Positions 1 through 64,000 of a stretch of DNA of 64,000 nucleotides are shown here, in pieces; position 1 is the stretch's first letter, and the number at the start of each line of letters is the position of its first letter. The notes under the pieces were generated by a model, which was not told where the DNA came from, ran no database searches, and saw nothing but the letters and a program-made list of their open reading frames with translations. The DNA lies in NCBI GenBank assembly GCA_022925895.1, contig JAKSYS010000063.1, forward strand, positions 84,965-148,964, in the 5' to 3' direction. This DNA is from Fragilaria crotonensis (lineage: Eukaryota > Bacillariophyta > Fragilariophyceae > Fragilariales > Fragilariaceae). The translations under genes were made by a program, and so were the position numbers.

Positions 1-106
1 GTTGTATGAATATGTCATACGCTCACTTTTGATTCTCGATTCCATCAGACGGATGAAAATCGAGGTATGCACTGTTCCTGGTTTGTACCTGGTACCGTAC
101 TACCGG

Positions 107-438
107 TAGACAGTCTAACGTCGGTGCAAGTGAATGCACGAGCCATCATACCAGTAACGATACGGAAACACCAGTAACGGATGTGAGGTCAGTTTCATGG
201 TCAATGGTTGTGAAGGACGGGACTATCACAAATGCAATTAATTGTGCAGCGGAGAAGAAAAGTACCTCAAATACAAAACATTGTTTCGAGAGATCATTCT
301 CTCAAAATAATGCAGTGTCTAAGAACAACTTTGATTGACTTCTCTTTCCCAGCTCTAGTAGTGTCACGTCCAACACACCACAACACAGGACTGTTTAAGG
401 CCCTATACACTGGCTGTTGAAGCTGGTATATAAAATTG
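107..438 (+). repeat. 5' LTR of element 0 (diverged)
   Basis: This segment aligns with 5191-5518. Shared anchors are the stretch around 138-160, the TGCAATTAATTGTGC stretch near 232, the region around 281-315 and the block ending near GAAGCTGG. It contains the hairpin TTTCGAGAGA-TCAT-TCTCTC, which is also conserved in the LTR of element A. The start and end are set by loss of similarity, not by a duplication. Confidence 0.75.
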
Positions 439-599
439 TATGAAGAGAATTGTGTGAATTTTTAATGCAATCAGTTCCAAGAATTGACAAGTACTTTGAA
501 GATGCTCAAATTACAGGAAACTGACCTGCTGCCTATCCCAACTGGAAGAGGCAGTCAAGAGAAAGTAGAAAAAAACACAAGGGAACCACACTCAAAATA

Positions 600-845
600 A
601 CAACTGCACCTGCAGGATGCAAGGCACAGAACAGCATCTGGGTTTTTCCAGATGAGACCGTATCTGAATTAAGAAAAATATACACAAACCAGCCAACTGG
701 ACCGACAAAATTGACTGGACCGAGACAGAGGGAAAGATGGCGACAGTAAAAAAAGTGCTTACCAGAGGCCTGGGAAAGTAAGTGCACTTCATAACAGCAG
801 ACAATTGTGTGCAAAGATGGTGAGTCCCAAACAAGCAATGTGGTG
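600..845 (+). pseudogene. Remnant of a conserved leader ORF upstream of gag (element 0)
   Basis: Near 786-840 a reading of the plus strand gives HFITADNCVQRW, a stop, then VPNK. This matches the end of the leader ORF of element A (ITDNGTKTWRAPNN). The segment near 690-760 resembles the basic upstream part. It is broken by stops. The function of this leader product is unknown. Confidence 0.4.
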
Positions 846-1076
846 TGTTCAGTATTTGTAACCCCGAAACGTAACTATGAGTAACTCCAGAGCCAAGACG
901 ACCATCAGTGAATTGACAGAGATGATCGGCAGAACTGACGCCAGCACCAAGACAATGTGACATGGAGGACAAGAGGAAAGGGGAGGATGTGATTGCAGTT
1001 GCAGTGGTCGAGTACAAGGAAGAGGTCACCAACAACCGACGCGCACTAACTCTAAACGTGACACCGGAAGGTATGA

Positions 1077-2290
1077 ATGCATGCGAACAACGTGTTCGAA
1101 TGTTTAGAAGACCAAACGGACCGTCGACAATTCACAAAGACTCAGGAAGCTCTCAAAGCATATGTCAAGAAGAACGTGAAGTTGGCCGAGGACATGGCCC
1201 CTCGCTTTGCCGACGAGAAGGAAGTACCCAAGCTCAAGATCCCCACAGACCTTGAAGCTGGAGCGTCTGTCATCGAAAAAGCCATATATGACTTGGAAAT
1301 CCGCAAATTTTAAAAGGAAAGGCGCGTTCAAAGAGAACCTGGCTACCACTCAGGCCATTGCACTAGGACAACACTGCAGCAAGGCCATGAATGACAAGCT
1401 AGAGGAGCAGACTAACAAGGAGCAAGAGCAACTGCCTATGGCTTCTGCAGCAAATCCGCTCCATAACCCTCCAATTTGATGAAATGAAGACCCTGCAAGC
1501 GTGGGCAGTCAAAATTACCTGGCAAGGTGACAGTTTTGCCTCCAGTCACAGGCTCATCCCAGCTAAGGACCAAGATGAAAATGACCACTCGGAGGAAGAT
1601 CAACACACCATGGCATATGAGAAGACACTCGCCATTACCTTGATCACTGGCGCAGACCCCTCCAAGCATGGGATGCTCATTGCCCACCTACCCAAGCAGT
1701 GCGCGGTGGGACGCGACATGTACCCCCCTCAGACAAGACGGCGGCCTACAACCTTCTCGTGAACTATCAAACCCTCAATAACACCACCAGACCACGGATG
1801 ACTGCCACCCACAAAATGCCCGCAATAGCAGTGCCACCTGCAACCAACGCGGTTGCTTTCACCCAACACGGTTCAGTCGCTGGGAACAATGGCCTCCTTA
1901 CCCGCAAGTAAAGGAATCGAGTGCTATCACTGCCAGCGTGCCGACAGGCCTACCTGAAAAAATCTCCTCACCCAGTATGCCTTCAAGAAAGCACAAGCAC
2001 AGAATGCCTCCAGCATCAACCCACACTGGATTCTCCTGGACTTTCAGTCCACTATCTCCGTGTTTAACAATGTGTCCATGTTGATCAATGTCCACGAGAG
2101 AAATCACACTCTCCGTGCCCTCACAAATGGGGGACACCAGCACTCCAACATGATCGGGGATTTCTACAATCTCAGCGCCGTGCGGTACAACCCAGCTTCC
2201 ATCGCCAACATCATGTCCCCAGCCAACGTACGTAAGGTCTGCCGAGTGACTTTGGATACCTCTGCTGAACCCACCATCTAAGTGCGTCGA
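1077..2290 (+). pseudogene. Broken copia Gag and protease region (element 0)
   Basis: Fragments in shifting frames match Gag of element A. One around 1105-1310 (EDQTDRRQFTKTQEALKAYV then AEDMAPRFA) corresponds to A's EEQTDRLQYKTTLEAL and PEDMAPLFA. A protease remnant around 2020-2280 reads HWILLDFQSTISVF and SNMIGDFYNLSAVRYNPASI. The A copy has DSQST where this one has DFQST, so the catalytic Asp is kept. The CCHC knuckle region is degraded: only CYHCQ is visible near 1922. Several stops show the gene is dead. Confidence 0.75.
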
Positions 2291-3239
2291 CTAGACGGGG
2301 GTGTTGTGAAGTTACTGAACATGCATCCGGCCTCTATGTGTTTGAGCAACAATACAAGTGAGAATGATAACGCCTTTCACTATCATGGTCTCCACCCTAG
2401 CTGTCCAAAAGAAACTGTTCTCCAAAGAATGACAAGTTGACACAGCCAACCTTCTTGCTTGTGACCTCTACCACAAACTGATGGGTTGTCCCGGTGATAC
2501 CAAGTTCTCCTCCATCGTCACCAAGAACCTGATCAGAAACTGCCCAGTGACCTCAGAAGACAATGTCTGCAGAGCAACACCCATACACGGCCCCGACATA
2601 GCTTCACTCAAGGACAAGACCATCCGGTCCGCGGCCGCGCCACGGGCCCTCACCTTTGAGGCCACCCACTCCCTGTTCCCATCACAACACACCACCGGTG
2701 TGTTGACTTCTTCTTTGTGCAGGGCATTGGCTTCCTCCATACAATCTCGCGAGGCATCGGTTTTTTGTACTGTCACCCCCATCACTGACCGCAGCCATAA
2801 GTCCATCCTTGTGCGAGTTCTGGTTGCAGCTATACAGTTCCAGTGGACTCACTGTCTGTGATATCTATGCCAACACCAAATGAATTTGAATGCATTCGCG
2901 AAGAACTTTGCCCCATTGTCACTACTTGCAGTCACATTGGCAAAGTTGCTGAGTGTTCCATCTGGACAATCATGGAGTGCCTCCACTTCTGCGTGCATGG
3001 ACTTCCTTTCCGACGCCTCCCAAAAGTAATGATCCCTTCACTGACTCTGTGCTCTGTCTCAACCGATTTCCCCGCATGAATGGCATCTCTGCCACCATTA
3101 GTCCCTCCACCATTGTCACTGGCACTGCCCCATCTGATGACCATGCCACGCGCGTGGCCTTTTGCATGTGCATGCAAGTATTCAAAGACAAGAACCCAAG
3201 CAACACCCCCTTGCAGCCACTTTTCCATGGGTGCCATTG

Positions 3240-3790
3240 CTCTGTGCCCCACCAGCAATGCCCAAGGGGACTTCTACTTCATGTCTCTTTCCAGCGCCTT
3301 GCCATAAGTGGACTGTCCTCCCCATTCCTAGCTAACACTGCCGTTGCTCGTGTTGAAACACTCACCTTACATTAAGGGCCGCCCCCTCATTCAGGAACGC
3401 GGATTTGTCATCGAATGGCGCCCAGACCATCCAATCAATGAATCTGAATACGACCCACCTGATGACAACACCAACGAGCCTATTGACGTGTTCAAACCTG
3501 CTGATTACCACCCTGTGCCCTGCCAGCAATGCCCAAGGGGACTTCTACTTCATGTCCCTTTCCAGTATCTTGCAATAACTGGACCGTCCTTTCCTTTCCT
3601 GGCACTGCCGTTGCTTGCGTTGAAGCGCTCGCCATACATATAGGCCACCCCCTTATTCAGGAATGCGGTTTCGTCATCGAATGGCGCCCAGACCACCCGA
3701 TCAATGAATCTGAATATGACCGAGACTTTGACCCACCTGACGACAACAACGAGCCACCTGCTGACGTTTTCAAACCTGCTGATTACAACC
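3240..3790 (+). repeat. Internal tandem duplication, two copies of about 275 bp
   Basis: The stretch beginning near 3240 (CTGTGCCCCACCAGCAATGC) and ending at the CAAACCTGCTGATTACC near 3510 is repeated from about 3512 (CTGTGCCCTGCCAGCAATGC) to about 3790. The copies differ at scattered bases and by small indels. The unit encodes the end of the integrase region and start of the linker, and is present once in element A. It arose after or during decay of element 0. Confidence 0.8.
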
Positions 3791-4085
3791 CCATCAATCC
3801 CGACAAACGCGCCGACCTCGGCCCTCCTCACGATGACCCGCACACCCTTTCCCGGCACCGGTTCAAGAAGCGGCTGAGGGTGCCAATCAACAAATCAATC
3901 GAAGACAATAATGACGACAACGAATTCAGCGAACCTAATGACGACAATTACAATGAAGCTATCAGCAACGACATCGTCCATGATGACACTAAAGCTAACC
4001 AACAAGGATACGTCACCAATGACAAGATTGATGAACCTCAAGACAAAGGAGTGCAGGACCAAGATGCACTGGACCAAGGCAGGAG

Positions 4086-4165
4086 CATCAAACCAAGGAG
4101 TGCTGCTGAACCAAGGAGTGCTGCTGAACCAGGGAGTGCTGAACCAAGGAGTGCCGAAACAAGGA
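4086..4165 (+). repeat. Short tandem repeat, 18-bp unit
   Basis: The unit ACCAAGGAGTGCTGCTGA is repeated about four times, with the later copies shortened and diverged. In one frame it reads PRSAAE repeats. It lies in the low-complexity linker of the broken element 0. Confidence 0.7.
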
Positions 4166-4339
4166 GGAGCACCCCCACCAGCGGCAAACAATCTGCGACC
4201 GACGGCGCATTGTGGGCCTTCAACATGTTCAACGAAAAGAGGATCGGAACCCTCAAGTGACTCACGTGTGCTGATGGACCATCTCAACGGAACCTATTTG
4301 ATAAGTCACAAACGGCATCCCCGACTGTCTCGACCGACA

Positions 4340-5150
4340 CACTCCTGCTCTCCATCGTCATTGATGCGGACGAGGCCAGAGACATTGGTACAGCCAATGT
4401 GGTGCGTGCTTACCTCAAGGCTTTCATGGATGACTTGGTTATCATAAATTTTATTGAACCGTCCATGAGAATGCCATGCAAGTTGAACCTGGGACATGAG
4501 CATTTTGTGACAGTCAAGAACAGAGCTAACCCGCTCCAAGCACGGGTTGAACTCTTATTCATCATCGCGTTTCTATGCACACAAGTCTCCAAATGGTGTA
4601 AGAAAAAGGACTTGTTTAAGCTTATCTGGGTGCTGCAATACATCAAAGGATCAATGGACCTCAAGTACACTGTCGGAGCCGATGACCTGGGCCGGTTTCG
4701 AACTTGGATTGTTGACGCGTCATACGCTGTCCATCCGGACATGAGAAGTCACACTGGCAGTGCAATGTCTAGCTACTACTCTGCAAGTCCACCGAACAGA
4801 AACTGAACAATAGGAGTTTGACCGAGGCAGAATTTGTCGGCGCAAGTGACTACCTCCCTTACATCAATCTAAGTGAGTTGAGGAAAAAGGTTTTGAACAG
4901 GATACCAAGAGTGCAATCAAACTTGAGAAGAATGGTCACACGTCCGCCGGTCCCGAATCCTGACACATCACTATCAGATATTTTTGGATGAAAGACAGGA
5001 TCAAGAACAAAAGCGACCAAGATCCAACATTGCCCCATTCTACAGATGGTTGGCGAGTTCTTCACCACCAGCAAAGCACTACAGAGTAACCTCTTCAGGG
5101 AGTTTCTGGACGTGATCATTGGAGAGAAACACATGCACACCTCTTACCAT
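4340..5150 (+). pseudogene. Broken copia reverse transcriptase and RNase H (element 0)
   Basis: Recognisable blocks are KAFMDDLVII (4420-4450), FLCTQVSK, YIKGSMDLKYT, then VDASYAVHPDMRSHTG (4710-4760), TEAEFVGASDYLP (about 4822-4860) and an RNase H tail near 4900-5100. Compared with A, the central reverse transcriptase between CKLNL and AFLCT, including the catalytic YVDD, is deleted. There are several frame changes. Confidence 0.75.
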
Positions 5151-5190
5151 CAACTTACCTATGCCGGCCAAGGGGTGTGTTTGAGACACT

Positions 5191-5518
5191 AGACAGTCGG
5201 ACAATTGTGCAAGCGAAGACACGAGCCATCATACCAGCAACGATATGGAAATGTCAGTAAAGAATGTGAGGTCAGTTTCATGGGAAGATGTCGAAAAGGA
5301 ACATGACAAGCACTAATGCAATTAATTGTGCTGCAGCTGAGTAGTAAAATACCTCATGTACAAAAAAGTGTTTTGAGAGTTCATTCTCTTAAAATAATGC
5401 AGTGTCTAAGAAAAAGTTTGATTTACTAATGTTTCCTAGCTCTAGTATCACCTCAGAATCACCACAGGAACGCCGACACAGTTCAAGGCCCTCTACACTG
5501 GTGAAGCTGGTTTCATAA
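5191..5518 (+). repeat. 3' LTR of element 0 (diverged)
   Basis: This is the partner of the repeat at 107-438, in direct orientation. It starts near CTAGACAGTCGGAC and ends near GGTGAAGCTGG. It holds the same hairpin-like segment (TTTTGAGAGTTCATTCTCTT), now imperfect. Confidence 0.75.
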
Positions 5519-6662
5519 CAATGATGAGCATGGCTCCTCTTTATTGTTGACAGTCTGCCGGGCTCCCGCCTAGCTAGTGTATTAGTACTCCGAGTAGTAC
5601 CAGGTAACTTCCGGCCAGCAAGGTGCCATACATTCATCTCTTGGATAGGCCGCTGTCCGATGTACGACGCCCGTCACACATTCCTGAGGAGCTAATACCA
5701 GGGACTACCCTTTCCGAACACATTCTAAGTTTGCTGGAACTCAAGGCATCAGGTCAGAGACTAGCTAGTGATGACTGAAGGCGGGAAAGACTGTTTGGAT
5801 TATAAAGCTATCCAGCACAGAATGCAGTGATGTTCCCGGGACTTTCTGCTCCAAATGTACTCTGTGTTAGGAGAGCCTCCTAGATTAGCAGGTGATATAG
5901 GGGTGGGCTAACTGCAAATTGATTGATCACTCAACATGAACTTCTTTGAGTGTTCATCATGAGTTATTCTGCAATCTGTGCAATGAACTTCGCAGTGTAC
6001 TAAATTCTGCCATCTTGCAATCGGTTGCAATGGGCGGCCTTGAACATTTTGGCATCAGATATGGAAGGTGGGTCATCTGCTTGTTCCATTGTGCTGTATG
6101 TATTGTCAATCAAGGAAGATAGGCCAATGTACAACACCGTCGTGAATTCCTTAGGGACTGGTTTCGTAGGGTTTTGGCAAATTACCCATCCCAAACACAT
6201 TATCTGTTTGTTGCTGGCACTTAAGGCTATTGTTTGCTTGAACACATTTTCCGTTTGTTGCTGGCACTTAAGGCCATTGTTTGAGGTCAGAGACCAGTGA
6301 TGACCAAAGGGGACTACTACTTGAATTTGGCTATCCAGCGCAGAAAGAAGTGACATTCCTTGTTCCACGCACTCTCCCACTGGTACAATTCTTGCTGGCC
6401 AACCTTAGCCACTATCATCTGGTTTGAAAATGCCGTTGGTACCTCAACCCCCACCACCCTGTTGGAGAATTGTGCCCATCACCGAGGTCACTATTATTAC
6501 ACAAGTGTCGGGTGGCAGCGGCCGATGGCGCGGGTGGATTCCAGGGCGAAATCCTGCAGTGCTAGCTAAGCCGCGGACTGGTGAAAGTCATCTGTCTGTG
6601 AAACCCCTTGGGGCTTGGGGGTAAAGCTGGCCGCCAGTATGCTCACGCACAGCTGTCCTCTC

Positions 6663-7357
6663 AGAGCATCTCTTATGGAGGGGATAACTCAATCGTGTTT
6701 CACATAAAAATTAAAAAAGCAATTCTTATGAGGGGGGTACAAGGATTTTGGGGGGTCAAATAATAGACTTTTTTTTATACCCAGGGTCAAATCTCCGAGA
6801 TTTGACCCTGGGTATAAATATTTGACCCTGGGGGGTCAGTACTGTATCATTTACTTCGGTGGTAAAAATCAGTTTCTACGTGAATTTTAACACCATTGTT
6901 ATACTAGATTGCTTGTCATCACCATTTCATTCCGTGTGAAACCAGTGACCAGGGGTTCATGACACCAAGAAGAGACCAGCACCGTCGACAGTTGTCGTAA
7001 AACGAGCTCTCCCACGAAGGGGGCAACACGACGAAGGCAACGACGATCTCGAATCCCGTGCTGCTGGAAGTGTTGTTGGAGCAACAAAGAGGCAAGCAAA
7101 TATGCATGTGAGAACATCAATGTGTCGGTCAATCCACTTCGAGTAGATGCTGTGTAAAAACTTGAAGGAAGTATTCTACCGTTAGAGTAGATGGTAGTAC
7201 AGTATATGCTTAAAAGCGACAGTACCATACCCCAACGGTACCCGTACCACGGCTTTAACCATAAGAATTGCGTTTTTTTACTTTTCGACGAGGGTCTAAA
7301 TTTTACACCCGGGGTATATAATTTTGCTTTTACACCCCCCACCATAAGAGATGCTCT
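6663..7357. repeat. Candidate MITE with short terminal inverted repeats
   Basis: AGAGCATCTCTTATGG at 6663-6678 is inverted at 7342-7357, followed inward on both sides by a G-rich (or C-rich) stretch. Further in, GGGTCAAAT/GGGTATA-like words appear on both halves. No coding capacity and no convincing target duplication were seen, so this is tentative. Confidence 0.4.
6776..6816. repeat. Perfect 20-bp-arm hairpin
   Basis: Positions 6776-6795 (TATACCCAGGG then TCAAATCTC) are the exact reverse complement of 6797-6816, with a single C between them. A further TTTGACCCTGG copy follows at about 6820. It lies inside the candidate MITE. Confidence 0.9.
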
Positions 7358-8304
7358 CACAGAGCACGCTTGTGTGCAGTTATCCTTCCACATTGCGGAA
7401 TGAGATGGGAGGTTGCTTTTGTGGGATTTTGGCTTACCACTGCAATTTGGGAAAGCAGCACATAGTACAACATTGTGCCAGATACTCAGCGCGCAGCAAC
7501 AGCAGGAATGCAGATAATGCAGTACAAGTTCCAGGTATACTCGTAAATCGTACAAGGAACGGTCTCATTTCACCTTATCAAGGCATTTTTGTACTTGCAG
7601 ACTTGAAGTGCGCATTTTTACCAGGTACTGTACGTACAACTTGTGCGCCATACATTAGATCTCCAAATCTAATACTCACACATAAGGTAGTCGTATGTGC
7701 TATATCTATATGCATTTAGATAGGTGACGTAACATCGCTCCCACTGGTACTTGTACGTCGTATGCCTCTTGTGAGATCTCTGATGATGTTCTCTGACTGA
7801 CTACGAGTACGTTTGATAGCTTGTACTGCGTACACCCGGTACAAGGTACGAGTACCAGGTACCACGTCCCTGGCGGTATGTGTCTTGAATTCACCTCTCT
7901 AGTAGCTAGAGATTAGAGTACTCGTACTTGTAGAGGGCCCCTGGAATCTGGAGTATATCACGTACTTCCACTCGTACCAGGTACCAGGTACCTGGTACAG
8001 TAGGGTATACTACTTGCATGATACTATATGGTCAACTTTCTCATCAGTCGTCAGTCGTCAGTCGTCACGTCGTCACTCGTCACATGGGTTCAAACGTCTT
8101 CATACCGAATCACACATACGACAGTACCAAGTACCATAGGACCATTAAGGAAGGATGGCCGAATACTGCGGATTGCGAGGCACAAAAACTGAATCCTGTG
8201 ATGATCCAGAGACAACATCGGTGACCAGGGAATAAGAAATCGTTCCTACACTGTGACCAACCATAGAAAACGATTGAAACTCTCTGGTGGCAGCGATCGG
8301 GAGC

Positions 8305-11300
8305 ATGGAACAGTTTGTACTAGGAATCTTTCAAGAAGAGCTCTCAAAAGTAGGTGCTGAAACGCAACACTTGCGTATGAGCTCGGAATACATCCGTAAC
8401 AGTAGAAGTGTTGGGAATCGCATGCTCCTTGCTCCTTCATTAGGATCTAACGTATGTATTCTCCTCCCATAGGTTCTAGTAGGCTTCAAGAAGGAACAGG
8501 TCGATGCTAACCTACTGAATGGCAAGGGACAGATTCGAGACGTGAATGTAAATTGTTCCTTCATCAATGATGCGCTTTGCAAAGTGGCGCCGTTCATCCA
8601 GCTCGAATCGATTCGTGTCTCAAAATTGGGCTTCCATGTAACTTCGTGGACAAATCTCAAGAAAGCACCGATCCTGGTGGATATTGAAGACCTTGAGGTA
8701 GTGATCGTGGAGCCACTGACGTACGTTGACAAAGAACACCGCCTTGCAATCAAACAACTATCCTGGACGGAATTCAGAGAAATATACAACAAGGACAAGA
8801 CAGGTCATCGCGGGCCCTACAATCTATTTGACCGCATTATAGATAATTTGCAGCTTGAAATACGATCGATCAATATTACATTCCAAACACGTGGTCGTTT
8901 CAAGACGCAGAGAGAGGGACCGTGGACGCCTCCGGCCTTATATGTGCAATTGAGACACCTAAAATACTGCAGTGTCGATGCGTTTGGAAACGAAGCCGAT
9001 CCAGATGATTGCTGGCGGCATAATAAGTTCGAAGGCCATCCACGAGATCAGACCCTTTTGGTATACAAGAAAGCTTCGATGCATGCTTCGGTTGGCTTCC
9101 GTCAAGCAGGAGATCAATTGAAAGCGCTTCCACCGCTCATCAAAGATGCACAAGTCGACGTGGATCTTGTATTTCACAAGAAATTTAGCAATGGTGCCAT
9201 TTTATCCATTCAGCTCGATTTGACCCTTGATCAGATTCAGATTGATGTTGGCCATGAAACCGTCCCAGTATTGGCGCACGCAATTGCCGGTATGCAATAC
9301 TGTTTCACCAAGGATTGCGCCTTTGATGATCCCTTGCTGCCGGGACTTGATTGCGACGACACGGCCGGAAACGTTGAACTCGCTGATGCACAAACTCCTC
9401 GCCCTAGCACACCAGCCGGATCAGTCGGCGAGGGGGACGAGTCAAACGATGATGACGATACCTCTCAGGACAAAGGTGCCGAATCGTGCAATGATGAGGA
9501 CAGCCAGTCATTGCTAGCAGAAGAAGGAAGCATAGATGGTAGTGTCGACAACAGCGACTTCGACGGTGAAGAGAAAGTCGACGACGATCTCGAGACGCCG
9601 CAAGACCTTGGACCTACCAGCGTGAATACGTTATCGTCTACACCTATGGCGGCGAAGAAAAAGAAAAGCAAGTCTAAAGATCGACCAGTGATTCTTCTTC
9701 CAAGCGGCCTTATCATCTACAGCAAGCTATCGTTCAGCGTGTCTATTCACAATTTGGAGGTGCGAGGAACCTATGACGAAACCAAGGACGGATACATTCA
9801 GTTACAACTGAAGGGTTTGGTCGCCGAGGTGATCTGGCCAAAAGTCACGCGAGAGAAAGGATGCTACATGCAAATGTCATTGTCTCACATAACGATACTC
9901 GAGACACATCAGAAGAGAGTAGTCACCCTCTTGCGGGGAGGCACTCGACAAGACACATGGTCTGGCCCAATCGAAGCACCCTCCATGTTGAGTGCAGAAA
10001 TTAGTCGCGATGAAAACTTTCCGCGCTTCGAGGACAGGAGCGTCCGACCAGATCCACTTGACTTGCGCCACTGTTTCCCGGTCCAAGCAATTGGGATGAA
10101 GGCAACTGTAAACGTTGTCGACAAAATCTCTGACCCTGAGCACGAGGAGACTATGGTTTTATATGAAATCGGCATCGATGTCATCGAAGTGATTGCCAGC
10201 TCCGAATCTTGGTGTAGGGCTATCCGATTCGCACTGAATGACACTGGAGGTGGTTTTGATCCCAGGTGGCGATCTGGAGATTGGAGAGACTCTTTATCGA
10301 CTGACATGATGCGTGACCCGTTGAAGCCATTCATTCTTTCGGACTATGTTCAAACAAAGGACCAACATATTTTTGACGGAAACGACATGATTTCCTCTGA
10401 CCTCGTCAATTTGACTGCCAAACTCTCTAACATAATCGTGAAAGCCCCTGCTGCAATTCAACGTGATTTACGATCCTGCGACATCGTTGCTGGTGTGGAT
10501 GAATTGATGGTAATTATTTCTTCCGCACTACCGAGAAGATTCCTGAAAGGGAAAATTGGGTCATCGGTTGATGACAACGACCCTTCGAACGAAGTGATTA
10601 TTGACTTTCCGAATGATCCGTCTGATATTTGCTATACCCTCGCCATGCAGACCCCGCGACGGGATTCAACTTTTAGAGCCCAGCTCACGACAAGGGGCCT
10701 GACAGTGAAGACGTTGCCAATCATCCCTTTCTTCGATGCTGTGGCGCCACGCAATGTGCTTGCGCCCCTGGATATGACAATGATTTTTTGTTTTGAAGGG
10801 GAGCTCTCGAGCCCAGATACTGATTCTATCAAGATAGACCTATTACACTCTATGGAAATCAGCCATTTGGATGTCAACTGCGATGTTGATATGATCACTG
10901 GAGCGATGAGTACTATTTTCTATCAGTGCGAAGTTGTTAGCGAAGCAATGGCAGCCATACATAAATTGCCTGGATTCGACGCAGCGTATGCTACGACTCA
11001 ATCACGCGTTACCGTCGAGGAAGATGCTACTGAAGATCAAGCACTACGATCATTCGGTGAGAAAAAAGGAGTGCTGGCGAGACAACTGGAGCGCAGCCGA
11101 CAAACGGGTGGCTTTAATGTCGACCTCTCAGTCCACGTTGTTAGCATCGGCCTACATGTATGGCGACAAAATGTTCCCCTGAATAGTCGATTCAGAGAAT
11201 CGATATCAGGCGACGGGGCAAAAATGGATGAGCATCCCGTTCCGCTTATCGAACTATTGTCAATGACTGTAAAGAACATCGAAGTTGGCTTCGAGGCTTC

Positions 11301-14300
11301 CTTTCAACCGCAGAAGCGCCGTCTTATTCTCAAATCTTGTATTTCTCAGCTCCAGATGGATGTTTGCGATTTTGCGAAAACTAGTGCACGGCACGTACAA
11401 ATCATTCATGACAAGAATGGGATCTTAGAAAGAACGAGAGATGCCTTAGCCCGAGAATCAGACGACGAAATCGCGCGACGAGGAGATCTTCAGAAGGGAG
11501 TTACTCCATCGTCAAGGTATAAATACCACGGCGATAGGGTAACACTTCTCAGCATTGGCTGTGAATCCGGAAAGGATATCACACTCAGGTTTGAGGATTA
11601 CTGCGTGCAAGGACGTTCAGTCTCTTTTGCTATCGACATGGACGTTGGCAGTGTAGTCACTTTACACATCCATGAGATCGAGATGGTTTTCTTACTCGCG
11701 ATCGAGGCTTTGCTGCTTCCCACCGAAGTCAAGCCCTTGGAAGTCGGTGTGGATGGCATTGAAAGCATACAATTTCCTGAGGGTTCCATTGGAGCCCTTC
11801 TGCTGAAAGGATTGATGCTCAACAAGCGCCGCGGCAAACCAGCAACGCCACAGATTGATGTCAAGACCCTTGCCGTGGAGAGCGACTCGCTAGATCAATT
11901 GATGCACGCTCTGATTCTAGGTATGTTGCCTGAAGACACCTCAGAGTTTTTCGTTAGATTTGCAGTTGGAGACTTGCTGATTTTCATCCCGCATCAGTCG
12001 GGAGCGAGTAAACCTGACGACCACAACTCGCCTTGGATAGGTCATCGCCTGCGCGAGGCAAATCTTTTGACCGGGTTCATCGCATCTAGCAGAGCAGCCG
12101 ATGGCTTGGTGACTAGATTAGGCCAGAAAGGTTTCACTTGGGTTTCGCTGTTCCCTGAGCACCACTCAGGATTCCACCACAAAATCAACACCTCGCAAAG
12201 CCTTCACTCTGCGGAATACGATGGTGTACAAGTTGTGCTCACGAAAGCTCTCATCGACGCATTCGATCTTGGTTTGACTTATGATCCACATAGCATCGGC
12301 TTATCAATGGGAGATTCGACACTTTCCCTACAAGACTTGCACAACCTCCGGAATCTCTACTCGTCGATAGTTGCATTCGTTCAGCGTTGCAACCTCATGC
12401 GACGTCGAATAGAGAGCGTGGCATCAGCCTTGATAAAGAAGCGTGCCGATCAGGAGCGAGTTTTTAACTCTCCAGAAACCAGGGTTTTTGGAGGCGACAA
12501 AGCGACGGTTTTTTTTGCGGCAGACAATGCAGAGTTGTCGTTGCAAAAAGGCAGAAATGTTTTAGAACAACTGAAGAGTGTGTTTGAGATGCACGATGCA
12601 GCTATGAGGTCCAAGATTAGAACCCAAGAAAGCGAGATTGACAGACTTCGTTTACAAGTGTTCTCGAAAGAAAGAAGTCGTGTAGCGGCTCTCGCACTAG
12701 TGTCGTGCCAAGTTGCCGGTTGGCTCCGAGTCGGAGGTGCCCATATGACTGGTGAAAGGTCTCAAACCACCTCGTCAATGTGGCGCTACCATGCCGTTCT
12801 CAGAAAGAGCCTTCTAATTCTTTATTCAGGACCAGGCAAGGTGCGTAAAATGACAGATTAAGCCAATCGTTGCACAACGCGGCTACCTAACTCATTCCTT
12901 TCCGACAGCCTAGACCAGTTGATGTCGTGAGTTTGCAAGGGGCATCGCTTCTTACATTGGAAGGAGGACGCCGGAGGAGGGACGTGAAGAACGGCTTTGC
13001 CATCCGGGAACGTACAGGGTGTGTTCGATACGTACTGGCGCCAAACGGACTAGAGCTGAACCGTTGGCTCCGGGAGCTCCAAAAAGCTGTCAAAACATAC
13101 TCTGGCAATGAACTGGTAGAAGACGACGATATCACCACCGAGATGGTGGAAGTCGTCCACAGCGATTCTGGAGGCAGAGGACGCGCTAGAACGCTGTCTT
13201 CTGACCCTGAAAGCTTCGATGATGGGTCTGCACATGGTGTGACAGCTAAGCCAAAACGAAGCCAAATTATAAAGGAACGACTCTCAAAAGCATCTGCCGT
13301 CACAAGGTCAAGCCTTGGGACAGCGATAAAAGCTGCAAAACATCGAGGCCAGTTAGGCTCAAGTAATGACGAAGACGAAGCCAACTCAATTTTATTTCTC
13401 GAGTCAACTGACGCACTTGCGAATGCCGGATTTTCACAACCGAATCTCTATTCTTCTGTTAGCACTCCGGATCATCTGAATCAAATTTCGTCGACCTCAT
13501 CTATTCTTTTCGGTAATGAGGCGGGTGTCGACGTCAGCGAGAGAGTATCGCTCGAAGAACCAGAAACGTTGACTTCGAAGGAAGATGCAAGGGATAAAAG
13601 ATTTGGGAACTTGCGATCAAAAACCAAGATAACGCTTGGTGCAGCCTTACAAGGTGCTCGCGAGAAGGCTCTGGCAGTCAGCGAGGAAATGCGCCGTAAA
13701 CAGCAGGAGCGAGACACTGGTGAGGATAGTGTGAGAAGTGGCTTACGTGGGCGCATTGGAAAAGCTGCAGCTAGCGTTAAGCTCTCCATTGAAAAAATCG
13801 AGGTATCATCGACAGCACGACCAGCAGCTCGAGAACGCAACATAGCAGTAACAGAACAGGATCGATTTCTTTCGCAAGCGACAAGCAAGTACATTGACGA
13901 CGAAATTTCGGCAGCAGAATCGTGCGAGCGTGTCGTCTTCGCTGAGCAGCTCGAAAGTGAGGAGGTGGATGTTTCCACAGAATACGAAGGTCAAACGAAG
14001 ATTGCTAGTTCAGTTTTTCGTACCCGCATTTCGAAGCTCGGTGCTGTGGTCAAGAATGTCACAAATGGAAACCAGACAGCAAAGGGATCTGTTCCTGTCC
14101 AAGGCGAGGTCGACTATGAAAAGGCTTCTCGCTTTAGCTTGCGAAGGAGTGCGCGACAAGGAGGTGTTCTCAGAGAAGAATCTGATCTCATGAAGCTAAA
14201 AGGAATTCGCATCGGACGTCGCCTCAATTCTGTCGAAGGTTCAGAAGAAATTCAGGTTGCTGCACTTGCGAAAATCAAGGGGTGTTGGGTAGTGCTTGTG

Positions 14301-15818
14301 CAGTCTCAGGATTCCACATCCAGTCAGTTTTCCAAGTCGTCCCCTGAGGAGGACCGAAGTGTAACCATGATAAGTACGTATCCCTTCGCCGATCCGGGCT
14401 CGGAATGGACAACGGAGTCAAAGTGTGCGTCGGAAGCGCGGGCGGCTCTTCCTGAGTCCGGATGCACTGAGGAACCGAACGGACACAGCGAACACTGTCG
14501 ATTCTATGTCAGATGTCTCTCTCAGGATCCTCTGTCACGAAAGAAGATCAAGGTCTCGACCGTCGAAAGAAGTTTTCAAGACGTCATAGGTCTTTTCATC
14601 GATGTACTAGAATGTGTCCGCGAAATTCCAGATAAGGCTCCTCCGAAAACTGTGGACGATCTCCGAGATGCTGTAGCTGGCATGAATGATGACCTTGCCA
14701 GTAGTCTAGGCATCTCTCCTATTGACATTGTCAAGTTAACTGGCGAGCTTCTTGGTGGTCTGCTAAGCGCGTCTTCTTCCTTTCGCGATGTCCCAAAGTA
14801 TCACGACTATGAATGTAAGCCCTCTTCGTCTGTGTCTTCCCGTGTGTCGTACCTTATCTATTCTGACTTGCCTTACTCTCGTGTTCCAGGCGAAGTTCTG
14901 ACTGAATTTCTGAATGCAGCTCTTCAATCTCCATTGCCCATCAGCGCCTGCATGGCAGTGCTTGAGTTCCTCGACATCGTTGATGCAGGCGTAATGCCAA
15001 TCGACGAGAACGGAAAGGAGGCTTCCATGGCACTCATCGCACACTCGAAGCAACGCGGTACTGAAAACGAACCGTTAGACAGGGCTCCTGAGATAGTGGC
15101 CTTGACCGCCTCCTGTCTTACACATTTGCTTAGGGCAGAGGCAAGCGGCGTACTTGCGCAGAAGCTTGGACACGCTGTGGAACAGAAAGTCGAGAAGAAG
15201 GCACACAGCTTTCGTAGATCGACAACTATGCCAACTACCGTTCCCTTTCTCGAACCACTACTGCCGTTCTCGATAACAGAAGGCTTGAGAGATGCCGTAC
15301 ACGACGCGTTGAAAAATGTAATGACAGAGCGCGATGAAGCCCAAGCATCGCTGATCGCGAGCAGTCTTTCGCATCTTCACGAAGTCGAGCGCGAGCGCAA
15401 ACATGGAGACCTTGCGAAGAAGAAACTGCTTGCAGCTGAGGCGGAAACCAAACGACTCCAACAGGGAGGTTTGTTTGCTGAACGATTCAAGGACCCACGT
15501 GGTTGTCAAGAATGGAAGGATGCCCAAAAGCATTTGGAAGAAATGGTGAAGAATGCGGATAATGAAATCAAGGCCCTTTCGCAACAGCTGGCTCGTGAGG
15601 CTGCTGACAAGACGGCGGCCAAACTGGAAGCCTATCGGCTGGAGGATAGCATGAAACATGTACGCGCTTCAGATTTGGCAGAAAAGAAAGCCCTCGCGGA
15701 CGAGCTTCGCAAGGCACGTGAACTGGTGGAGGAGTTGAAGGAGAAGGCCCGCGTTAGTGGCGAGGAAGTCAAGCGTCTGAAGGAAATATTGTCAGCCCAG
15801 GCACAGGATGGCACCTGA
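8305..15818 (+). CDS. Bridge-like lipid-transfer (chorein-N) protein with PH domain and coiled coils
   Basis: Three exons are read: 8305-8349, 8473-12840 and 12909-15818, giving 2440 residues; both introns are phase 0. The first two exons join to give a chorein N-terminus (MEQFVLGIFQEEL then KEQVDANLLNGKGQIRDV and LESIRVSKLGFHV). This pattern is typical of VPS13-related proteins and closest to the UHRF1BP1/SHIP164 (BLTP3) group. Such proteins form a hydrophobic groove that moves phospholipids between membranes at contact sites. The splice at 12840/12909 falls inside a PH-like domain (GAHMTGERSQ, WRYHAVLRKSLLILYSGPGK, then SLLTLEGGRR and RWLRELQKAV). The last 250 residues are strongly charged coiled coil. 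A Ser/Asp-rich acidic segment lies near residues 370-450. The family assignment rests on pattern recognition; the exact subfamily is inferred. Confidence 0.82.
8350..8472 (+). other. Intron 1 of the chorein-protein gene
   Basis: It begins GTAGGT and ends CCATAG, 123 nt. Removing it joins codon AAA to GTT in phase 0 and restores the chorein N-terminal motif, which is otherwise missing its first helix. Confidence 0.8.
12841..12908 (+). other. Intron 2 of the chorein-protein gene
   Basis: It begins GTGCGT and ends CCGACAG, 68 nt, phase 0. Without splicing, the frame stops at 12859-12861, inside the PH domain. With splicing, the PH domain is complete. Confidence 0.85.
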
Positions 15819-16240
15819 CTAACTCGACAATCATCGACTCATTCGCACCGTTGATGTTCAACGATGCTTCTCGTTTGTGGAGTGTGCCCCTAGCATAATG
15901 ATATGATACCAGGTAATGACTTAATTGTGGCTAGTCGAGCCCGGAACATGGTCGACCTGTTATAAATGCGTGATGGGTGATGGGTGACGGGTATCACAGC
16001 GGACTACCATGGTACCGTACTTCGGTAGGCTTTTTGTCGGTAGTTCATTCCCGTGAGGCTATAATCGTACGTGTACCTGGTAATCCAGTTGTGTATTTCA
16101 GTTCTCGGTCCAGTACAATGTACGCTTGAGCGCTCGGACTTTCGAACATCTCCTCGTATACGTACAAGGCCGTTAAACAGAACGCTCACAACTGAGAACT
16201 ATGCAAACAGTATGCATTTATCCTACTATATTATAAACTA
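15819..16240. other. Intergenic region without a gene
   Basis: This is the 3' flank of the chorein gene. It contains GTAC-type short palindromes and no supported gene or RNA. Confidence 0.6.
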
Positions 16241-17124
16241 GTGGGTACCTCCCAATTGGTCGGACTTTTGGAATACGTGTACGGTATGGGTTGTGCACGG
16301 TTGTGTGTACTGTTTGTACAGTTCAGTACTATACGCAAGTAGTGCAGTACCCCAGAGTGGTCATACTCCGTAACAGACGCACGCACTGACGCAACTACGT
16401 ATATGCAAATCTTACCGACATCGCTTACGGAGTACTCCAGTATGCATGTATGACATATATCATACTCCGAGTATGAGACAGTATTCATTTGATCCAGTAC
16501 CCCAGAGTGGTCATACTCCGTAACAGACGGACGCACGCACGCACACACGCACACAATTAATCCTACTATATTATAAATTAATTGTGTGCGTGTGTGTTCG
16601 TCCATCTGTTACTGGTATGACCCTCTGAACTGAATGAAATGAATACTGTCTGAATTTCACTTCGCCAGGTTGAGTACTGAAAGTAAACAGTAACAGTAAA
16701 AGTAGTGGTACGGAGTACGACCAGGTTGGGGGTACTGTACGTCCAGTTTCCTGTAGTAGACACTCCGATCAAATGTGAGGTACCCACTAGTTTATAATAT
16801 AGTAGGATTAATTGTGTGCGTGTGTGAGTGCGTGCGTCCGTCTGTTACGGAGTATGACCACTCTGGGGTACTGGATCAAATGAATACTGTCTCATACTCG
16901 GAGCATAAATGTCATACATGCATACTGGAGTACTCCGTACGCGATGTCGGTAAGATTTGCATATACGTACATGCGTCAGTGCGTGCGTCTGTTACGGAGT
17001 AGGACCACTCTGGGGTACTGCACTACTTGCGTATAGTACTGAACTGTACAAACAGTACACACAACCGTGCACAACCCATACCGTACACGTATTCCAAAAG
17101 TCCGACCAATTGGGAGGTACCCAC
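16226..17124. repeat. Large imperfect foldback repeat
   Basis: The left arm, from about 16226 to 16575, is the inverted copy of the right arm, about 16781-17124. Shared, inverted blocks are GTGGGTACCTCCCAATTGG, GGTATGGGTTGTGCACGG, CCGACATCG and the ACGCACGCAC run. The spacer (16576-16780) holds a shorter, more diverged plus-orientation copy around 16595-16655. Arm ends carry TATAATATAGTAGG. There is no coding capacity. The right end is interrupted by the pogo transposon. Confidence 0.85.
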
Positions 17125-17126
17125 TA

Positions 17127-17150
17127 CCGTAAAAGGCGTTAGTTAAGCTC
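17127..17150 (+). repeat. Left terminal inverted repeat of the pogo element
   Basis: CCGTAAAAGGCGTTAGTTAA followed by GCTC. It differs from the right end at one base. The TA at 17125-17126 precedes it. Confidence 0.9.
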
Positions 17151-17310
17151 CAGGAATTGTACATGATTTTTGCAAAATGGAGCTTATCTTCCGTATTTTA
17201 TCTTTTTCTTGGGTGTACAAGATTCCGTCTAATTACTGTACGAAGATTAATTCGATTACTTTTTTAACGTTCGCTTTCTTCTAGTTGATTTTACCGTTAT
17301 CGCCGTAACA

Positions 17311-18675
17311 ATGTACGACAGCAATGCCGCGCCAATATTTTATCATGATTTCTCATTTCTTATCAAAGTAAATGCAACGATGAGTCCGGAAACCGAAGTA
17401 CTCACAACACCCCCACGCATGCAAGAAGTCAGCATGAGGCAAAACAACGAAGTTGAGGCACCACCACTGTTGCCTGCAAAGCGCAGGCGCTTCACAATCC
17501 AAGAAAAACTTGGACTTCTTCGTGCTGCACAGAGGCTCATAGATACTGGTATGAGTCAACGTGCAGCATGCGAAGAACTGAACATACACCATACAATGTA
17601 CGGCGTATGGAAGAAACAAGTTGAAGCCATGGTGGACAGAAAGAACATGAGGTCAAAGAGCCTATGTTTGGGCCGTGTTTCTTGTTTGGCATCACATCAA
17701 GAGGAGCTCTTGCGATTCATCTTTGAACTTCGAGAGCAAGGAATGGCGGTTTCGGTGTCCATGGTGATGTTAAAGGCAGCCCAAATTTCTCCAGAGTTTG
17801 CTTTGAAATCAAGATTGGCTATGTATTGCTCTGCCCGAAGGTTTGTCCGAAGCCAAGGTCTTGTCTTTCGCCTCGGCACTAATGAATCTCAACGCTCGCC
17901 CGCAGAGACCGCAGCAGAGGCGTTGGATTTTATGAATAATGCAGCACGCCCAAAAGTGAAGGATCAGCCCGGACGACACCCTGATTTCATCTTGAATATG
18001 GATCAGACACCAATCCCATTCACCTACAATTCAAGAAAGACGTTAGAAATAGTTGGGCGGAAAACTGTACACGTGAGAAAGTCAACAAACGATACGAAAC
18101 GCGCCACATTTGCAATGACCGTCACTGCTTCAGGCAAGCTACTGAAGCCTTTACTTGTTTTCAAGGGTGCCCGCAATGGTCGTATTGTGCAGCGCGAGTT
18201 CCCGGCATTCCCAAATGACATGCTTTACTCATGCCAGCCAAATGCCTGGATGGACGAGGAGGTAATGCTTATGTGGGTGGAGCAAGTTCTTGGCCCATAC
18301 GTGTCAACCGCACCAGATGGTGTGGTGCCGATTCTGTTCTTGGACTCCTACCGCTGCCACATGATGGCTTCGGTGGTAACCAGAATTCAGGACTTAGGTG
18401 TAGAGGTTGAGAACATACCAGGAGGGTGCACTGGCCTCTGTCAACCTGTTGATGTCGGCGTCAATAAACCATTCAAGAACCGTATTCGAGAACAATGGGA
18501 GGCGTGGATGATCGAAGAAGGGCTGGCAAGTGGCACAACTTCGCCACCGACAAGAGAAAACATTGTACGATGGACTCAGCATGCATCAAACGCATTACCA
18601 CAAGAAATGATCCGCAATGCATGGAGGCATGGTGACTACACGTGGTTTCCCAATGAAGAACCCGTCAACAATTAG
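17311..18675 (+). CDS. Pogo-family transposase
   Basis: The product has 454 residues. An N-terminal helix-turn-helix of the psq/CENP-B kind lies at residues 58-110 (RRFTIQEKLGLLRAAQRLID, then a second helix). A CENP-B-type DNA-binding region follows to about 195. The DDE_1 catalytic core has Asp231 (NMDQTPIPF), Asp345 (LFLDSYRCHM) and a third Asp at 381 (QPVDVGVNKPFK), the DDD triad expected in pogo. It would cut and paste the element at TA sites. The frame is intact, and the ATG at 17311 lies 184 bp inside the left end. Confidence 0.9.
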   Translation: MYDSNAAPIFYHDFSFLIKVNATMSPETEVLTTPPRMQEVSMRQNNEVEAPPLLPAKRRRFTIQEKLGLLRAAQRLIDTGMSQRAACEELNIHHTMYGVWKKQVEAMVDRKNMRSKSLCLGRVSCLASHQEELLRFIFELREQGMAVSVSMVMLKAAQISPEFALKSRLAMYCSARRFVRSQGLVFRLGTNESQRSPAETAAEALDFMNNAARPKVKDQPGRHPDFILNMDQTPIPFTYNSRKTLEIVGRKTVHVRKSTNDTKRATFAMTVTASGKLLKPLLVFKGARNGRIVQREFPAFPNDMLYSCQPNAWMDEEVMLMWVEQVLGPYVSTAPDGVVPILFLDSYRCHMMASVVTRIQDLGVEVENIPGGCTGLCQPVDVGVNKPFKNRIREQWEAWMIEEGLASGTTSPPTRENIVRWTQHASNALPQEMIRNAWRHGDYTWFPNEEPVNN

Positions 18676-19057
18676 AATAGTAGTAGAATTAGTAAATGGT
18701 ACTTAGTAGTAGAACGATCACGACTACATAAAGTTCATATTGTTAGCGACAACTGTTACTCTGCTGTTTGCGTCAATCCGCATCTTCTTCCTCATCATGA
18801 TGATAGTCTTTGCTCATCGCGACTATCATCGCTATAAATTACATACTCCGTCCTTGGCGTATCTAACATCTAACTGCTCCTTCTCGATTGGTTACGCGAC
18901 AATTTTTGTCTTCTTCTTTGCTGCCGCAGGTGGAATTGATGTCGGTGCCTGCGAATCCGAATTGTCAGCCAGTGTCCTTTTGCCGCATTTGAAGTCTTCT
19001 TTCTACGAATACTTTGCTTCTCAGACACAGGTGTTTCGTATTCTTCGTGGTTTCTTG

Positions 19058-19750
19058 TCAGTGAATCATCATTTTTCTTTTTGAGGAATGTTTCTTCGTT
19101 ACATTTTGTCGCTTCTCAGACACAGGTGTGCAACAATGTTCTTCAGAATTGTTTTGTGCAGGTGCAGGGGGCATCGCTGCTGCAGAAGGCGCTTGAAAAG
19201 TTGAATGATGCTCGCCATTACTATGGTCACGTGACGAATTGTTTGTATCGTCGTTGCCAGCAATATTCTCACTGACTTCTATAGCTTGTCCCTCCTCCTC
19301 TTCCTCCTCCTCCTTTTCAAGAACCTCTCTCTGGGCAACAATTCTGTTGACATTTGCTGTCGCCGGCATTGACATTGGTGAAATCACAGCAGCAAGACAA
19401 CAACCCATATTGTGGCGACATTTTTTTCTCTTGATAGGACTGTCACTTGTGATGGAGTACACTTCCGTTACCTGAGCCAGAACGCCATCAAAAGACTTTG
19501 CATGTGCCACAAAGTGACGTTGCAGAAAACCCACACGACACTGATCAATTCCATCCGATACAAGGTAAGCTGCAATTGCAGTCTCTTCGTGTCCGTTACT
19601 GTTCAAAATTTGAACCTTCCGGAGCCTAACAACGACATCATCATCCAATACAGAGCCACACACGTCATGCTGATCACATGATCGACCATTAGTGCTGGCT
19701 TCGATGCCAACAATTTCAACCGTTATCCCAGTGGGGTGATGGATTGGCAT
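19058..19750 (-). CDS. Second protein of the pogo element, possible HIRAN-like domain
   Basis: Read from the ATG at 19750, the product has 230 residues. The central part (about residues 25-105) includes DDVVVRLRK, AYLVSDG, CRVGFLQRHFV and FDGVLAQVTEVYS. This spacing recalls the HIRAN DNA-binding fold (a value-in-name-then-G(F/Y)LPR pattern), but the call is tentative. Residues 140-220 are acidic and low complexity, with a run of Glu, and the tail is basic (KKHSSKRKM). It is convergent with the transposase and lies wholly inside the TIRs, so it moves with the element. Typical pogo elements carry only a transposase, which makes this passenger gene noteworthy. Confidence 0.6.
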   Translation of the reverse strand: MPIHHPTGITVEIVGIEASTNGRSCDQHDVCGSVLDDDVVVRLRKVQILNSNGHEETAIAAYLVSDGIDQCRVGFLQRHFVAHAKSFDGVLAQVTEVYSITSDSPIKRKKCRHNMGCCLAAVISPMSMPATANVNRIVAQREVLEKEEEEEEEGQAIEVSENIAGNDDTNNSSRDHSNGEHHSTFQAPSAAAMPPAPAQNNSEEHCCTPVSEKRQNVTKKHSSKRKMMIH

Positions 19751-19947
19751 GCTTTCGAAATGCAATGATTCTTGTTCTTGCACCAGTCAGAAGCACATGG
19801 CTTCTGTGGTACGTGTGTAGTATTCGTAGTATGAAAATTGGCTCTAGAAGATTTTCTACTTGTGCCAGGGAGTGGAGCTTATCGCCCGAAAGTTTTCAAT
19901 TCTATGATGTACATAAGATTCCGTCGTTTGGAGCTTAACTACAGGCT

Positions 19948-19971
19948 GAGCTTAACTTACGCCTTTTACGG
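19948..19971 (-). repeat. Right terminal inverted repeat of the pogo element
   Basis: Reads outward as GAGCTTAACTTACGCC then TTTTACGG, followed by TA at 19972-19973. Confidence 0.9.
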
Positions 19972-19973
19972 TA

Positions 19974-20336
19974 GTTTTATATGAATACATGCATGCATGA
20001 TGCATGCACCATACATCTAGCTAGTACTCTACCTGGTACAATTTGTAGTACGGTCCACACAAACTCCATCTCCTTCATATGCAGTAGGCAAGTAGGTACG
20101 TCCCACTTTCCTATGATCATATAAATATGCATATATCATATGCATACTGCACGCAAGATACAGTACAAGTGCAGATCCGTATGCCAGACGTCGTAAGTTC
20201 ATACTCAGTACGTACCAGTTACTAAAACCTAAATCTCCGCCACAGGACGTCGTCAATTGTCCATCATTCCTATAGCACATTCATACAATCAAGGGTTGTC
20301 GTAGTTAGTGCAAGGCTAACATCGTCTATAAACACC
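19974..20336. other. Intergenic region upstream of RPL12
   Basis: It contains short palindromes (ATGCATGCATGATGCATGCA near 19986) and GTAC words. This must hold the RPL12 promoter, but no motif can be assigned with confidence. Confidence 0.5.
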
Positions 20337-20934
20337 ATGGGCCCTCCTCCTTCTGATGATGTCAAGATTGGTAGGTACTTGGAGTAGATTACAATGAACG
20401 TAGACGGTGGTTGCAGGCTGCAGGGACTCATCTCCAATCGCTAATATCTTTCATCTTGCCTCTTTCGCCTCAGTGATTATGCGCACCGTCGGTGGCGAAA
20501 TTGGTTCCGCGTCATCGCTCGCTCCTAAGATTGGTCCTCTCGGTCTTTCCCCAAAGAAGGTTGGAGAAGATATCCAGAAGGCCACCATGGACTGGAAGGG
20601 CTTGAATGTGACTGTCAAGCTTACTGTTGTCAATCGTCAGGCTACTGTTTCCATGATCCCTGCCGCCTCCTCCCTCGTCATGAAGGCTCTTAACGAACCT
20701 GTCCGTGATCGTAAGAAGGTGAAGAACGTCAAGCATGATGGTAACTTGACTCTTGATCAGATTATCGATATTGCCCGTCAGATGCGCGACCGCTCCATGG
20801 CCCGCACTTTGGCTGGTACGGTTAAGGAAATTTTGGGTACTGCCAACTCGATTGGATGCACTGTGAATGGAGAGTCTCCTCGCGACGTGCAAGCCTCAAT
20901 TGATGATGGTGAAGTCGAAATCCCAGAAGACTAA
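20337..20934 (+). CDS. RPL12: 60S ribosomal protein L12 (uL11)
   Basis: Two exons, 20337-20370 and 20474-20934, encode 164 residues, the usual length. Exon 1 gives [11 protein letters not shown]. The phase-1 junction restores [13 protein letters not shown], the conserved start of uL11. Family motifs follow: [42 protein letters not shown] and [15 protein letters not shown]. The protein forms the base of the ribosomal stalk and binds 25/28S rRNA at the GTPase-associated centre. The start context AACACCATGG is favourable. The identification is secure. Confidence 0.97.
20371..20473 (+). other. RPL12 intron
   Basis: Begins GTAGGT, ends CCTCAG, 103 nt, phase 1. Splicing joins G to TG and produces the expected KIVIMRT sequence. 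Confidence 0.88.
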
Positions 20935-21142
20935 TCGTGAGGTTTAGACTTGGACCGGCAGAGGGAATGTTTCTGGATACCCAACATCTGACACATGGGG
21001 AGAGAGCCCTGTTGTTGTATGAAATGATACCCCAGATAGAACTCGTATTACATAGAATCTGCTATAAAGTACCAGGATTTGGTTTGACACAATACTTCTT
21101 CGTAGACGACGGGAAGCAAGATACTATATCTTTACTGGGAAC

Positions 21143-22219
21143 TCAAACCCGATCAACCGTAATAGCTATACTCTGAAGGATGCAATAAAGCAACTCGACG
21201 AACGCTGTCTTGCCCACAAAAGGATTCAAATCAGCGCCCTCCAGGGTCCACATGGCTTTCGTACACGTGATAGCGAGAGGGATGGTCAACAGCGGCAATG
21301 CAGCATACCACGACGACGACACGAAAGACTGCCGAACGGCAATACCGTACGCTGTCAGGAGCAAGAAAGTGTACTCCAATTTACAAAATCGTGCCCCAAA
21401 TCGAACTGCCAGCGTGCGCTTGTTGGCTTTGAGGTCAGTGTGACGGTCTCTCAAGTTATTGACGACAATAATGGCAGTCGATAGGAGTGCCGCAGGGAAT
21501 GCGTGCACGGGTTGGAGGAGGGGAATGAGAGCCGTGAGCGACTCGTCGTCATGATTATTGTTGGTTCCATTGGAGCGCAAGGCAATGTACGGAATTGTCA
21601 ACACTGCCACAAAACCAAAGTAGAGAAAGCAAAAGACATCTCCCAGACCCCAATAGGCGATTGAAACCTTTCCCAAACCGATGTAGCCCAATGGATACGG
21701 GCCCCCTGTGTACGCCACCGCATTGAAACAGGACGAACCCAGTATGCACCAAAACAAACGATCTGATGGTAAGAGCGGAATGGCAACGGCCAGGGCTAGC
21801 ACAATGCAAGCGGTTGATGCACCAGCCGTTTGGGAAGGAGTCAACCACCCCCGCTGCGTGGCTCGTGCTTGTCCGACTCGCTCCACGGTATCGGCACCCT
21901 TAATGAAATCGGCATAATCGTTGTGTAAGTTTGTGGCGAGCTGAATTAATACGCAAAAGGAAAACCATCGTAGGAAGATTGGAACGTTGTCAGTCGTTGT
22001 TGTTGCCGGTGATGTCGCAGCGATCGAGTAGCCCACAATACAGGGAGACAAGGAGGCCGTCAGCGTATGAGGTCGAGCGGCGAGTAGCCAAACTTTCCAC
22101 ATCGAGGGTCGCTCCGAATTTGCATTCGAGGCATGCCTTTTAATTTCATGTGCTTGTGCTGATGTGAGATGAATGGACTGCGACGGCGAATTCCTACTAC
22201 TGGTAGCCCTATTTGCCAT
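21143..22219 (-). CDS. menA: 1,4-dihydroxy-2-naphthoate prenyltransferase (MenA/ABC4-like)
   Basis: The product has 358 residues and is a polytopic UbiA-family membrane protein. The first Asp-rich motif is at residues 97-110 (NLHNDYADFIKGAD). The second is NNLRDRHTDLKANKRTLA near residue 260. These hold Mg2+ and the prenyl diphosphate. The form of the first motif, with LNDYxDFxKGAD-like spacing, is specific to MenA. It attaches a phytyl or polyprenyl chain to DHNA in phylloquinone/menaquinone synthesis, in algae a plastid step for photosystem I. The first 40 residues are hydrophilic and could be a targeting region, but no clear ASAFAP-type diatom plastid signal is seen. The ATG at 22219 is the first in frame. 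RPL12 is convergent, 209 bp away. Confidence 0.88.
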   Translation of the reverse strand: MANRATSSRNSPSQSIHLTSAQAHEIKRHASNANSERPSMWKVWLLAARPHTLTASLSPCIVGYSIAATSPATTTTDNVPIFLRWFSFCVLIQLATNLHNDYADFIKGADTVERVGQARATQRGWLTPSQTAGASTACIVLALAVAIPLLPSDRLFWCILGSSCFNAVAYTGGPYPLGYIGLGKVSIAYWGLGDVFCFLYFGFVAVLTIPYIALRSNGTNNNHDDESLTALIPLLQPVHAFPAALLSTAIIVVNNLRDRHTDLKANKRTLAVRFGARFCKLEYTFLLLTAYGIAVRQSFVSSSWYAALPLLTIPLAITCTKAMWTLEGADLNPFVGKTAFVELLYCILQSIAITVDRV

Positions 22220-22552
22220 GGTTGGTTTGTCTGGTCAAGTCTCAGGAATGAACACAATTACTCCACTCAGTATCAGGAACTGAAGTATCCGGAATCCGTA
22301 TTGTTTTATCAGAACTCAGAGTATGTTGTGTGTTGTACTGTCGTGTCATAAACTCAATACCTCTGAGCGTCTGACGTGAAGGTATGTACAGATGTAACAA
22401 GCAAAACAAGCAACGAGGCGATGCCCGTGAAGTTCGATGGATGGAACTTGTTGAACAAAAAGTGGACGGTGGATGCAAAAAAAACCATGTGAAAATGGAT
22501 GAAGACTTTCTTGAAGATTCTTATTAGTTGTTGGACTTCTTCACTTCAACCG

Positions 22553-22625
22553 TCTCGCTTAGCTCAGTTGGTAGAGCGCGGGACTGTTAATCCTGAGGCC
22601 ATAGGTTCGATCCCTATAGCGAGAG
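22553..22625 (+). tRNA. trnN-GUU: tRNA-Asn (GUU anticodon)
   Basis: It folds as a full cloverleaf of 73 nt. The acceptor stem is TCTCGCT with AGCGAGA. The D arm is GCTC...GAGC. The anticodon stem is CGGGA/TCCTG around the loop CTGTTAA, with GTT at 22586-22588 (positions 34-36). The T arm contains GGTTCGATCC. There is no intron and no encoded CCA. Its positions 26-40 (22578-22592) are the exact complement of the primer-binding site of retrotransposon B at 30524-30538. Confidence 0.97.
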
Positions 22626-22630
22626 TAGTA

Positions 22631-22636
22631 TTTTTT
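22631..22636 (+). terminator. RNA polymerase III terminator of the tRNA gene
   Basis: A run of six T residues starts five bases after the tRNA discriminator base, the usual pol III stop signal. Confidence 0.85.
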
Positions 22637-22894
22637 GGAAAATTCCAACTTTCGTGCCATTTTGTTGCGGGGTTTATTTACATTAACGCATTTATTGTTG
22701 AGCAGTGTGTGTGTCCTTCATGAAAGCGCTCTTTGCAAAAACGCATTGACATACCTGTATGCATAGCGAAACATAGAAATACTAGAGCAGGTGGGCTTAT
22801 TATGTATTTCACGTGAAAAGGGCAACAGTGGGTAGTCGAAGTCCTATGACAGAGGAAAATTTTGTCACTATTGTGGTTAACTTCTGTGACCTGA

Positions 22895-24206
22895 TCACGT
22901 TCCTGGAGACTGAATATGAAACTCAGCTCCATTCACTCCCATCGAGATGACGAACGGGTCGGGTGCTTCCGTTTCCACAACGCCGGGGATAAAGAGTTGG
23001 AATGCATGAAGACACATTCGTTCTGTTAAATCGTGCGGACGGTTCCCTTCATACGTTACATCACCAACGATAGGGGGCGTTCACCACCGCCATGTGGCAT
23101 CGAAGTTGATGTCGGCGTCCAGTCAAGGGCTGCAATTTCATTTTGGTAATGGGTGCAGCTTTTAGCTCGGAATGTTTCATTATTGTACATCTCGTAATGG
23201 CGAGCTTGAAGTCCAATTGTGGGTCCGTAGATTCTGCAGTTTGTTTGGAATTCGGTTGAATAACCATCGCGAAGTCAGTGGGATGCTGCGCAAGAGCAGT
23301 ATTAATGTAGAACACATTTTCATCCTCGTCTTCTTCCAGGCGAAATACGGAGGGTAACTCCAACAGCTTCTCCGAGTCATTCTGAATTTCATTATCGTCC
23401 TGCAAGGACTGATTATAAACCTTCGATGCTTCTTCGAACACAATCCTCCATCCTTCATTTCTCTTAACTTCACCCCACGACATGCCAATCATGAGGGTTC
23501 TGTCCTGCACTGAAATTTGCTCTTCGACTCGTTGCATCATGTCAGAATCTCTTGGTCGCTTGCCACCCCTCCCTGCAAAATTTTTCCACTTCATGAATAT
23601 GGCCGACGGCGGTTGAAAGCCTTTGAACGTCTTTCGGTGCGCCTTGCGCCGATCTGCCAACTGCTGATCAAAAATTCGAATTTGACGATACAAGTCCTGC
23701 TGCGATATGCCTGCCAATGTCTGGCACGTTGTTGTTGTTGCTGTCGACGTCACCATCACATGAGAATGCACCAATGCTAAGTAAACCTTTTGAGTCGATC
23801 GGTTACGAAAGGCCTGACAGGCCCGGCCGGCAGCACTCCGATTGCGACCCACAAGTAGAGCTCCAGATGTGGCATAATCGAGTTGATGGCATGGGCGGAG
23901 TTCTGCATCCTTGAGATCATTCGATTTGGCAAGCTTAGATATAAGATCCATAAGATTCGTATCATTTCGTATCGACTTGGGTGGATACCAATACGTCAAA
24001 AGCTTGTGAACCGTGGCAGGGTAGTCACCATCCATTCGTAAATCTGGGGGTTTGTTGAGTATCAGGTAGTCGTCCGTTTCCAACAAAATGATGGAGCGAT
24101 CGATAACGTTCAGGAGATCAGCAAGCGAGCAGCGAGCTGGTGAGCCCCAACAGGGGCTGTCAACTGCATCATCATCGGTTGCTGTGCCTCTCATTTTATT
24201 TTCCAT
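22895..24206 (-). CDS. RluA-family RNA pseudouridine synthase, with one apparent frameshift
   Basis: The first frame (24206 down to 23061) has 381 residues. The N-terminal PILNKPP-like start is YLILNKPPDLRMDG. The catalytic motif HQLDYATSGALL has Asp110, and TGRRHQLRCHM lies near residue 365. That frame then stops. A run of five G on the plus strand (23073-23077) marks a one-base shift. In the other frame the family motif continues as PIVGDVTYEG, then LTERMCLHAFQLFIP, ending at the stop at 22895-22897. With one base fewer in the run, the gene would be of normal RluA/RPUSD type and complete. It converts uridine to pseudouridine in RNA. A long insert of about 200 residues separates the catalytic and RRHQLR motifs, rich in charged residues. 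The frameshift may be a sequence error or an inactivating mutation. Confidence 0.82.
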
Positions 24207-24711
24207 GAGTGCTGTGTTGCTGTATCACTCCGAGTACTGTAGAACAGGTACTGTATGTGAAAACCAAGTCGCCAAATCTCATCCCTTGTTGCTTGTGATT
24301 TACGATGTTTGGACCTATTATGTTAACGGGAATGCTCCATCACAGTTCACAGACGCAATAGCGACGAGGAGACTAGGTATTCAATTGCGAATCTGATCAG
24401 CAGAGTCGGGTTCGAGATGACAGAGGAGGATAAATGCATGTTCGACATCGGACCTTTAATATTGGATGCGATAGCGGGAGTGCAGTACCTTGTACAAGCA
24501 TGGGTTGGCGGAAGTGTATTGGCAGTACTCTAGCAGTTGTACAGCTGTACGCACAGTAACAGGACAATGTACCAGTACCAGTACTATGTACTGAGTACTG
24601 AGTACTACAATGTCGGCATTGATGTGCAACCAACAGTCGTTGACTTCTTTCCATGCCAATAATGGCGACGTGAAGGCATAATCTAGTCAAGTCAACTCCA
24701 AACTCCGAACA
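24207..24711. other. Intergenic region
   Basis: No gene is supported. There are palindromic words GTACTGAGTACTGAGTACT near 24586-24605 and CCAGTACCAGTACT. It separates two minus-strand genes. Confidence 0.6.
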
Positions 24712-25605
24712 TCACGCATATAGTCCTCCAAGAAGTTTCCGCTCCTCATCATTGAAGTTCTCTCTCATCATTTGATCCAAGAGATCAGCTTGTTCGTCAG
24801 AAAGAAGCTCGTCCCATTCGCCGACACTACCTTTCCGTATAAATGGAGGGTGTTCTTTAGGTCGTTCACTGCAGAACCGAGAGGGGTCCTTCTTCATGCT
24901 CTCGAGCGAAGAATGCAGCAAAATCTGGTCCATTATATCACCTTCTTGACGTAGCCTTTCCGGATACGTATTTGGATCCAAAAACTCGGCCAACGATAAA
25001 ACTCCAGCTCTCGTGTCCCGACGCAAATCTTCATACGTTAAAAAGAGAACATTTGGGTCGTCCTTGTGATCATACCAAGACCGAAGTGTAGTAAAGTAAT
25101 CGCCAAAGTCAACTTTCCCGTGAAGGAACAAATCAAAGAAAACGTCAAACCGTCCCTCACTAAAATCATAGTGTTTGACAAAACCTCGAGTGTGATGAAA
25201 GAACGAGACGACACAGTCTTTCGGGTTGCGAGCCACGAAAATGTATTTCGCCTTGGGGTTTTGGGGAGTCATTCCGAATGGGAGATGTGTCTTGATAAGT
25301 CGGAAGCCACGGAATAGCGGTGCTCTGGAACAGAATTCGTTTCCGACTTCTTCCAAGTGAGGGAAAACAAAATCCATTTTCTCGTCCGCGGCTAGGGGCT
25401 TTCCGTCGTTTAGAATAAGGTACACCAAGTGTTGCATCCATGTCGTTCCACACTTCGGATACGTCACCACAAACACATCGTTTGGTTGTGCTTCGTACCG
25501 TAGACCGTTGGTAAAGCCCTGGACTGGGAATCCTTTGGGCAGAAGGAACCCATCGTGGTCAGTGTAACTAGGGCGCAATACGTCGTCTTTGTGTCCTGCG
25601 CTCAT
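24712..25605 (-). CDS. Cytosolic-type sulfotransferase (PAPS-dependent)
   Basis: The product has 297 residues, the standard length for a soluble SULT. The PAPS 5'-phosphosulfate loop is YPKCGTTWMQ (residues 49-58). The catalytic His is in KTHLPFG (His107). The 3'-phosphate motif is ARNPKDCVVSFFHH (about 125-138), and the C-terminal PAPS loop is RKGSVGEWDE. No signal peptide or transmembrane segment is visible, so it is probably cytosolic. It transfers sulfate from PAPS to a hydroxyl of a small acceptor, which cannot be predicted; sterols and phenolics are known substrates of the family. The start is the ATG at 25605. It is divergent from the DDX47 gene, 392 bp away. Confidence 0.9.
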   Translation of the reverse strand: MSAGHKDDVLRPSYTDHDGFLLPKGFPVQGFTNGLRYEAQPNDVFVVTYPKCGTTWMQHLVYLILNDGKPLAADEKMDFVFPHLEEVGNEFCSRAPLFRGFRLIKTHLPFGMTPQNPKAKYIFVARNPKDCVVSFFHHTRGFVKHYDFSEGRFDVFFDLFLHGKVDFGDYFTTLRSWYDHKDDPNVLFLTYEDLRRDTRAGVLSLAEFLDPNTYPERLRQEGDIMDQILLHSSLESMKKDPSRFCSERPKEHPPFIRKGSVGEWDELLSDEQADLLDQMMRENFNDEERKLLGGLYA

Positions 25606-25997
25606 CAAGCATCTACCTCGTCATCCGTCGGGTTTAGACTTACAATGTTGAGGGAATGTGTGAATGGACAGTGGACGTCCCTCTTCGAAACTTGGAACAC
25701 GCACTGGCAGAGTCACCTTCCGCGTCTTGTGGTGGCAAAATCGAGATTTTGTGAATGCAGTGCCAATCGGTGAGTCAGTTGATCCTGTCTGTTCGTCTGC
25801 CGTGGATTGGTTTTTATAATTTTTTTTGACGTAAAGAAAAGATCTGAGAGGAATAAGGAATCCAAATGGAATTTTGGTTCAATAGCATTGTTGGAAGTCC
25901 ATGAGGAACATTCTGGGCCAATGAATTTCTCCTCCACCTCGTTTTCCCCAAGAATTCTGTATAGACATTCAAAACGTGCCACCACACCGTCGCCACC
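25606..25997. promoter_or_regulatory. Shared intergenic region between divergent genes
   Basis: This 392-bp gap must contain the promoters of both the sulfotransferase (-) and DDX47 (+) genes. No TATA box or known motif was identified with confidence. The DDX47 start has a strong context, GCCACCATGG. Confidence 0.4.
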
Positions 25998-27593
25998 ATG
26001 GGACCAAACAAGATCAAGGAGAAGAAGATGCATCCCGTGCTTGACAGCAACCCTGGACCTTCCGAAAAGGATAAGAAATCGGAGAATAGAGCAGGGGATG
26101 ATAATGATAAGAAGAGGGAAAAGGAGGATGAAACGGCGAGTGTCGTCGATGACGACGAGGACGAAGAGGAAGGCATCATGACAACGGCCACCTTCGAGTC
26201 TCTCGGTGTTGTGGAGCCTTTGTGTCTCGCTGCGCAAAAGATGGGATGGAAGGTTGCCTCGAGAATTCAGGCTCAAGTACTCCCACATGCTCTCGAAGGA
26301 AAGGATATTGTCGGACTCGCTGAGACGGGATCGGGAAAGACAGGGGCTTTTTGTATACCGATTCTGCAGGAGCTACTTGCCAATCCAGTCAGAGGGGCTG
26401 TATATGCTGTCATATTGGCACCAACACGCGAGTTGGCCTTTCAGATTCACGAAGTAGTCGAAGGTTTGGGTATCGCAATGGGAGTTAATTCTGTCTGCAT
26501 TGTGGGTGGAGTTGATATTGCTACTCAGAGTATTGCATTGGCACGCAACCCTCACGTCGTCGTTGCAACACCGGGAAGATTGGTGGATCACTTGACGCAC
26601 ACCAAAGGTTTTCATCTGCGAAAAGTTCGTTACCTTATTATGGATGAGGCTGATCGAATGTTATCATTAGACTTTGAGCAAGAACTCAACCAGATCCTCG
26701 ATGTTATGCCGGATTCGACAGCGGGTCGACGAACCATGCTCTTCAGTGCTACAATGACTTCGAAAGTTGAGAAACTGCAGCGCGCCTCACTCCACAACCC
26801 CGTCCGAGTCGAGGTATCAACCAAGTTTCAAACGCCAAAGAAGCTCCTGCAAAGTTATCTTTTCATCCCAGCCAAGTACAAGGACTGCTACTTGACCTAC
26901 CTAGTGAACGAACATGCAGGTCAATCCATGCTTGTTTTCGGTGCAACTTGTAACAATGTTCAAAGACTGGCTCTCATGTTGCGAAACCTCGGGTTCCCTG
27001 CAGTTTGTCTTCACGGCCAAATGAGTCAACCGAAACGCCTCGGCGCTCTCAACAAGTTCAAGAGTGGCGATCGCGAGATTCTCATCTGTACAGATGTGGC
27101 TGCGAGAGGTTTGGACATCCCCTCCGTTGATGTTGTCATTAATTTTGATTTGCCAGGACACGGGAAGGATTACATTCACCGAGTGGGTCGCACAGCTCGT
27201 GCTGGTCGATCTGGGAAAGCCATTGCAATGGTGACTCAGTACGATGTCGAAGTATATCAGCGTTTGGAAGGTCTACTGGGTAAGAAATTGCCAGAGCTCA
27301 AGCTTGACGAAGAAACCGTACTGGTTCTCTTAGAGCGCGTCAGCGAAGCACAGAGACTTGCGACAAGAGAGCTCAAGGAACAATTGGCAGCCATGGGAAA
27401 CAAGGGGGGAGGAAGACGAAAGCGAGGCACAGAAGATGATGGCGGAGAAGGTGACGAAATGGAGAAACTGGTGCAACGCGAGTTGAAGAAAGGATACGCA
27501 GGCGGTAGTGGCGGCCGAGGTGGAGCACTCCCGAATCAACGAGGATTCGCTGGAAAACAGAAACCAAACCACAAAAAGCAGAAGCGGAAGTGA
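25998..27593 (+). CDS. DDX47: DEAD-box RNA helicase, DDX47/Rrp3 type
   Basis: The product has 531 residues in one exon. A charged, acidic N-terminus (1-62) leads into the Q motif (FESLGVVEPL, Gln91). Walker A is AETGSGKT at 108-115, motif Ia PTRELA, motif II DEAD at 216-219, motif III SAT at 250-252, and motif VI HRVGRTARAGR at 394-404. The tail is Gly/Lys/Arg-rich (GGSGGRGG then KKQKRK). The signature GLAETGSGKTGAF and the spacing after the Q motif fit Rrp3/DDX47, which acts in the nucleolus in early 18S rRNA processing. The basic end could be a nuclear localisation signal. The family is certain; the orthology is inferred from these motifs. Confidence 0.93.
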   Translation: MGPNKIKEKKMHPVLDSNPGPSEKDKKSENRAGDDNDKKREKEDETASVVDDDEDEEEGIMTTATFESLGVVEPLCLAAQKMGWKVASRIQAQVLPHALEGKDIVGLAETGSGKTGAFCIPILQELLANPVRGAVYAVILAPTRELAFQIHEVVEGLGIAMGVNSVCIVGGVDIATQSIALARNPHVVVATPGRLVDHLTHTKGFHLRKVRYLIMDEADRMLSLDFEQELNQILDVMPDSTAGRRTMLFSATMTSKVEKLQRASLHNPVRVEVSTKFQTPKKLLQSYLFIPAKYKDCYLTYLVNEHAGQSMLVFGATCNNVQRLALMLRNLGFPAVCLHGQMSQPKRLGALNKFKSGDREILICTDVAARGLDIPSVDVVINFDLPGHGKDYIHRVGRTARAGRSGKAIAMVTQYDVEVYQRLEGLLGKKLPELKLDEETVLVLLERVSEAQRLATRELKEQLAAMGNKGGGRRKRGTEDDGGEGDEMEKLVQRELKKGYAGGSGGRGGALPNQRGFAGKQKPNHKKQKRK

Positions 27594-28145
27594 GACTCAA
27601 GCTTCATTGGTTGAAACGAAATTTGCGTTTGGTCGATCTAGTCGTAGTCATCAGATTCATTTCTTTTATGCATAGCGAATCAGAGGACATCTAGAAGTCC
27701 TTCTCATGCTCTTGGGCCGTGTGCCGTCTCCACCTCTCTTCCGTCTTCCGACTAAGTGAACCAGTATTGCACGTTTTACTCCGACTACAACTCTGGTAGG
27801 GGTAGTACAAAGTTGGAAGAAGGACCGCGACAAATGTACATTAAGTGTTTCCAGTTAAAAACGCCCTGAACCCACTAAAAACGCCGAGATGTTTGCGACG
27901 TGGAATGAACGTCAACATTGGAAAGTAAAATTCAAACTTTCTGGGCCAAGCAAGTGCCGTTCCAATCAATTTCTATAAATGACTGATGTCACATCGAAAC
28001 AACGTTTAACTGCCGCAACTGACACCCAGCCATACACGGCGATCAGCACTCCTGGCCGAGCAACAGTCCTCATCTCATGGCCACTATCAAAGCTGTCCTG
28101 GCAAAGGCAACCCCTCCCACCATCCATCGCCAGAGTCACCTGTTA
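27594..28145. other. Intergenic region between convergent genes
   Basis: It holds the 3' flanks of DDX47 and the secreted protease. No gene, RNA or repeat is supported. Confidence 0.6.
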
Positions 28146-29441
28146 TCAATTGACTGTAGACGGTTTCACTGATGGTTTTGTTGTTGGCCTTGCGGATGGT
28201 TTTGTTGTTGGCCTTGCGGATGGTTTTGTCGTTGGCCTTGCGAATGGTTTTGTTGTGGGCCTTGCGGATGGTTTTGTTGTGGGCTTTGCGGATGGTTTTG
28301 TTGTGGGCTTTGCGGTTGGTTTTGTTGTGGGCTTTGCGGATGGTTTTGTTGTGGGCCTTGCGGATGGCTTCGTTGTGGGCCTTGCTGATGGTTTTGCAGT
28401 CGTTGGCCTCAGCGAAGGCTTCGTACTCGACGGCTTCACGGATGGCTTAGAAGTCACTGGCTGCTTCGCCGTAGGCTTGGAGGTTGTTGGCTTAAACGAT
28501 GGCTTGAATGTTGTTGGTTTCACGGAAGGTTTGGACACTGTAGGGGCTGCAGTAGGTTTGACGCTGATACCTGTACAAGCAAAAGGTTTGCTGTCGCTCA
28601 ACTGGCATATTTGATCATCTATCCATTGCGCAAAGAATGACACTCTCGTAAACCCCAGCGGGGCATCCGTCAATCCGCATAACAAGTTTGGTCGAAAGGA
28701 TGTAATACCCACTTGAACATCAAGATCCGAAGTTTTGCCAATCACCGTCAGCGGACCACCAGAATCGCCACTACAGGGACCTTTGAATCCACCAGCGCAC
28801 AACATAGTATCCTGTACAATCGCGACTGGTGCGTAGGAAGCTGCGCACGTTTCATAGGAAACCGTCTTGATGGCAACCTCCAACAGATAGTCGGGAGACG
28901 AGGTCAAATCGGAGTTATTCTTCCCGAGCCCTATTGCTGTCACCGACGCACCAGTGGCAGGTGTGGAGAGGACCTTGTTGATCTTGACCAGTGGCACTCC
29001 CGTGACAGGGAGGTTAAGCTTGAGGAGGGCCACATCATTCCGCCTTGTGCTCTTCGAAAAGTTGTATGAAGGATGCAAGACAAAGTCCACGATATCTCTC
29101 TTGTATTGGCACTTGGACGACTCACGGCTAGTAGCATTCACGCAAGCCGTGATACGGCTTACAGGATATGCAAACCCCGAGAAACAATGGGCTGCCGACA
29201 AGACCATATCTGGAGCAATCAAGCTCCCCCCACAAGAAAGGATGTTGCCCGAAGTCAAAACTATCAGCAGGTAAGTGTAGTAGGGATATCGTGTTGCATT
29301 TGCAACCGCGCCTCCGATGATCCGATTCTCCAAGTTTCTCCCGGTAGACCGCTGCAATGCGTTGGATTGATGCCGTACGGCTGACCCTAGGTGCCCTCCA
29401 AGTAGGAGAACAACAACTGCTACGATGCCGCTTTTCTTCAT
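28146..29441 (-). CDS. Secreted S1-family serine protease with a KPT-rich repeat tail
   Basis: The product has 431 residues. Residues 1-22 form a signal peptide (MKKSGIVAVVVLLLGGHLGSA). Activation at NR|IIGG (residue 41) would release the mature enzyme. The catalytic triad is His85 (SAAHCFSG), Asp136 (RRNDVALLKL) and Ser227 (GPCSGDSGGPL). The S1-pocket position six residues before the Ser is Gly, not the Asp of trypsin, so Arg/Lys specificity is not expected and chymotrypsin- or elastase-like cleavage is more likely. Residues 295-431 are repeats of about eight residues (KPSARPTT), a likely O-glycosylated or wall-associated stalk of a kind common in diatom secreted proteins. It probably acts outside the cell. 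Confidence 0.88.
   Translation of the reverse strand: MKKSGIVAVVVLLLGGHLGSAVRHQSNALQRSTGRNLENRIIGGAVANATRYPYYTYLLIVLTSGNILSCGGSLIAPDMVLSAAHCFSGFAYPVSRITACVNATSRESSKCQYKRDIVDFVLHPSYNFSKSTRRNDVALLKLNLPVTGVPLVKINKVLSTPATGASVTAIGLGKNNSDLTSSPDYLLEVAIKTVSYETCAASYAPVAIVQDTMLCAGGFKGPCSGDSGGPLTVIGKTSDLDVQVGITSFRPNLLCGLTDAPLGFTRVSFFAQWIDDQICQLSDSKPFACTGISVKPTAAPTVSKPSVKPTTFKPSFKPTTSKPTAKQPVTSKPSVKPSSTKPSLRPTTAKPSARPTTKPSARPTTKPSAKPTTKPTAKPTTKPSAKPTTKPSARPTTKPFARPTTKPSARPTTKPSARPTTKPSVKPSTVN
28150..28560 (-). repeat. 24-bp tandem repeat encoding KPSARPTT units
   Basis: The plus strand shows about ten copies of a unit near GGTTTTGTTGTTGGCCTTGC. It is most regular from 28170 to 28400 and more diverged further on. 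The unit is a multiple of three, so length changes keep the protease frame. Confidence 0.9.
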
Positions 29442-30015
29442 CGTTGTCGTTGCTCTGTTACGAAGAGAGATTGTGAATCATAGTTGGTGGAAGTTGAGTG
29501 GGTCTATTCGGTTGGACTGTTTCGGTCGTACCAAGTCGAAGTTCGCTTTCAGTTACATAATGTGACAAGTGGTTAGCACATGCCTGGATCCATCGAAAAA
29601 TTCGTCGATGGACGTGTGCGCGGACGATATCATAGATTGCGGATGGAACATCGAACAGAAAAAAATCGCTTAACGTTCTTGCCACGAACACGACCCAAGA
29701 CCCAACTTGTGCAACTGAAAGCCGTCGGAAGCACACAGTGAACAGTACCGGTAGCACAATACTCTCCTTGTGAAGATGCTAGTGTATGGTGTATGTGTAT
29801 ACGCACTCTTGGCTAGACTATGACATACAGCTACATGTACCTGGGTATGTACAGTACCTGGTACCACAAGTGTTCCGACCACACGCCGCACGCCGGAACC
29901 TCTGAACTCTGAACCATGGAGTTGCTACTGTACCTGAACAGCAATACCTGGTACCACGTACCGTACTTTCCTTGAAACAGACATACGACATACGACGTAT
30001 AATACACCAGGGCCA
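29442..30015. other. Intergenic region upstream of the protease
   Basis: No gene is supported. The right half is dense in words such as GTACCTGGTACC (29837-29866, 29940-29965). It must hold the protease promoter, and it ends at the CACAT target site of element A. Confidence 0.55.
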
Positions 30016-30020
30016 CACAT

Positions 30021-30233
30021 TGTTGGAGGTGCAGTGAAACGAGCTGACGGCCGCGGGACTGACGGGCCAGATTATGAAGAGATTACCGACGTACTAAAGG
30101 AAAGTACGAGAGAGACGTGGGCGGACGTAGTAAGGAAAGGTGTGGACGCGGGCAGCGAACGTATTCGTAGAGCGAATAAGAACGTGGTTTCGAGAGATCA
30201 TTCTCTCGAAACAATTCCGTTAGCGAAGTGAGT
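30021..30233 (+). repeat. 5' LTR of A, left part
   Basis: This is the first 213 bp of the LTR, identical in layout to 42982-43194. It contains the hairpin TTTCGAGAGA-TCAT-TCTCTCGAAA (30188-30211) and a reading frame matching the end of Pol. The last five bases TGAGT are the target site of B. Confidence 0.93.
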
Positions 30234-30523
30234 TGACAAAACCCTACTTGACTACTGGTATGGTTGAGCTGGTATTGGGTACTGTATGCTTGAATACTGT
30301 ACTACTGTCTGTTTCCTGACACGATACTACATTCTACACACATGGTATGTTTTCTACACAGTTTCTACATGCTTCAGATTATGGAAATCCTACGATTAAA
30401 TTATAATTATTGTTGTTGCGAAATCGATACAAGTACCATCGGTAGATTGTTCGGATTGATCACCCGTTTCAATCTATCATACCACTGTTTTCCCTGTTTT
30501 GTACCGTTGTTTGCTCGCTGTTA
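30234..30523 (+). repeat. 5' LTR of B
   Basis: Length is 290 bp. Compare with 37098-37386, which differs only by CAAGTACC against AAGTACC and by CCC against CCCC. It begins TG and ends TA. Confidence 0.95.
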
Positions 30524-30538
30524 GATTAACAGTCCCGC
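30524..30538 (+). promoter_or_regulatory. Primer-binding site of B, complementary to a tRNA-Asn half
   Basis: GATTAACAGTCCCGC starts directly after the LTR. It is the exact reverse complement of 22578-22592, which is positions 26-40 of the tRNA-Asn(GUU) gene in this window. Complementarity stops at both ends there. The site is in the anticodon arm, not the tRNA 3' end, so priming by a cleaved 5' half of the tRNA is implied. Drosophila copia uses a half-tRNA in this way. Confidence 0.85.
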
Positions 30539-31170
30539 ATTGCTTGTCTTTAACCCGAGAAAGCAAGCGATTTGGTCCATTTGAAGGCCTCAAGTGGATT
30601 TGGTTGCGTTGTGAAAACGTCGTTTGTCGAATCGGCGTATTAAAGTGCTAAGTAGCACCTGCCGTCCCTGTCGTTTTGCGAAGGTTCGAGGCATTCGTGT
30701 GATCTGCATTGAAGCAGATCAGTGTGACCGTCATTGAGACGAATATCGACGCTTTGTTTAGCGGAAAAGGACCATTGTCGCTGGCCCTTCATCGAACGAG
30801 TTCGGAAAGCCAGTTGAAACGGGGTTGTTCTGATTCCAACTGGTACTGACGTTCCTGTGTTCTGACGTACGAGTCGTATATTTCCTAAGTAACGAGGAAG
30901 ATTTGGTCCGAAGTTCCGAAGATTCGGGAAGAAGATTCTTCGGAGATTCGCAATTTGTCACGATTCCCTAAGTAATTTGGACGAGATTTGGTCAAAGGTC
31001 CGAAGATTCGAGATTCAGATTCGTTGAAGATTCTGAGAGTCACCGAGATCCGGAGAGAGAACAAGAATCTTCTGCAACTTCAAGGTCTGTCGGTCAGCCG
31101 GTTTTCCAGATCGAATCTAAGGTCTGTCCTGTGTCCAAAGTTTTTCGACGTCTGTCTGTCCAACGTCATT

Positions 31171-31308
31171 TGAGTCGAGTCGGATCGGAAGTCAACGTCC
31201 GTCCGTCATCCCATTTTGAGTCGAGTCGGATCGGAAGTCAACGTCCGTCCGTCATCCCATTTTGAGTCGAGTCGGATCGGAAGTCAACGTCCGTCCGTCA
31301 TCCCATTT
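31171..31308 (+). repeat. Three 46-bp tandem repeats in the B leader
   Basis: Unit begins TGAGTCGAGTCGGATCGGAA at 31171, 31217 and 31263, in near-identical copies. It lies in the untranslated region before gag, where a packaging or transcription signal could sit; this is inference. Confidence 0.85.
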
Positions 31309-31589
31309 TGATTCGAGACTAACCGTCCGTCTGTCATCCGTTTTTTGGTTACTGAACTTGTTAGTTTTGTGAGTTCGCAATCCGGTGTATTCCGTGGCAT
31401 TGAGACATCAAGCTCCTTTCCTTCAGAAACTTATCACAGTCACCTGCAAGAGGTTCTCAACACAGTTGAGTGAATCGAACCACGTGTCTAACTGTGTAGG
31501 TCCTGCTCGATTGGTGGTTGGTGGTTTGTCCGTCTGTCATCCGTTTTTTGCGAGCTGCATCCCTGACCGGTCTAGCTACCCCTGTTAAG

Positions 31590-33818
31590 ATGGTTTCAAC
31601 CAGACAAACTGTTGAACCAACTCCCTTTGTTCATTTGATGAACAATGTGTTGACCTCTGCCATGTATGCAACTGCATTTGAGGCATGGGGTGTGACTTCG
31701 GTCACTGATATCCTGTCCCTGACCAAGGAAGATATTGAGTCTGAGTTCCCTGGTGCTGATGGAGCAACAACCAGGCTCCGTTTGATGGATCGTAAGAAGG
31801 TCCTTGAAGTCCAAGATTGGTTCCATGAGGAGTGTGAAGATCCTTCTGCAGATGTGTGGTTTGGTTTGACTGCGGAGGTCCTTGAGGAATTCCGCACTGC
31901 TCGTACCGCAATGAAGACTTCCAAGAGCATTCCAAGTTTGACTTCAGGCAATGTTGCACCTGACCCTGCCCCACCAGCTGCTTCTGTTGACCGTGCTGCT
32001 CCTGATTTGGCTTATGAGTTTGCCAAGGCCACAAAGAGGAGCTTCTCTGATCTGAAGCAGTTCAAAGATGCGCATCAGTGGACTTGGTGGCATCGCCATT
32101 TGATTTCAACATCGCGTGCCCAAGGAATTGGGAATGTCTATGATGTCAACTTTGAGCCAACAACTGATGCTGAGAAGAAATTGTTCAAGCTCCAGAATGA
32201 GTTTGCCTTCAGTTGCTTGGAGCAGGCCCTCCATACTGCTGATGGGAAGTTGTTTATCCGTGAGTTTCAAGAGTCTGGAAATGCTCGCGGTGTGTATCAG
32301 CGTTTGGTTGCAACCTACAACACTGGTGAAGCTGGTCGTTTGAAGGCTGAGAAGATTGAGACTGAGTTGCAAGATATGAGACTTGATGTGAGGCAGTGGA
32401 AGAAAGGCTGCCAAGCTTTCTTGACGGCATGGGAGCACAAGATTCGCGACCTTGCTGAGTTGGATCCTGAGGCTGTGACTGAGTCCAAGAAGTGGCGTTG
32501 GCTCCGTCAAGCCGTGTTGCCTCACAAGACCATGGAGGCTGCAATCACCAACTTTGATTCCTTGGATAAGTTTGCGCGCAAGATGACTCCTGATGGTGAT
32601 GGATTGGGTTTTCAGGAGATGTTCAATCAGTTGATGGATGCTGCAACTCGACATGACAAGATTACGAAGGATAATGTTGCCAACCAACAACGTCGTGTCC
32701 AGGAAGGCAAGTTCCAAACTGTCACCAACAAGAAAGGCACTAAGGGTTCCAGTGATGGGAAGAAGGCCGATCCTGCTGTTGTTTGGAAGTATTATTCGCC
32801 TCAAGATTGGGAGAAGTTGTCTGTTGAGAAGAGGAAGCAGATTCTTGAGCAGCGCAAGGTTACTCCGCGACCACCACGTTCCCAACGTGCTAATTCTGCT
32901 TCAACCACCACCACGCAATCGTCGTCAACGGAGGCTCCAGCAAGTGCTGCTCCGATTCCTGCCACTGTGATTGCCAACCAAGCCCAAGTTGATGCTCAGT
33001 CAGTTGTGTCCTCCAGTTCTGCGGTTTCTGGATCTGCTGTCCCTGGATCTACTATCCGTTCAATGCTTTCCAATGCTGCACACTCGCGCCGTGACGATGA
33101 CAGTGTCATGGTTCAGGAAGGGAAGGTTTACCTCCGCGTCAAGATGGCAAATGTTAAGTATCGTTTCCGTGCCCACTCTGCTGCTCGAACTGCTTGTGCT
33201 GGTTCTCTCATTGATGGGGGAGCCAATGGTGGCTTGTGTGGATCTGATGTTTTGATTCTGTCGGAAACTGGCCAACGCTGCGATGTCACCGGTATCACCA
33301 ACAATGCTGTGACCGATTTGCCGATTGTCCAAGCTGCTGGTCTGATTCAAAGCTCCATTGGTCCGATTATTGGTATCTTCAACCAATATGCATCCATTGG
33401 TGATGGAAAGTCTGTGCATTCCTGTGCCCAACTGCGCAGTTTTGGCACTTTGATTGATGATGTCCCTATTGCTTGTGGAGGGACTCAGCGACTTGTGACC
33501 CCTGAAGGTTACATTGTTCCCTTGTCCATTCGTGATGGATTGGCTTACATGGATATGAGTCCCCCTTCTGCTGATGATCTTGACCGCTACCCTCATGTGA
33601 TTTTCACCTCGGACAATGCTTGGGATCCTTCGCTCCTTGACCATGAACATGCTTTGACTCCGGACGTTTATCATGTTGACTACACTCATGGTTTTCAGGA
33701 TCACCGCGTCAATGATTTTGGGAGGTTATCTTTGATCATCAAGCCCGTGTTGAGTATTGTTCTGTGCATGCCCATGAAGCTTCTGTGCACCGCCATGACC
33801 CTCACTATGAAGCCATGA
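31590..33818 (+). CDS. Copia Gag and protease frame of B
   Basis: Starting at the ATG at 31590 (MVSTRQTVEPTPF), 742 residues are read. The first 450 residues are a capsid-like helical Gag. No CCHC zinc knuckle is visible, which is common in one group of diatom copia elements. The protease motif AGSLIDGGANGGLCGSD (near residue 545) has the Asp of a retroviral-type aspartic protease. The frame ends just past 33720-33722, where a G run has one base fewer than needed to continue into pol (DFGEV-IFDHQ). Gag probably packages the RNA, and the protease frees the products. Confidence 0.85.
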   Translation: MVSTRQTVEPTPFVHLMNNVLTSAMYATAFEAWGVTSVTDILSLTKEDIESEFPGADGATTRLRLMDRKKVLEVQDWFHEECEDPSADVWFGLTAEVLEEFRTARTAMKTSKSIPSLTSGNVAPDPAPPAASVDRAAPDLAYEFAKATKRSFSDLKQFKDAHQWTWWHRHLISTSRAQGIGNVYDVNFEPTTDAEKKLFKLQNEFAFSCLEQALHTADGKLFIREFQESGNARGVYQRLVATYNTGEAGRLKAEKIETELQDMRLDVRQWKKGCQAFLTAWEHKIRDLAELDPEAVTESKKWRWLRQAVLPHKTMEAAITNFDSLDKFARKMTPDGDGLGFQEMFNQLMDAATRHDKITKDNVANQQRRVQEGKFQTVTNKKGTKGSSDGKKADPAVVWKYYSPQDWEKLSVEKRKQILEQRKVTPRPPRSQRANSASTTTTQSSSTEAPASAAPIPATVIANQAQVDAQSVVSSSSAVSGSAVPGSTIRSMLSNAAHSRRDDDSVMVQEGKVYLRVKMANVKYRFRAHSAARTACAGSLIDGGANGGLCGSDVLILSETGQRCDVTGITNNAVTDLPIVQAAGLIQSSIGPIIGIFNQYASIGDGKSVHSCAQLRSFGTLIDDVPIACGGTQRLVTPEGYIVPLSIRDGLAYMDMSPPSADDLDRYPHVIFTSDNAWDPSLLDHEHALTPDVYHVDYTHGFQDHRVNDFGRLSLIIKPVLSIVLCMPMKLLCTAMTLTMKP

Positions 33819-36196
33819 GACCCTATCTTGGATGGGTCAACCTTGAGCGTGTGAAGAAGACCTTTGAGAATACGACGCAGTGGTTTCGTGCTTCTGTTCG
33901 CTTGCCGTTTCGCCATCACTTCAAGAGTCGATTTCCTGCTGCAAATGTTCCTCGCCTGCATGAAACTGTTGCAACAGATACTTTCTTCTCGGATGTTCCC
34001 GCTCATGATGACGGCGTTCTCGGTCATGGAGGCGCTACGATGGTCCAAGTCTACTGCGGCAAGGACAGCCAGCTTACTCGTGGCTATCCGATGACTTCAG
34101 AACATGACATGTATCACACACTTGAAGATTTCATTCGCCAAGAAGGTGCCCCTGATGCTCTGCTCAGTGACAATGCTAAGGCTCAGATTGGGAAGAATGT
34201 CCAACAGATTTTGCGGATGTACCGTATTGCTGACTTCCAGTGTGAACCTCACTACCAACATCAGAACTATGCTGAGCGCCGGATTCAAGAGATCAAGAAG
34301 ACTGTCAATGCTTTGTTGGATCGCACCGGTACTCCTGCTGCTTACTGGCTTCTTGCCATGCTCTATGTGATCAATTTGATGAACCATCTTGCTGTTGCTT
34401 CCTTGGATTGGAAGACTCCCTTGGAAGTTGCTCATGGACAGAAGCCTGATATCTCGCCATTCTTGCAATTTCGTTGGTGGGAACCAGTGTATTATGAGGC
34501 TCCGGCGACGAGTGGTTTTCCGTCTGAAAGTGTTGAGAAGACTGGTCGCTGGGTTGGTATTGCTGAACACCAAGGTGATGTGCTGACCTACTTGGTGCTC
34601 ACTGACGACACTCTTCAGGTTATTGCCCGCTCCAATGTTCGCTCTACCCTTTCGCCGACGCATCCCAACTTTCGTGCCTATGCTCCCTCGCCTTCCGATG
34701 GAGGGGAGGATTTGATTCCGTTAAATATCGATCCAGGTGATTCTCCACGTCATGTCAAGGATATCATCTACAATTCGAGCGACCTTGCTGGTGTTAACGT
34801 TGATCCATCGGAACTCAAGCTCCCATACTTCACGCCTGACGAACTTTTGAATCGCACATTTCTTCACGAAGTTGATGGTCAACGCATGCGCGCCCGAGTC
34901 ATTCGGAAGATTATGGATAACGATGCGCACAATCATCAAAATATCAAGTTTTTGCTCGAGATTGGCGCTGGTGAACATGACGAAATTATTGCTTACAATG
35001 AACTTTCGGATTTGGTTGAGCGACAGGTCAATGAGGAGCGAAGCACTGATGATGTGTCCCCGTGGGTCTATGATGACATTATTGCACACCAAGGTCCTTT
35101 GAAGCCGACTGATCCATTTTACAAAGGCTCTTCCTACAATGTTCTTGTTCGCTGGATGAATGGTGAAGAAACCTATGAACCCTTGTATGAAATGATCAAA
35201 GACGATCCAATTTCGGTTGCCAAGTATGCCAAGGAACAAGGATTGCTTGATACTCCAGGTTGGAAGAAGCTTCAGAAGTTTGCGCGTCGGATCAAGAAAT
35301 TTCTGCGCATGGTCAAGCAAGCAAAGCTCCAACATGGGTCTCGTGGAATTCGTTTTAAGTTTGGAGTTCAGGTCCCTCGCAATTGGAAGGAAGCCATGGA
35401 ACTGGATGAGAGAAACAAGTCAACTTTGTGGCGCGACGCAATCAAGAAGGAGATGGACCAGATTGCAGAGTATGGAACTTTCCGCGATCTTGGAAGGGGA
35501 GCTACCGCTCCAGCTGGCTACAAGAAAATCACTGTCCGCCTTGTCTTCGATGTCAAGCATGATCTCCGTCACAAGGCGCGTCTTGTTGCAGGTGGCCATC
35601 TTACTGATCCGCCGAAGGACTCTGTCTATTCAGGTGTTGTTTCTTTGCGAAGCCTTCGTCTTGTTGCACTGTTTGCTGAATTGAATGGCTTACAGCTTTG
35701 GGCTGCCGATGTTGGAAATGCCTACCTTGAAGCTTTGACAAAGGAAAAGGTTTATGTTATTGCTGGTCCAGAGTTTGGGGAGCTGGAGGGTCATATCCTC
35801 CTGATCCATAAGGCTTTGTATGGTCTTCGTACTTCTGGTGCCAGGTGGCATGAACATTTTGCCGACACACTTCGTGATCTTGGATTCACGCCCTGCAAGG
35901 CTGATCCTGATGTTTGGATGAAGAATTGTGGATCGCATTATGAGTATATTTGCGTTTATGTTGATGATCTTGCAATTGCCATGAGAAACCCTGAAGAATT
36001 CATCGATATTTTGGTCAATGATTGTGGTTACAAGCTTAAGGGTGTTGGTCCAATGGAGTATCATCTCGGAGCGGATATCTACCGTGATAGCGATGGCACT
36101 CTCTGCTTTGGAGCCAAGTCCTACATTTCTCGTTTGCTTCGTACCTACGAATCGATCTTTGGGGGAGCAACCAAAGGAATACTCTTCCCCCCTTGA
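33723..36196 (+). CDS. Integrase and reverse transcriptase part of B Pol
   Basis: Homology begins upstream of the first in-frame ATG, so start is set by the frame join near 33722. The integrase core has Asp in ETVATDTFFSD, Asp in DALLSDNAKAQ and Glu in YAERRIQEIK, a DDE triad. The reverse transcriptase has WRDAIKKEMDQI, VRLVFDVK and YVDDLAIAM. The frame ends at FGGATKGILFPP, where a run of five G (36161-36165) holds one base too many. The expected continuation (FGEQPKEYSSPLD) is in the next frame. Confidence 0.85.
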
Positions 36197-37131
36197 TCGC
36201 AATGACCACCCAGAGTTGGATACCTCCGATGAGTTGCCTGAGTCCGATATTAAGCGTTTTCAGTCACTGATTGGCGCACTCCAGTGGGCTATCAGTCTTT
36301 GTCGTTTTCGATATTCAATGTGCTGTGATGACCCTTGGACGTTTTCGTGCCGCACCGCGCATCGGACATATGTTGCGTGTCCAACGCATTTGTGGCTATC
36401 TTCGCAAGAAGCCTGATGCTGCCGTTCGTTTCCGTATTGGTATTCCTGATACGACGATCCATGTTGAACCTCCTCGTCAGAATTGGGAGTACGTCTACGG
36501 TGATTTGTCTGAAGAACTTCCGTTTGATATGCCTGTCCCACTTGGGAAACCTGTTCGGATTTCTACGTTTGAAGACGCGAATTTGTTGCATGACCACGTC
36601 ACTGGACGTTCTGCAATGGGTATTTTGCACTTTGTGAATCAGACTCCGGTGGAATGGTTTTCTAAGCGACAGAATACTGTGGAAACTGCTACGTATGGTT
36701 CTGAATTTGTTGTTGCTCGGACTGCAACTGAACAGATTATTGATCTTCGTTACACGATTCGCATGCTTGGTGTGCCTTTGGACGGTCCTGCTTGGATGTT
36801 CGGTGACAATGAGAGTGTTGTTAAGTCTGCTACGATCCCGCATTCTTCTCTCATGAAGCGTCACAATGCTTTGGCATACCACCGTGTCCGCGAAGCGATT
36901 GCTGCAAAGATCTTGCATTTCTGCCATATCCCTGGTAATCAGAATCCTGCTGATGTTCTTACCAAGTTCTTGCCTTGGGCCACGTCTTGGCCATTGATTG
37001 AGCCCATTCTGTTTTGGAAAGGGGAGACCGATAAGTCTGCATCTGATGATGATCCTCAGACATTCTCCTTGAGTATCGCGTCCATCACAGAGGGGAGTGA
37101 CAAAACCCTACTTGACTACTGGTATGGTTGA
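36166..37131 (+). pseudogene. Last part of B Pol: end of RT, and RNase H, two more frames
   Basis: From 36166 the frame reads QPKEYSSPLDRNDHPELDT and LIGALQWAISLCRF. Then it shifts again near 36305-36310 (an extra base in TTTTCGAT) to DIQCAVMTLGRFR. The RNase H continues to the stop at 37129-37131, with TYGSEFVVARTATEQI, FGDNESVVKSA and ADVLTKF. A perfect normal Pol would be obtained by removing one base in each spot. Both could be sequence errors. Confidence 0.85.
37089..37097 (+). promoter_or_regulatory. Polypurine tract of B
   Basis: AGAGGGGAG directly precedes the 3' LTR at 37098. It is the expected primer for plus-strand DNA synthesis. Confidence 0.7.
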
Positions 37132-37386
37132 GCTGGTATTGGGTACTGTATGCTTGAATACTGTACTACTGTCTGTTTCCTGACACGATACTACATTCTA
37201 CACACATGGTATGTTTTCTACACAGTTTCTACATGCTTCAGATTATGGAAATCCTACGATTAAATTATAATTATTGTTGTTGCGAAATCGATAAGTACCA
37301 TCGGTAGATTGTTCGGATTGATCACCCGTTTCAATCTATCATACCACTGTTTTCCCCTGTTTTGTACCGTTGTTTGCTCGCTGTTA
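37098..37386 (+). repeat. 3' LTR of B
   Basis: This 289-bp copy is the partner of 30234-30523. It is followed by the TGAGT duplication at 37387-37391. Confidence 0.95.
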
Positions 37387-37391
37387 TGAGT

Positions 37392-37495
37392 TATAAACGA
37401 CTTCCTTTGTTATCATTATTATCGTTAGGATCCGACTAGCATTCTAGTACCAGGTTCAAGCCTTCCGTACAGTCGAATACTACGGCATTACAACA
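37392..37495 (+). repeat. 5' LTR of A, right part
   Basis: TATAAACGACTTCC through GGCATTACAACA, matching 43195-43298 with two changes (T for C at 37413, A for T before CAACA). It directly follows the duplicated TGAGT of element B. Confidence 0.93.
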
Positions 37496-37507
37496 TTGTT
37501 TCGAGAG
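37496..37507 (+). promoter_or_regulatory. Primer-site position of A
   Basis: TTGTTTCGAGAG starts immediately after the LTR. No tRNA complement is recognised. It is the exact complement of CTCTCGAAACAA inside the LTR (30203-30214), the right arm of the LTR hairpin, so self-priming can be considered. This is a hypothesis. Confidence 0.35.
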
Positions 37508-37540
37508 AAAAGGTAAAAGAAAAACGAACAGACGTACTAA

Positions 37541-37901
37541 ATGGTAGAAGACCGAGACATCGATAGTCTGGTTAACGAGCTGAGAACTTTAAAAGTCAGA
37601 GTCAGCCAAGTGGAAGCCCAACTGCGCAAAACGAGATCACGACAAGCAGAAGCAACGGCAGCACTTCCAACGACAACACCAACCCTACCGCAAACCAACC
37701 TAACGAGAGGAGATAGAGTTCGAATCATAAACAAAATCAAACGACCAGCAAACTGGCTCGCACGCTGGGACGAGCGAGATATCGAAAATGAACGAAGAGC
37801 GAGCAACCGTGACGCACACCGTGCGAGACCAAGTGTGGATAATCACGGACAACGGAACGAAGACGTGGAGAGCCCCGAACAACTTAGAACGAACCGCTTA
37901 G
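37541..37901 (+). pseudogene. Leader ORF upstream of gag in A (one frameshift)
   Basis: From ATG 37541 the frame reads MVEDRDIDSLVNELRTLKVR then RGDRVRIINKIKRPANW and DIENERRA. It then shifts near 37795-37803 to TVTHTVRDQVWIITDNGTKT and WRAPNNLERTA, ending at TAG 37899-37901, just before the Gag ATG. A recognisable copy of the last block exists in element 0 (HFITADNCVQRW), so this is a conserved family feature. The product would have about 120 residues with a basic middle; function unknown. Confidence 0.5.
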
Positions 37902-37907
37902 TGAGAC

Positions 37908-39722
37908 ATGAGTACTACCACAGACTCCACAGGACAGCGAGGCGCCGGCGGCGGACGCGGAAGAGGAGGACGCGGTGGGAGTCGACCAACACCCACCGGT
38001 CGTGGACAACAAGCGACTAGGCAACGCGCACCGAATTTCAAAGGCAACACAAATGAGATGAACGGGCATGTGTTTCAGTGTTCCGAGGAGCAGACCGACA
38101 GATTGCAGTACAAGACAACACTCGAAGCCCTACAGTCACATGTGAAGAAGTCCCTCAAATACCCGGAGGATATGGCACCGCTGTTTGCACTCACAATGTC
38201 GGAGCCTGCTATCGAAATGCCACAAGAAACCGGAGCAAACCCAAGCAGAACAGAAGACATGATCTACACGGAACAAGTGAAGCAGTATGTGAAGCGTGCC
38301 AGTCTATTGACAAGCAATAAAGCCGCCACACACGCGGTGATCTGGGGACAATGTAGCGAAGCGATGAAAGCGAGAATCAAGACCCTTGACGACTACCAAA
38401 CGAGGGCAGAGGCAAACGACTGCTTCTGGTTACTACAGAAGATCAGGGCGGTCACCATGGAACTTGACGAGAAGAAGCATGGCATCATGTCACTTCTCGA
38501 TGCGAGATGCGAACTCCTCAACTGTCGACAGGGGCACAATCAGACTGTAAGCAAGTACAGGGAAACCCTCAAAGGATGGGCCGATGCCATCAGGTTTCAC
38601 GGAGGCAGCGTGGCAGAAAAGTTTGACTCCGTCTCGGCACTAGACGCAACCGGGAGCGAGCGTACGATTGCGCAACGAGAAGAAATTGCCACCGAGGAGA
38701 CCCTTGCCATGCTCATGATACGAGGCGCAGACCAAACCAAGTATGGAACTCTGATCGCCGACTTGTCAAACCAGTTCGTCAAAGGAAAGGACGAGTACCC
38801 GAAGGACACGGCTTCCGCAGAAAGCCTACTCGAACTATATGAGACCCCGGTGAACCAGCCAACGGCAACGACACACCGGATGCCAGCCAGGAGCGCCGGG
38901 ACGACGACACGAGGAGTTGGATCGGAAAGCAACGCTTTAACCTTCGCTCAACAAGGAGTCAGCTATGCCGAACGAGTGGCAGCGTCAGTTGCAGGAACGG
39001 ACGGGGTGGTGCACGCCGGCATCACGTGCCACGGTTGTCAAGGGTATGGACACTACGCCGGGGATTGTCCCGGAGCGACTGCGTCGGGCACTACGCTCAC
39101 GCAGTATGCGTTCATGCTTGCGCAATCCATCGACAGCGGCATTGATCCGGATTGGATCCTGTTGGACTCGCAGTCCACGATATCGGTTTTCAGGAATTCG
39201 GACATGTTGTCCAATATTCGAGAGAGCGAACGTACGCTCCGAGCGATTACGAACGGAGGCCACCAGGACTCCAACATGATTGGTGATTTTCCGAACCTCG
39301 GCGAGGTATGGTACAACAGCGAATCCATCGCAAACATCCTGTCGCTTGCAGACATACGCAAGGTCTGCCGCGTCACCATGGACTCCGACAGAGAACATGC
39401 ACTCCTTGTTCACCGACTTGATGGATCAGTGATGAAGTTCAAGGAGCACGAATCTGGTTTATATGTGTACAATCCTAACATTACTAACAAAATTGTTACC
39501 GGTTACTCGATTCTATCCACAGTAGCCGAACAAAAGAAATTGTTCTCGCGCCGCGAAGTAAAGGCAGCGGACGCCGCCAGAGAACTGTACTGTAAGATAG
39601 GACGACCCCATGAATCTGAGTTTGAGTCCATCTTGCGAAGGAATCTTATTCGGAACTGCCCTGTCACACCAAACGATGCGAAGCGCTCCTCACCATATAT
39701 GGGCCCGACATTGCAGTCTTAA
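37908..39722 (+). CDS. Copia Gag and protease frame of A
   Basis: The product has 604 residues. It starts MSTTTDSTGQRG with a Gly/Arg-rich segment. The capsid part follows (EDMAPLFA, SKYRETLKGWAD). The zinc knuckle CHGCQGYGHYAGDC (CX2CX4HX4C) lies near residue 370, and the protease motif WILLDSQSTISVF near residue 415. It ends in NCPVTPNDAK then leaves frame. Expected continuation is RALLTIYGPDIAVLKGK in the pol frame: a GC pair is missing near 39683-39687. The ATG at 37908 lies 7 bp after the leader stop. Confidence 0.88.
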   Translation: MSTTTDSTGQRGAGGGRGRGGRGGSRPTPTGRGQQATRQRAPNFKGNTNEMNGHVFQCSEEQTDRLQYKTTLEALQSHVKKSLKYPEDMAPLFALTMSEPAIEMPQETGANPSRTEDMIYTEQVKQYVKRASLLTSNKAATHAVIWGQCSEAMKARIKTLDDYQTRAEANDCFWLLQKIRAVTMELDEKKHGIMSLLDARCELLNCRQGHNQTVSKYRETLKGWADAIRFHGGSVAEKFDSVSALDATGSERTIAQREEIATEETLAMLMIRGADQTKYGTLIADLSNQFVKGKDEYPKDTASAESLLELYETPVNQPTATTHRMPARSAGTTTRGVGSESNALTFAQQGVSYAERVAASVAGTDGVVHAGITCHGCQGYGHYAGDCPGATASGTTLTQYAFMLAQSIDSGIDPDWILLDSQSTISVFRNSDMLSNIRESERTLRAITNGGHQDSNMIGDFPNLGEVWYNSESIANILSLADIRKVCRVTMDSDREHALLVHRLDGSVMKFKEHESGLYVYNPNITNKIVTGYSILSTVAEQKKLFSRREVKAADAARELYCKIGRPHESEFESILRRNLIRNCPVTPNDAKRSSPYMGPTLQS

Positions 39723-42700
39723 AAGGCAAGACCACCAGGAGTACGGCTGCCCCGCGTGTACCAACTTTCGAAGCCGTGCCGATCCCTCCCCCCGTTCTCG
39801 CGCACCATAGCAAGGTGACAATCTGCATGGATTTTCTGTTTGTACAAGGCATACCGTTTTTCCACACCATCTCCCGTGGTATCGGTTTCCGGACAGTTCG
39901 ACAGGTACCAGATCGTAGCAAGGCAGTCATACTTGAAGCCACACGCAAGGTCATCAATCTGTACCAATCACGTGGTTTTCACGTGTGCGACATCCACGCA
40001 GACAATGAGTTCGAATGCATTCGCGAGAACGTACGTCCAGTAGAAATGAATGTGGTACCGGCAGACAGTCATGTGGGAGAGATAGAGCGTTCCGTACGCA
40101 CCATCAAGGAGCGACTCCGCACGTGCGTGCACGGTTTGCCGTTCGAGCGTCTCCCCAAACTGATGATACGACACATGGTCAACGAAGTGGTGCGCTGTTT
40201 AAATCAATTCCCCTGGAAGAACGGAATCTCGGACGACATGAGCCCAGCTGCGCTAGTCACAGGACACCCATCGCCTGATTTCAATCACATGAAACTCGAA
40301 TTTGGGACCTATGTACAAGTGTTCGAAGACAACGATCCCACGATCACCACGCGCGCCCGATCTATGGGCGCCATCGCGCTTGGTCCAACTGGGAATGCCC
40401 AAGGCGACTACAATTTCATGTCACTCTCCTCGGGTGCGAAAATTTCCCGACACCAATGGACAGCGTTACCGATGACGGACACTGCCATCGCTCGCGTACA
40501 CGCACTCGGTATCGAGGATAACCAACCAATGATACAAGAACGCGGACTGGTGGTCGAGTGGCGTCCGGATCACCCGATCGACGATTCGGAGTATGATCGA
40601 GACTACGCTTTACCACGCCACGTCCCCATCGATGGTTTCGTTCCCGCCGATTTTGACCCCATCGAAGATGATGAGGCAGCCGATCTACTCGACGACGCCG
40701 CAGCGCACGGCCTTTTCCTTGAGCCCGGTGCAGTCGCCCGAGTCGCCGTGGCTCCAGGAGCGGATGAAGACGAGGACGAGAACCCACAGCATCTCGACGA
40801 CCCTTGGCTGTTTGAAAATGCCGAACACGAACGACCGGCACTCGTCGACAACGACGAAGAAAACGAAAACGAAGAAAACGAAAACGTAACCAACGAAGGA
40901 GCGTACGAAGGAGCGTACGACGAAGACGACGCGGCGCACGCAGACGATACCAACGACAACGAATACAAAGTAACACACGACAACGACGATGAGGCTAGTA
41001 CAAACGAAGGAGCGCCAGACGACGGCGCGCAGAATGACAACAACATAAACGGAGGCGACGAGGACGCGCACGACGGAGACGAACAGTATGCGAGGGCACA
41101 CGAGAACGAGAACGAGCATGCAGCACCTACAAACGATGCGAACGGCAACAACGACGGTGCCGGAAATGACCCTACCAGAACCAGGACATACAACCTGCGA
41201 CACCGAGCACCACCGAAGGCCAGTTTCAACGAAGCGATGGACAACCCGCATGACGGGAAGTCTTATTACCCGCCGACACAATTGACACAACACGCAAAAA
41301 TCGTTGCCGCTATTCAGAGAGTATATGGCTTCGTGATGACACAGATGACGGCGAGGGCAGGCATAAAAAAACACGGGAGAGCGGCCGAGGAGGCACTCAT
41401 GCAGGAGTTTGCTCAATTCGAGACGCTACACGTGTACGAAGCACTGGACTCGAGGTTTTTAACGGCAGAACAACGAAGGGGCGCACTCAGAGTCATTAAC
41501 CTCATCAAAGAAAAACAAAACGGGACCCTCAGGGGGCGCACGGTGGCCGATGGAAGCGTACAAAGATCCCTTTATGACAAGTCAGAGACGGCATCGCCAA
41601 CGGTGGCATCGGACGCGTTACTGCTGTCCATAATCATTGATGCATATGAAAAACGAGACGTAGCAACCGCAGACGTGGTCGGGGCGTACCTCAAAGCTTT
41701 CATGGACGACTTCGTCATCATGAAGTTTACGGGAGAGTCGGTAGACATTTTGTGTAAGCTAAACCCAAATCACGCCAAGTTCGTGGTTCTCGAAAAAGGA
41801 GTCAAGGTACTGTATGTGCGTTTGATCAAGGCCATATACGGGTGCGTGAAGTCCGCACTCTTGTGGTACAAGGTGTTTTACTCATCACTACAAGCTATGG
41901 GTTTCGTGTTGAACCCGTATGACTCTTGCGTCGCGAACTGCATGATCAAAGGAAAACAATGCACTGCTGTCGCGTGGTACGTAGACGATGCCAAGATTTC
42001 ACATGAAGACCCTGAAGTGGTGACAATGATCATAAGCAAAGTGGAAGAGCAGTTCGGGAAAATGACGGTGACCCGGGGAAGAGAACACGTGTTCCTCGGC
42101 ATGAACATCAGGTACACTGACGAGGGTACCGCAGTGATCGGCATGAAGAGGTACCTGCAGGAGGCAATCAACGAATGCGGATTAGACCTACGACGCGAGG
42201 CCAGTACACCAGCCAGGAGGACCCTGTTTGAAGTTGATCCAGCGTCAACACCTCTGGACAAAGGAGCGGCTGAAACGTTTCACAGGATCGTGGCAAAACT
42301 GCTGTACGTGTCGATTCGCGCGCGTATGGACATACTACCGGCCATCGGATTCCTATGCACACGGGTGTCGCGAAGCACGGAACAGGACCAAAGCAAACTG
42401 CGACGAGTGTTGGAGTACTTAAAAGGCACAATGGACCTCGAATACACGCTCGGGGCAGACAGCATGACCAAGTTGCGGACATGGGTAGATGCGTCGTACG
42501 CGGTACACCCCGACATGAAGAGCCACACCGGCGGGATAATGTCCCTAGGGATCGGTGGTTTTGTGCCAAAATCGAGGAAGCAAAAGTTGAACACCAAGAG
42601 CTCGACCGAAGCAGAACTTGTTGGAGCTAGCGATTACCTACCGAATACCATGTGGGCGAAGAATTTCCTGGAGGCACAAGGGTACAATATTGTGGAGAAT

Positions 42701-43192
42701 TATTTGGAGCAAGATAACGAGAGCGCCATCAAGATGGAGAAAAACGGGCGTTCCTCGGCTGGACCGAGGTCGAGGCATATTGACATCCGATACTTTTGGA
42801 TTAAGGACCGGACGGAGTCAAACGGGATCCAAATCCGACATTGCCCTACATTGCAGATGCTCGCGGATTTTTTTGCTAAGCCGCTGCAAGGCATTCTGTT
42901 CACCAAGTTTCGCGACGTCCTACTAGGTTACAAACACATTGACTCTTTGGCCCTGGACCCGACTTCGACGCTCGAGGAGCGTGTTGGAGGTGCAGTGAAA
43001 CGAGCTGACGGCCGCGGGACTGACGGGCCAGATTATGAAGAGATTACCGACGTACTAAAGGAAAGTACGAGAGAGACGTGGGCGGACGTAGTAAGGAAAG
43101 GTGTGGACGCGGGCAGCGAACGTATTCGTAGAGCGAATAAGAACGTGGTTTCGAGAGATCATTCTCTCGAAACAATTCCGTTAGCGAAGTGA
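39688..43192 (+). CDS. Copia Pol of A: integrase, reverse transcriptase, RNase H
   Basis: In-frame homology begins upstream of any ATG (LLTIYGPDIAVLKGKTTRST), so translation depends on the gag frame. Integrase residues are ICMDFLFV, IHADNEFE and GEIERSVRTIKE. A long acidic, Asn/Glu-rich linker follows. The reverse transcriptase has TADVVGAYLKAFMDD, LKAIYGCVKSALLW-like spacing and YVDDAKIS. RNase H has VDASYAVHPD, TEAELVGAS and DNESAIK. The frame does not stop at the LTR but continues 211 bp into it, ending at TGA 43190-43192, which is also where B inserted in the 5' LTR copy. The C-terminus (KRADGRGTDG onward) is thus encoded by the LTR. Confidence 0.9.
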
Positions 43193-43298
43193 GTTATAAA
43201 CGACTTCCTTTGTCATCATTATTATCGTTAGGATCCGACTAGCATTCTAGTACCAGGTTCAAGCCTTCCGTACAGTCGAATACTACGGCATTTCAACA
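42982..43298 (+). repeat. 3' LTR of A
   Basis: This 317-bp uninterrupted LTR starts TGTTGG and ends CAACA, followed by CACAT. It carries the 3' end of Pol and the LTR hairpin (43149-43172). Confidence 0.95.
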
Positions 43299-43303
43299 CA
43301 CAT

Positions 43304-43485
43304 ACCACATACCACATACCCACACAATAGGTCGTACCTGGTATGTACCGGTAACGGTAATCGAGTGTGAGTGTCGAGTCTTGTTGGAGATTTCAAGGTT
43401 TCAAGGACGAAGTGTTGGCGTGTACTCGGAGTATCTCTACCTTCGTAAAACAGAACACAAAAATTGTCCATACCTACATCAAACG
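43304..43485. other. Short intergenic region upstream of the EGF gene
   Basis: It begins with ACATACC repeats next to the element A target site. No regulatory motif is assigned. Confidence 0.5.
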
Positions 43486-44309
43486 ATGGTGTCTGTCGTC
43501 GTTGTCGTCGTCGTCTCCACCTCGTCGCTGCTATCGTTGGCCAGAGGTTCTCCTCTTCGCGAATTGTCAAGCACAGACATGCATGCGATTCCAAATCTGA
43601 ACGTTTTGGAATGCACACAACACTGTCAAAATGGAGGAACCTGTGTTGTACTTCACAGCAAGACAATGACATCAACAACGAGTGCCGTTCCTTCCAGAGT
43701 TCATAGCAGCAATCAAAAATCGATCCTTAAGCAAAGATGCAAATGTCCTCCAGGCTATGGTGGTCTCTCCTGCGAAACTCAAGTCACAGCTTGTTTTTCC
43801 CGATTCGAAACGAAATTCTTCTGTCAAGCAGATTCACCTTGCCTAGCAAACAAGGCAGGAAGTGCGTTTTGCGACTGTAGCCAAGCCAGTTCTGAAAGCG
43901 CTTTTGCCGGTCTCGATTGTGACTTTTCAGCAACAGAGTACTGTACCGATGATGGAGGTATCTCTAAGCTTGCATTTTGCACCAACGGAGGGACATGCTA
44001 TCGTACGTCGATGACGATACCACGGACAATCACCCGGGATGTATCTGCCCTTTTGGATTTACCGGAAGTCATTGTGAGTATTCGGATGGAATGGTGCCCT
44101 CACTTGAAGAGACGACTGCAGTCAAATCAGCTTCTCCTACGAGTAGCCTTCAGGCCTTCAGCACTTTCATCATATCATTGGTTGTTCTAGGGCTTCTCAT
44201 TCTGGCCTTCTTGATTGGACGATGGTGGTGTTTCACAAAGAATCACGGCCTAGATCAAGACTACGTCTACGATTACAATTTTGGGGAGAGAGAGGAGGTA
44301 GTTGCATAG
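43486..44309 (+). CDS. Type I membrane protein with EGF-like repeats (one apparent frameshift)
   Basis: ATG 43486 gives a signal peptide (MVSVVVVVVVSTSSLLSLARG). A first EGF module follows: CTQHCQNGGTCVV...RCKCPPGYGGLSC. A partial Cys-rich unit (FFCQADSPCLANKAGSAFCDC) and a second EGF module start (FCTNGGTCYR) come next. The frame is then lost at 43997-44010. In the next frame the module continues as NHPGCICPFGFTGSHCEYS, followed by a transmembrane segment (FIISLVVLGLLILAFLIG) and a short acidic tail to the stop at 44307-44309. One base separates the frames, and no intron can be drawn. Extracellular binding is the likely role; the ligand is unknown. Confidence 0.78.
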
Positions 44310-44403
44310 CATGTAGGAAACCTAAACAGAGTGTATTAGTGTACAGTATAATTGTTGGCTATAGTCTCAATGCATCTAATGAAGGCGACAGATACGGCGA
44401 ACT

Positions 44404-46094
44404 CTATAATGACCCGCTTGACGAACCACCTCTACCGTCCGAGGGCTGCGTGCCAACTCCCGATGACGGGCTGCCATCTGTCGGTGAACTAGTTGGAGGC
44501 GCGGTCGATGCAATTGCTTCCCTGATACCTCCAATTTCGCAATGCATTGGCAGTACACCTCCGATCATCATGGAATCGTCGTCACGATACACAATACGTG
44601 ATTTGTCATAGGTACGGACTTGATCACCATCAAACTCACAGCCTAGCGTGAGAAATTGGTTCATATCAGTTTCCGTCGCAAGGCCGATGCCCCATTCTTC
44701 ATATTCTTGCAACTTCTTTCGGCGGTGGATTGCCGTTCTCGTAAATGCCATCGACGCGAACAAAGTAAATAAAAACAGGCCCAGACCAATCCAGCGACTA
44801 GGGTCCCAATCTACCACGTCTACGCCGGCTGATTCCACTGCCTCATCACTGGAACTACTGGAATCAGATGCCAAATTGGCATACTTCTCTTCGCCAGGCA
44901 GACTGACCGCCACTAAACGAGGAAAAATTTCGCGAAGGGCTTCGAAGAATTCGCCGGACTTGACGGCGTCCACAACCGATTCCAGGACCAGTTTCGTATG
45001 TAAGTGGAATTGGTTTCGTTCGTATAATAGGAAACAGTGTACATCCACCAAACAACGCCCTCGTGTTCGCCCACAAGCCTCTCGGTTTCTGTGGTATTGC
45101 ATTCGGGGATGCTCTCCTCCAGAACAACATCGCCCCCTCGATAATCAAACGTTGGATCCGTATCGGATTCATCAAAATCCTCCTCCTCGTCTTCCTTGTC
45201 TTCCATAATAACAGTGAAGTTTGTTCGTTCATGGATGACATGTGCCATGACTTGCTTAACATGAAACATGAAACGATATGCAGGACTATGCGGAACTCGC
45301 CCGTCGTCGTCTTCCGAGTGTTTAGGCTTGTCGTGAGACTCATCTTGAGAGTCTTCGTCAGACTCATGTGGATGTCTACGTAAGGGCGGGAGAGCGCAGC
45401 TCACCTGGCATGCAATCAGATGCCGAGTATTGTTTTTCACGAAGTCCAAGTTGAAGGGAGGATACGAATCTGGTTCTTTCGTCGGAACGAGAGTCGTGCC
45501 CGAGGTCACCTCTGATGACGAATTATTTCCTGAAGGCGCCACCACTACTGCTGCCAACGTTGGCGCTTTCGTAGGTCGTTTCGTTGGACGACGTGTCGTT
45601 GGTATCCTGGTCGTGTTCTGTGAGGTTGGACGACTGGTCGGTGCCCTGCTGGGAGCTTCCGTCTCTGTTGGTGATATCGTCGGAGAAATATTCGACACAG
45701 AATCGTCCCACTGTTCCGGATACGAGGGAGATGAGGTATCACCAAAGTTCATGACATCTTCACATTTTTCAAAGTATCGGTTCGATGTTCCACCGTCGCC
45801 ACCATTGCCACCATCAGAACGAGAATTGGCATAGGCCCCATCTGGTGAAAAGGTTCCATCCGGTGAAACTAGTTTTCCATCTTCATCCAAACACAAAACT
45901 ACCGCTGGCTCATAAATGGCACCATCACCATCTCCGTTGGTTTCATTGTCTTCGGAATTGAGTCTTCGGACAAATTTGTTGGGCAAAGTTGCGAGCGACG
46001 ATGCATCCACAACGCGGAAATAACGCCCGTCTCGGATTGGAATGGTTGTGATTAATAGTATTCGTGCATATAAACACGTTGATGACACCCTCAT
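44404..46094 (-). CDS. Membrane protein with Thr/Pro-rich stalk (one apparent frameshift)
   Basis: Read from the ATG at 46094 (MRVSSTCLYARILLITTIPI), a signal sequence. A region with LCLDEDGKLVSPDG follows, then a stalk of PTxRPT repeats (SPTISPTETEAPSRAPTSRP) typical of diatom secreted proteins. The part YRFMFHVKQVMAHVIHERTN ends with YYTNETNSTYI near 45010. There the frame changes and goes on as TKLVLESVVDAVKSGEFFEA. A membrane segment (WIGLGLFLFTLFASMAF) follows, then a cytoplasmic tail with YEEWGIGLATETDMN and CEFDGDQVRTYDKSRIVY. The stop is at 44404. No known domain is recognised. It is convergent with the EGF protein, with 94 bp between the stops. Confidence 0.7.
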
Positions 46095-46259
46095 TTTGCT
46101 GCGGAGAACCTCGCTTCCCTCGCTCGACTCACAACTCGCAACTGAGCTCTTTTTTCGAACGAAGCGATGCGGATGATGATGTAATAGTAGTATTTCGGAA
46201 TGAGTGAGTGGGCCTGGAGTTTCACTGGTTTCATTTACTAGTACAATTTGTACCTTCAC

Positions 46260-46667
46260 TGGTACGTTGGAGGTTTAAGGTTTCACATGTATGTACAAGC
46301 ATTCATACTCCCTCTAGAGTAGCACCTACACTAGCATGCATATCATACACTTTATTACTCTACCGTAGTACCTGGTAGTACGCGTGTAGAGTAGTACAAA
46401 GTAAAACTTTCTGTAGTAGAGTAGGGTAAGTAGACTACTACTAGGGGTACACCATACTCGGAGTACAGCCCACAGCCCACAGTATGCTCATCTTGCCTGT
46501 GGCTAGTGACGTCATCACGAGAGTCGGTTCGTATGCGTTGAGTGAGAACGGTGACAGCTGACAACAGCCAATGCGACACATACAATTCCAGGATAGTCCG
46601 CTAAATGACGGTTTATTCTGGGGTGAATAAAGAAATTTTTGTCTTCCTGGTTCCTGGTACCAAAAAA
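46260..46667. other. Intergenic region
   Basis: No gene. GTAC-type words (TACCTGGTAGTACGCG near 46371) are dense. It is bounded on the right by the H1 element. Confidence 0.5.
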
Positions 46668-46952
46668 GGCCTTATACGAAAACTCGAGAAACAAAAACAA
46701 AAATCGTAGTCACCTTCGTTGGTGTTTTTTGGATTTACCTGCCTTATAGTGAATCGCAACAAAACAGTCAATCGAATGAGTCAAATACCAAATCCTGTTC
46801 AAGATCCTTGCATCGTCCGATAAATAATACGAAGATCTTTAATTTCGAGCCATTACCTCCACAAAACTCAATTTTGTTTTCCTTTGTCCTCTTGTAATTG
46901 CCTCCTTGTCTCTCTGCTGCACGTTGTTGTTACTTGTTCTCTCCATATCTTC

Positions 46953-48845
46953 ATGAGGCCTGTATCTACTAGTAATAGGAAGAAGGCATCGTCACCCATG
47001 AAGTTTCTCGGCGGGGCTTCGCTTCAAAAGGAGCTTCAAGGTTTTGCAAGTTTTGTCTCCTTTCCGAATGCCTGTTTCCGAAACGGTACGGCGATGACAA
47101 AGCATACACAAGAAAGATTAATTGCTGACCAGTACTTTGGTATTCATGGCGATCCGGATTCTGTCGGTCTCAGTCAACAACTTGTTGACGGTACGGGTCT
47201 GTTTGCGTATATGTACGACACTGCTGACATCGTGCAACAAACAAGCAATCAGCAGACAGCTGCATCGGCGGGTGGCAATAATCGCAACCAATCCGCCACA
47301 ACACTTATATTGAAACCGTTCCTTCATTGGATTCCCGACACGAGTATCTTTGTTGGAAGTCAACCACATCACATCAATCTGACACTGCTGCAGTCGAACT
47401 CCATGCTACTGAACAAATGCACACCTATCAAAGGCAGATCTCTTCTCTCTCGTGCACAAGAGCACATAAAAAACGGAAAAAAGGCGCTTTCGGCAGTAGT
47501 GAACAAAAGGACGAGTCCATACAAGTCGTATGCAACAACTGGCAATCTTCCGTCTGGGATGTCTATGGACGACTACTATGTCTATGTAAGAAAGCGTATG
47601 TTTGTTATGCTTGTGACTAACCCTGAGAGGAGCAAGGCAATGACAACAACTACTTTACCCGCAGTGGTCTCGACAACTACAACACGTGCATCTCCTGTTG
47701 GTGTGTCCATCGCCATTCCAGATGGTGACCGTTTAAGCAGAGAAGGAGGAATTCACGATGACGCCTCCACTACTGCCACCAGCTTAATCAGTGCCACCAC
47801 GAATGTGAGTACAACTCACAGTACATTTGATCCACCAATCGATGCCGAGGAGGAGGAGGGTGGTGGCGAAGAAGACGAACTCACATTCAACGACGACGAG
47901 GAGTTTGATGATGGGGGTGATTTAATGCCAGATGACTGGACATTCCCAGGTTTCATTGCGTTTGCTTTACTTGGTCCTATCGTCCCGCCACCTATGATTC
48001 CATATCGCTCCGAGCTGCTTATGACTGTGCTTCCCTCGCAGGATTCTAGCGATAGTCGTGCTGCCCTCCGCTTAGCGGAAAGAGACAGCAAAAGGAAGGC
48101 GACCGTGATTGAAAGCAAGGGTACTGTTCCTGACGTGCTTGGAGTACAAGAACCTCGTCAGGTCAGTACCATTCTGCCAGATGCAACTTCGATGCAACAA
48201 AAAATAATGATCGCAGGAATCGCTCAATCGAAGATGCTAATTGAGCAACGACAACACTTTAAAATGAACGATAGGGTGTTGTCGTTGTATCAGAAAAAGG
48301 TGTCAGCTCAACGAATGCTAATCAATGAACAAAAGTACATGATTAGCATCACCGCAATCGATGACCCTGAACGAAAACTGCAGATTCAAAATCTGAAGGC
48401 AATGAATGACGGACTGAAGACTGCGGTTGCAGAATTAATTGGCGCCGAAGAAGAGATTGTTGCGAAGGATCTTGCGGCCTCTACAAAACAAAAAGCGTCG
48501 AATAATTTCATTGACCTAACCATCGCAAGAGTGCTTGGTGGCGATGGCGACAACAACGATTCTTGCAAAACACCATTTAAAATTGATCTCACTTTGGATG
48601 ACAAGGGAAAGGAGAAGACTACTTCCGCGACTCCGATTTCGTCCAACAAAAAATCAAGGTTGTTGTGTGCTGCTGACGATAGGAACAACATCACAACTCC
48701 AGCAGCATCAGAAGCTTCAGCAACGACATCATCGTCGGTATACGAAGAAACCCATGCCCACCTCGTCGGATTTTCCATTCCAACATGGCATTTAAAGAAT
48801 GATGAAGGGTCTCCACTTCTTGACGACAATAATGATGGGGGGTGA
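46953..48845 (+). CDS. Accessory protein of Harbinger element H1
   Basis: Read from the ATG at 46953, 630 residues. The N-terminus contains MKFLGGASLQKELQGFASF, HWIPDTSIFVG and YATTGNLPSGMSMDDYYVYV. An acidic stretch (EEEEGGGEEDELTFNDDEEF), a short motif (TFPGFIAFALLGPIVPPPMI) and a coiled coil (MIAGIAQSKMLIEQRQHFKM, then EQKYMI and AELIGAEEEIVAKDL) follow. All these blocks recur in H2's protein. No MYB-like or other known domain is visible, unlike the second protein of typical plant Harbingers. Function is unknown; DNA binding or transposase partnering is inferred from position. Confidence 0.75.
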   Translation: MRPVSTSNRKKASSPMKFLGGASLQKELQGFASFVSFPNACFRNGTAMTKHTQERLIADQYFGIHGDPDSVGLSQQLVDGTGLFAYMYDTADIVQQTSNQQTAASAGGNNRNQSATTLILKPFLHWIPDTSIFVGSQPHHINLTLLQSNSMLLNKCTPIKGRSLLSRAQEHIKNGKKALSAVVNKRTSPYKSYATTGNLPSGMSMDDYYVYVRKRMFVMLVTNPERSKAMTTTTLPAVVSTTTTRASPVGVSIAIPDGDRLSREGGIHDDASTTATSLISATTNVSTTHSTFDPPIDAEEEEGGGEEDELTFNDDEEFDDGGDLMPDDWTFPGFIAFALLGPIVPPPMIPYRSELLMTVLPSQDSSDSRAALRLAERDSKRKATVIESKGTVPDVLGVQEPRQVSTILPDATSMQQKIMIAGIAQSKMLIEQRQHFKMNDRVLSLYQKKVSAQRMLINEQKYMISITAIDDPERKLQIQNLKAMNDGLKTAVAELIGAEEEIVAKDLAASTKQKASNNFIDLTIARVLGGDGDNNDSCKTPFKIDLTLDDKGKEKTTSATPISSNKKSRLLCAADDRNNITTPAASEASATTSSSVYEETHAHLVGFSIPTWHLKNDEGSPLLDDNNDGG

Positions 48846-49331
48846 TCACCATCTACACGAATAACAAAGCAACGAAATTTGTTGGAGAAAGGGCAGTACG
48901 ACAAGCACTGACAATCTATAGTTACTTATGCATTGCGGTTACAGCAGCACCTAGCTAGTAGTTCACTTTGTGACATCGTTAGATGTAGTATTGTTACTAG
49001 TAGAGTTATTCACGATCAAGTGCTGCTGTTGTCGTTGTCGTTTCCCTTCGTGACGTTGTTAGATGTTTTGGTACCGTTGGCCATTTTATTTCGCGACGCC
49101 GATATGCGATGTCAAAGTGAATGATGAGTCGTCGTCTAAATTCAGCTAGGGACAGAGACCGAACTAACGTTGCTCCTGAATTGGACGTCGAGTTATTGTT
49201 GTCGTGTGCTTCATCCAGAGGAATGTCTTCGGAAACGTTGCTGTTGTTGGTGTCCGCGGCAAGCACAGTATCCGTTCCTGGTCCCATTCCCGACAAATCA
49301 TACGATCGCATTGCCACAGGATTGTGTAGAT

Positions 49332-50840
49332 TCATAATTGCTCGGGGATGACCGCAAAGTCATCTGGATCATGCTCACCAAGTGGTCCATCCCAGTCACT
49401 AGATGGCACGGAAGGATCAGAAGTGGGAATTCCATTATTCCAATTATTGGTGAATCCATCTGTTTCGAGAAGCCAGTTGTGCAAAGCACAACATGTTAGA
49501 AAAATCTTGTCTGCCGAATCTAGTACGCCTGACAGTCGTATGCCTGTCTTAAGGATTCGCCATCGCCCTTTGAGGATGCCGAACGAACATTCGACATCCT
49601 TTCGCATCGACTCCAGCCAAGCCGAGAAACGAATTTCGATTCTGCTGCTTGTTGTCTTTATTGGCGGCACCGTAGTTGGCCATGCAAGGTATCCATTATC
49701 CACCAACAACCATGCCCCCTGATATGTTCTTGTTACAACTGTGGGCTTTTGTTGAGTTGTGTTGCCGCCATTCTCTTCGTAGAGATCGAAAAACATATCA
49801 TTCATGATGTGCCCATCCTTCAGGTCCGTCATAAAGTTGTCAAATAGTGCGAGGGTTTTGTCGTTCCAACGTGCCGGATGACCTGCGGTCGTAGCCAGAA
49901 TCTGTCGACGGTGATTGACCGTAATATTGTACGTCCTTGCCGTGTGCGACATCTTGAAACCGATGTGCGTTTGGCGAAGACGATATTGCACACGTTCAAG
50001 CATGATGTGAGTTGCATCGGTGCTTCCAATTGCTCCTGGAAATCCAGCCATCGAATACTCTGATGTGTGATGTCTTGCCTCATCACATGTTGTCGGCGGC
50101 CGACTATACTCGGTGTACAATACAGTACTCCCAAACGCAATGAACGAGTGAAAGAACACTCTGATTGTCTCCTGACTGATCGACGTATTCTCCGACAAGT
50201 CATCAAAAGTCCAACCTCTACCTAGGTATCGAAGGGACGTCAACAGCAACAATGAGATAGGAGTTGTTTCGATTCGCGACCACGGATTCACTTTTCCAGC
50301 ATGCCACCGAGCAAACGAAGGCTCTGACTCCAGTCGTTGGTGTAGTTGAACAAACTGTTCGTACGGGAGCCGAAAGCGCAAACGAAATATCTTGTGAAAA
50401 TGCGGATCTCCGAGATCTGGGTGAAGTACATACTGGCTATACCAAAATGTCTGTCTTGGAAGACAAGGGCGTTTGGAACCATCTTCGTCGGTCCACATTG
50501 CTACCTTCTTTGGTCCACGACGCTTCTTGATGCTGGCATCTTCTTGTCCTTCTGGTGCACTGTCGTTTTGGCCTTCAGACACCACTGCTGCACCCCCGCC
50601 TGCTGTAGCTTCAAGGTGCACCATGTTTAACATTGTTTCTACAACGCAATCGACAACGTCTTCGCTGTCGTCATCATGATTGTCACAATCGGCACCAACA
50701 TCCATTCTTCTTGTCGAAGACAAACAATCGTCTTGGAGCAGGTTCGTAGCAAGCCCATCGTCCCAGTCGAACTCAACGAGTGCATCTGGACCCGAAGCAC
50801 CACCACTGTCCAAAAAGAAGTCTCCTTGCTCAGATGACAT
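49332..50840 (-). CDS. Harbinger-type DDE transposase of H1
   Basis: The product has 502 residues, frame intact. The N-terminal 130 residues are acidic. From 140 a helical domain leads into the DDE_4-type core: Asp275 (IGSTDATHIML), Asp381 (LLVDNGYL) and Glu417 (RKDVECSFGILKGRWRIL). YNITVNHRRQIL separates the first two. A typical RLRFRLPY block lies near 155, with RYLGRGWTFDDLSE at 204. It is homologous along its length to the H2 transposase. Confidence 0.9.
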   Translation of the reverse strand: MSSEQGDFFLDSGGASGPDALVEFDWDDGLATNLLQDDCLSSTRRMDVGADCDNHDDDSEDVVDCVVETMLNMVHLEATAGGGAAVVSEGQNDSAPEGQEDASIKKRRGPKKVAMWTDEDGSKRPCLPRQTFWYSQYVLHPDLGDPHFHKIFRLRFRLPYEQFVQLHQRLESEPSFARWHAGKVNPWSRIETTPISLLLLTSLRYLGRGWTFDDLSENTSISQETIRVFFHSFIAFGSTVLYTEYSRPPTTCDEARHHTSEYSMAGFPGAIGSTDATHIMLERVQYRLRQTHIGFKMSHTARTYNITVNHRRQILATTAGHPARWNDKTLALFDNFMTDLKDGHIMNDMFFDLYEENGGNTTQQKPTVVTRTYQGAWLLVDNGYLAWPTTVPPIKTTSSRIEIRFSAWLESMRKDVECSFGILKGRWRILKTGIRLSGVLDSADKIFLTCCALHNWLLETDGFTNNWNNGIPTSDPSVPSSDWDGPLGEHDPDDFAVIPEQL

Positions 50841-51127
50841 GCTGGAAATGAAGGAGGTTGAGGGATTCGGAAGAAATAGAAAAAGAAGTACTGCCGATAA
50901 AACAGTTTCTGGAAAGTGAGAACGTAATCTCTTGTTCCTTGCGGTTGCTTCTTGCTCATCGCTTAAAAATTGTCGCTTGTTTCCTCGCTGAATCTTCGAA
51001 ACCTGCTCATCTCATCCTTCTTCATCCTGCATATGATGAGTCAACCCAGCATCATTCTCGATCTGTCAAACGCTCTGATTTATACGTTGATCATTGATCA
51101 ACATTCATCGCGAAATAATGAGTAGTA

Positions 51128-51175
51128 TGTCATATGATGTATGATGTAATGATGTATGATGTATGATGTATGAGT
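51128..51175 (+). repeat. Microsatellite-like ATGATGT repeat
   Basis: TGTCATATGATGTATGATGT continues as repeated ATGATGT-type units. It is in the region upstream of the H1 transposase. Confidence 0.7.
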
Positions 51176-51850
51176 ATCGGAGTACCAGACAAGGGTACGG
51201 AGATACACGTACGTGAGATGGAATCCAAGGTTTGCATGATTGCTTAAAAATCATATGATAGGAATCTAACTTTTCTGTTCATACTTTTTGGACCGACAGA
51301 AGTGGTTTTCACTTCTGTCAGCAATGGGTTATGTTTCATGGTCCGACAGGAAAAATATATTTTTCGTTATTGTTTTTGTTGTGGATAAGGAGGCCAAATG
51401 CGACAAAACAGGGGGAAACGCGGAGTAATTATGAATTTTGTTTTTGTTTATGTTACGTATAAGGGTGGGCCTTAGGCTGATCCTTATCGAAGGACAAAAC
51501 AAAAACAAAACTGCCCGAAAACCCTTGTTTTGTTTTTGTCACGAAAAAACTCGTCCCTTATCGAAGACATATCAATAACGAATCCCCAGGACAGTTCTGT
51601 AGAGCCCAACACAATAACCTATCTCCGACGAATGTGACTTTCACTTCTGTCGGGTGTTTTTTAATAACAGAAGTGATCTGCAGCCTCATGGATTCCAGAT
51701 TCTGTGATATCTTTGAGGCAAATCGAGAATTCTCGTCAGCTTCGTTTGACAGATGGCTGATAGATTTGTTCTTCTTCAGAAAATCTTTCATACACTCGCT
51801 CGTTGCCACAATTCTTGGATCATACTAAATTTTCATCATACGACAGTTTG

Positions 51851-53533
51851 ATGTCTGGCTGGAGGAGGGAACAACAAGAAGGTATGTCCCTTTTGCCCAT
51901 TGCTGATTCCAGTACGGTGAAAGGGTTTGCTGACTTCGTGCGAGCCCTGCAGCATGAGAAGCACATGTGCGACGACAACGCCAGTGATCATGATGATGAA
52001 CTTGACTTTGTTGACGTAATGGTTGCTGGTATCACAGTCATGACGCAGCTACCAGTGGAACCACCGTCATGTCCCACCAGGCCCATATCCGTCATCGGAG
52101 CTGCTGAGTTCCCTTCTTCGGTGCCAACGAAGAAGAAGAGGAAGTACAAGAGCGGATCTATACTATGGACGAATCCAACCACTGGGATTTTATCTCGCCT
52201 TTCTCCATATATGAGCCAGTGGTACATCTACTACATCCAACATGCACCTTCTCAAGACCCTCGTTTCCTCTGCAAGTTCCGCCTACGATTCCGAGTTCCA
52301 TATGGCTACTTTCAGGAGCTGTCAGCTGAGCTTGAAGAAAGAGAAGAGTTCCGACCGTGGTGGACTGGTGCGACTGATGGTCTTGGCAAACCATCGACGC
52401 CAATTACTCTCCTTGTCCTTACGGCTCTTCGCTACATCGGACGAGCATGGACACTGGACGACTTATCGGAGAATGCTTGCATTGGTGAAGAAGTCGTTCG
52501 ACGTTTCCTCCACAAGTTTCTGAGGTATGCGAGTACTGTGCTCTACCACCGATACGTAGTTTCTCCATCAACAGAGGAAGAAGCTCGCCATCACATGGCT
52601 GAGTACTCAGATGCCGGTTTACCTGGGGCTGTTGGCTCTACTGATGCCACTCACATTCTCTTGGAGCGTGTGCCAAACAAGCATCGCCAAGCCCATCTGG
52701 GCTTTAAGTCCTCGCACACTTCAAGGGCATACAACATCACGGTAAATCACCGTCGCCGAATTCTTGCCAGTACTGAAGGATCACCAGCAAGGTGGAACGA
52801 TATGACACTGGCAACATTTGACCCGTTCATGCAAGGATTGCATGAAGGAAGTATTCTGCAAGATGTCGTGTTCTCCTTGTATGCCTACAATTCCAATGGC
52901 GAGGTTTTCCAACAGCGATACCGTGGAGGATGGCTGCTTGTCGATAATGGTTACTTAGCTCACTCAACAACTGTCCCTCCCTTCAAGACCACAAATAGTA
53001 GAGCCGAGATAAGGTTTTCAACGTGGTTGGAAAGTTTGCGGAAAGATGTAGAGTGTACCTTTGGTATTCTCAAGGGCCGTTGGCGCATTCTAAAGTCTGG
53101 CATAAGAATACATGGCACTGACGGTCCAGACCAAGTATTTCTGACGTGCTGTGCTTTGCACAACAAGCTTTTGGATATCGATGGCCTAGACGAACAATGG
53201 GAACAAGGTGTGCAAAGTATTTGGTCAACTGCATACGACAACGACGATGGTGACACTGATGACATGGGGGACGACAGCTCTCATGAATCCGAGATACCTT
53301 CGGTTCTTCCTGATGCTATTCTGCGCTTACAGAACCCGGCAACTGAACGACGATACGGAGTAAGCGACAATGAGCAAATTGACCGATCAGAGGATATTCC
53401 GACGCCAGCAGTGATATTAGATACAACAGTTGCTGGCGATCATGGCAATGACGGAATTGTGGAGGTACGAAAATTGAGTCTGCAGGATTTCCGCCACAGG
53501 CAGACTTGTCGTTCACTTTTCCATTGCACTTGA
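51851..53533 (+). CDS. Harbinger-type DDE transposase of H2
   Basis: Read from the ATG at 51851, 560 residues, intact. Catalytic residues lie in GAVGSTDATHIL, LLVDNGYL and RKDVECTFGILKGRWRIL, the same DDE pattern as H1. RYIGRAWTLDDLSENA and YNITVNHRRRIL are shared with H1. A C-terminal extension of about 90 residues beyond the core is acidic and not shared in detail. Confidence 0.9.
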   Translation: MSGWRREQQEGMSLLPIADSSTVKGFADFVRALQHEKHMCDDNASDHDDELDFVDVMVAGITVMTQLPVEPPSCPTRPISVIGAAEFPSSVPTKKKRKYKSGSILWTNPTTGILSRLSPYMSQWYIYYIQHAPSQDPRFLCKFRLRFRVPYGYFQELSAELEEREEFRPWWTGATDGLGKPSTPITLLVLTALRYIGRAWTLDDLSENACIGEEVVRRFLHKFLRYASTVLYHRYVVSPSTEEEARHHMAEYSDAGLPGAVGSTDATHILLERVPNKHRQAHLGFKSSHTSRAYNITVNHRRRILASTEGSPARWNDMTLATFDPFMQGLHEGSILQDVVFSLYAYNSNGEVFQQRYRGGWLLVDNGYLAHSTTVPPFKTTNSRAEIRFSTWLESLRKDVECTFGILKGRWRILKSGIRIHGTDGPDQVFLTCCALHNKLLDIDGLDEQWEQGVQSIWSTAYDNDDGDTDDMGDDSSHESEIPSVLPDAILRLQNPATERRYGVSDNEQIDRSEDIPTPAVILDTTVAGDHGNDGIVEVRKLSLQDFRHRQTCRSLFHCT

Positions 53534-53700
53534 AGGAAATGAGGTTAAGTGGCCACGACGCTTTGTCACGAATAGAAATTAAACAGTAGTACTCCAGCAG
53601 TATCAAGAATGCTCTTATTGCTTAGTTGTTTTTCACTTTGTACTAATACGATGGCTCTTGTCGCTTAGTTGTTATGTTTTAATACGATACTACTCTGTGT

Positions 53701-55319
53701 TCATTCGATGTTGCTTTCGCGAGGCGACGGAGGCGACATCATTCTTGTGTCTAGAACTACACGTTCCGTGTCACTGCTGTTTTTGCTAACATTTGTAAGT
53801 ATGCTTGCAATGGCGTCATCAATCATCGTGTCTATGTTTCCAACTGTTGACGCCTCCGCAACTTCATGTTCAATGATACGTTCCTCCGCCAACGTTAGTT
53901 CATCAATTGCCGCCGCCAATTCTTGATTCAGCTTACGAAGTTCCAACAGGAGTACCTGGCGGTTTGGATCATCTGGGGGAGTAGCATCGATCATATACTT
54001 TGTTTCTTGGATCATGGATTGCTTCCCAGCTACCTTTTTCAAATGCATCGCTACAATGCGATCATTGACTTTCGCCTTCTTTTTCCCCTTGTCTGCAAGT
54101 CGCGACTGGGCGATGCCAGCTGCCTGGATGCATTCGCTCAGAGTGGCTGTTGGCATTGGTGGTGGTGAATTGTCGGGCTCAAATGTTCCAGTGGTAGTTC
54201 TTGTATGTCGAGAGCTTTCATCGTCGTCAACGTCGTACGAATTGCTGGAAGAGCGACGGGTTTTTTGCTTGCTTGATGCCTCCGCATCCAGTTTCCTGCG
54301 ATGAGCTCGTCCTGCGGTCCTCTTTTCAACAAGGGTACTATAGACAGGAGCAGCACTCATAAGAAGATCAGAACGATAGCACAGCATACTGTCATTTTCA
54401 ACGATGGGTCCCACCAGTGCGAATACAATATAGCCGGGAAACGTAAACATTTTAGCTGGTGCCGACACAGCAGAGGAGGCTGACATTGCGCCAGGTTGCT
54501 CCTCGGCGCTATTTCCGTTGAAAGTTCTTTCATCGGTGGCAGTCGAAGTCAACAAACCAGTTCCTCCAGGAGTACAAGCATCAGTATCAGTATGATTGCA
54601 CGATACGAGTCCGATGCCATCAGCAATGGGGTACATGTTCTCACCGTTGTCGACTGTAGCAGCAGTCGTCTCATCAGGATTCAAAATGACGTGCATTTTC
54701 TCCCGCACGTATTGTAGGTAATCATCGTGAACCATACCAGAAGGGAGATTTCCGGTTCTCGCATAATCCCTGTAGGGACTATGTTTGGACATAACACAGG
54801 CCAATGCCTTCTTGCAATTCTTCGTTATTTCTTGCGCCGAGTGAGCAATGTTCGGGCCTTGATGCGATCGTCTTGTTGAAGTTCTTGTGCGGTTCGGTTG
54901 GTGACGTTCTTCTTGCTCCTTTTCCCACTAGACAGCTTGCTTTGGAAGAGGAGGGGTAACGAAATACCCTGAGGACCGCCGACTGGAATAACAACGTGGC
55001 TGCCAAGGCAATGAAGAATTGGCTTCATTACTAGGGATGAGTGTGCGGCGATAAGGCGAGGATCCATTCCAAACGTGTCTCGGCTTTCATAAAGCGAAGA
55101 AAAAACCCCAACGCCAGTCACAAGCTGTTCCGCAAGTCCAATGGAATCCATATCGTTTGCGTCACCAAAATATTTTACTCCAATACTTGCCTCAATCATT
55201 GCTTTTGTAATTGATCCACCCTCGTGATGGCATGCCTGATAGGCAAGGAAGGCTGCAAAGCCTTGCAGTTCTTTGTGAACTGCGGTACCACCGACAAATG
55301 CTACTTCTTTGTTGTTCAT
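53701..55319 (-). pseudogene. Accessory protein of H2, frameshifted
   Basis: ATG 55319 begins MNNKEVAFVGGTAVHKELQGFAAF, homologous to H1's protein. The frame stops at TRRKK (54825). In another frame the protein continues AQEITKNCKKALACVMSKHS and YARTGNLPSGMVHDDYLQYV, then FTFPGYIVFALVGPIV and a coiled coil (IQAAGIAQSRLADKGKKKAK) to the stop at 53701. One base is missing near 54834-54841. The H1 copy is intact through this point (RSLLSRAQEHIKNGKKAL). Confidence 0.8.
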
Positions 55320-55600
55320 GGGAACTTGTTTGAAGTACCAAGGTGATGGTAGCTAATTCGGGTATTTGAGAATTATGAAAACATGTGTCGTCGTGGAGGC
55401 AGCAGATGGAAGACCAGAATTTTTGTTAAAGATATGTATCATTGTTATTTCATCATTATTGTAGGTGAACATATGTCTTGTTATGTTTCTCTTCGATAAG
55501 GGATACAAAATGACAAACTCAAAAAAACAAAAACAAAACCGTATTAAGGTCCTTTCTGGGTCAGATTTGTTTTTGTTTTGTCCTTCGATAAGGATCAGCC

Positions 55601-57961
55601 TTTTAGAACTTAGAACCGATAAAATGGCTTCGGACCACCATTTATCATTAATGCGTTAAATTTTTTTGTGCCATACACAAAACGCTCGCAGTACGTCGAA
55701 TTCGACCGGTATTTATACAAAAGTTGCTCTTTTACACACATCACACAAATAACTGACTGAGTGCTAAACGATATCTGACCTTCATTTCAAAGGAAAATCG
55801 AACTGTCAGATTCGGCTGAGAATTCTATGCTGCCCCTCGAAAATTTCACGCATCACGTTGGGCCAGCCATTTTATGACGCATTTAAGGACCAAATTTTCT
55901 TTATACTTGCCAATTAAATAGTAACTCCTATAACGTCAATATTGATCCTAAACTCATTATTATGTCAGTGGAACAAAAAATACTTGGATATGTTGGTACA
56001 GAATCTACCACAGAAGTAACGTAGCAGTAATAATTGAGATGTGGGATCATTCGGCGAATGCGTGAAAAAAATTCCTGCCAACATATACATTTTACCTCAT
56101 GTACTCATAAAATTTTATGTATGACTTAGAACCAATGCAGTGACAAACGAGGCATGAAAAGGATGCATTTTGAGAAAGATACTGTGAGTCAAAAAATGCA
56201 TTAAACTATTGGATCTAAGCCCATTGTAGACAGTACATGTTCTACAGCACCGGTTCCAATAATCCAGACCTTAACAGTGAAGTGGTCGCCTCAACAGAAT
56301 TGTGTCGGCCTTGTCAATTCTTGTCACATTATTACGTACGGTGTACTTCTACCTTGTGACGCAGAACGTGGTACTTGTTCGTGTGTTATCTCTCTATTGT
56401 TTCAATCTGCATTTTGCAGCATCATTTCGACAGAGCGTCAGAATGCGATTCGGGTGTGGGGTCACTTTAGGCCGTACGCTCATGTCAATTACTACGAATG
56501 TATCCGGATTTCATGCATCCCAAAGCATACCACCGAATACGGCGTCCAACGTGAAGGCTAACGTATGTCAAAACCATACTAAGAGACTACGTACAGTTAT
56601 CACATCTGTACTCCAAGCTCACATGACATGTCGCGGAAAGGGGGAAAACGATCAAGTCCGAACAAACCCTTCAGATCTTATCAACTTAAACATTGTAGAC
56701 AATTCAATCTGAAGAGCTAAAGCCTTTTTATAATACCAGTCATATTTGCCTGTGGATCATTGTACCGACTGTAGATCACGTTGATTGCCCTCTGGGATCT
56801 CTGCCCTGGCAAGTTGAGGACAGTAGGGAGACTCGCATAGCGCCTCAACAAATATGCGACAATGGCAGTCTTCTCCATCCAATGAAAAGAAACGATCGGG
56901 ACCGCAACTCAAGACTCCAATCGCGTCGACAACACACCCTTTTGACTTTGTTCCCATCCTTGAGCATTGCAAGTGCCCATGTCCCGTCCTCTCAAACAAT
57001 TGGCGTAGTACAAGGTAGCAAGCTTCGAACTCACCAGCATTTATAATGAAAGCCATCTTTGGCGAACAATTTTGGTGATCCCCAACAAGTCAAGTTGTAC
57101 CTGGCACTTCCCATGTTATAGTAGTAGAGGTTGCCCAGAGCAGCAGGTAGTAACCATCAAACAGCAGCATGTAAATGTGGTTCAGGCAGGCGAGCCAGTA
57201 GTCGGGATCGTAGCTTTTCTGGCAATAGACCACCCGTCCCTGAGGAATGAAGAAATCAGAGTTCAAAATAGTATTTGTTCACAAACTTCAAAATTGCGCT
57301 CGTCACTCTCTGCCGCATATCATATCGAATGATTCTGGACCACCTTGTGGGACAACAGCTGGAAGCCGAAGATCGCTTTCGGTCAAAAATGCAAGAAATC
57401 CATCACTCCCCTAGACCCACATTCCGCAAATGTACCAGACCTTTGCTGCGTTTGCTGACGCTGTGGCGTGAATCATGCACAGTAGCTATCACAGCATCAA
57501 ACTGTCAAAGATCGTACGCTCTGACCTCTCATGGCAATTTTGAGGTTCGCGGCACCAACGTATCATCAATTATACTCCAAGTAGTATCGACGGTACTTGT
57601 TACTCTTTTTGGTACACATCCTACGGATGGTACGAGTGACGCCAGTGCCAAATTGAAGCAAATTGGGATCAGAATATCCAATTCTGCATGCGCATACGTC
57701 GCATTTTGATATCATTCCGATCCCGGTACTAGCTACACAAATCTACATTCCACATATTATACAGTACTACCGTATTAATTTTCTCGCCTCTTCAAGAATC
57801 TATGCATTTATACCACTTCGGTGGTATTTTCCAGATAATACTCCAGTACCTACTACTGGTAGTAGTACGTCTAATTCAGATGGGAGTAAAAATGTATTGG
57901 AGTACCAGTACTGGTACTAGTACCCAAAAACCAGTAAATGATCAGTCGTTGTATGAAACTC
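55601..57961. other. Intergenic region between H2 and H3
   Basis: No gene is well supported. The part 55620-56300 is AT-rich with no frame. From 56280 to 57720 there are short open frames on both strands, none with a recognised domain. A 99-residue minus frame at 56757-57056 has an even Cys distribution but no homology I can name. Confidence 0.5.
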
Positions 57962-57964
57962 TTA

Positions 57965-57997
57965 GGGTGCATATTATCCGGATGAAATTTGTACTTT
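57965..57997 (+). repeat. Left terminal inverted repeat of H3
   Basis: 33 bp, identical to the inverse of 62530-62562, ending TTTGTACTTT. The TTA at 57962-57964 precedes it. Confidence 0.95.
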
Positions 57998-57999
57998 TT

Positions 58000-58064
58000 G
58001 TACTTTGTACTTTGTACTTTCGAAGTACAAAGTACAAAGTACAAAGTACAAAAAGTACAATGGG
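58000..58064. repeat. Subterminal GTACAAA palindromic array of H3
   Basis: TTTGTAC units on the left half and GTACAAA units on the right half meet at TTTCGAAG, so the region can fold on itself. The right end has comparable units near 62355-62370, 62428-62452 and 62500-62540. These are likely transposase binding sites (inference). Confidence 0.8.
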
Positions 58065-58504
58065 TCACATCCCGAAGCACCAAAATGCAATTTTGACTTT
58101 TGCAATTTCGTTTGTATAGATGTTTTGGGGTTCATCACCCAAAATCCTAACGTTAAGATGGATGCTGTACTGCGGTCGACGCCGGTAACGGTAAGTAGGG
58201 ACGGAAGTGAACATACGCATGCTGGTGAACGGGTGAGGGATGATATCGGCTCTCGAGAAGATATCTCACCCAGTTTGAGCGGGAAGTATTGAATTCCAAT
58301 GTTTCAAGTTAACTTTCCTCCAACTTTGGTGCAATATAATCCGTTGAGGTAGAACCTTCAGAAGATGACAATTGTCCCGCCCAACAAACTCAAGCCCACT
58401 CTGCTTTCACAATTGTTCCCTCCCAGAGTACTCTGTCCTCACTTTTTGGCTCAAGCACTTTGAAAGCCTTTGGCCTGCATCTCCACACACAAAATTCCAG
58501 CATC

Positions 58505-59854
58505 ATGTCATCCTCATCATTAGAATCTGATTCTATTTTGAATAGTACTGCTGGATCCGGCGATTATGATTCAGATTCTGACATTGACACTGACGATGAC
58601 AAGATGGACCATAAGAACCATCGCAAGAAACTACGCTACCTGCTATATCTTCTTCTGATTCGAAGGCAACACCTTTGCCAACGCCAACCAAAATTTGCTC
58701 CTCCAAGATTGGTATGGACTGATTATGTGTCTCAACTCGTTCAACAAAATGAATTTTCTGTCACATTCCGTATGTCACTTGTCGCTTTCAACAAGCTGGT
58801 GGACATTCTTCGGGATGATCTGGAAGTGCATCTCCATCAAGCACTCCGATCGTCAAAAAAGAATGGTCCGATTCAACCCGAATTGGTTGTTGCCATGTCC
58901 TTGCGCTGGTTGGCAGGTGGTCAATGGCAAGATATTAAAAAAGTCTACGGCGTCAGCAAAGGCCACTTCTACTATCTTCGAAGCAAGTTTATGAATGCGG
59001 TAGTTGGTTGCCCAACCCTTGAAATACGGCTACCAGATTCATCGGACATTGAAGGCTTGCAGCGTCTTGCTCTACAGTTTGAGGCCACTGCATCGTCGCC
59101 AGTTTTGATAGGATGTGTTGGAGCCTTGGATGGTTTGACGGTATTTGTTAACTCTCCCACAGCATCAGAGGCAGAGAACGTATTGGCATATTACTCAGGT
59201 CATTACAAGCATGACAGTTTAAATGTCCAGGCCCTTTCCGATTACCGGGGCAAGTTTTTATACTTTGCTGTTGCTGCGCCTGGGAGTTTTCCTGATTCGA
59301 GTGCCCTTGCCTTGACCAGATTGAAGAATTGGATTGATTCCTTGCCGTCTGGTTTTTATGTTGTGGCGGACAATGCATACATCATATCGGAACATGTTCT
59401 GGTACCATTTTCAGGAATTCAGCGACATGTTCCACAGAACAGTAGCTACAACTACTTCCTCAGCCAATTGAGGATTCGTGTGGAGCAAGCCTTTGGTCAA
59501 TTTTCTGTTAAATGGAGGATTATCCGCAAGCCATTGGAAACCAGATTAAGAACGTCCAGCATTCTTCTGTGCACATGTGCTAGGCTTCACAACTTTATAA
59601 TCGATACTGACTGGCAAGGGAATGAGGAAGTAACGTCTGCGGATGTTGTGGGAAATCTTAATGAAATTTACCGGCCAAATCTGACGCCCTTTCGTAGCCA
59701 ACCTGGAACATCCTTTCTTCGAGATATGATAGTGAAGCACATTGAAGAGAATGGATACCGACGTCCATGTTACAATCGCCTTCGCAACGATGACAGCAAT
59801 AGTACTTCGACACTATTGAATTTTGAAGAGTATGAAGCGATGCAGTTGATGTAG
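58505..59854 (+). CDS. Harbinger-type DDE transposase of H3
   Basis: Read from the ATG at 58505, 449 residues, intact. After an acidic Ser/Asp start, the helical domain has RMSLVAFNKLVDIL and a helix-turn-helix (MSLRWLAGGQWQDIKKVYGV). The DDE_4 core has Asp in VGALDGLTVFV, Asp in VVADNAYII and Glu in IRVEQAFGQFSVKWRII. It is clearly different from the H1/H2 transposases and closer to HARBI1-like proteins of the generic IS5/PIF kind. It should recognise the perfect TIRs. Confidence 0.9.
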   Translation: MSSSSLESDSILNSTAGSGDYDSDSDIDTDDDKMDHKNHRKKLRYLLYLLLIRRQHLCQRQPKFAPPRLVWTDYVSQLVQQNEFSVTFRMSLVAFNKLVDILRDDLEVHLHQALRSSKKNGPIQPELVVAMSLRWLAGGQWQDIKKVYGVSKGHFYYLRSKFMNAVVGCPTLEIRLPDSSDIEGLQRLALQFEATASSPVLIGCVGALDGLTVFVNSPTASEAENVLAYYSGHYKHDSLNVQALSDYRGKFLYFAVAAPGSFPDSSALALTRLKNWIDSLPSGFYVVADNAYIISEHVLVPFSGIQRHVPQNSSYNYFLSQLRIRVEQAFGQFSVKWRIIRKPLETRLRTSSILLCTCARLHNFIIDTDWQGNEEVTSADVVGNLNEIYRPNLTPFRSQPGTSFLRDMIVKHIEENGYRRPCYNRLRNDDSNSTSTLLNFEEYEAMQLM

Positions 59855-59889
59855 AAATGCAAACTATGCTAACGGTGTAGAATATCTTT

Positions 59890-61443
59890 TTAAACTCTCA
59901 CCGTGCGTGGGTTCCAATCATGGAAACCATTGACATCCCAAGCCCTTCCAATCAAATCCTTTGATCCCTTCACACTGAAATACGCATGATTATCCTCCGT
60001 CTGGAACGTGGTGGGAAGGGGAAGGAAGTATTCCAAGAAGGGATTATCGTCCATGAGGTTTCTCATGAATGATAGAGGCTCCGCACGGATCAAATAAAAA
60101 ACTCTCGCATCCGCAACATGATCACCCAGTGACTTGACAGCCCCGTCTTCTTTATTCACGGCAGCAACGATGTAGTATACACCATCGTAGCGATAAAGTA
60201 CCTTCTTTCCATCAGAATCAGGGAAGTAATTACTCTTCATGCGGTTGCCCTTGGATGATCGGAATACTCGAACCGGTTGCTGTTTCACAAAGCTTCTTAA
60301 CAATGCCTTAGGATGGGAATGATCACCAACGACATAAGTCAGGAAAGGAAATTTATCTTCATCGCAGGCCCGTGCCAATTTACAAACAATTAGCGATGGG
60401 CACCCAATCTCTTTGTTTCCGGAAATATTCCCATGCCCATTTCGATGTGCGTGCGAGTTGAATAAGTAGTCGCGCGAGTAACAATCTCCTTCCTCTAGCT
60501 CATTGCACATATTCCCAAACACATACTGGTTGGTGCGCACCGGAGCCTCAAGACTTGTAACACTCGAACCATGGACTCGGTTTGCCTGTGCAACGAGGGT
60601 GTGGAAGGTTGCCTCGTATAACTTGACTGTTGCCTCGGTCGCAATGTAAATGGGATGGTTGACTCCAAATTCCTTGTCAGCTGCCAAATCGGAGAGTTCC
60701 TTTAGTGCAACTCTCCATTTCTTCAAACTGGTATCAACTGCATCTGACATGGATGCTACCATTGTGACGTCAAAGGCTTCTACTGCCATCCTCTTTTTCT
60801 CCCGAATGTATTCATCCTTTGCAGCAGTACTGGATGCACTTGCAATGTCAGACTCTGCTGTGTTTCGCTCCGACGTGGAAAGAAAGCGGAGAATTGCATT
60901 GTCAGTTTCTTCCTTTGAGTTGGATGTCAGCAGTGATCCCTTGTGCTTGAATCGTTTGGCTCTTGGGGTATGGAAACCATGCATTGTCTCCTGAAGCTGT
61001 GCGGTAGCAGCAGGTAGACCAGGTACAGATGATTCAGCAAACACATCCCGACTCAACTCCGCCTTCATTAGGGACTCAATGTTTTCAGCGCCTGTTGCTG
61101 TAACCATATTGTGAAAGTAGAGTAAGTATGATTTGGAACCAACCCTGTCTTCAAATCTAGCGTGGTCCCCAGAAACAGATTTATGAGTAACATAATACTG
61201 ATGGGTGATCCATCTGATAAATTGAGCAACATCGCGACCATCAAGACAATCAAAATCTTCCGGATTCTCAAGTTCATAAAGCATGTGTGGTGTTTGAATG
61301 ACATCCAGGTAAGAGTTATCTCCCTTGTTGCCATCAGAAACACCCGCAGCAGGTTTGCCAGTATTGTTGTTGTACTGGTCAGCCATATTATCCCAAATGG
61401 ACTTGTGACGATAACCACCAACATCCAATTCTGCCCGATTCAT
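59890..61443 (-). CDS. SRA/YDG-like domain protein carried by H3
   Basis: Read from the ATG at 61443, 517 residues. Residues 308-455 resemble the SRA (SET- and RING-associated) fold: QYVFGNMCN at its start, then HRNGHGNISGNKEIGCPSLI, KALLRSFVKQQPVRVFR and VLYRYDGVYYIVAAV. The order of the GI(S/H)G, PVRV and YRYDG blocks is the family signature; the GGYEDD segment is replaced by a divergent stretch (CDEDKFPFLTYV). SRA domains bind methylated or hemimethylated cytosine, as in UHRF1 and plant SUVH. Residues 1-300 are helical with a basic stretch (PRAKRFKHKG) and no named domain. It could direct the element to methylated DNA or protect it (inference). Spacing to the transposase stop is 35 bp. Confidence 0.75.
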   Translation of the reverse strand: MNRAELDVGGYRHKSIWDNMADQYNNNTGKPAAGVSDGNKGDNSYLDVIQTPHMLYELENPEDFDCLDGRDVAQFIRWITHQYYVTHKSVSGDHARFEDRVGSKSYLLYFHNMVTATGAENIESLMKAELSRDVFAESSVPGLPAATAQLQETMHGFHTPRAKRFKHKGSLLTSNSKEETDNAILRFLSTSERNTAESDIASASSTAAKDEYIREKKRMAVEAFDVTMVASMSDAVDTSLKKWRVALKELSDLAADKEFGVNHPIYIATEATVKLYEATFHTLVAQANRVHGSSVTSLEAPVRTNQYVFGNMCNELEEGDCYSRDYLFNSHAHRNGHGNISGNKEIGCPSLIVCKLARACDEDKFPFLTYVVGDHSHPKALLRSFVKQQPVRVFRSSKGNRMKSNYFPDSDGKKVLYRYDGVYYIVAAVNKEDGAVKSLGDHVADARVFYLIRAEPLSFMRNLMDDNPFLEYFLPLPTTFQTEDNHAYFSVKGSKDLIGRAWDVNGFHDWNPRTVRV

Positions 61444-61504
61444 TTTCTTTCCAGTCGCTAAAACCAAATGTCGATTCTGTTCCGAGAACCATAAGTTGAT
61501 AATT

Positions 61505-62248
61505 CTAAAGTACGAACCAGTTTTTTGTCACGGCTTTTGGGCGGGTGGTTTTGCTTTGATACTTTGGGGCTTTCTTCCTGGGTAAATCCCCACTAGAATC
61601 GTTGGCCTTCTGCATCCCCATTCGACCAATGGAGGCATAAATATTGTCAGATGTCACGCGTGCAGCAATGAGTTGGGCCACTTCCTGTTTTTTCTTCTGT
61701 CGGTACCCCGATATCTTCTGGGATGCACAGAACAGTTGTAATTCACTTAGCAACAACTTGGAAACGGAAATACCCGCAATCGAGACAAGGGCAAGAGTAG
61801 TGTTGGCTCCATCAGGCACATTCTCCAGAACACATTGCGATAGTGTCAACTTCTTTATGAACTCTCGACGCTTGTTGGCCTTGTCTGTCCTGGTGGCAAC
61901 TGGATCCCCTGGCGTGTGACCACCATCAATAATATCCTCAAAATCCCCGTCCATCACCTGCTGAGTAACAACAGCCATACTAGGTGCGGAAACTTCTTGT
62001 CTATCAGCAGATGCAATGACACTAAGATGATGCTGGAAGTCGTCAGGGCTTTCAAAAGCCCGTTTGTGTTTAGCGAAACATGGAAAACAGGTTGTGTGAT
62101 AAAATATGCCTGCATCTTCGCACAGTTCACCACAGATGGCATGAACATTACACTGACAGGCAGGGCATGCATGTCTTCCATCAGGAGCACCAGCAGCTTT
62201 GCAGATACAAAGTTCTTTGGCAGCACAGCAATTCATTTCCATGGACAT
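61505..62248 (-). CDS. Cys-rich zinc-binding and SAP-like protein carried by H3
   Basis: The product has 247 residues from ATG 62248. The N-terminal 55 residues hold many Cys and His (CCAAKELCICKAAG, RHACPACQCNVHAICGELC, YHTTCFPC), with spacing like a PHD/RING-type treble-clef finger. Near residues 160-200, LLLSELQLFCASQKISGYRQ followed by KKKQEVAQLIAARV resembles a SAP DNA-binding motif. The C-terminus is basic (KKAPKYQSKTTRPKAVTKN). It lies 61 bp upstream of the SRA-like gene and on the same strand, so a functional unit is suggested. No exact homolog is known to me. Confidence 0.7.
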   Translation of the reverse strand: MSMEMNCCAAKELCICKAAGAPDGRHACPACQCNVHAICGELCEDAGIFYHTTCFPCFAKHKRAFESPDDFQHHLSVIASADRQEVSAPSMAVVTQQVMDGDFEDIIDGGHTPGDPVATRTDKANKRREFIKKLTLSQCVLENVPDGANTTLALVSIAGISVSKLLLSELQLFCASQKISGYRQKKKQEVAQLIAARVTSDNIYASIGRMGMQKANDSSGDLPRKKAPKYQSKTTRPKAVTKNWFVL

Positions 62249-62529
62249 GATGCAAAGTGTTTAGTTGTCGTAGCGCAGACCTGACGTACTGTAGTATGGT
62301 GCCATTTGATGATGCTCACCAGAAAGTCCTGACACAAATTCTTAATGCCACATCCCAAATTTTGCAAAAAGTACAAAAAGTACAATCCGGGTTCGCCTAA
62401 CATCGACAATGTTATTGAAAATGTTATTGTCTTTTTGTACTTTTGAAAGTACAAAACCCGGAAACAAAAGTACATTGTTTCCGGGTTGTTGTTCCGGGTT
62501 TTGTACTTTTGAAAGTACAAAAGTACAAT

Positions 62530-62562
62530 AAAGTACAAATTTCATCCGGATAATATGCACCC
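62530..62562 (-). repeat. Right terminal inverted repeat of H3
   Basis: Exact inverse of 57965-57997. TTA at 62563-62565 follows and is also the left flank of H4. Confidence 0.95.
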
Positions 62563-62565
62563 TTA

Positions 62566-63856
62566 GGCGCGTTCTTAACTCAGCAATTTTCGGGTAGGAT
62601 GCTGGTAGGATGGTAGGAGGCAACGGAGTTGATAACACCATTATAACGCTCAAATTTTTATCCTACTTCTCCATTCTCAACTCAGTTTTCCGTCCTCTCA
62701 TCCAACTTTATTTACTTAGGAAAACGACCTTGCTTCTACCTAATTAAAAGTCTATCATGTGTGACGAAGAACTCGTGTTTCATTCTCAAGGTCACCTATG
62801 TAAAATGCGAAGAAGAGTCTGAGCATTGGTACTTCCACATGTACATCTACAGATTTGATTTTTTGAAATAAAACATGCAGGGCAATGTGACGACGTCACG
62901 TTGTATGTGGTAGGATGAAAAAGCCTCCACGCCTGTTTCATCCTACCGTAGGATGCAAAATTGCCTCCTACCATCTGTTCAGGGTTTTTACGGTCGAATA
63001 ACGTCAAAAAACGAATTTAACCGAAAAATCATCCTACCCTCCTACTCCGTTCCAAAAAAAGAGTGCCATTTGATTTTCTATTAGGGTTCTCATTTGGTGT
63101 CTTTTGGTCATTTTGCTGTAGACGAGCAGTATGTTTCCACGTTTCGGCGATGCTCGCGTTGTCTCAACGGCCATTACTTAGATATAATTCCGCTAAAGTT
63201 TAAAAAATTCCGCCTATGCTGCCTGTCATACCTGTCCTTTCATTGACGCACACATTATTTACATAGGGAATGATCATTAATAAAAATATTCATGGTTTTG
63301 TCTTGACACAGTTTGAAAGACATTTACTTAGCAATATCTGAAAGTACCAAAACTGTCGTTTGCCCGGATTGAAAAATGCATTTAAGTGTTCCCTCACAAA
63401 CGGTCCTACTTGGTCGTAGACACAAACGACGCCATGTCCTGCGGCGGTTACGTTCCCGACAAAAATTTCGTCGATTTCCGTGCTTTTTGAGCTCCTTCAC
63501 CAAGCTGAAAACGAGTTTCCGACTTTTCTGCCCAGTAAGTAAGTTGTTCATTTTTGTCCTCCGAGAAGGTCTTAACTTGGGCTCAAGGTCCGTGGTGTCA
63601 CCAATCGAAACTTAAAGTCTAAAAACTAGACTAATAGATGGCTTATTTTTAACTTTTAAAACTGAGAAATGAACATTCAAACGATCGCGCTTGTATTCAA
63701 TGTTATACATGGATGTGTTCCTTTCATCACGAACAATGCAAATGACATGACGTTTCGGTGAAATGCCAGAATTTACCTTACTGTTTGGTCAAATGGCACT
63801 CTTTTTTTGGAACGGAGTACCATCCTACCCGGAAATTGCTGAGTTAAGAACGCCCC
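62566..63856. mobile_element. Non-autonomous Harbinger-like element H4
   Basis: Inverted repeats of about 36 bp with two mismatches: GGCGCGTTCTTAACTCAGC at the left, and GCTGAGTTAAGAACGCCCC at the right end. TTA flanks both sides (62563-62565, 63857-63859). There is no transposase frame. A TA-flanked MITE sits inside it. CATCCTACC words recur inside both ends. Confidence 0.88.
63045..63817. mobile_element. TA-flanked MITE inside H4
   Basis: Perfect 29-bp inverted repeats (63045-63073 and 63789-63817) start CTCCGTTCC and contain a seven-A run before GAGTGCCATTTGA. They are flanked by TA (63043-63044 and 63818-63819), suggesting a Tc1/mariner-type mobiliser. No protein frame is convincing within it. 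Confidence 0.88.
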
Positions 63857-63859
63857 TTA

Positions 63860-64000
63860 GTCTACTCCGAGTACACAGTTGCACATTAATACTGGAGTAT
63901 CGCCCGTAATCGCTGAACATAATCGGAACGTGAATCCCGAACAGTGACTCGCAACTCGCAACACGAACTTTTTTGACTCCGTATGACATTGTTTATGCGT
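63860..64000. other. Right edge of the window
   Basis: Flank of H4. Short palindromic words (CTACTCCGAGTAC) are present; no gene is seen. Confidence 0.5.

Follow-up and report, generated by a model that had tools for sequence, protein, structure and literature searches.

We propose that the H3 element, a Harbinger-type transposon of the diatom Fragilaria crotonensis, belongs to a sub-lineage that would have gained an AlkB-SRA gene as a third gene, tail-to-tail with the transposase, and that loss of the sequence from the tail of the accessory gene ORF1 through the AlkB end would then have fused the ORF1 core in frame to the bare SRA domain in the copy described here, in which the reading frame of ORF1 is also broken. 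We hold this structural history with high confidence and, when it is taken together with AlkB-SRA being a travelling transposon cargo, we still consider the combined reading likely. The copy, which is best read as a decayed derivative without an eraser, lies in the whole 64,000-nucleotide stretch that was analysed (the window), and its features are given in Table 1. Contigs or loci of the genome are denoted by C-numbers, fetched genome stretches by L-numbers and database proteins by P-numbers.

Table 1. Position, strand and basis of assignment of the H3 features in the window.
Feature	Position	Strand	Basis or remark
H3 element	57965-62562		Harbinger-type transposon in diatom genome
Left target site duplication, TTA	57962-57964	.	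Read from sequence
Left terminal inverted repeat, 33 nt, identical to the right one	57965-57997	+	Repeat comparison
Transposase gene, ATG at 58505, DDE_Tnp_4	58460-59854	+	Pfam; GALDG, ADNAY and RVEQAFG blocks present
SRA segment from the AlkB-SRA C-end, in-frame continuation of ORF1	59890-60573	-	Pfam SAD_SRA and protein comparison
Fusion junction	60570-60576	-	ORF1 side to ...QANRV; AlkB-SRA side from ...GSSVTSL
ORF1 second part, helical core, no known domain	60574-61467	-	Matched at 14/15 mapped H3-type loci
ORF1 first part, Cys-rich and SAP-like stretch, 247-aa frame	61505-62248	-	One gene with the second part in relatives
Right terminal inverted repeat, 33 nt	62530-62562	-	Repeat comparison
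Right target site duplication, TTA	62563-62565	.	Read from sequence

H3 combines an alignable DDE transposase, a 3-bp TWA target duplication and terminal inverted repeats, which places it in PIF/Harbinger. The initial annotation of the window had described perfect inverted repeats flanked by TTA duplications and an intact transposase, and each of these was recovered; the open transposase frame matched PF13359 (DDE_Tnp_4) with 80.1 bits (cut-off 24.8, E 1.8e-22) over profile positions 1-158 of 158. When further copies were sought through the H3 ends, 29 occurrences with at most three mismatches, the window's two included, were found in the 62.1-Mb genome and none with a reversed-pattern control, so that the ends are beyond chance. 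Paired ends 0.9-1.7 kb apart were present in 10 of the 14 fetched end-bearing stretches L040-L053 (L040-L048 and L053), while L049-L052 had a single end only. The target duplication was equal (TTA or TAA) at both ends in seven of the eight copies L040-L047, the exception being L041 (TTA/TTT), and was unequal in L048 and L053. All ten paired-end copies share about the left 170 and the right 215 bases with H3 at 75-98% identity piecewise, and no match to the H3 coding parts was found in the 14 stretches by tblastn at E 0.01. L049 carries DNA that is 86% identical to element positions 71-716 and, by another search, the first 42 residues of the transposase. Directly at the right TTA of H3 begins a second element (62566-63856) with inverted ends of 40 nt (93%) and no internal ORF of 80 aa or more, which finishes at another TTA; the two TTA-flanked elements abut and have one target duplication in common.

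The minus strand of H3 holds two open frames of 525 aa (59890-61467) and 247 aa (61505-62248), which had been read as two same-strand genes. This reading was rejected, because both parts share one open frame in four relatives (C428, 645 aa; C228, 662 aa; C301, 645 aa; C109, 652 aa) and because a short A run between the halves differs by one base in the window from seven of eight relatives (the eighth, C656, is unalignable there), which puts the two halves of a single gene, ORF1, in different frames. An intron between them was also considered; as the relatives are uninterrupted in frame at that place, a frame change is the simpler explanation. For the first part, described as Cys-rich and SAP-like, a weak zinc-finger match was seen: the Znf_SCAND3 family was matched in six of the 26 ORF1 members (best E 9.6e-5) and below threshold in the window's 247-aa frame (18.9 bits vs 27), and SAP gave no match at E 0.1 in these members. 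Myb/SANT likewise gave no match at E 0.1 in the 26 members, the ORF1 structure model (mean pLDDT 55.9, pTM 0.27) being too weak to exclude such a domain. Foldseek returned no match to this model at E 0.001 or better, and the ORF1 profile had a single match among solved structures (E 0.97). The ORF1 alignment (A2) comprises 20 of 25 ORF1-type homologues, without P0025, P0026, P0042, P0043 and P0046. In the available part of PMC4482050, the PHIS superfamily and its groups are defined by the transposase and the target duplication, a Myb/SANT accessory gene being usual and not defining. H3 thus resembles PIF/Harbinger (PHIS) elements as treated there in its DDE transposase, TWA duplication, inverted repeats, accessory second gene and short non-autonomous copies (PMC4482050), and differs from them in that its ORF1 has no Myb/SANT match and a Cys-rich, SAP-like front, and in that a sub-lineage has a third, cargo gene.

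The 525-aa frame had further been proposed to contain an SRA domain. It passes the curated SAD_SRA cut-off of Pfam (35.0 bits vs 30.7, E 1.5e-8, residues 323-440), its only other Pfam match being RuBisCO_large far below the cut-off (13.8 vs 30.1), and the SRA domain is real by this profile. The proposed comparison with solved structures, carried out by profile, pointed the same way: alignment A1 (18 of the 20 homologues from the L014 search, without P0019 and P0020) matched the SRA endonuclease TagI at 2.1e-5 and UHRF2 at 2.9e-5, and the window protein alone matched UHRF2 only at E 0.02. Compared with TagI, the stretch directly before the PVRV block is shorter by 13 residues, and the alignment to UHRF2 matches the GNISGNK block to the AGNKR stretch of that protein. 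In the SRA of UHRF1, a base-flipping pocket and a finger loop serve methylcytosine recognition; the TagI and UHRF2 alignments conflict on the finger loop, and the pocket residues could not be located with confidence. The analogy with UHRF1 as a split module had to be abandoned, since Pfam matched neither PHD nor RING in any protein of the window up to E 10 and since the SRA partner in relatives is an AlkB-type oxygenase. Among ORF1 relatives, a weak PHD_2 match was seen in L004 (9.4 bits vs 28) and a weak TTC3_DZIP3_dom match in two of the 26 members (best E 0.0077). The H3 SRA is akin by sequence profile to UHRF1, UHRF2 and TagI and, unlike in these proteins, no RING, PHD or HNH partner was found beside it.

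In relatives, the type of SRA found in the window forms the C-terminal end of AlkB-SRA fusions, in which it is joined to a 2OG-Fe(II) oxygenase. When the genome was searched with the 525-aa protein, 32 matches were found; many of them covered parts of residues 1-311 only and others parts of residues 273-525 only, the latter being AlkB-SRA proteins. The SRA did not belong to the ORF1 gene originally and is derived from AlkB-SRA. Members of the family, complete or fragmentary, lie on nine contigs (C413, C180, C732, C578, C410, C656, C65, C71 and that of the window), with the AlkB part only on C410 and the SRA part only in the window. Both domains exceed the Pfam cut-offs in L014 (C413); in L018 (C180) the SRA does and the AlkB part, which aligns by tblastn, does not. 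A database search with L014 returned 20 proteins, of which 12 had both domains, two the SRA only, five AlkB only and one neither. The AlkB part of the relatives matches the 2OG-FeII_Oxy_2 profile, contains the HxD...H and RxxxxxR motifs, and shares its fold and its metal and 2OG residues with ALKBH2 and ALKBH3. Unlike these enzymes it is fused to an SRA, and in the window copy it is absent, as no tblastn match of the AlkB part was found between 55001 and 64000 at E 1e-4. The Pfam AlkB profile found seven places in the genome, among which only C732 belongs to the AlkB-SRA family, so that most of the family lies below the reach of this search. Six places were found with the Pfam SRA profile; one of them, on C207, is a 507-aa frame unmatched by the AlkB-SRA search (L054, C207:178300-180900), which lies outside the family and is possibly the diatom's own SRA protein. 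The structure model of AlkB-SRA is weak in the SRA part (block pLDDT 36-71, residues 401-610); the best 50 VIA-align entries for it were AlkB-type and other 2OG oxygenases, with no SRA chains among them, which does not exclude an SRA. On C413, a decayed second AlkB-SRA copy, a tandem duplicate without the SRA part, stands directly upstream of the intact one (C413:1627-2785). A viral source was also considered, and none of 54 pattern-matched stretches in viral_contigs encoded a relative, near records possibly having been left out. With fragments counted, 13 genome matches belong to the cytosine methyltransferase family.

The distribution of these parts was followed over 15 mapped H3-type loci (C107, C109, C228, C246, C301, C328, C394, C428, C447, C517, C644, C656, C71, C807 and the window), a set that does not count the distant C163 and the unfetched places from the genome searches. 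The second part of ORF1 is matched in 14 of these loci, C71 being the exception, and the first part in 13, the exceptions being C71 and C644. The basic form of H3 is shown to have two genes, transposase and ORF1. An SRA is present in three loci (window, C656 and C71) and absent from 12, and it is fused to ORF1 in the window only. The concern, raised from the start, that other H3 copies might lack both genes, which would make them host sequence captured in one copy, was borne out by half: the Cys/SAP part is matched in 13 of the 15 mapped loci, the SRA in three. In an SRA tree of 23 rows, which includes 15 of the 18 database proteins in A1 (P0016, P0017 and P0018 were dropped because their SRA part is too short), the window, C71 and C656 group with the database AlkB-SRA proteins P0006, P0007 and P0010 at 99/98, C71 having a very long branch and an unsure exact place. 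This clade, together with the presence of the SRA in C656 and C71, rules out a fresh capture of a host gene in the window copy alone. C656 has ORF1, then a decayed AlkB-SRA further on along the same strand, and then the contig end. In C71, AlkB and SRA remains stand tail-to-tail with the H3 transposase, with a right end that has two mismatches in 20 and, within the 8.0 kb read, no recognisable ORF1 and no left end. These two incomplete copies show AlkB-SRA to be a third, separate gene in an H3 sub-lineage, tail-to-tail with the transposase; a complete three-gene element, which was found at none of the mapped loci (C656 runs off its contig), would have the same arrangement.

The junction in the window follows from comparison with these copies. 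C71 aligns at the DNA level to element positions 526-2606 and the ORF1 of C656 matches from 2608 on, which puts the join at about window 60570-60576. P0022, an ORF1 protein without an SRA, matches the window protein up to the join (88%), and the AlkB-SRA protein P0007 matches from the join on, the SRA segment being 84.5% identical to P0007 over 226 residues and 90% identical to P0010 over 184 residues. The window copy is shown to be without the acidic tail of ORF1, the start of AlkB-SRA and the AlkB domain, which falls entirely within the missing piece, and its ORF1 core continues in frame into the SRA. Of 31 homologues found for the 525-aa protein, one is the window's own; five of the other 30 carry the SRA family and none has the fusion to the ORF1 core, so that the fusion is known from the window copy only. 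Synonymous divergence between the window and C656 is unequal (0.45 for ORF1 vs 0.77 for the SRA), and the copy may therefore be of mosaic origin instead of having arisen by simple deletion in a parent like C656; in the dN/dS analysis, C656 and C71 are decayed, which biases the values, and 35 of 47 comparisons were saturated. Distant pairs of an ORF1-like protein (23-34% identical) and a transposase (41% identical) were also seen at C163:55046/56064, C208:51125/52708 and C579:14966/16461 and were not mapped as H3.

AlkB-SRA has carriers other than H3. On C732 it faces, tail-to-tail, a transposase of a different Harbinger type (41.1 bits to DDE_Tnp_4), which is cut by the contig end and is 27.6% identical to that of H3 over 70 residues. 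On C413 and C578 the tail-to-tail neighbour is a helicase gene (DEAD 39.9 bits vs 26 in one copy) that has 63 genome matches, fragments included, and whose family is a candidate mobile-like one. The helicase (L013/L037, C578:27724-29319 and 30443-34204; C413:4872-8004) is multicopy, of the DEAD type, and has a Cys/His-rich front. Counted over the readable downstream sides, a tail-to-tail element-type neighbour lies within about 110 bases in five of six loci (window, C71, C732, C413 and C578; not C180), which leaves out C656 and C65 (contig ends) and C410 (no SRA). Around the AlkB-SRA gene of C180, a 713-aa frame, the 8.6 kb read gave no match to the element proteins used, so that some AlkB-SRA copies may be host genes. 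The best surviving alternative extends this to the whole family: AlkB-SRA proteins would be repair or epigenetic genes of the diatom, near which transposons inserted or which they picked up without use. C180 fits this explanation, as does the transfer of fungal TET/JBP between transposon types, which looks passive in the available part of PMC12730594. However, the H3 copies form one clade and were conserved as protein, and an element-type gene occupies the same tail-to-tail place at five of the six readable loci; we regard this alternative as unlikely. As an observation on another family, silicon transporters, which mark the genome as that of a diatom, have 19 genome matches, fragments included; three consecutive ones share a single 1456-aa open frame (C97:29749-33762) and two consecutive ones a 1008-aa frame (C771:21664-24330), which suggests fused multi-unit transporters.

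The other explanations concern the window copy or its SRA. It is improbable that faulty sequencing or assembly produced the frame break or the fusion: the break is a one-base difference in an A run, as such an error might leave, whereas the junction lies within intact ends that bear matching target duplications, and the nearest separate parents found, at about 84-90% identity, are too distant for easy misassembly. We consider it slightly less probable still that the fusion has a selected function of its own, as a working new protein in which the ORF1 core is tethered to a methyl-DNA reader and directs the transposase towards methylated DNA or keeps it from unmethylated DNA. No stop interrupts the fused frame over 545 codons, the join falls at a domain border and leaves the SRA whole, and the right 215 bases or so are still 90-96% identical to H3 in nine of the ten paired short copies, by which the family moved not very long ago. 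Against this, the fusion is a single occurrence, without a second copy in the 32 genome matches or among the other homologues, and it does not share the frame of the first half of ORF1, so the fused protein would do no more than bind and most likely has no role; with AlkB absent as well, no selected function is expected. It is scarcely credible that SRA was matched by mistake and that an accessory gene native to the transposon encodes some other fold here, for the shortness of the stretch relative to TagI, the low model confidence and the lack of an SRA chain among the best 50 structural matches listed are set against scores above the curated cut-off for the window, L014 and L018, and against a profile of the C-terminal part that, at E up to 1, finds only the SRA proteins TagI, UHRF1 and UHRF2 among solved structures.

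If AlkB-SRA is a transposon cargo, its SRA part, as far as domain knowledge suggests, would find a modified base in the element's own or the host's DNA and its AlkB part would oxidise that base; acting together, reader and eraser might weaken methylation-based silencing. AlkB enzymes are best known for N-alkyl repair and not for the removal of 5mC, which counts against such an anti-silencing role, and we put it forward tentatively, at somewhat below an even chance. The fuller proposal, that two or more diatom transposon lineages of Harbinger type, and also a mobile-like family with a helicase, have repeatedly carried this reader-eraser, which removes a silencing mark from their own DNA, and that one copy lost the eraser and had its reader grafted onto the accessory protein as a methyl-sensing transposition factor, seems rather unlikely.

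Parallels can be found in other eukaryotes. The available part of PMC12730594 describes fungal TET/JBP, a 2OG-Fe(II) oxygenase, as a cargo of several unrelated DNA transposon types, including the PHISTA lineage of Harbinger, and discusses it as an escape from methylation-based silencing. By analogy with TET/JBP in these transposons, AlkB-SRA probably acts on host DNA marks. The two cases are alike in having an oxygenase able to act on modified bases as Harbinger-type cargo (PMC12730594, as far as available), and differ in that the diatom oxygenase is of the AlkB type and fused to an SRA, and in that the host is a diatom. HarbingerS elements of oomycetes, as cited in the same part of that paper, carry a SET histone methyltransferase; they share with H3 a Harbinger-type element with a chromatin-modifying gene, which is a histone methyltransferase in the former and a DNA oxygenase-reader in the latter (PMC12730594). 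Neither "SRA" nor "AlkB" occurs in the main text of PMC12730594. No report of an SRA in Harbinger or of AlkB-SRA in a transposon was found in the open literature, by title or start of abstract among the matches listed. Comparative surveys of DNA-modification proteins by Iyer, Zhang and Aravind may list AlkB-SRA fusions, and the fusion as such may therefore be in print. H3 would belong with the DNA transposons that carry genes for DNA modification.

The value of the finding lies in the AlkB-SRA family that it reveals, the window copy alone being a decayed derivative. The family gives a hint that transposons may bring along a means of countering the marks that a host sets on its DNA; of this means, the window copy has lost the enzyme half. 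If the anti-silencing reading is true, transposons of stramenopiles would have reached a strategy of the fungal TET/JBP type independently, with another oxygenase and with the reader built in, and it would be directly testable which DNA mark diatoms use against transposons and on which base the AlkB enzyme acts when it is steered by an SRA.
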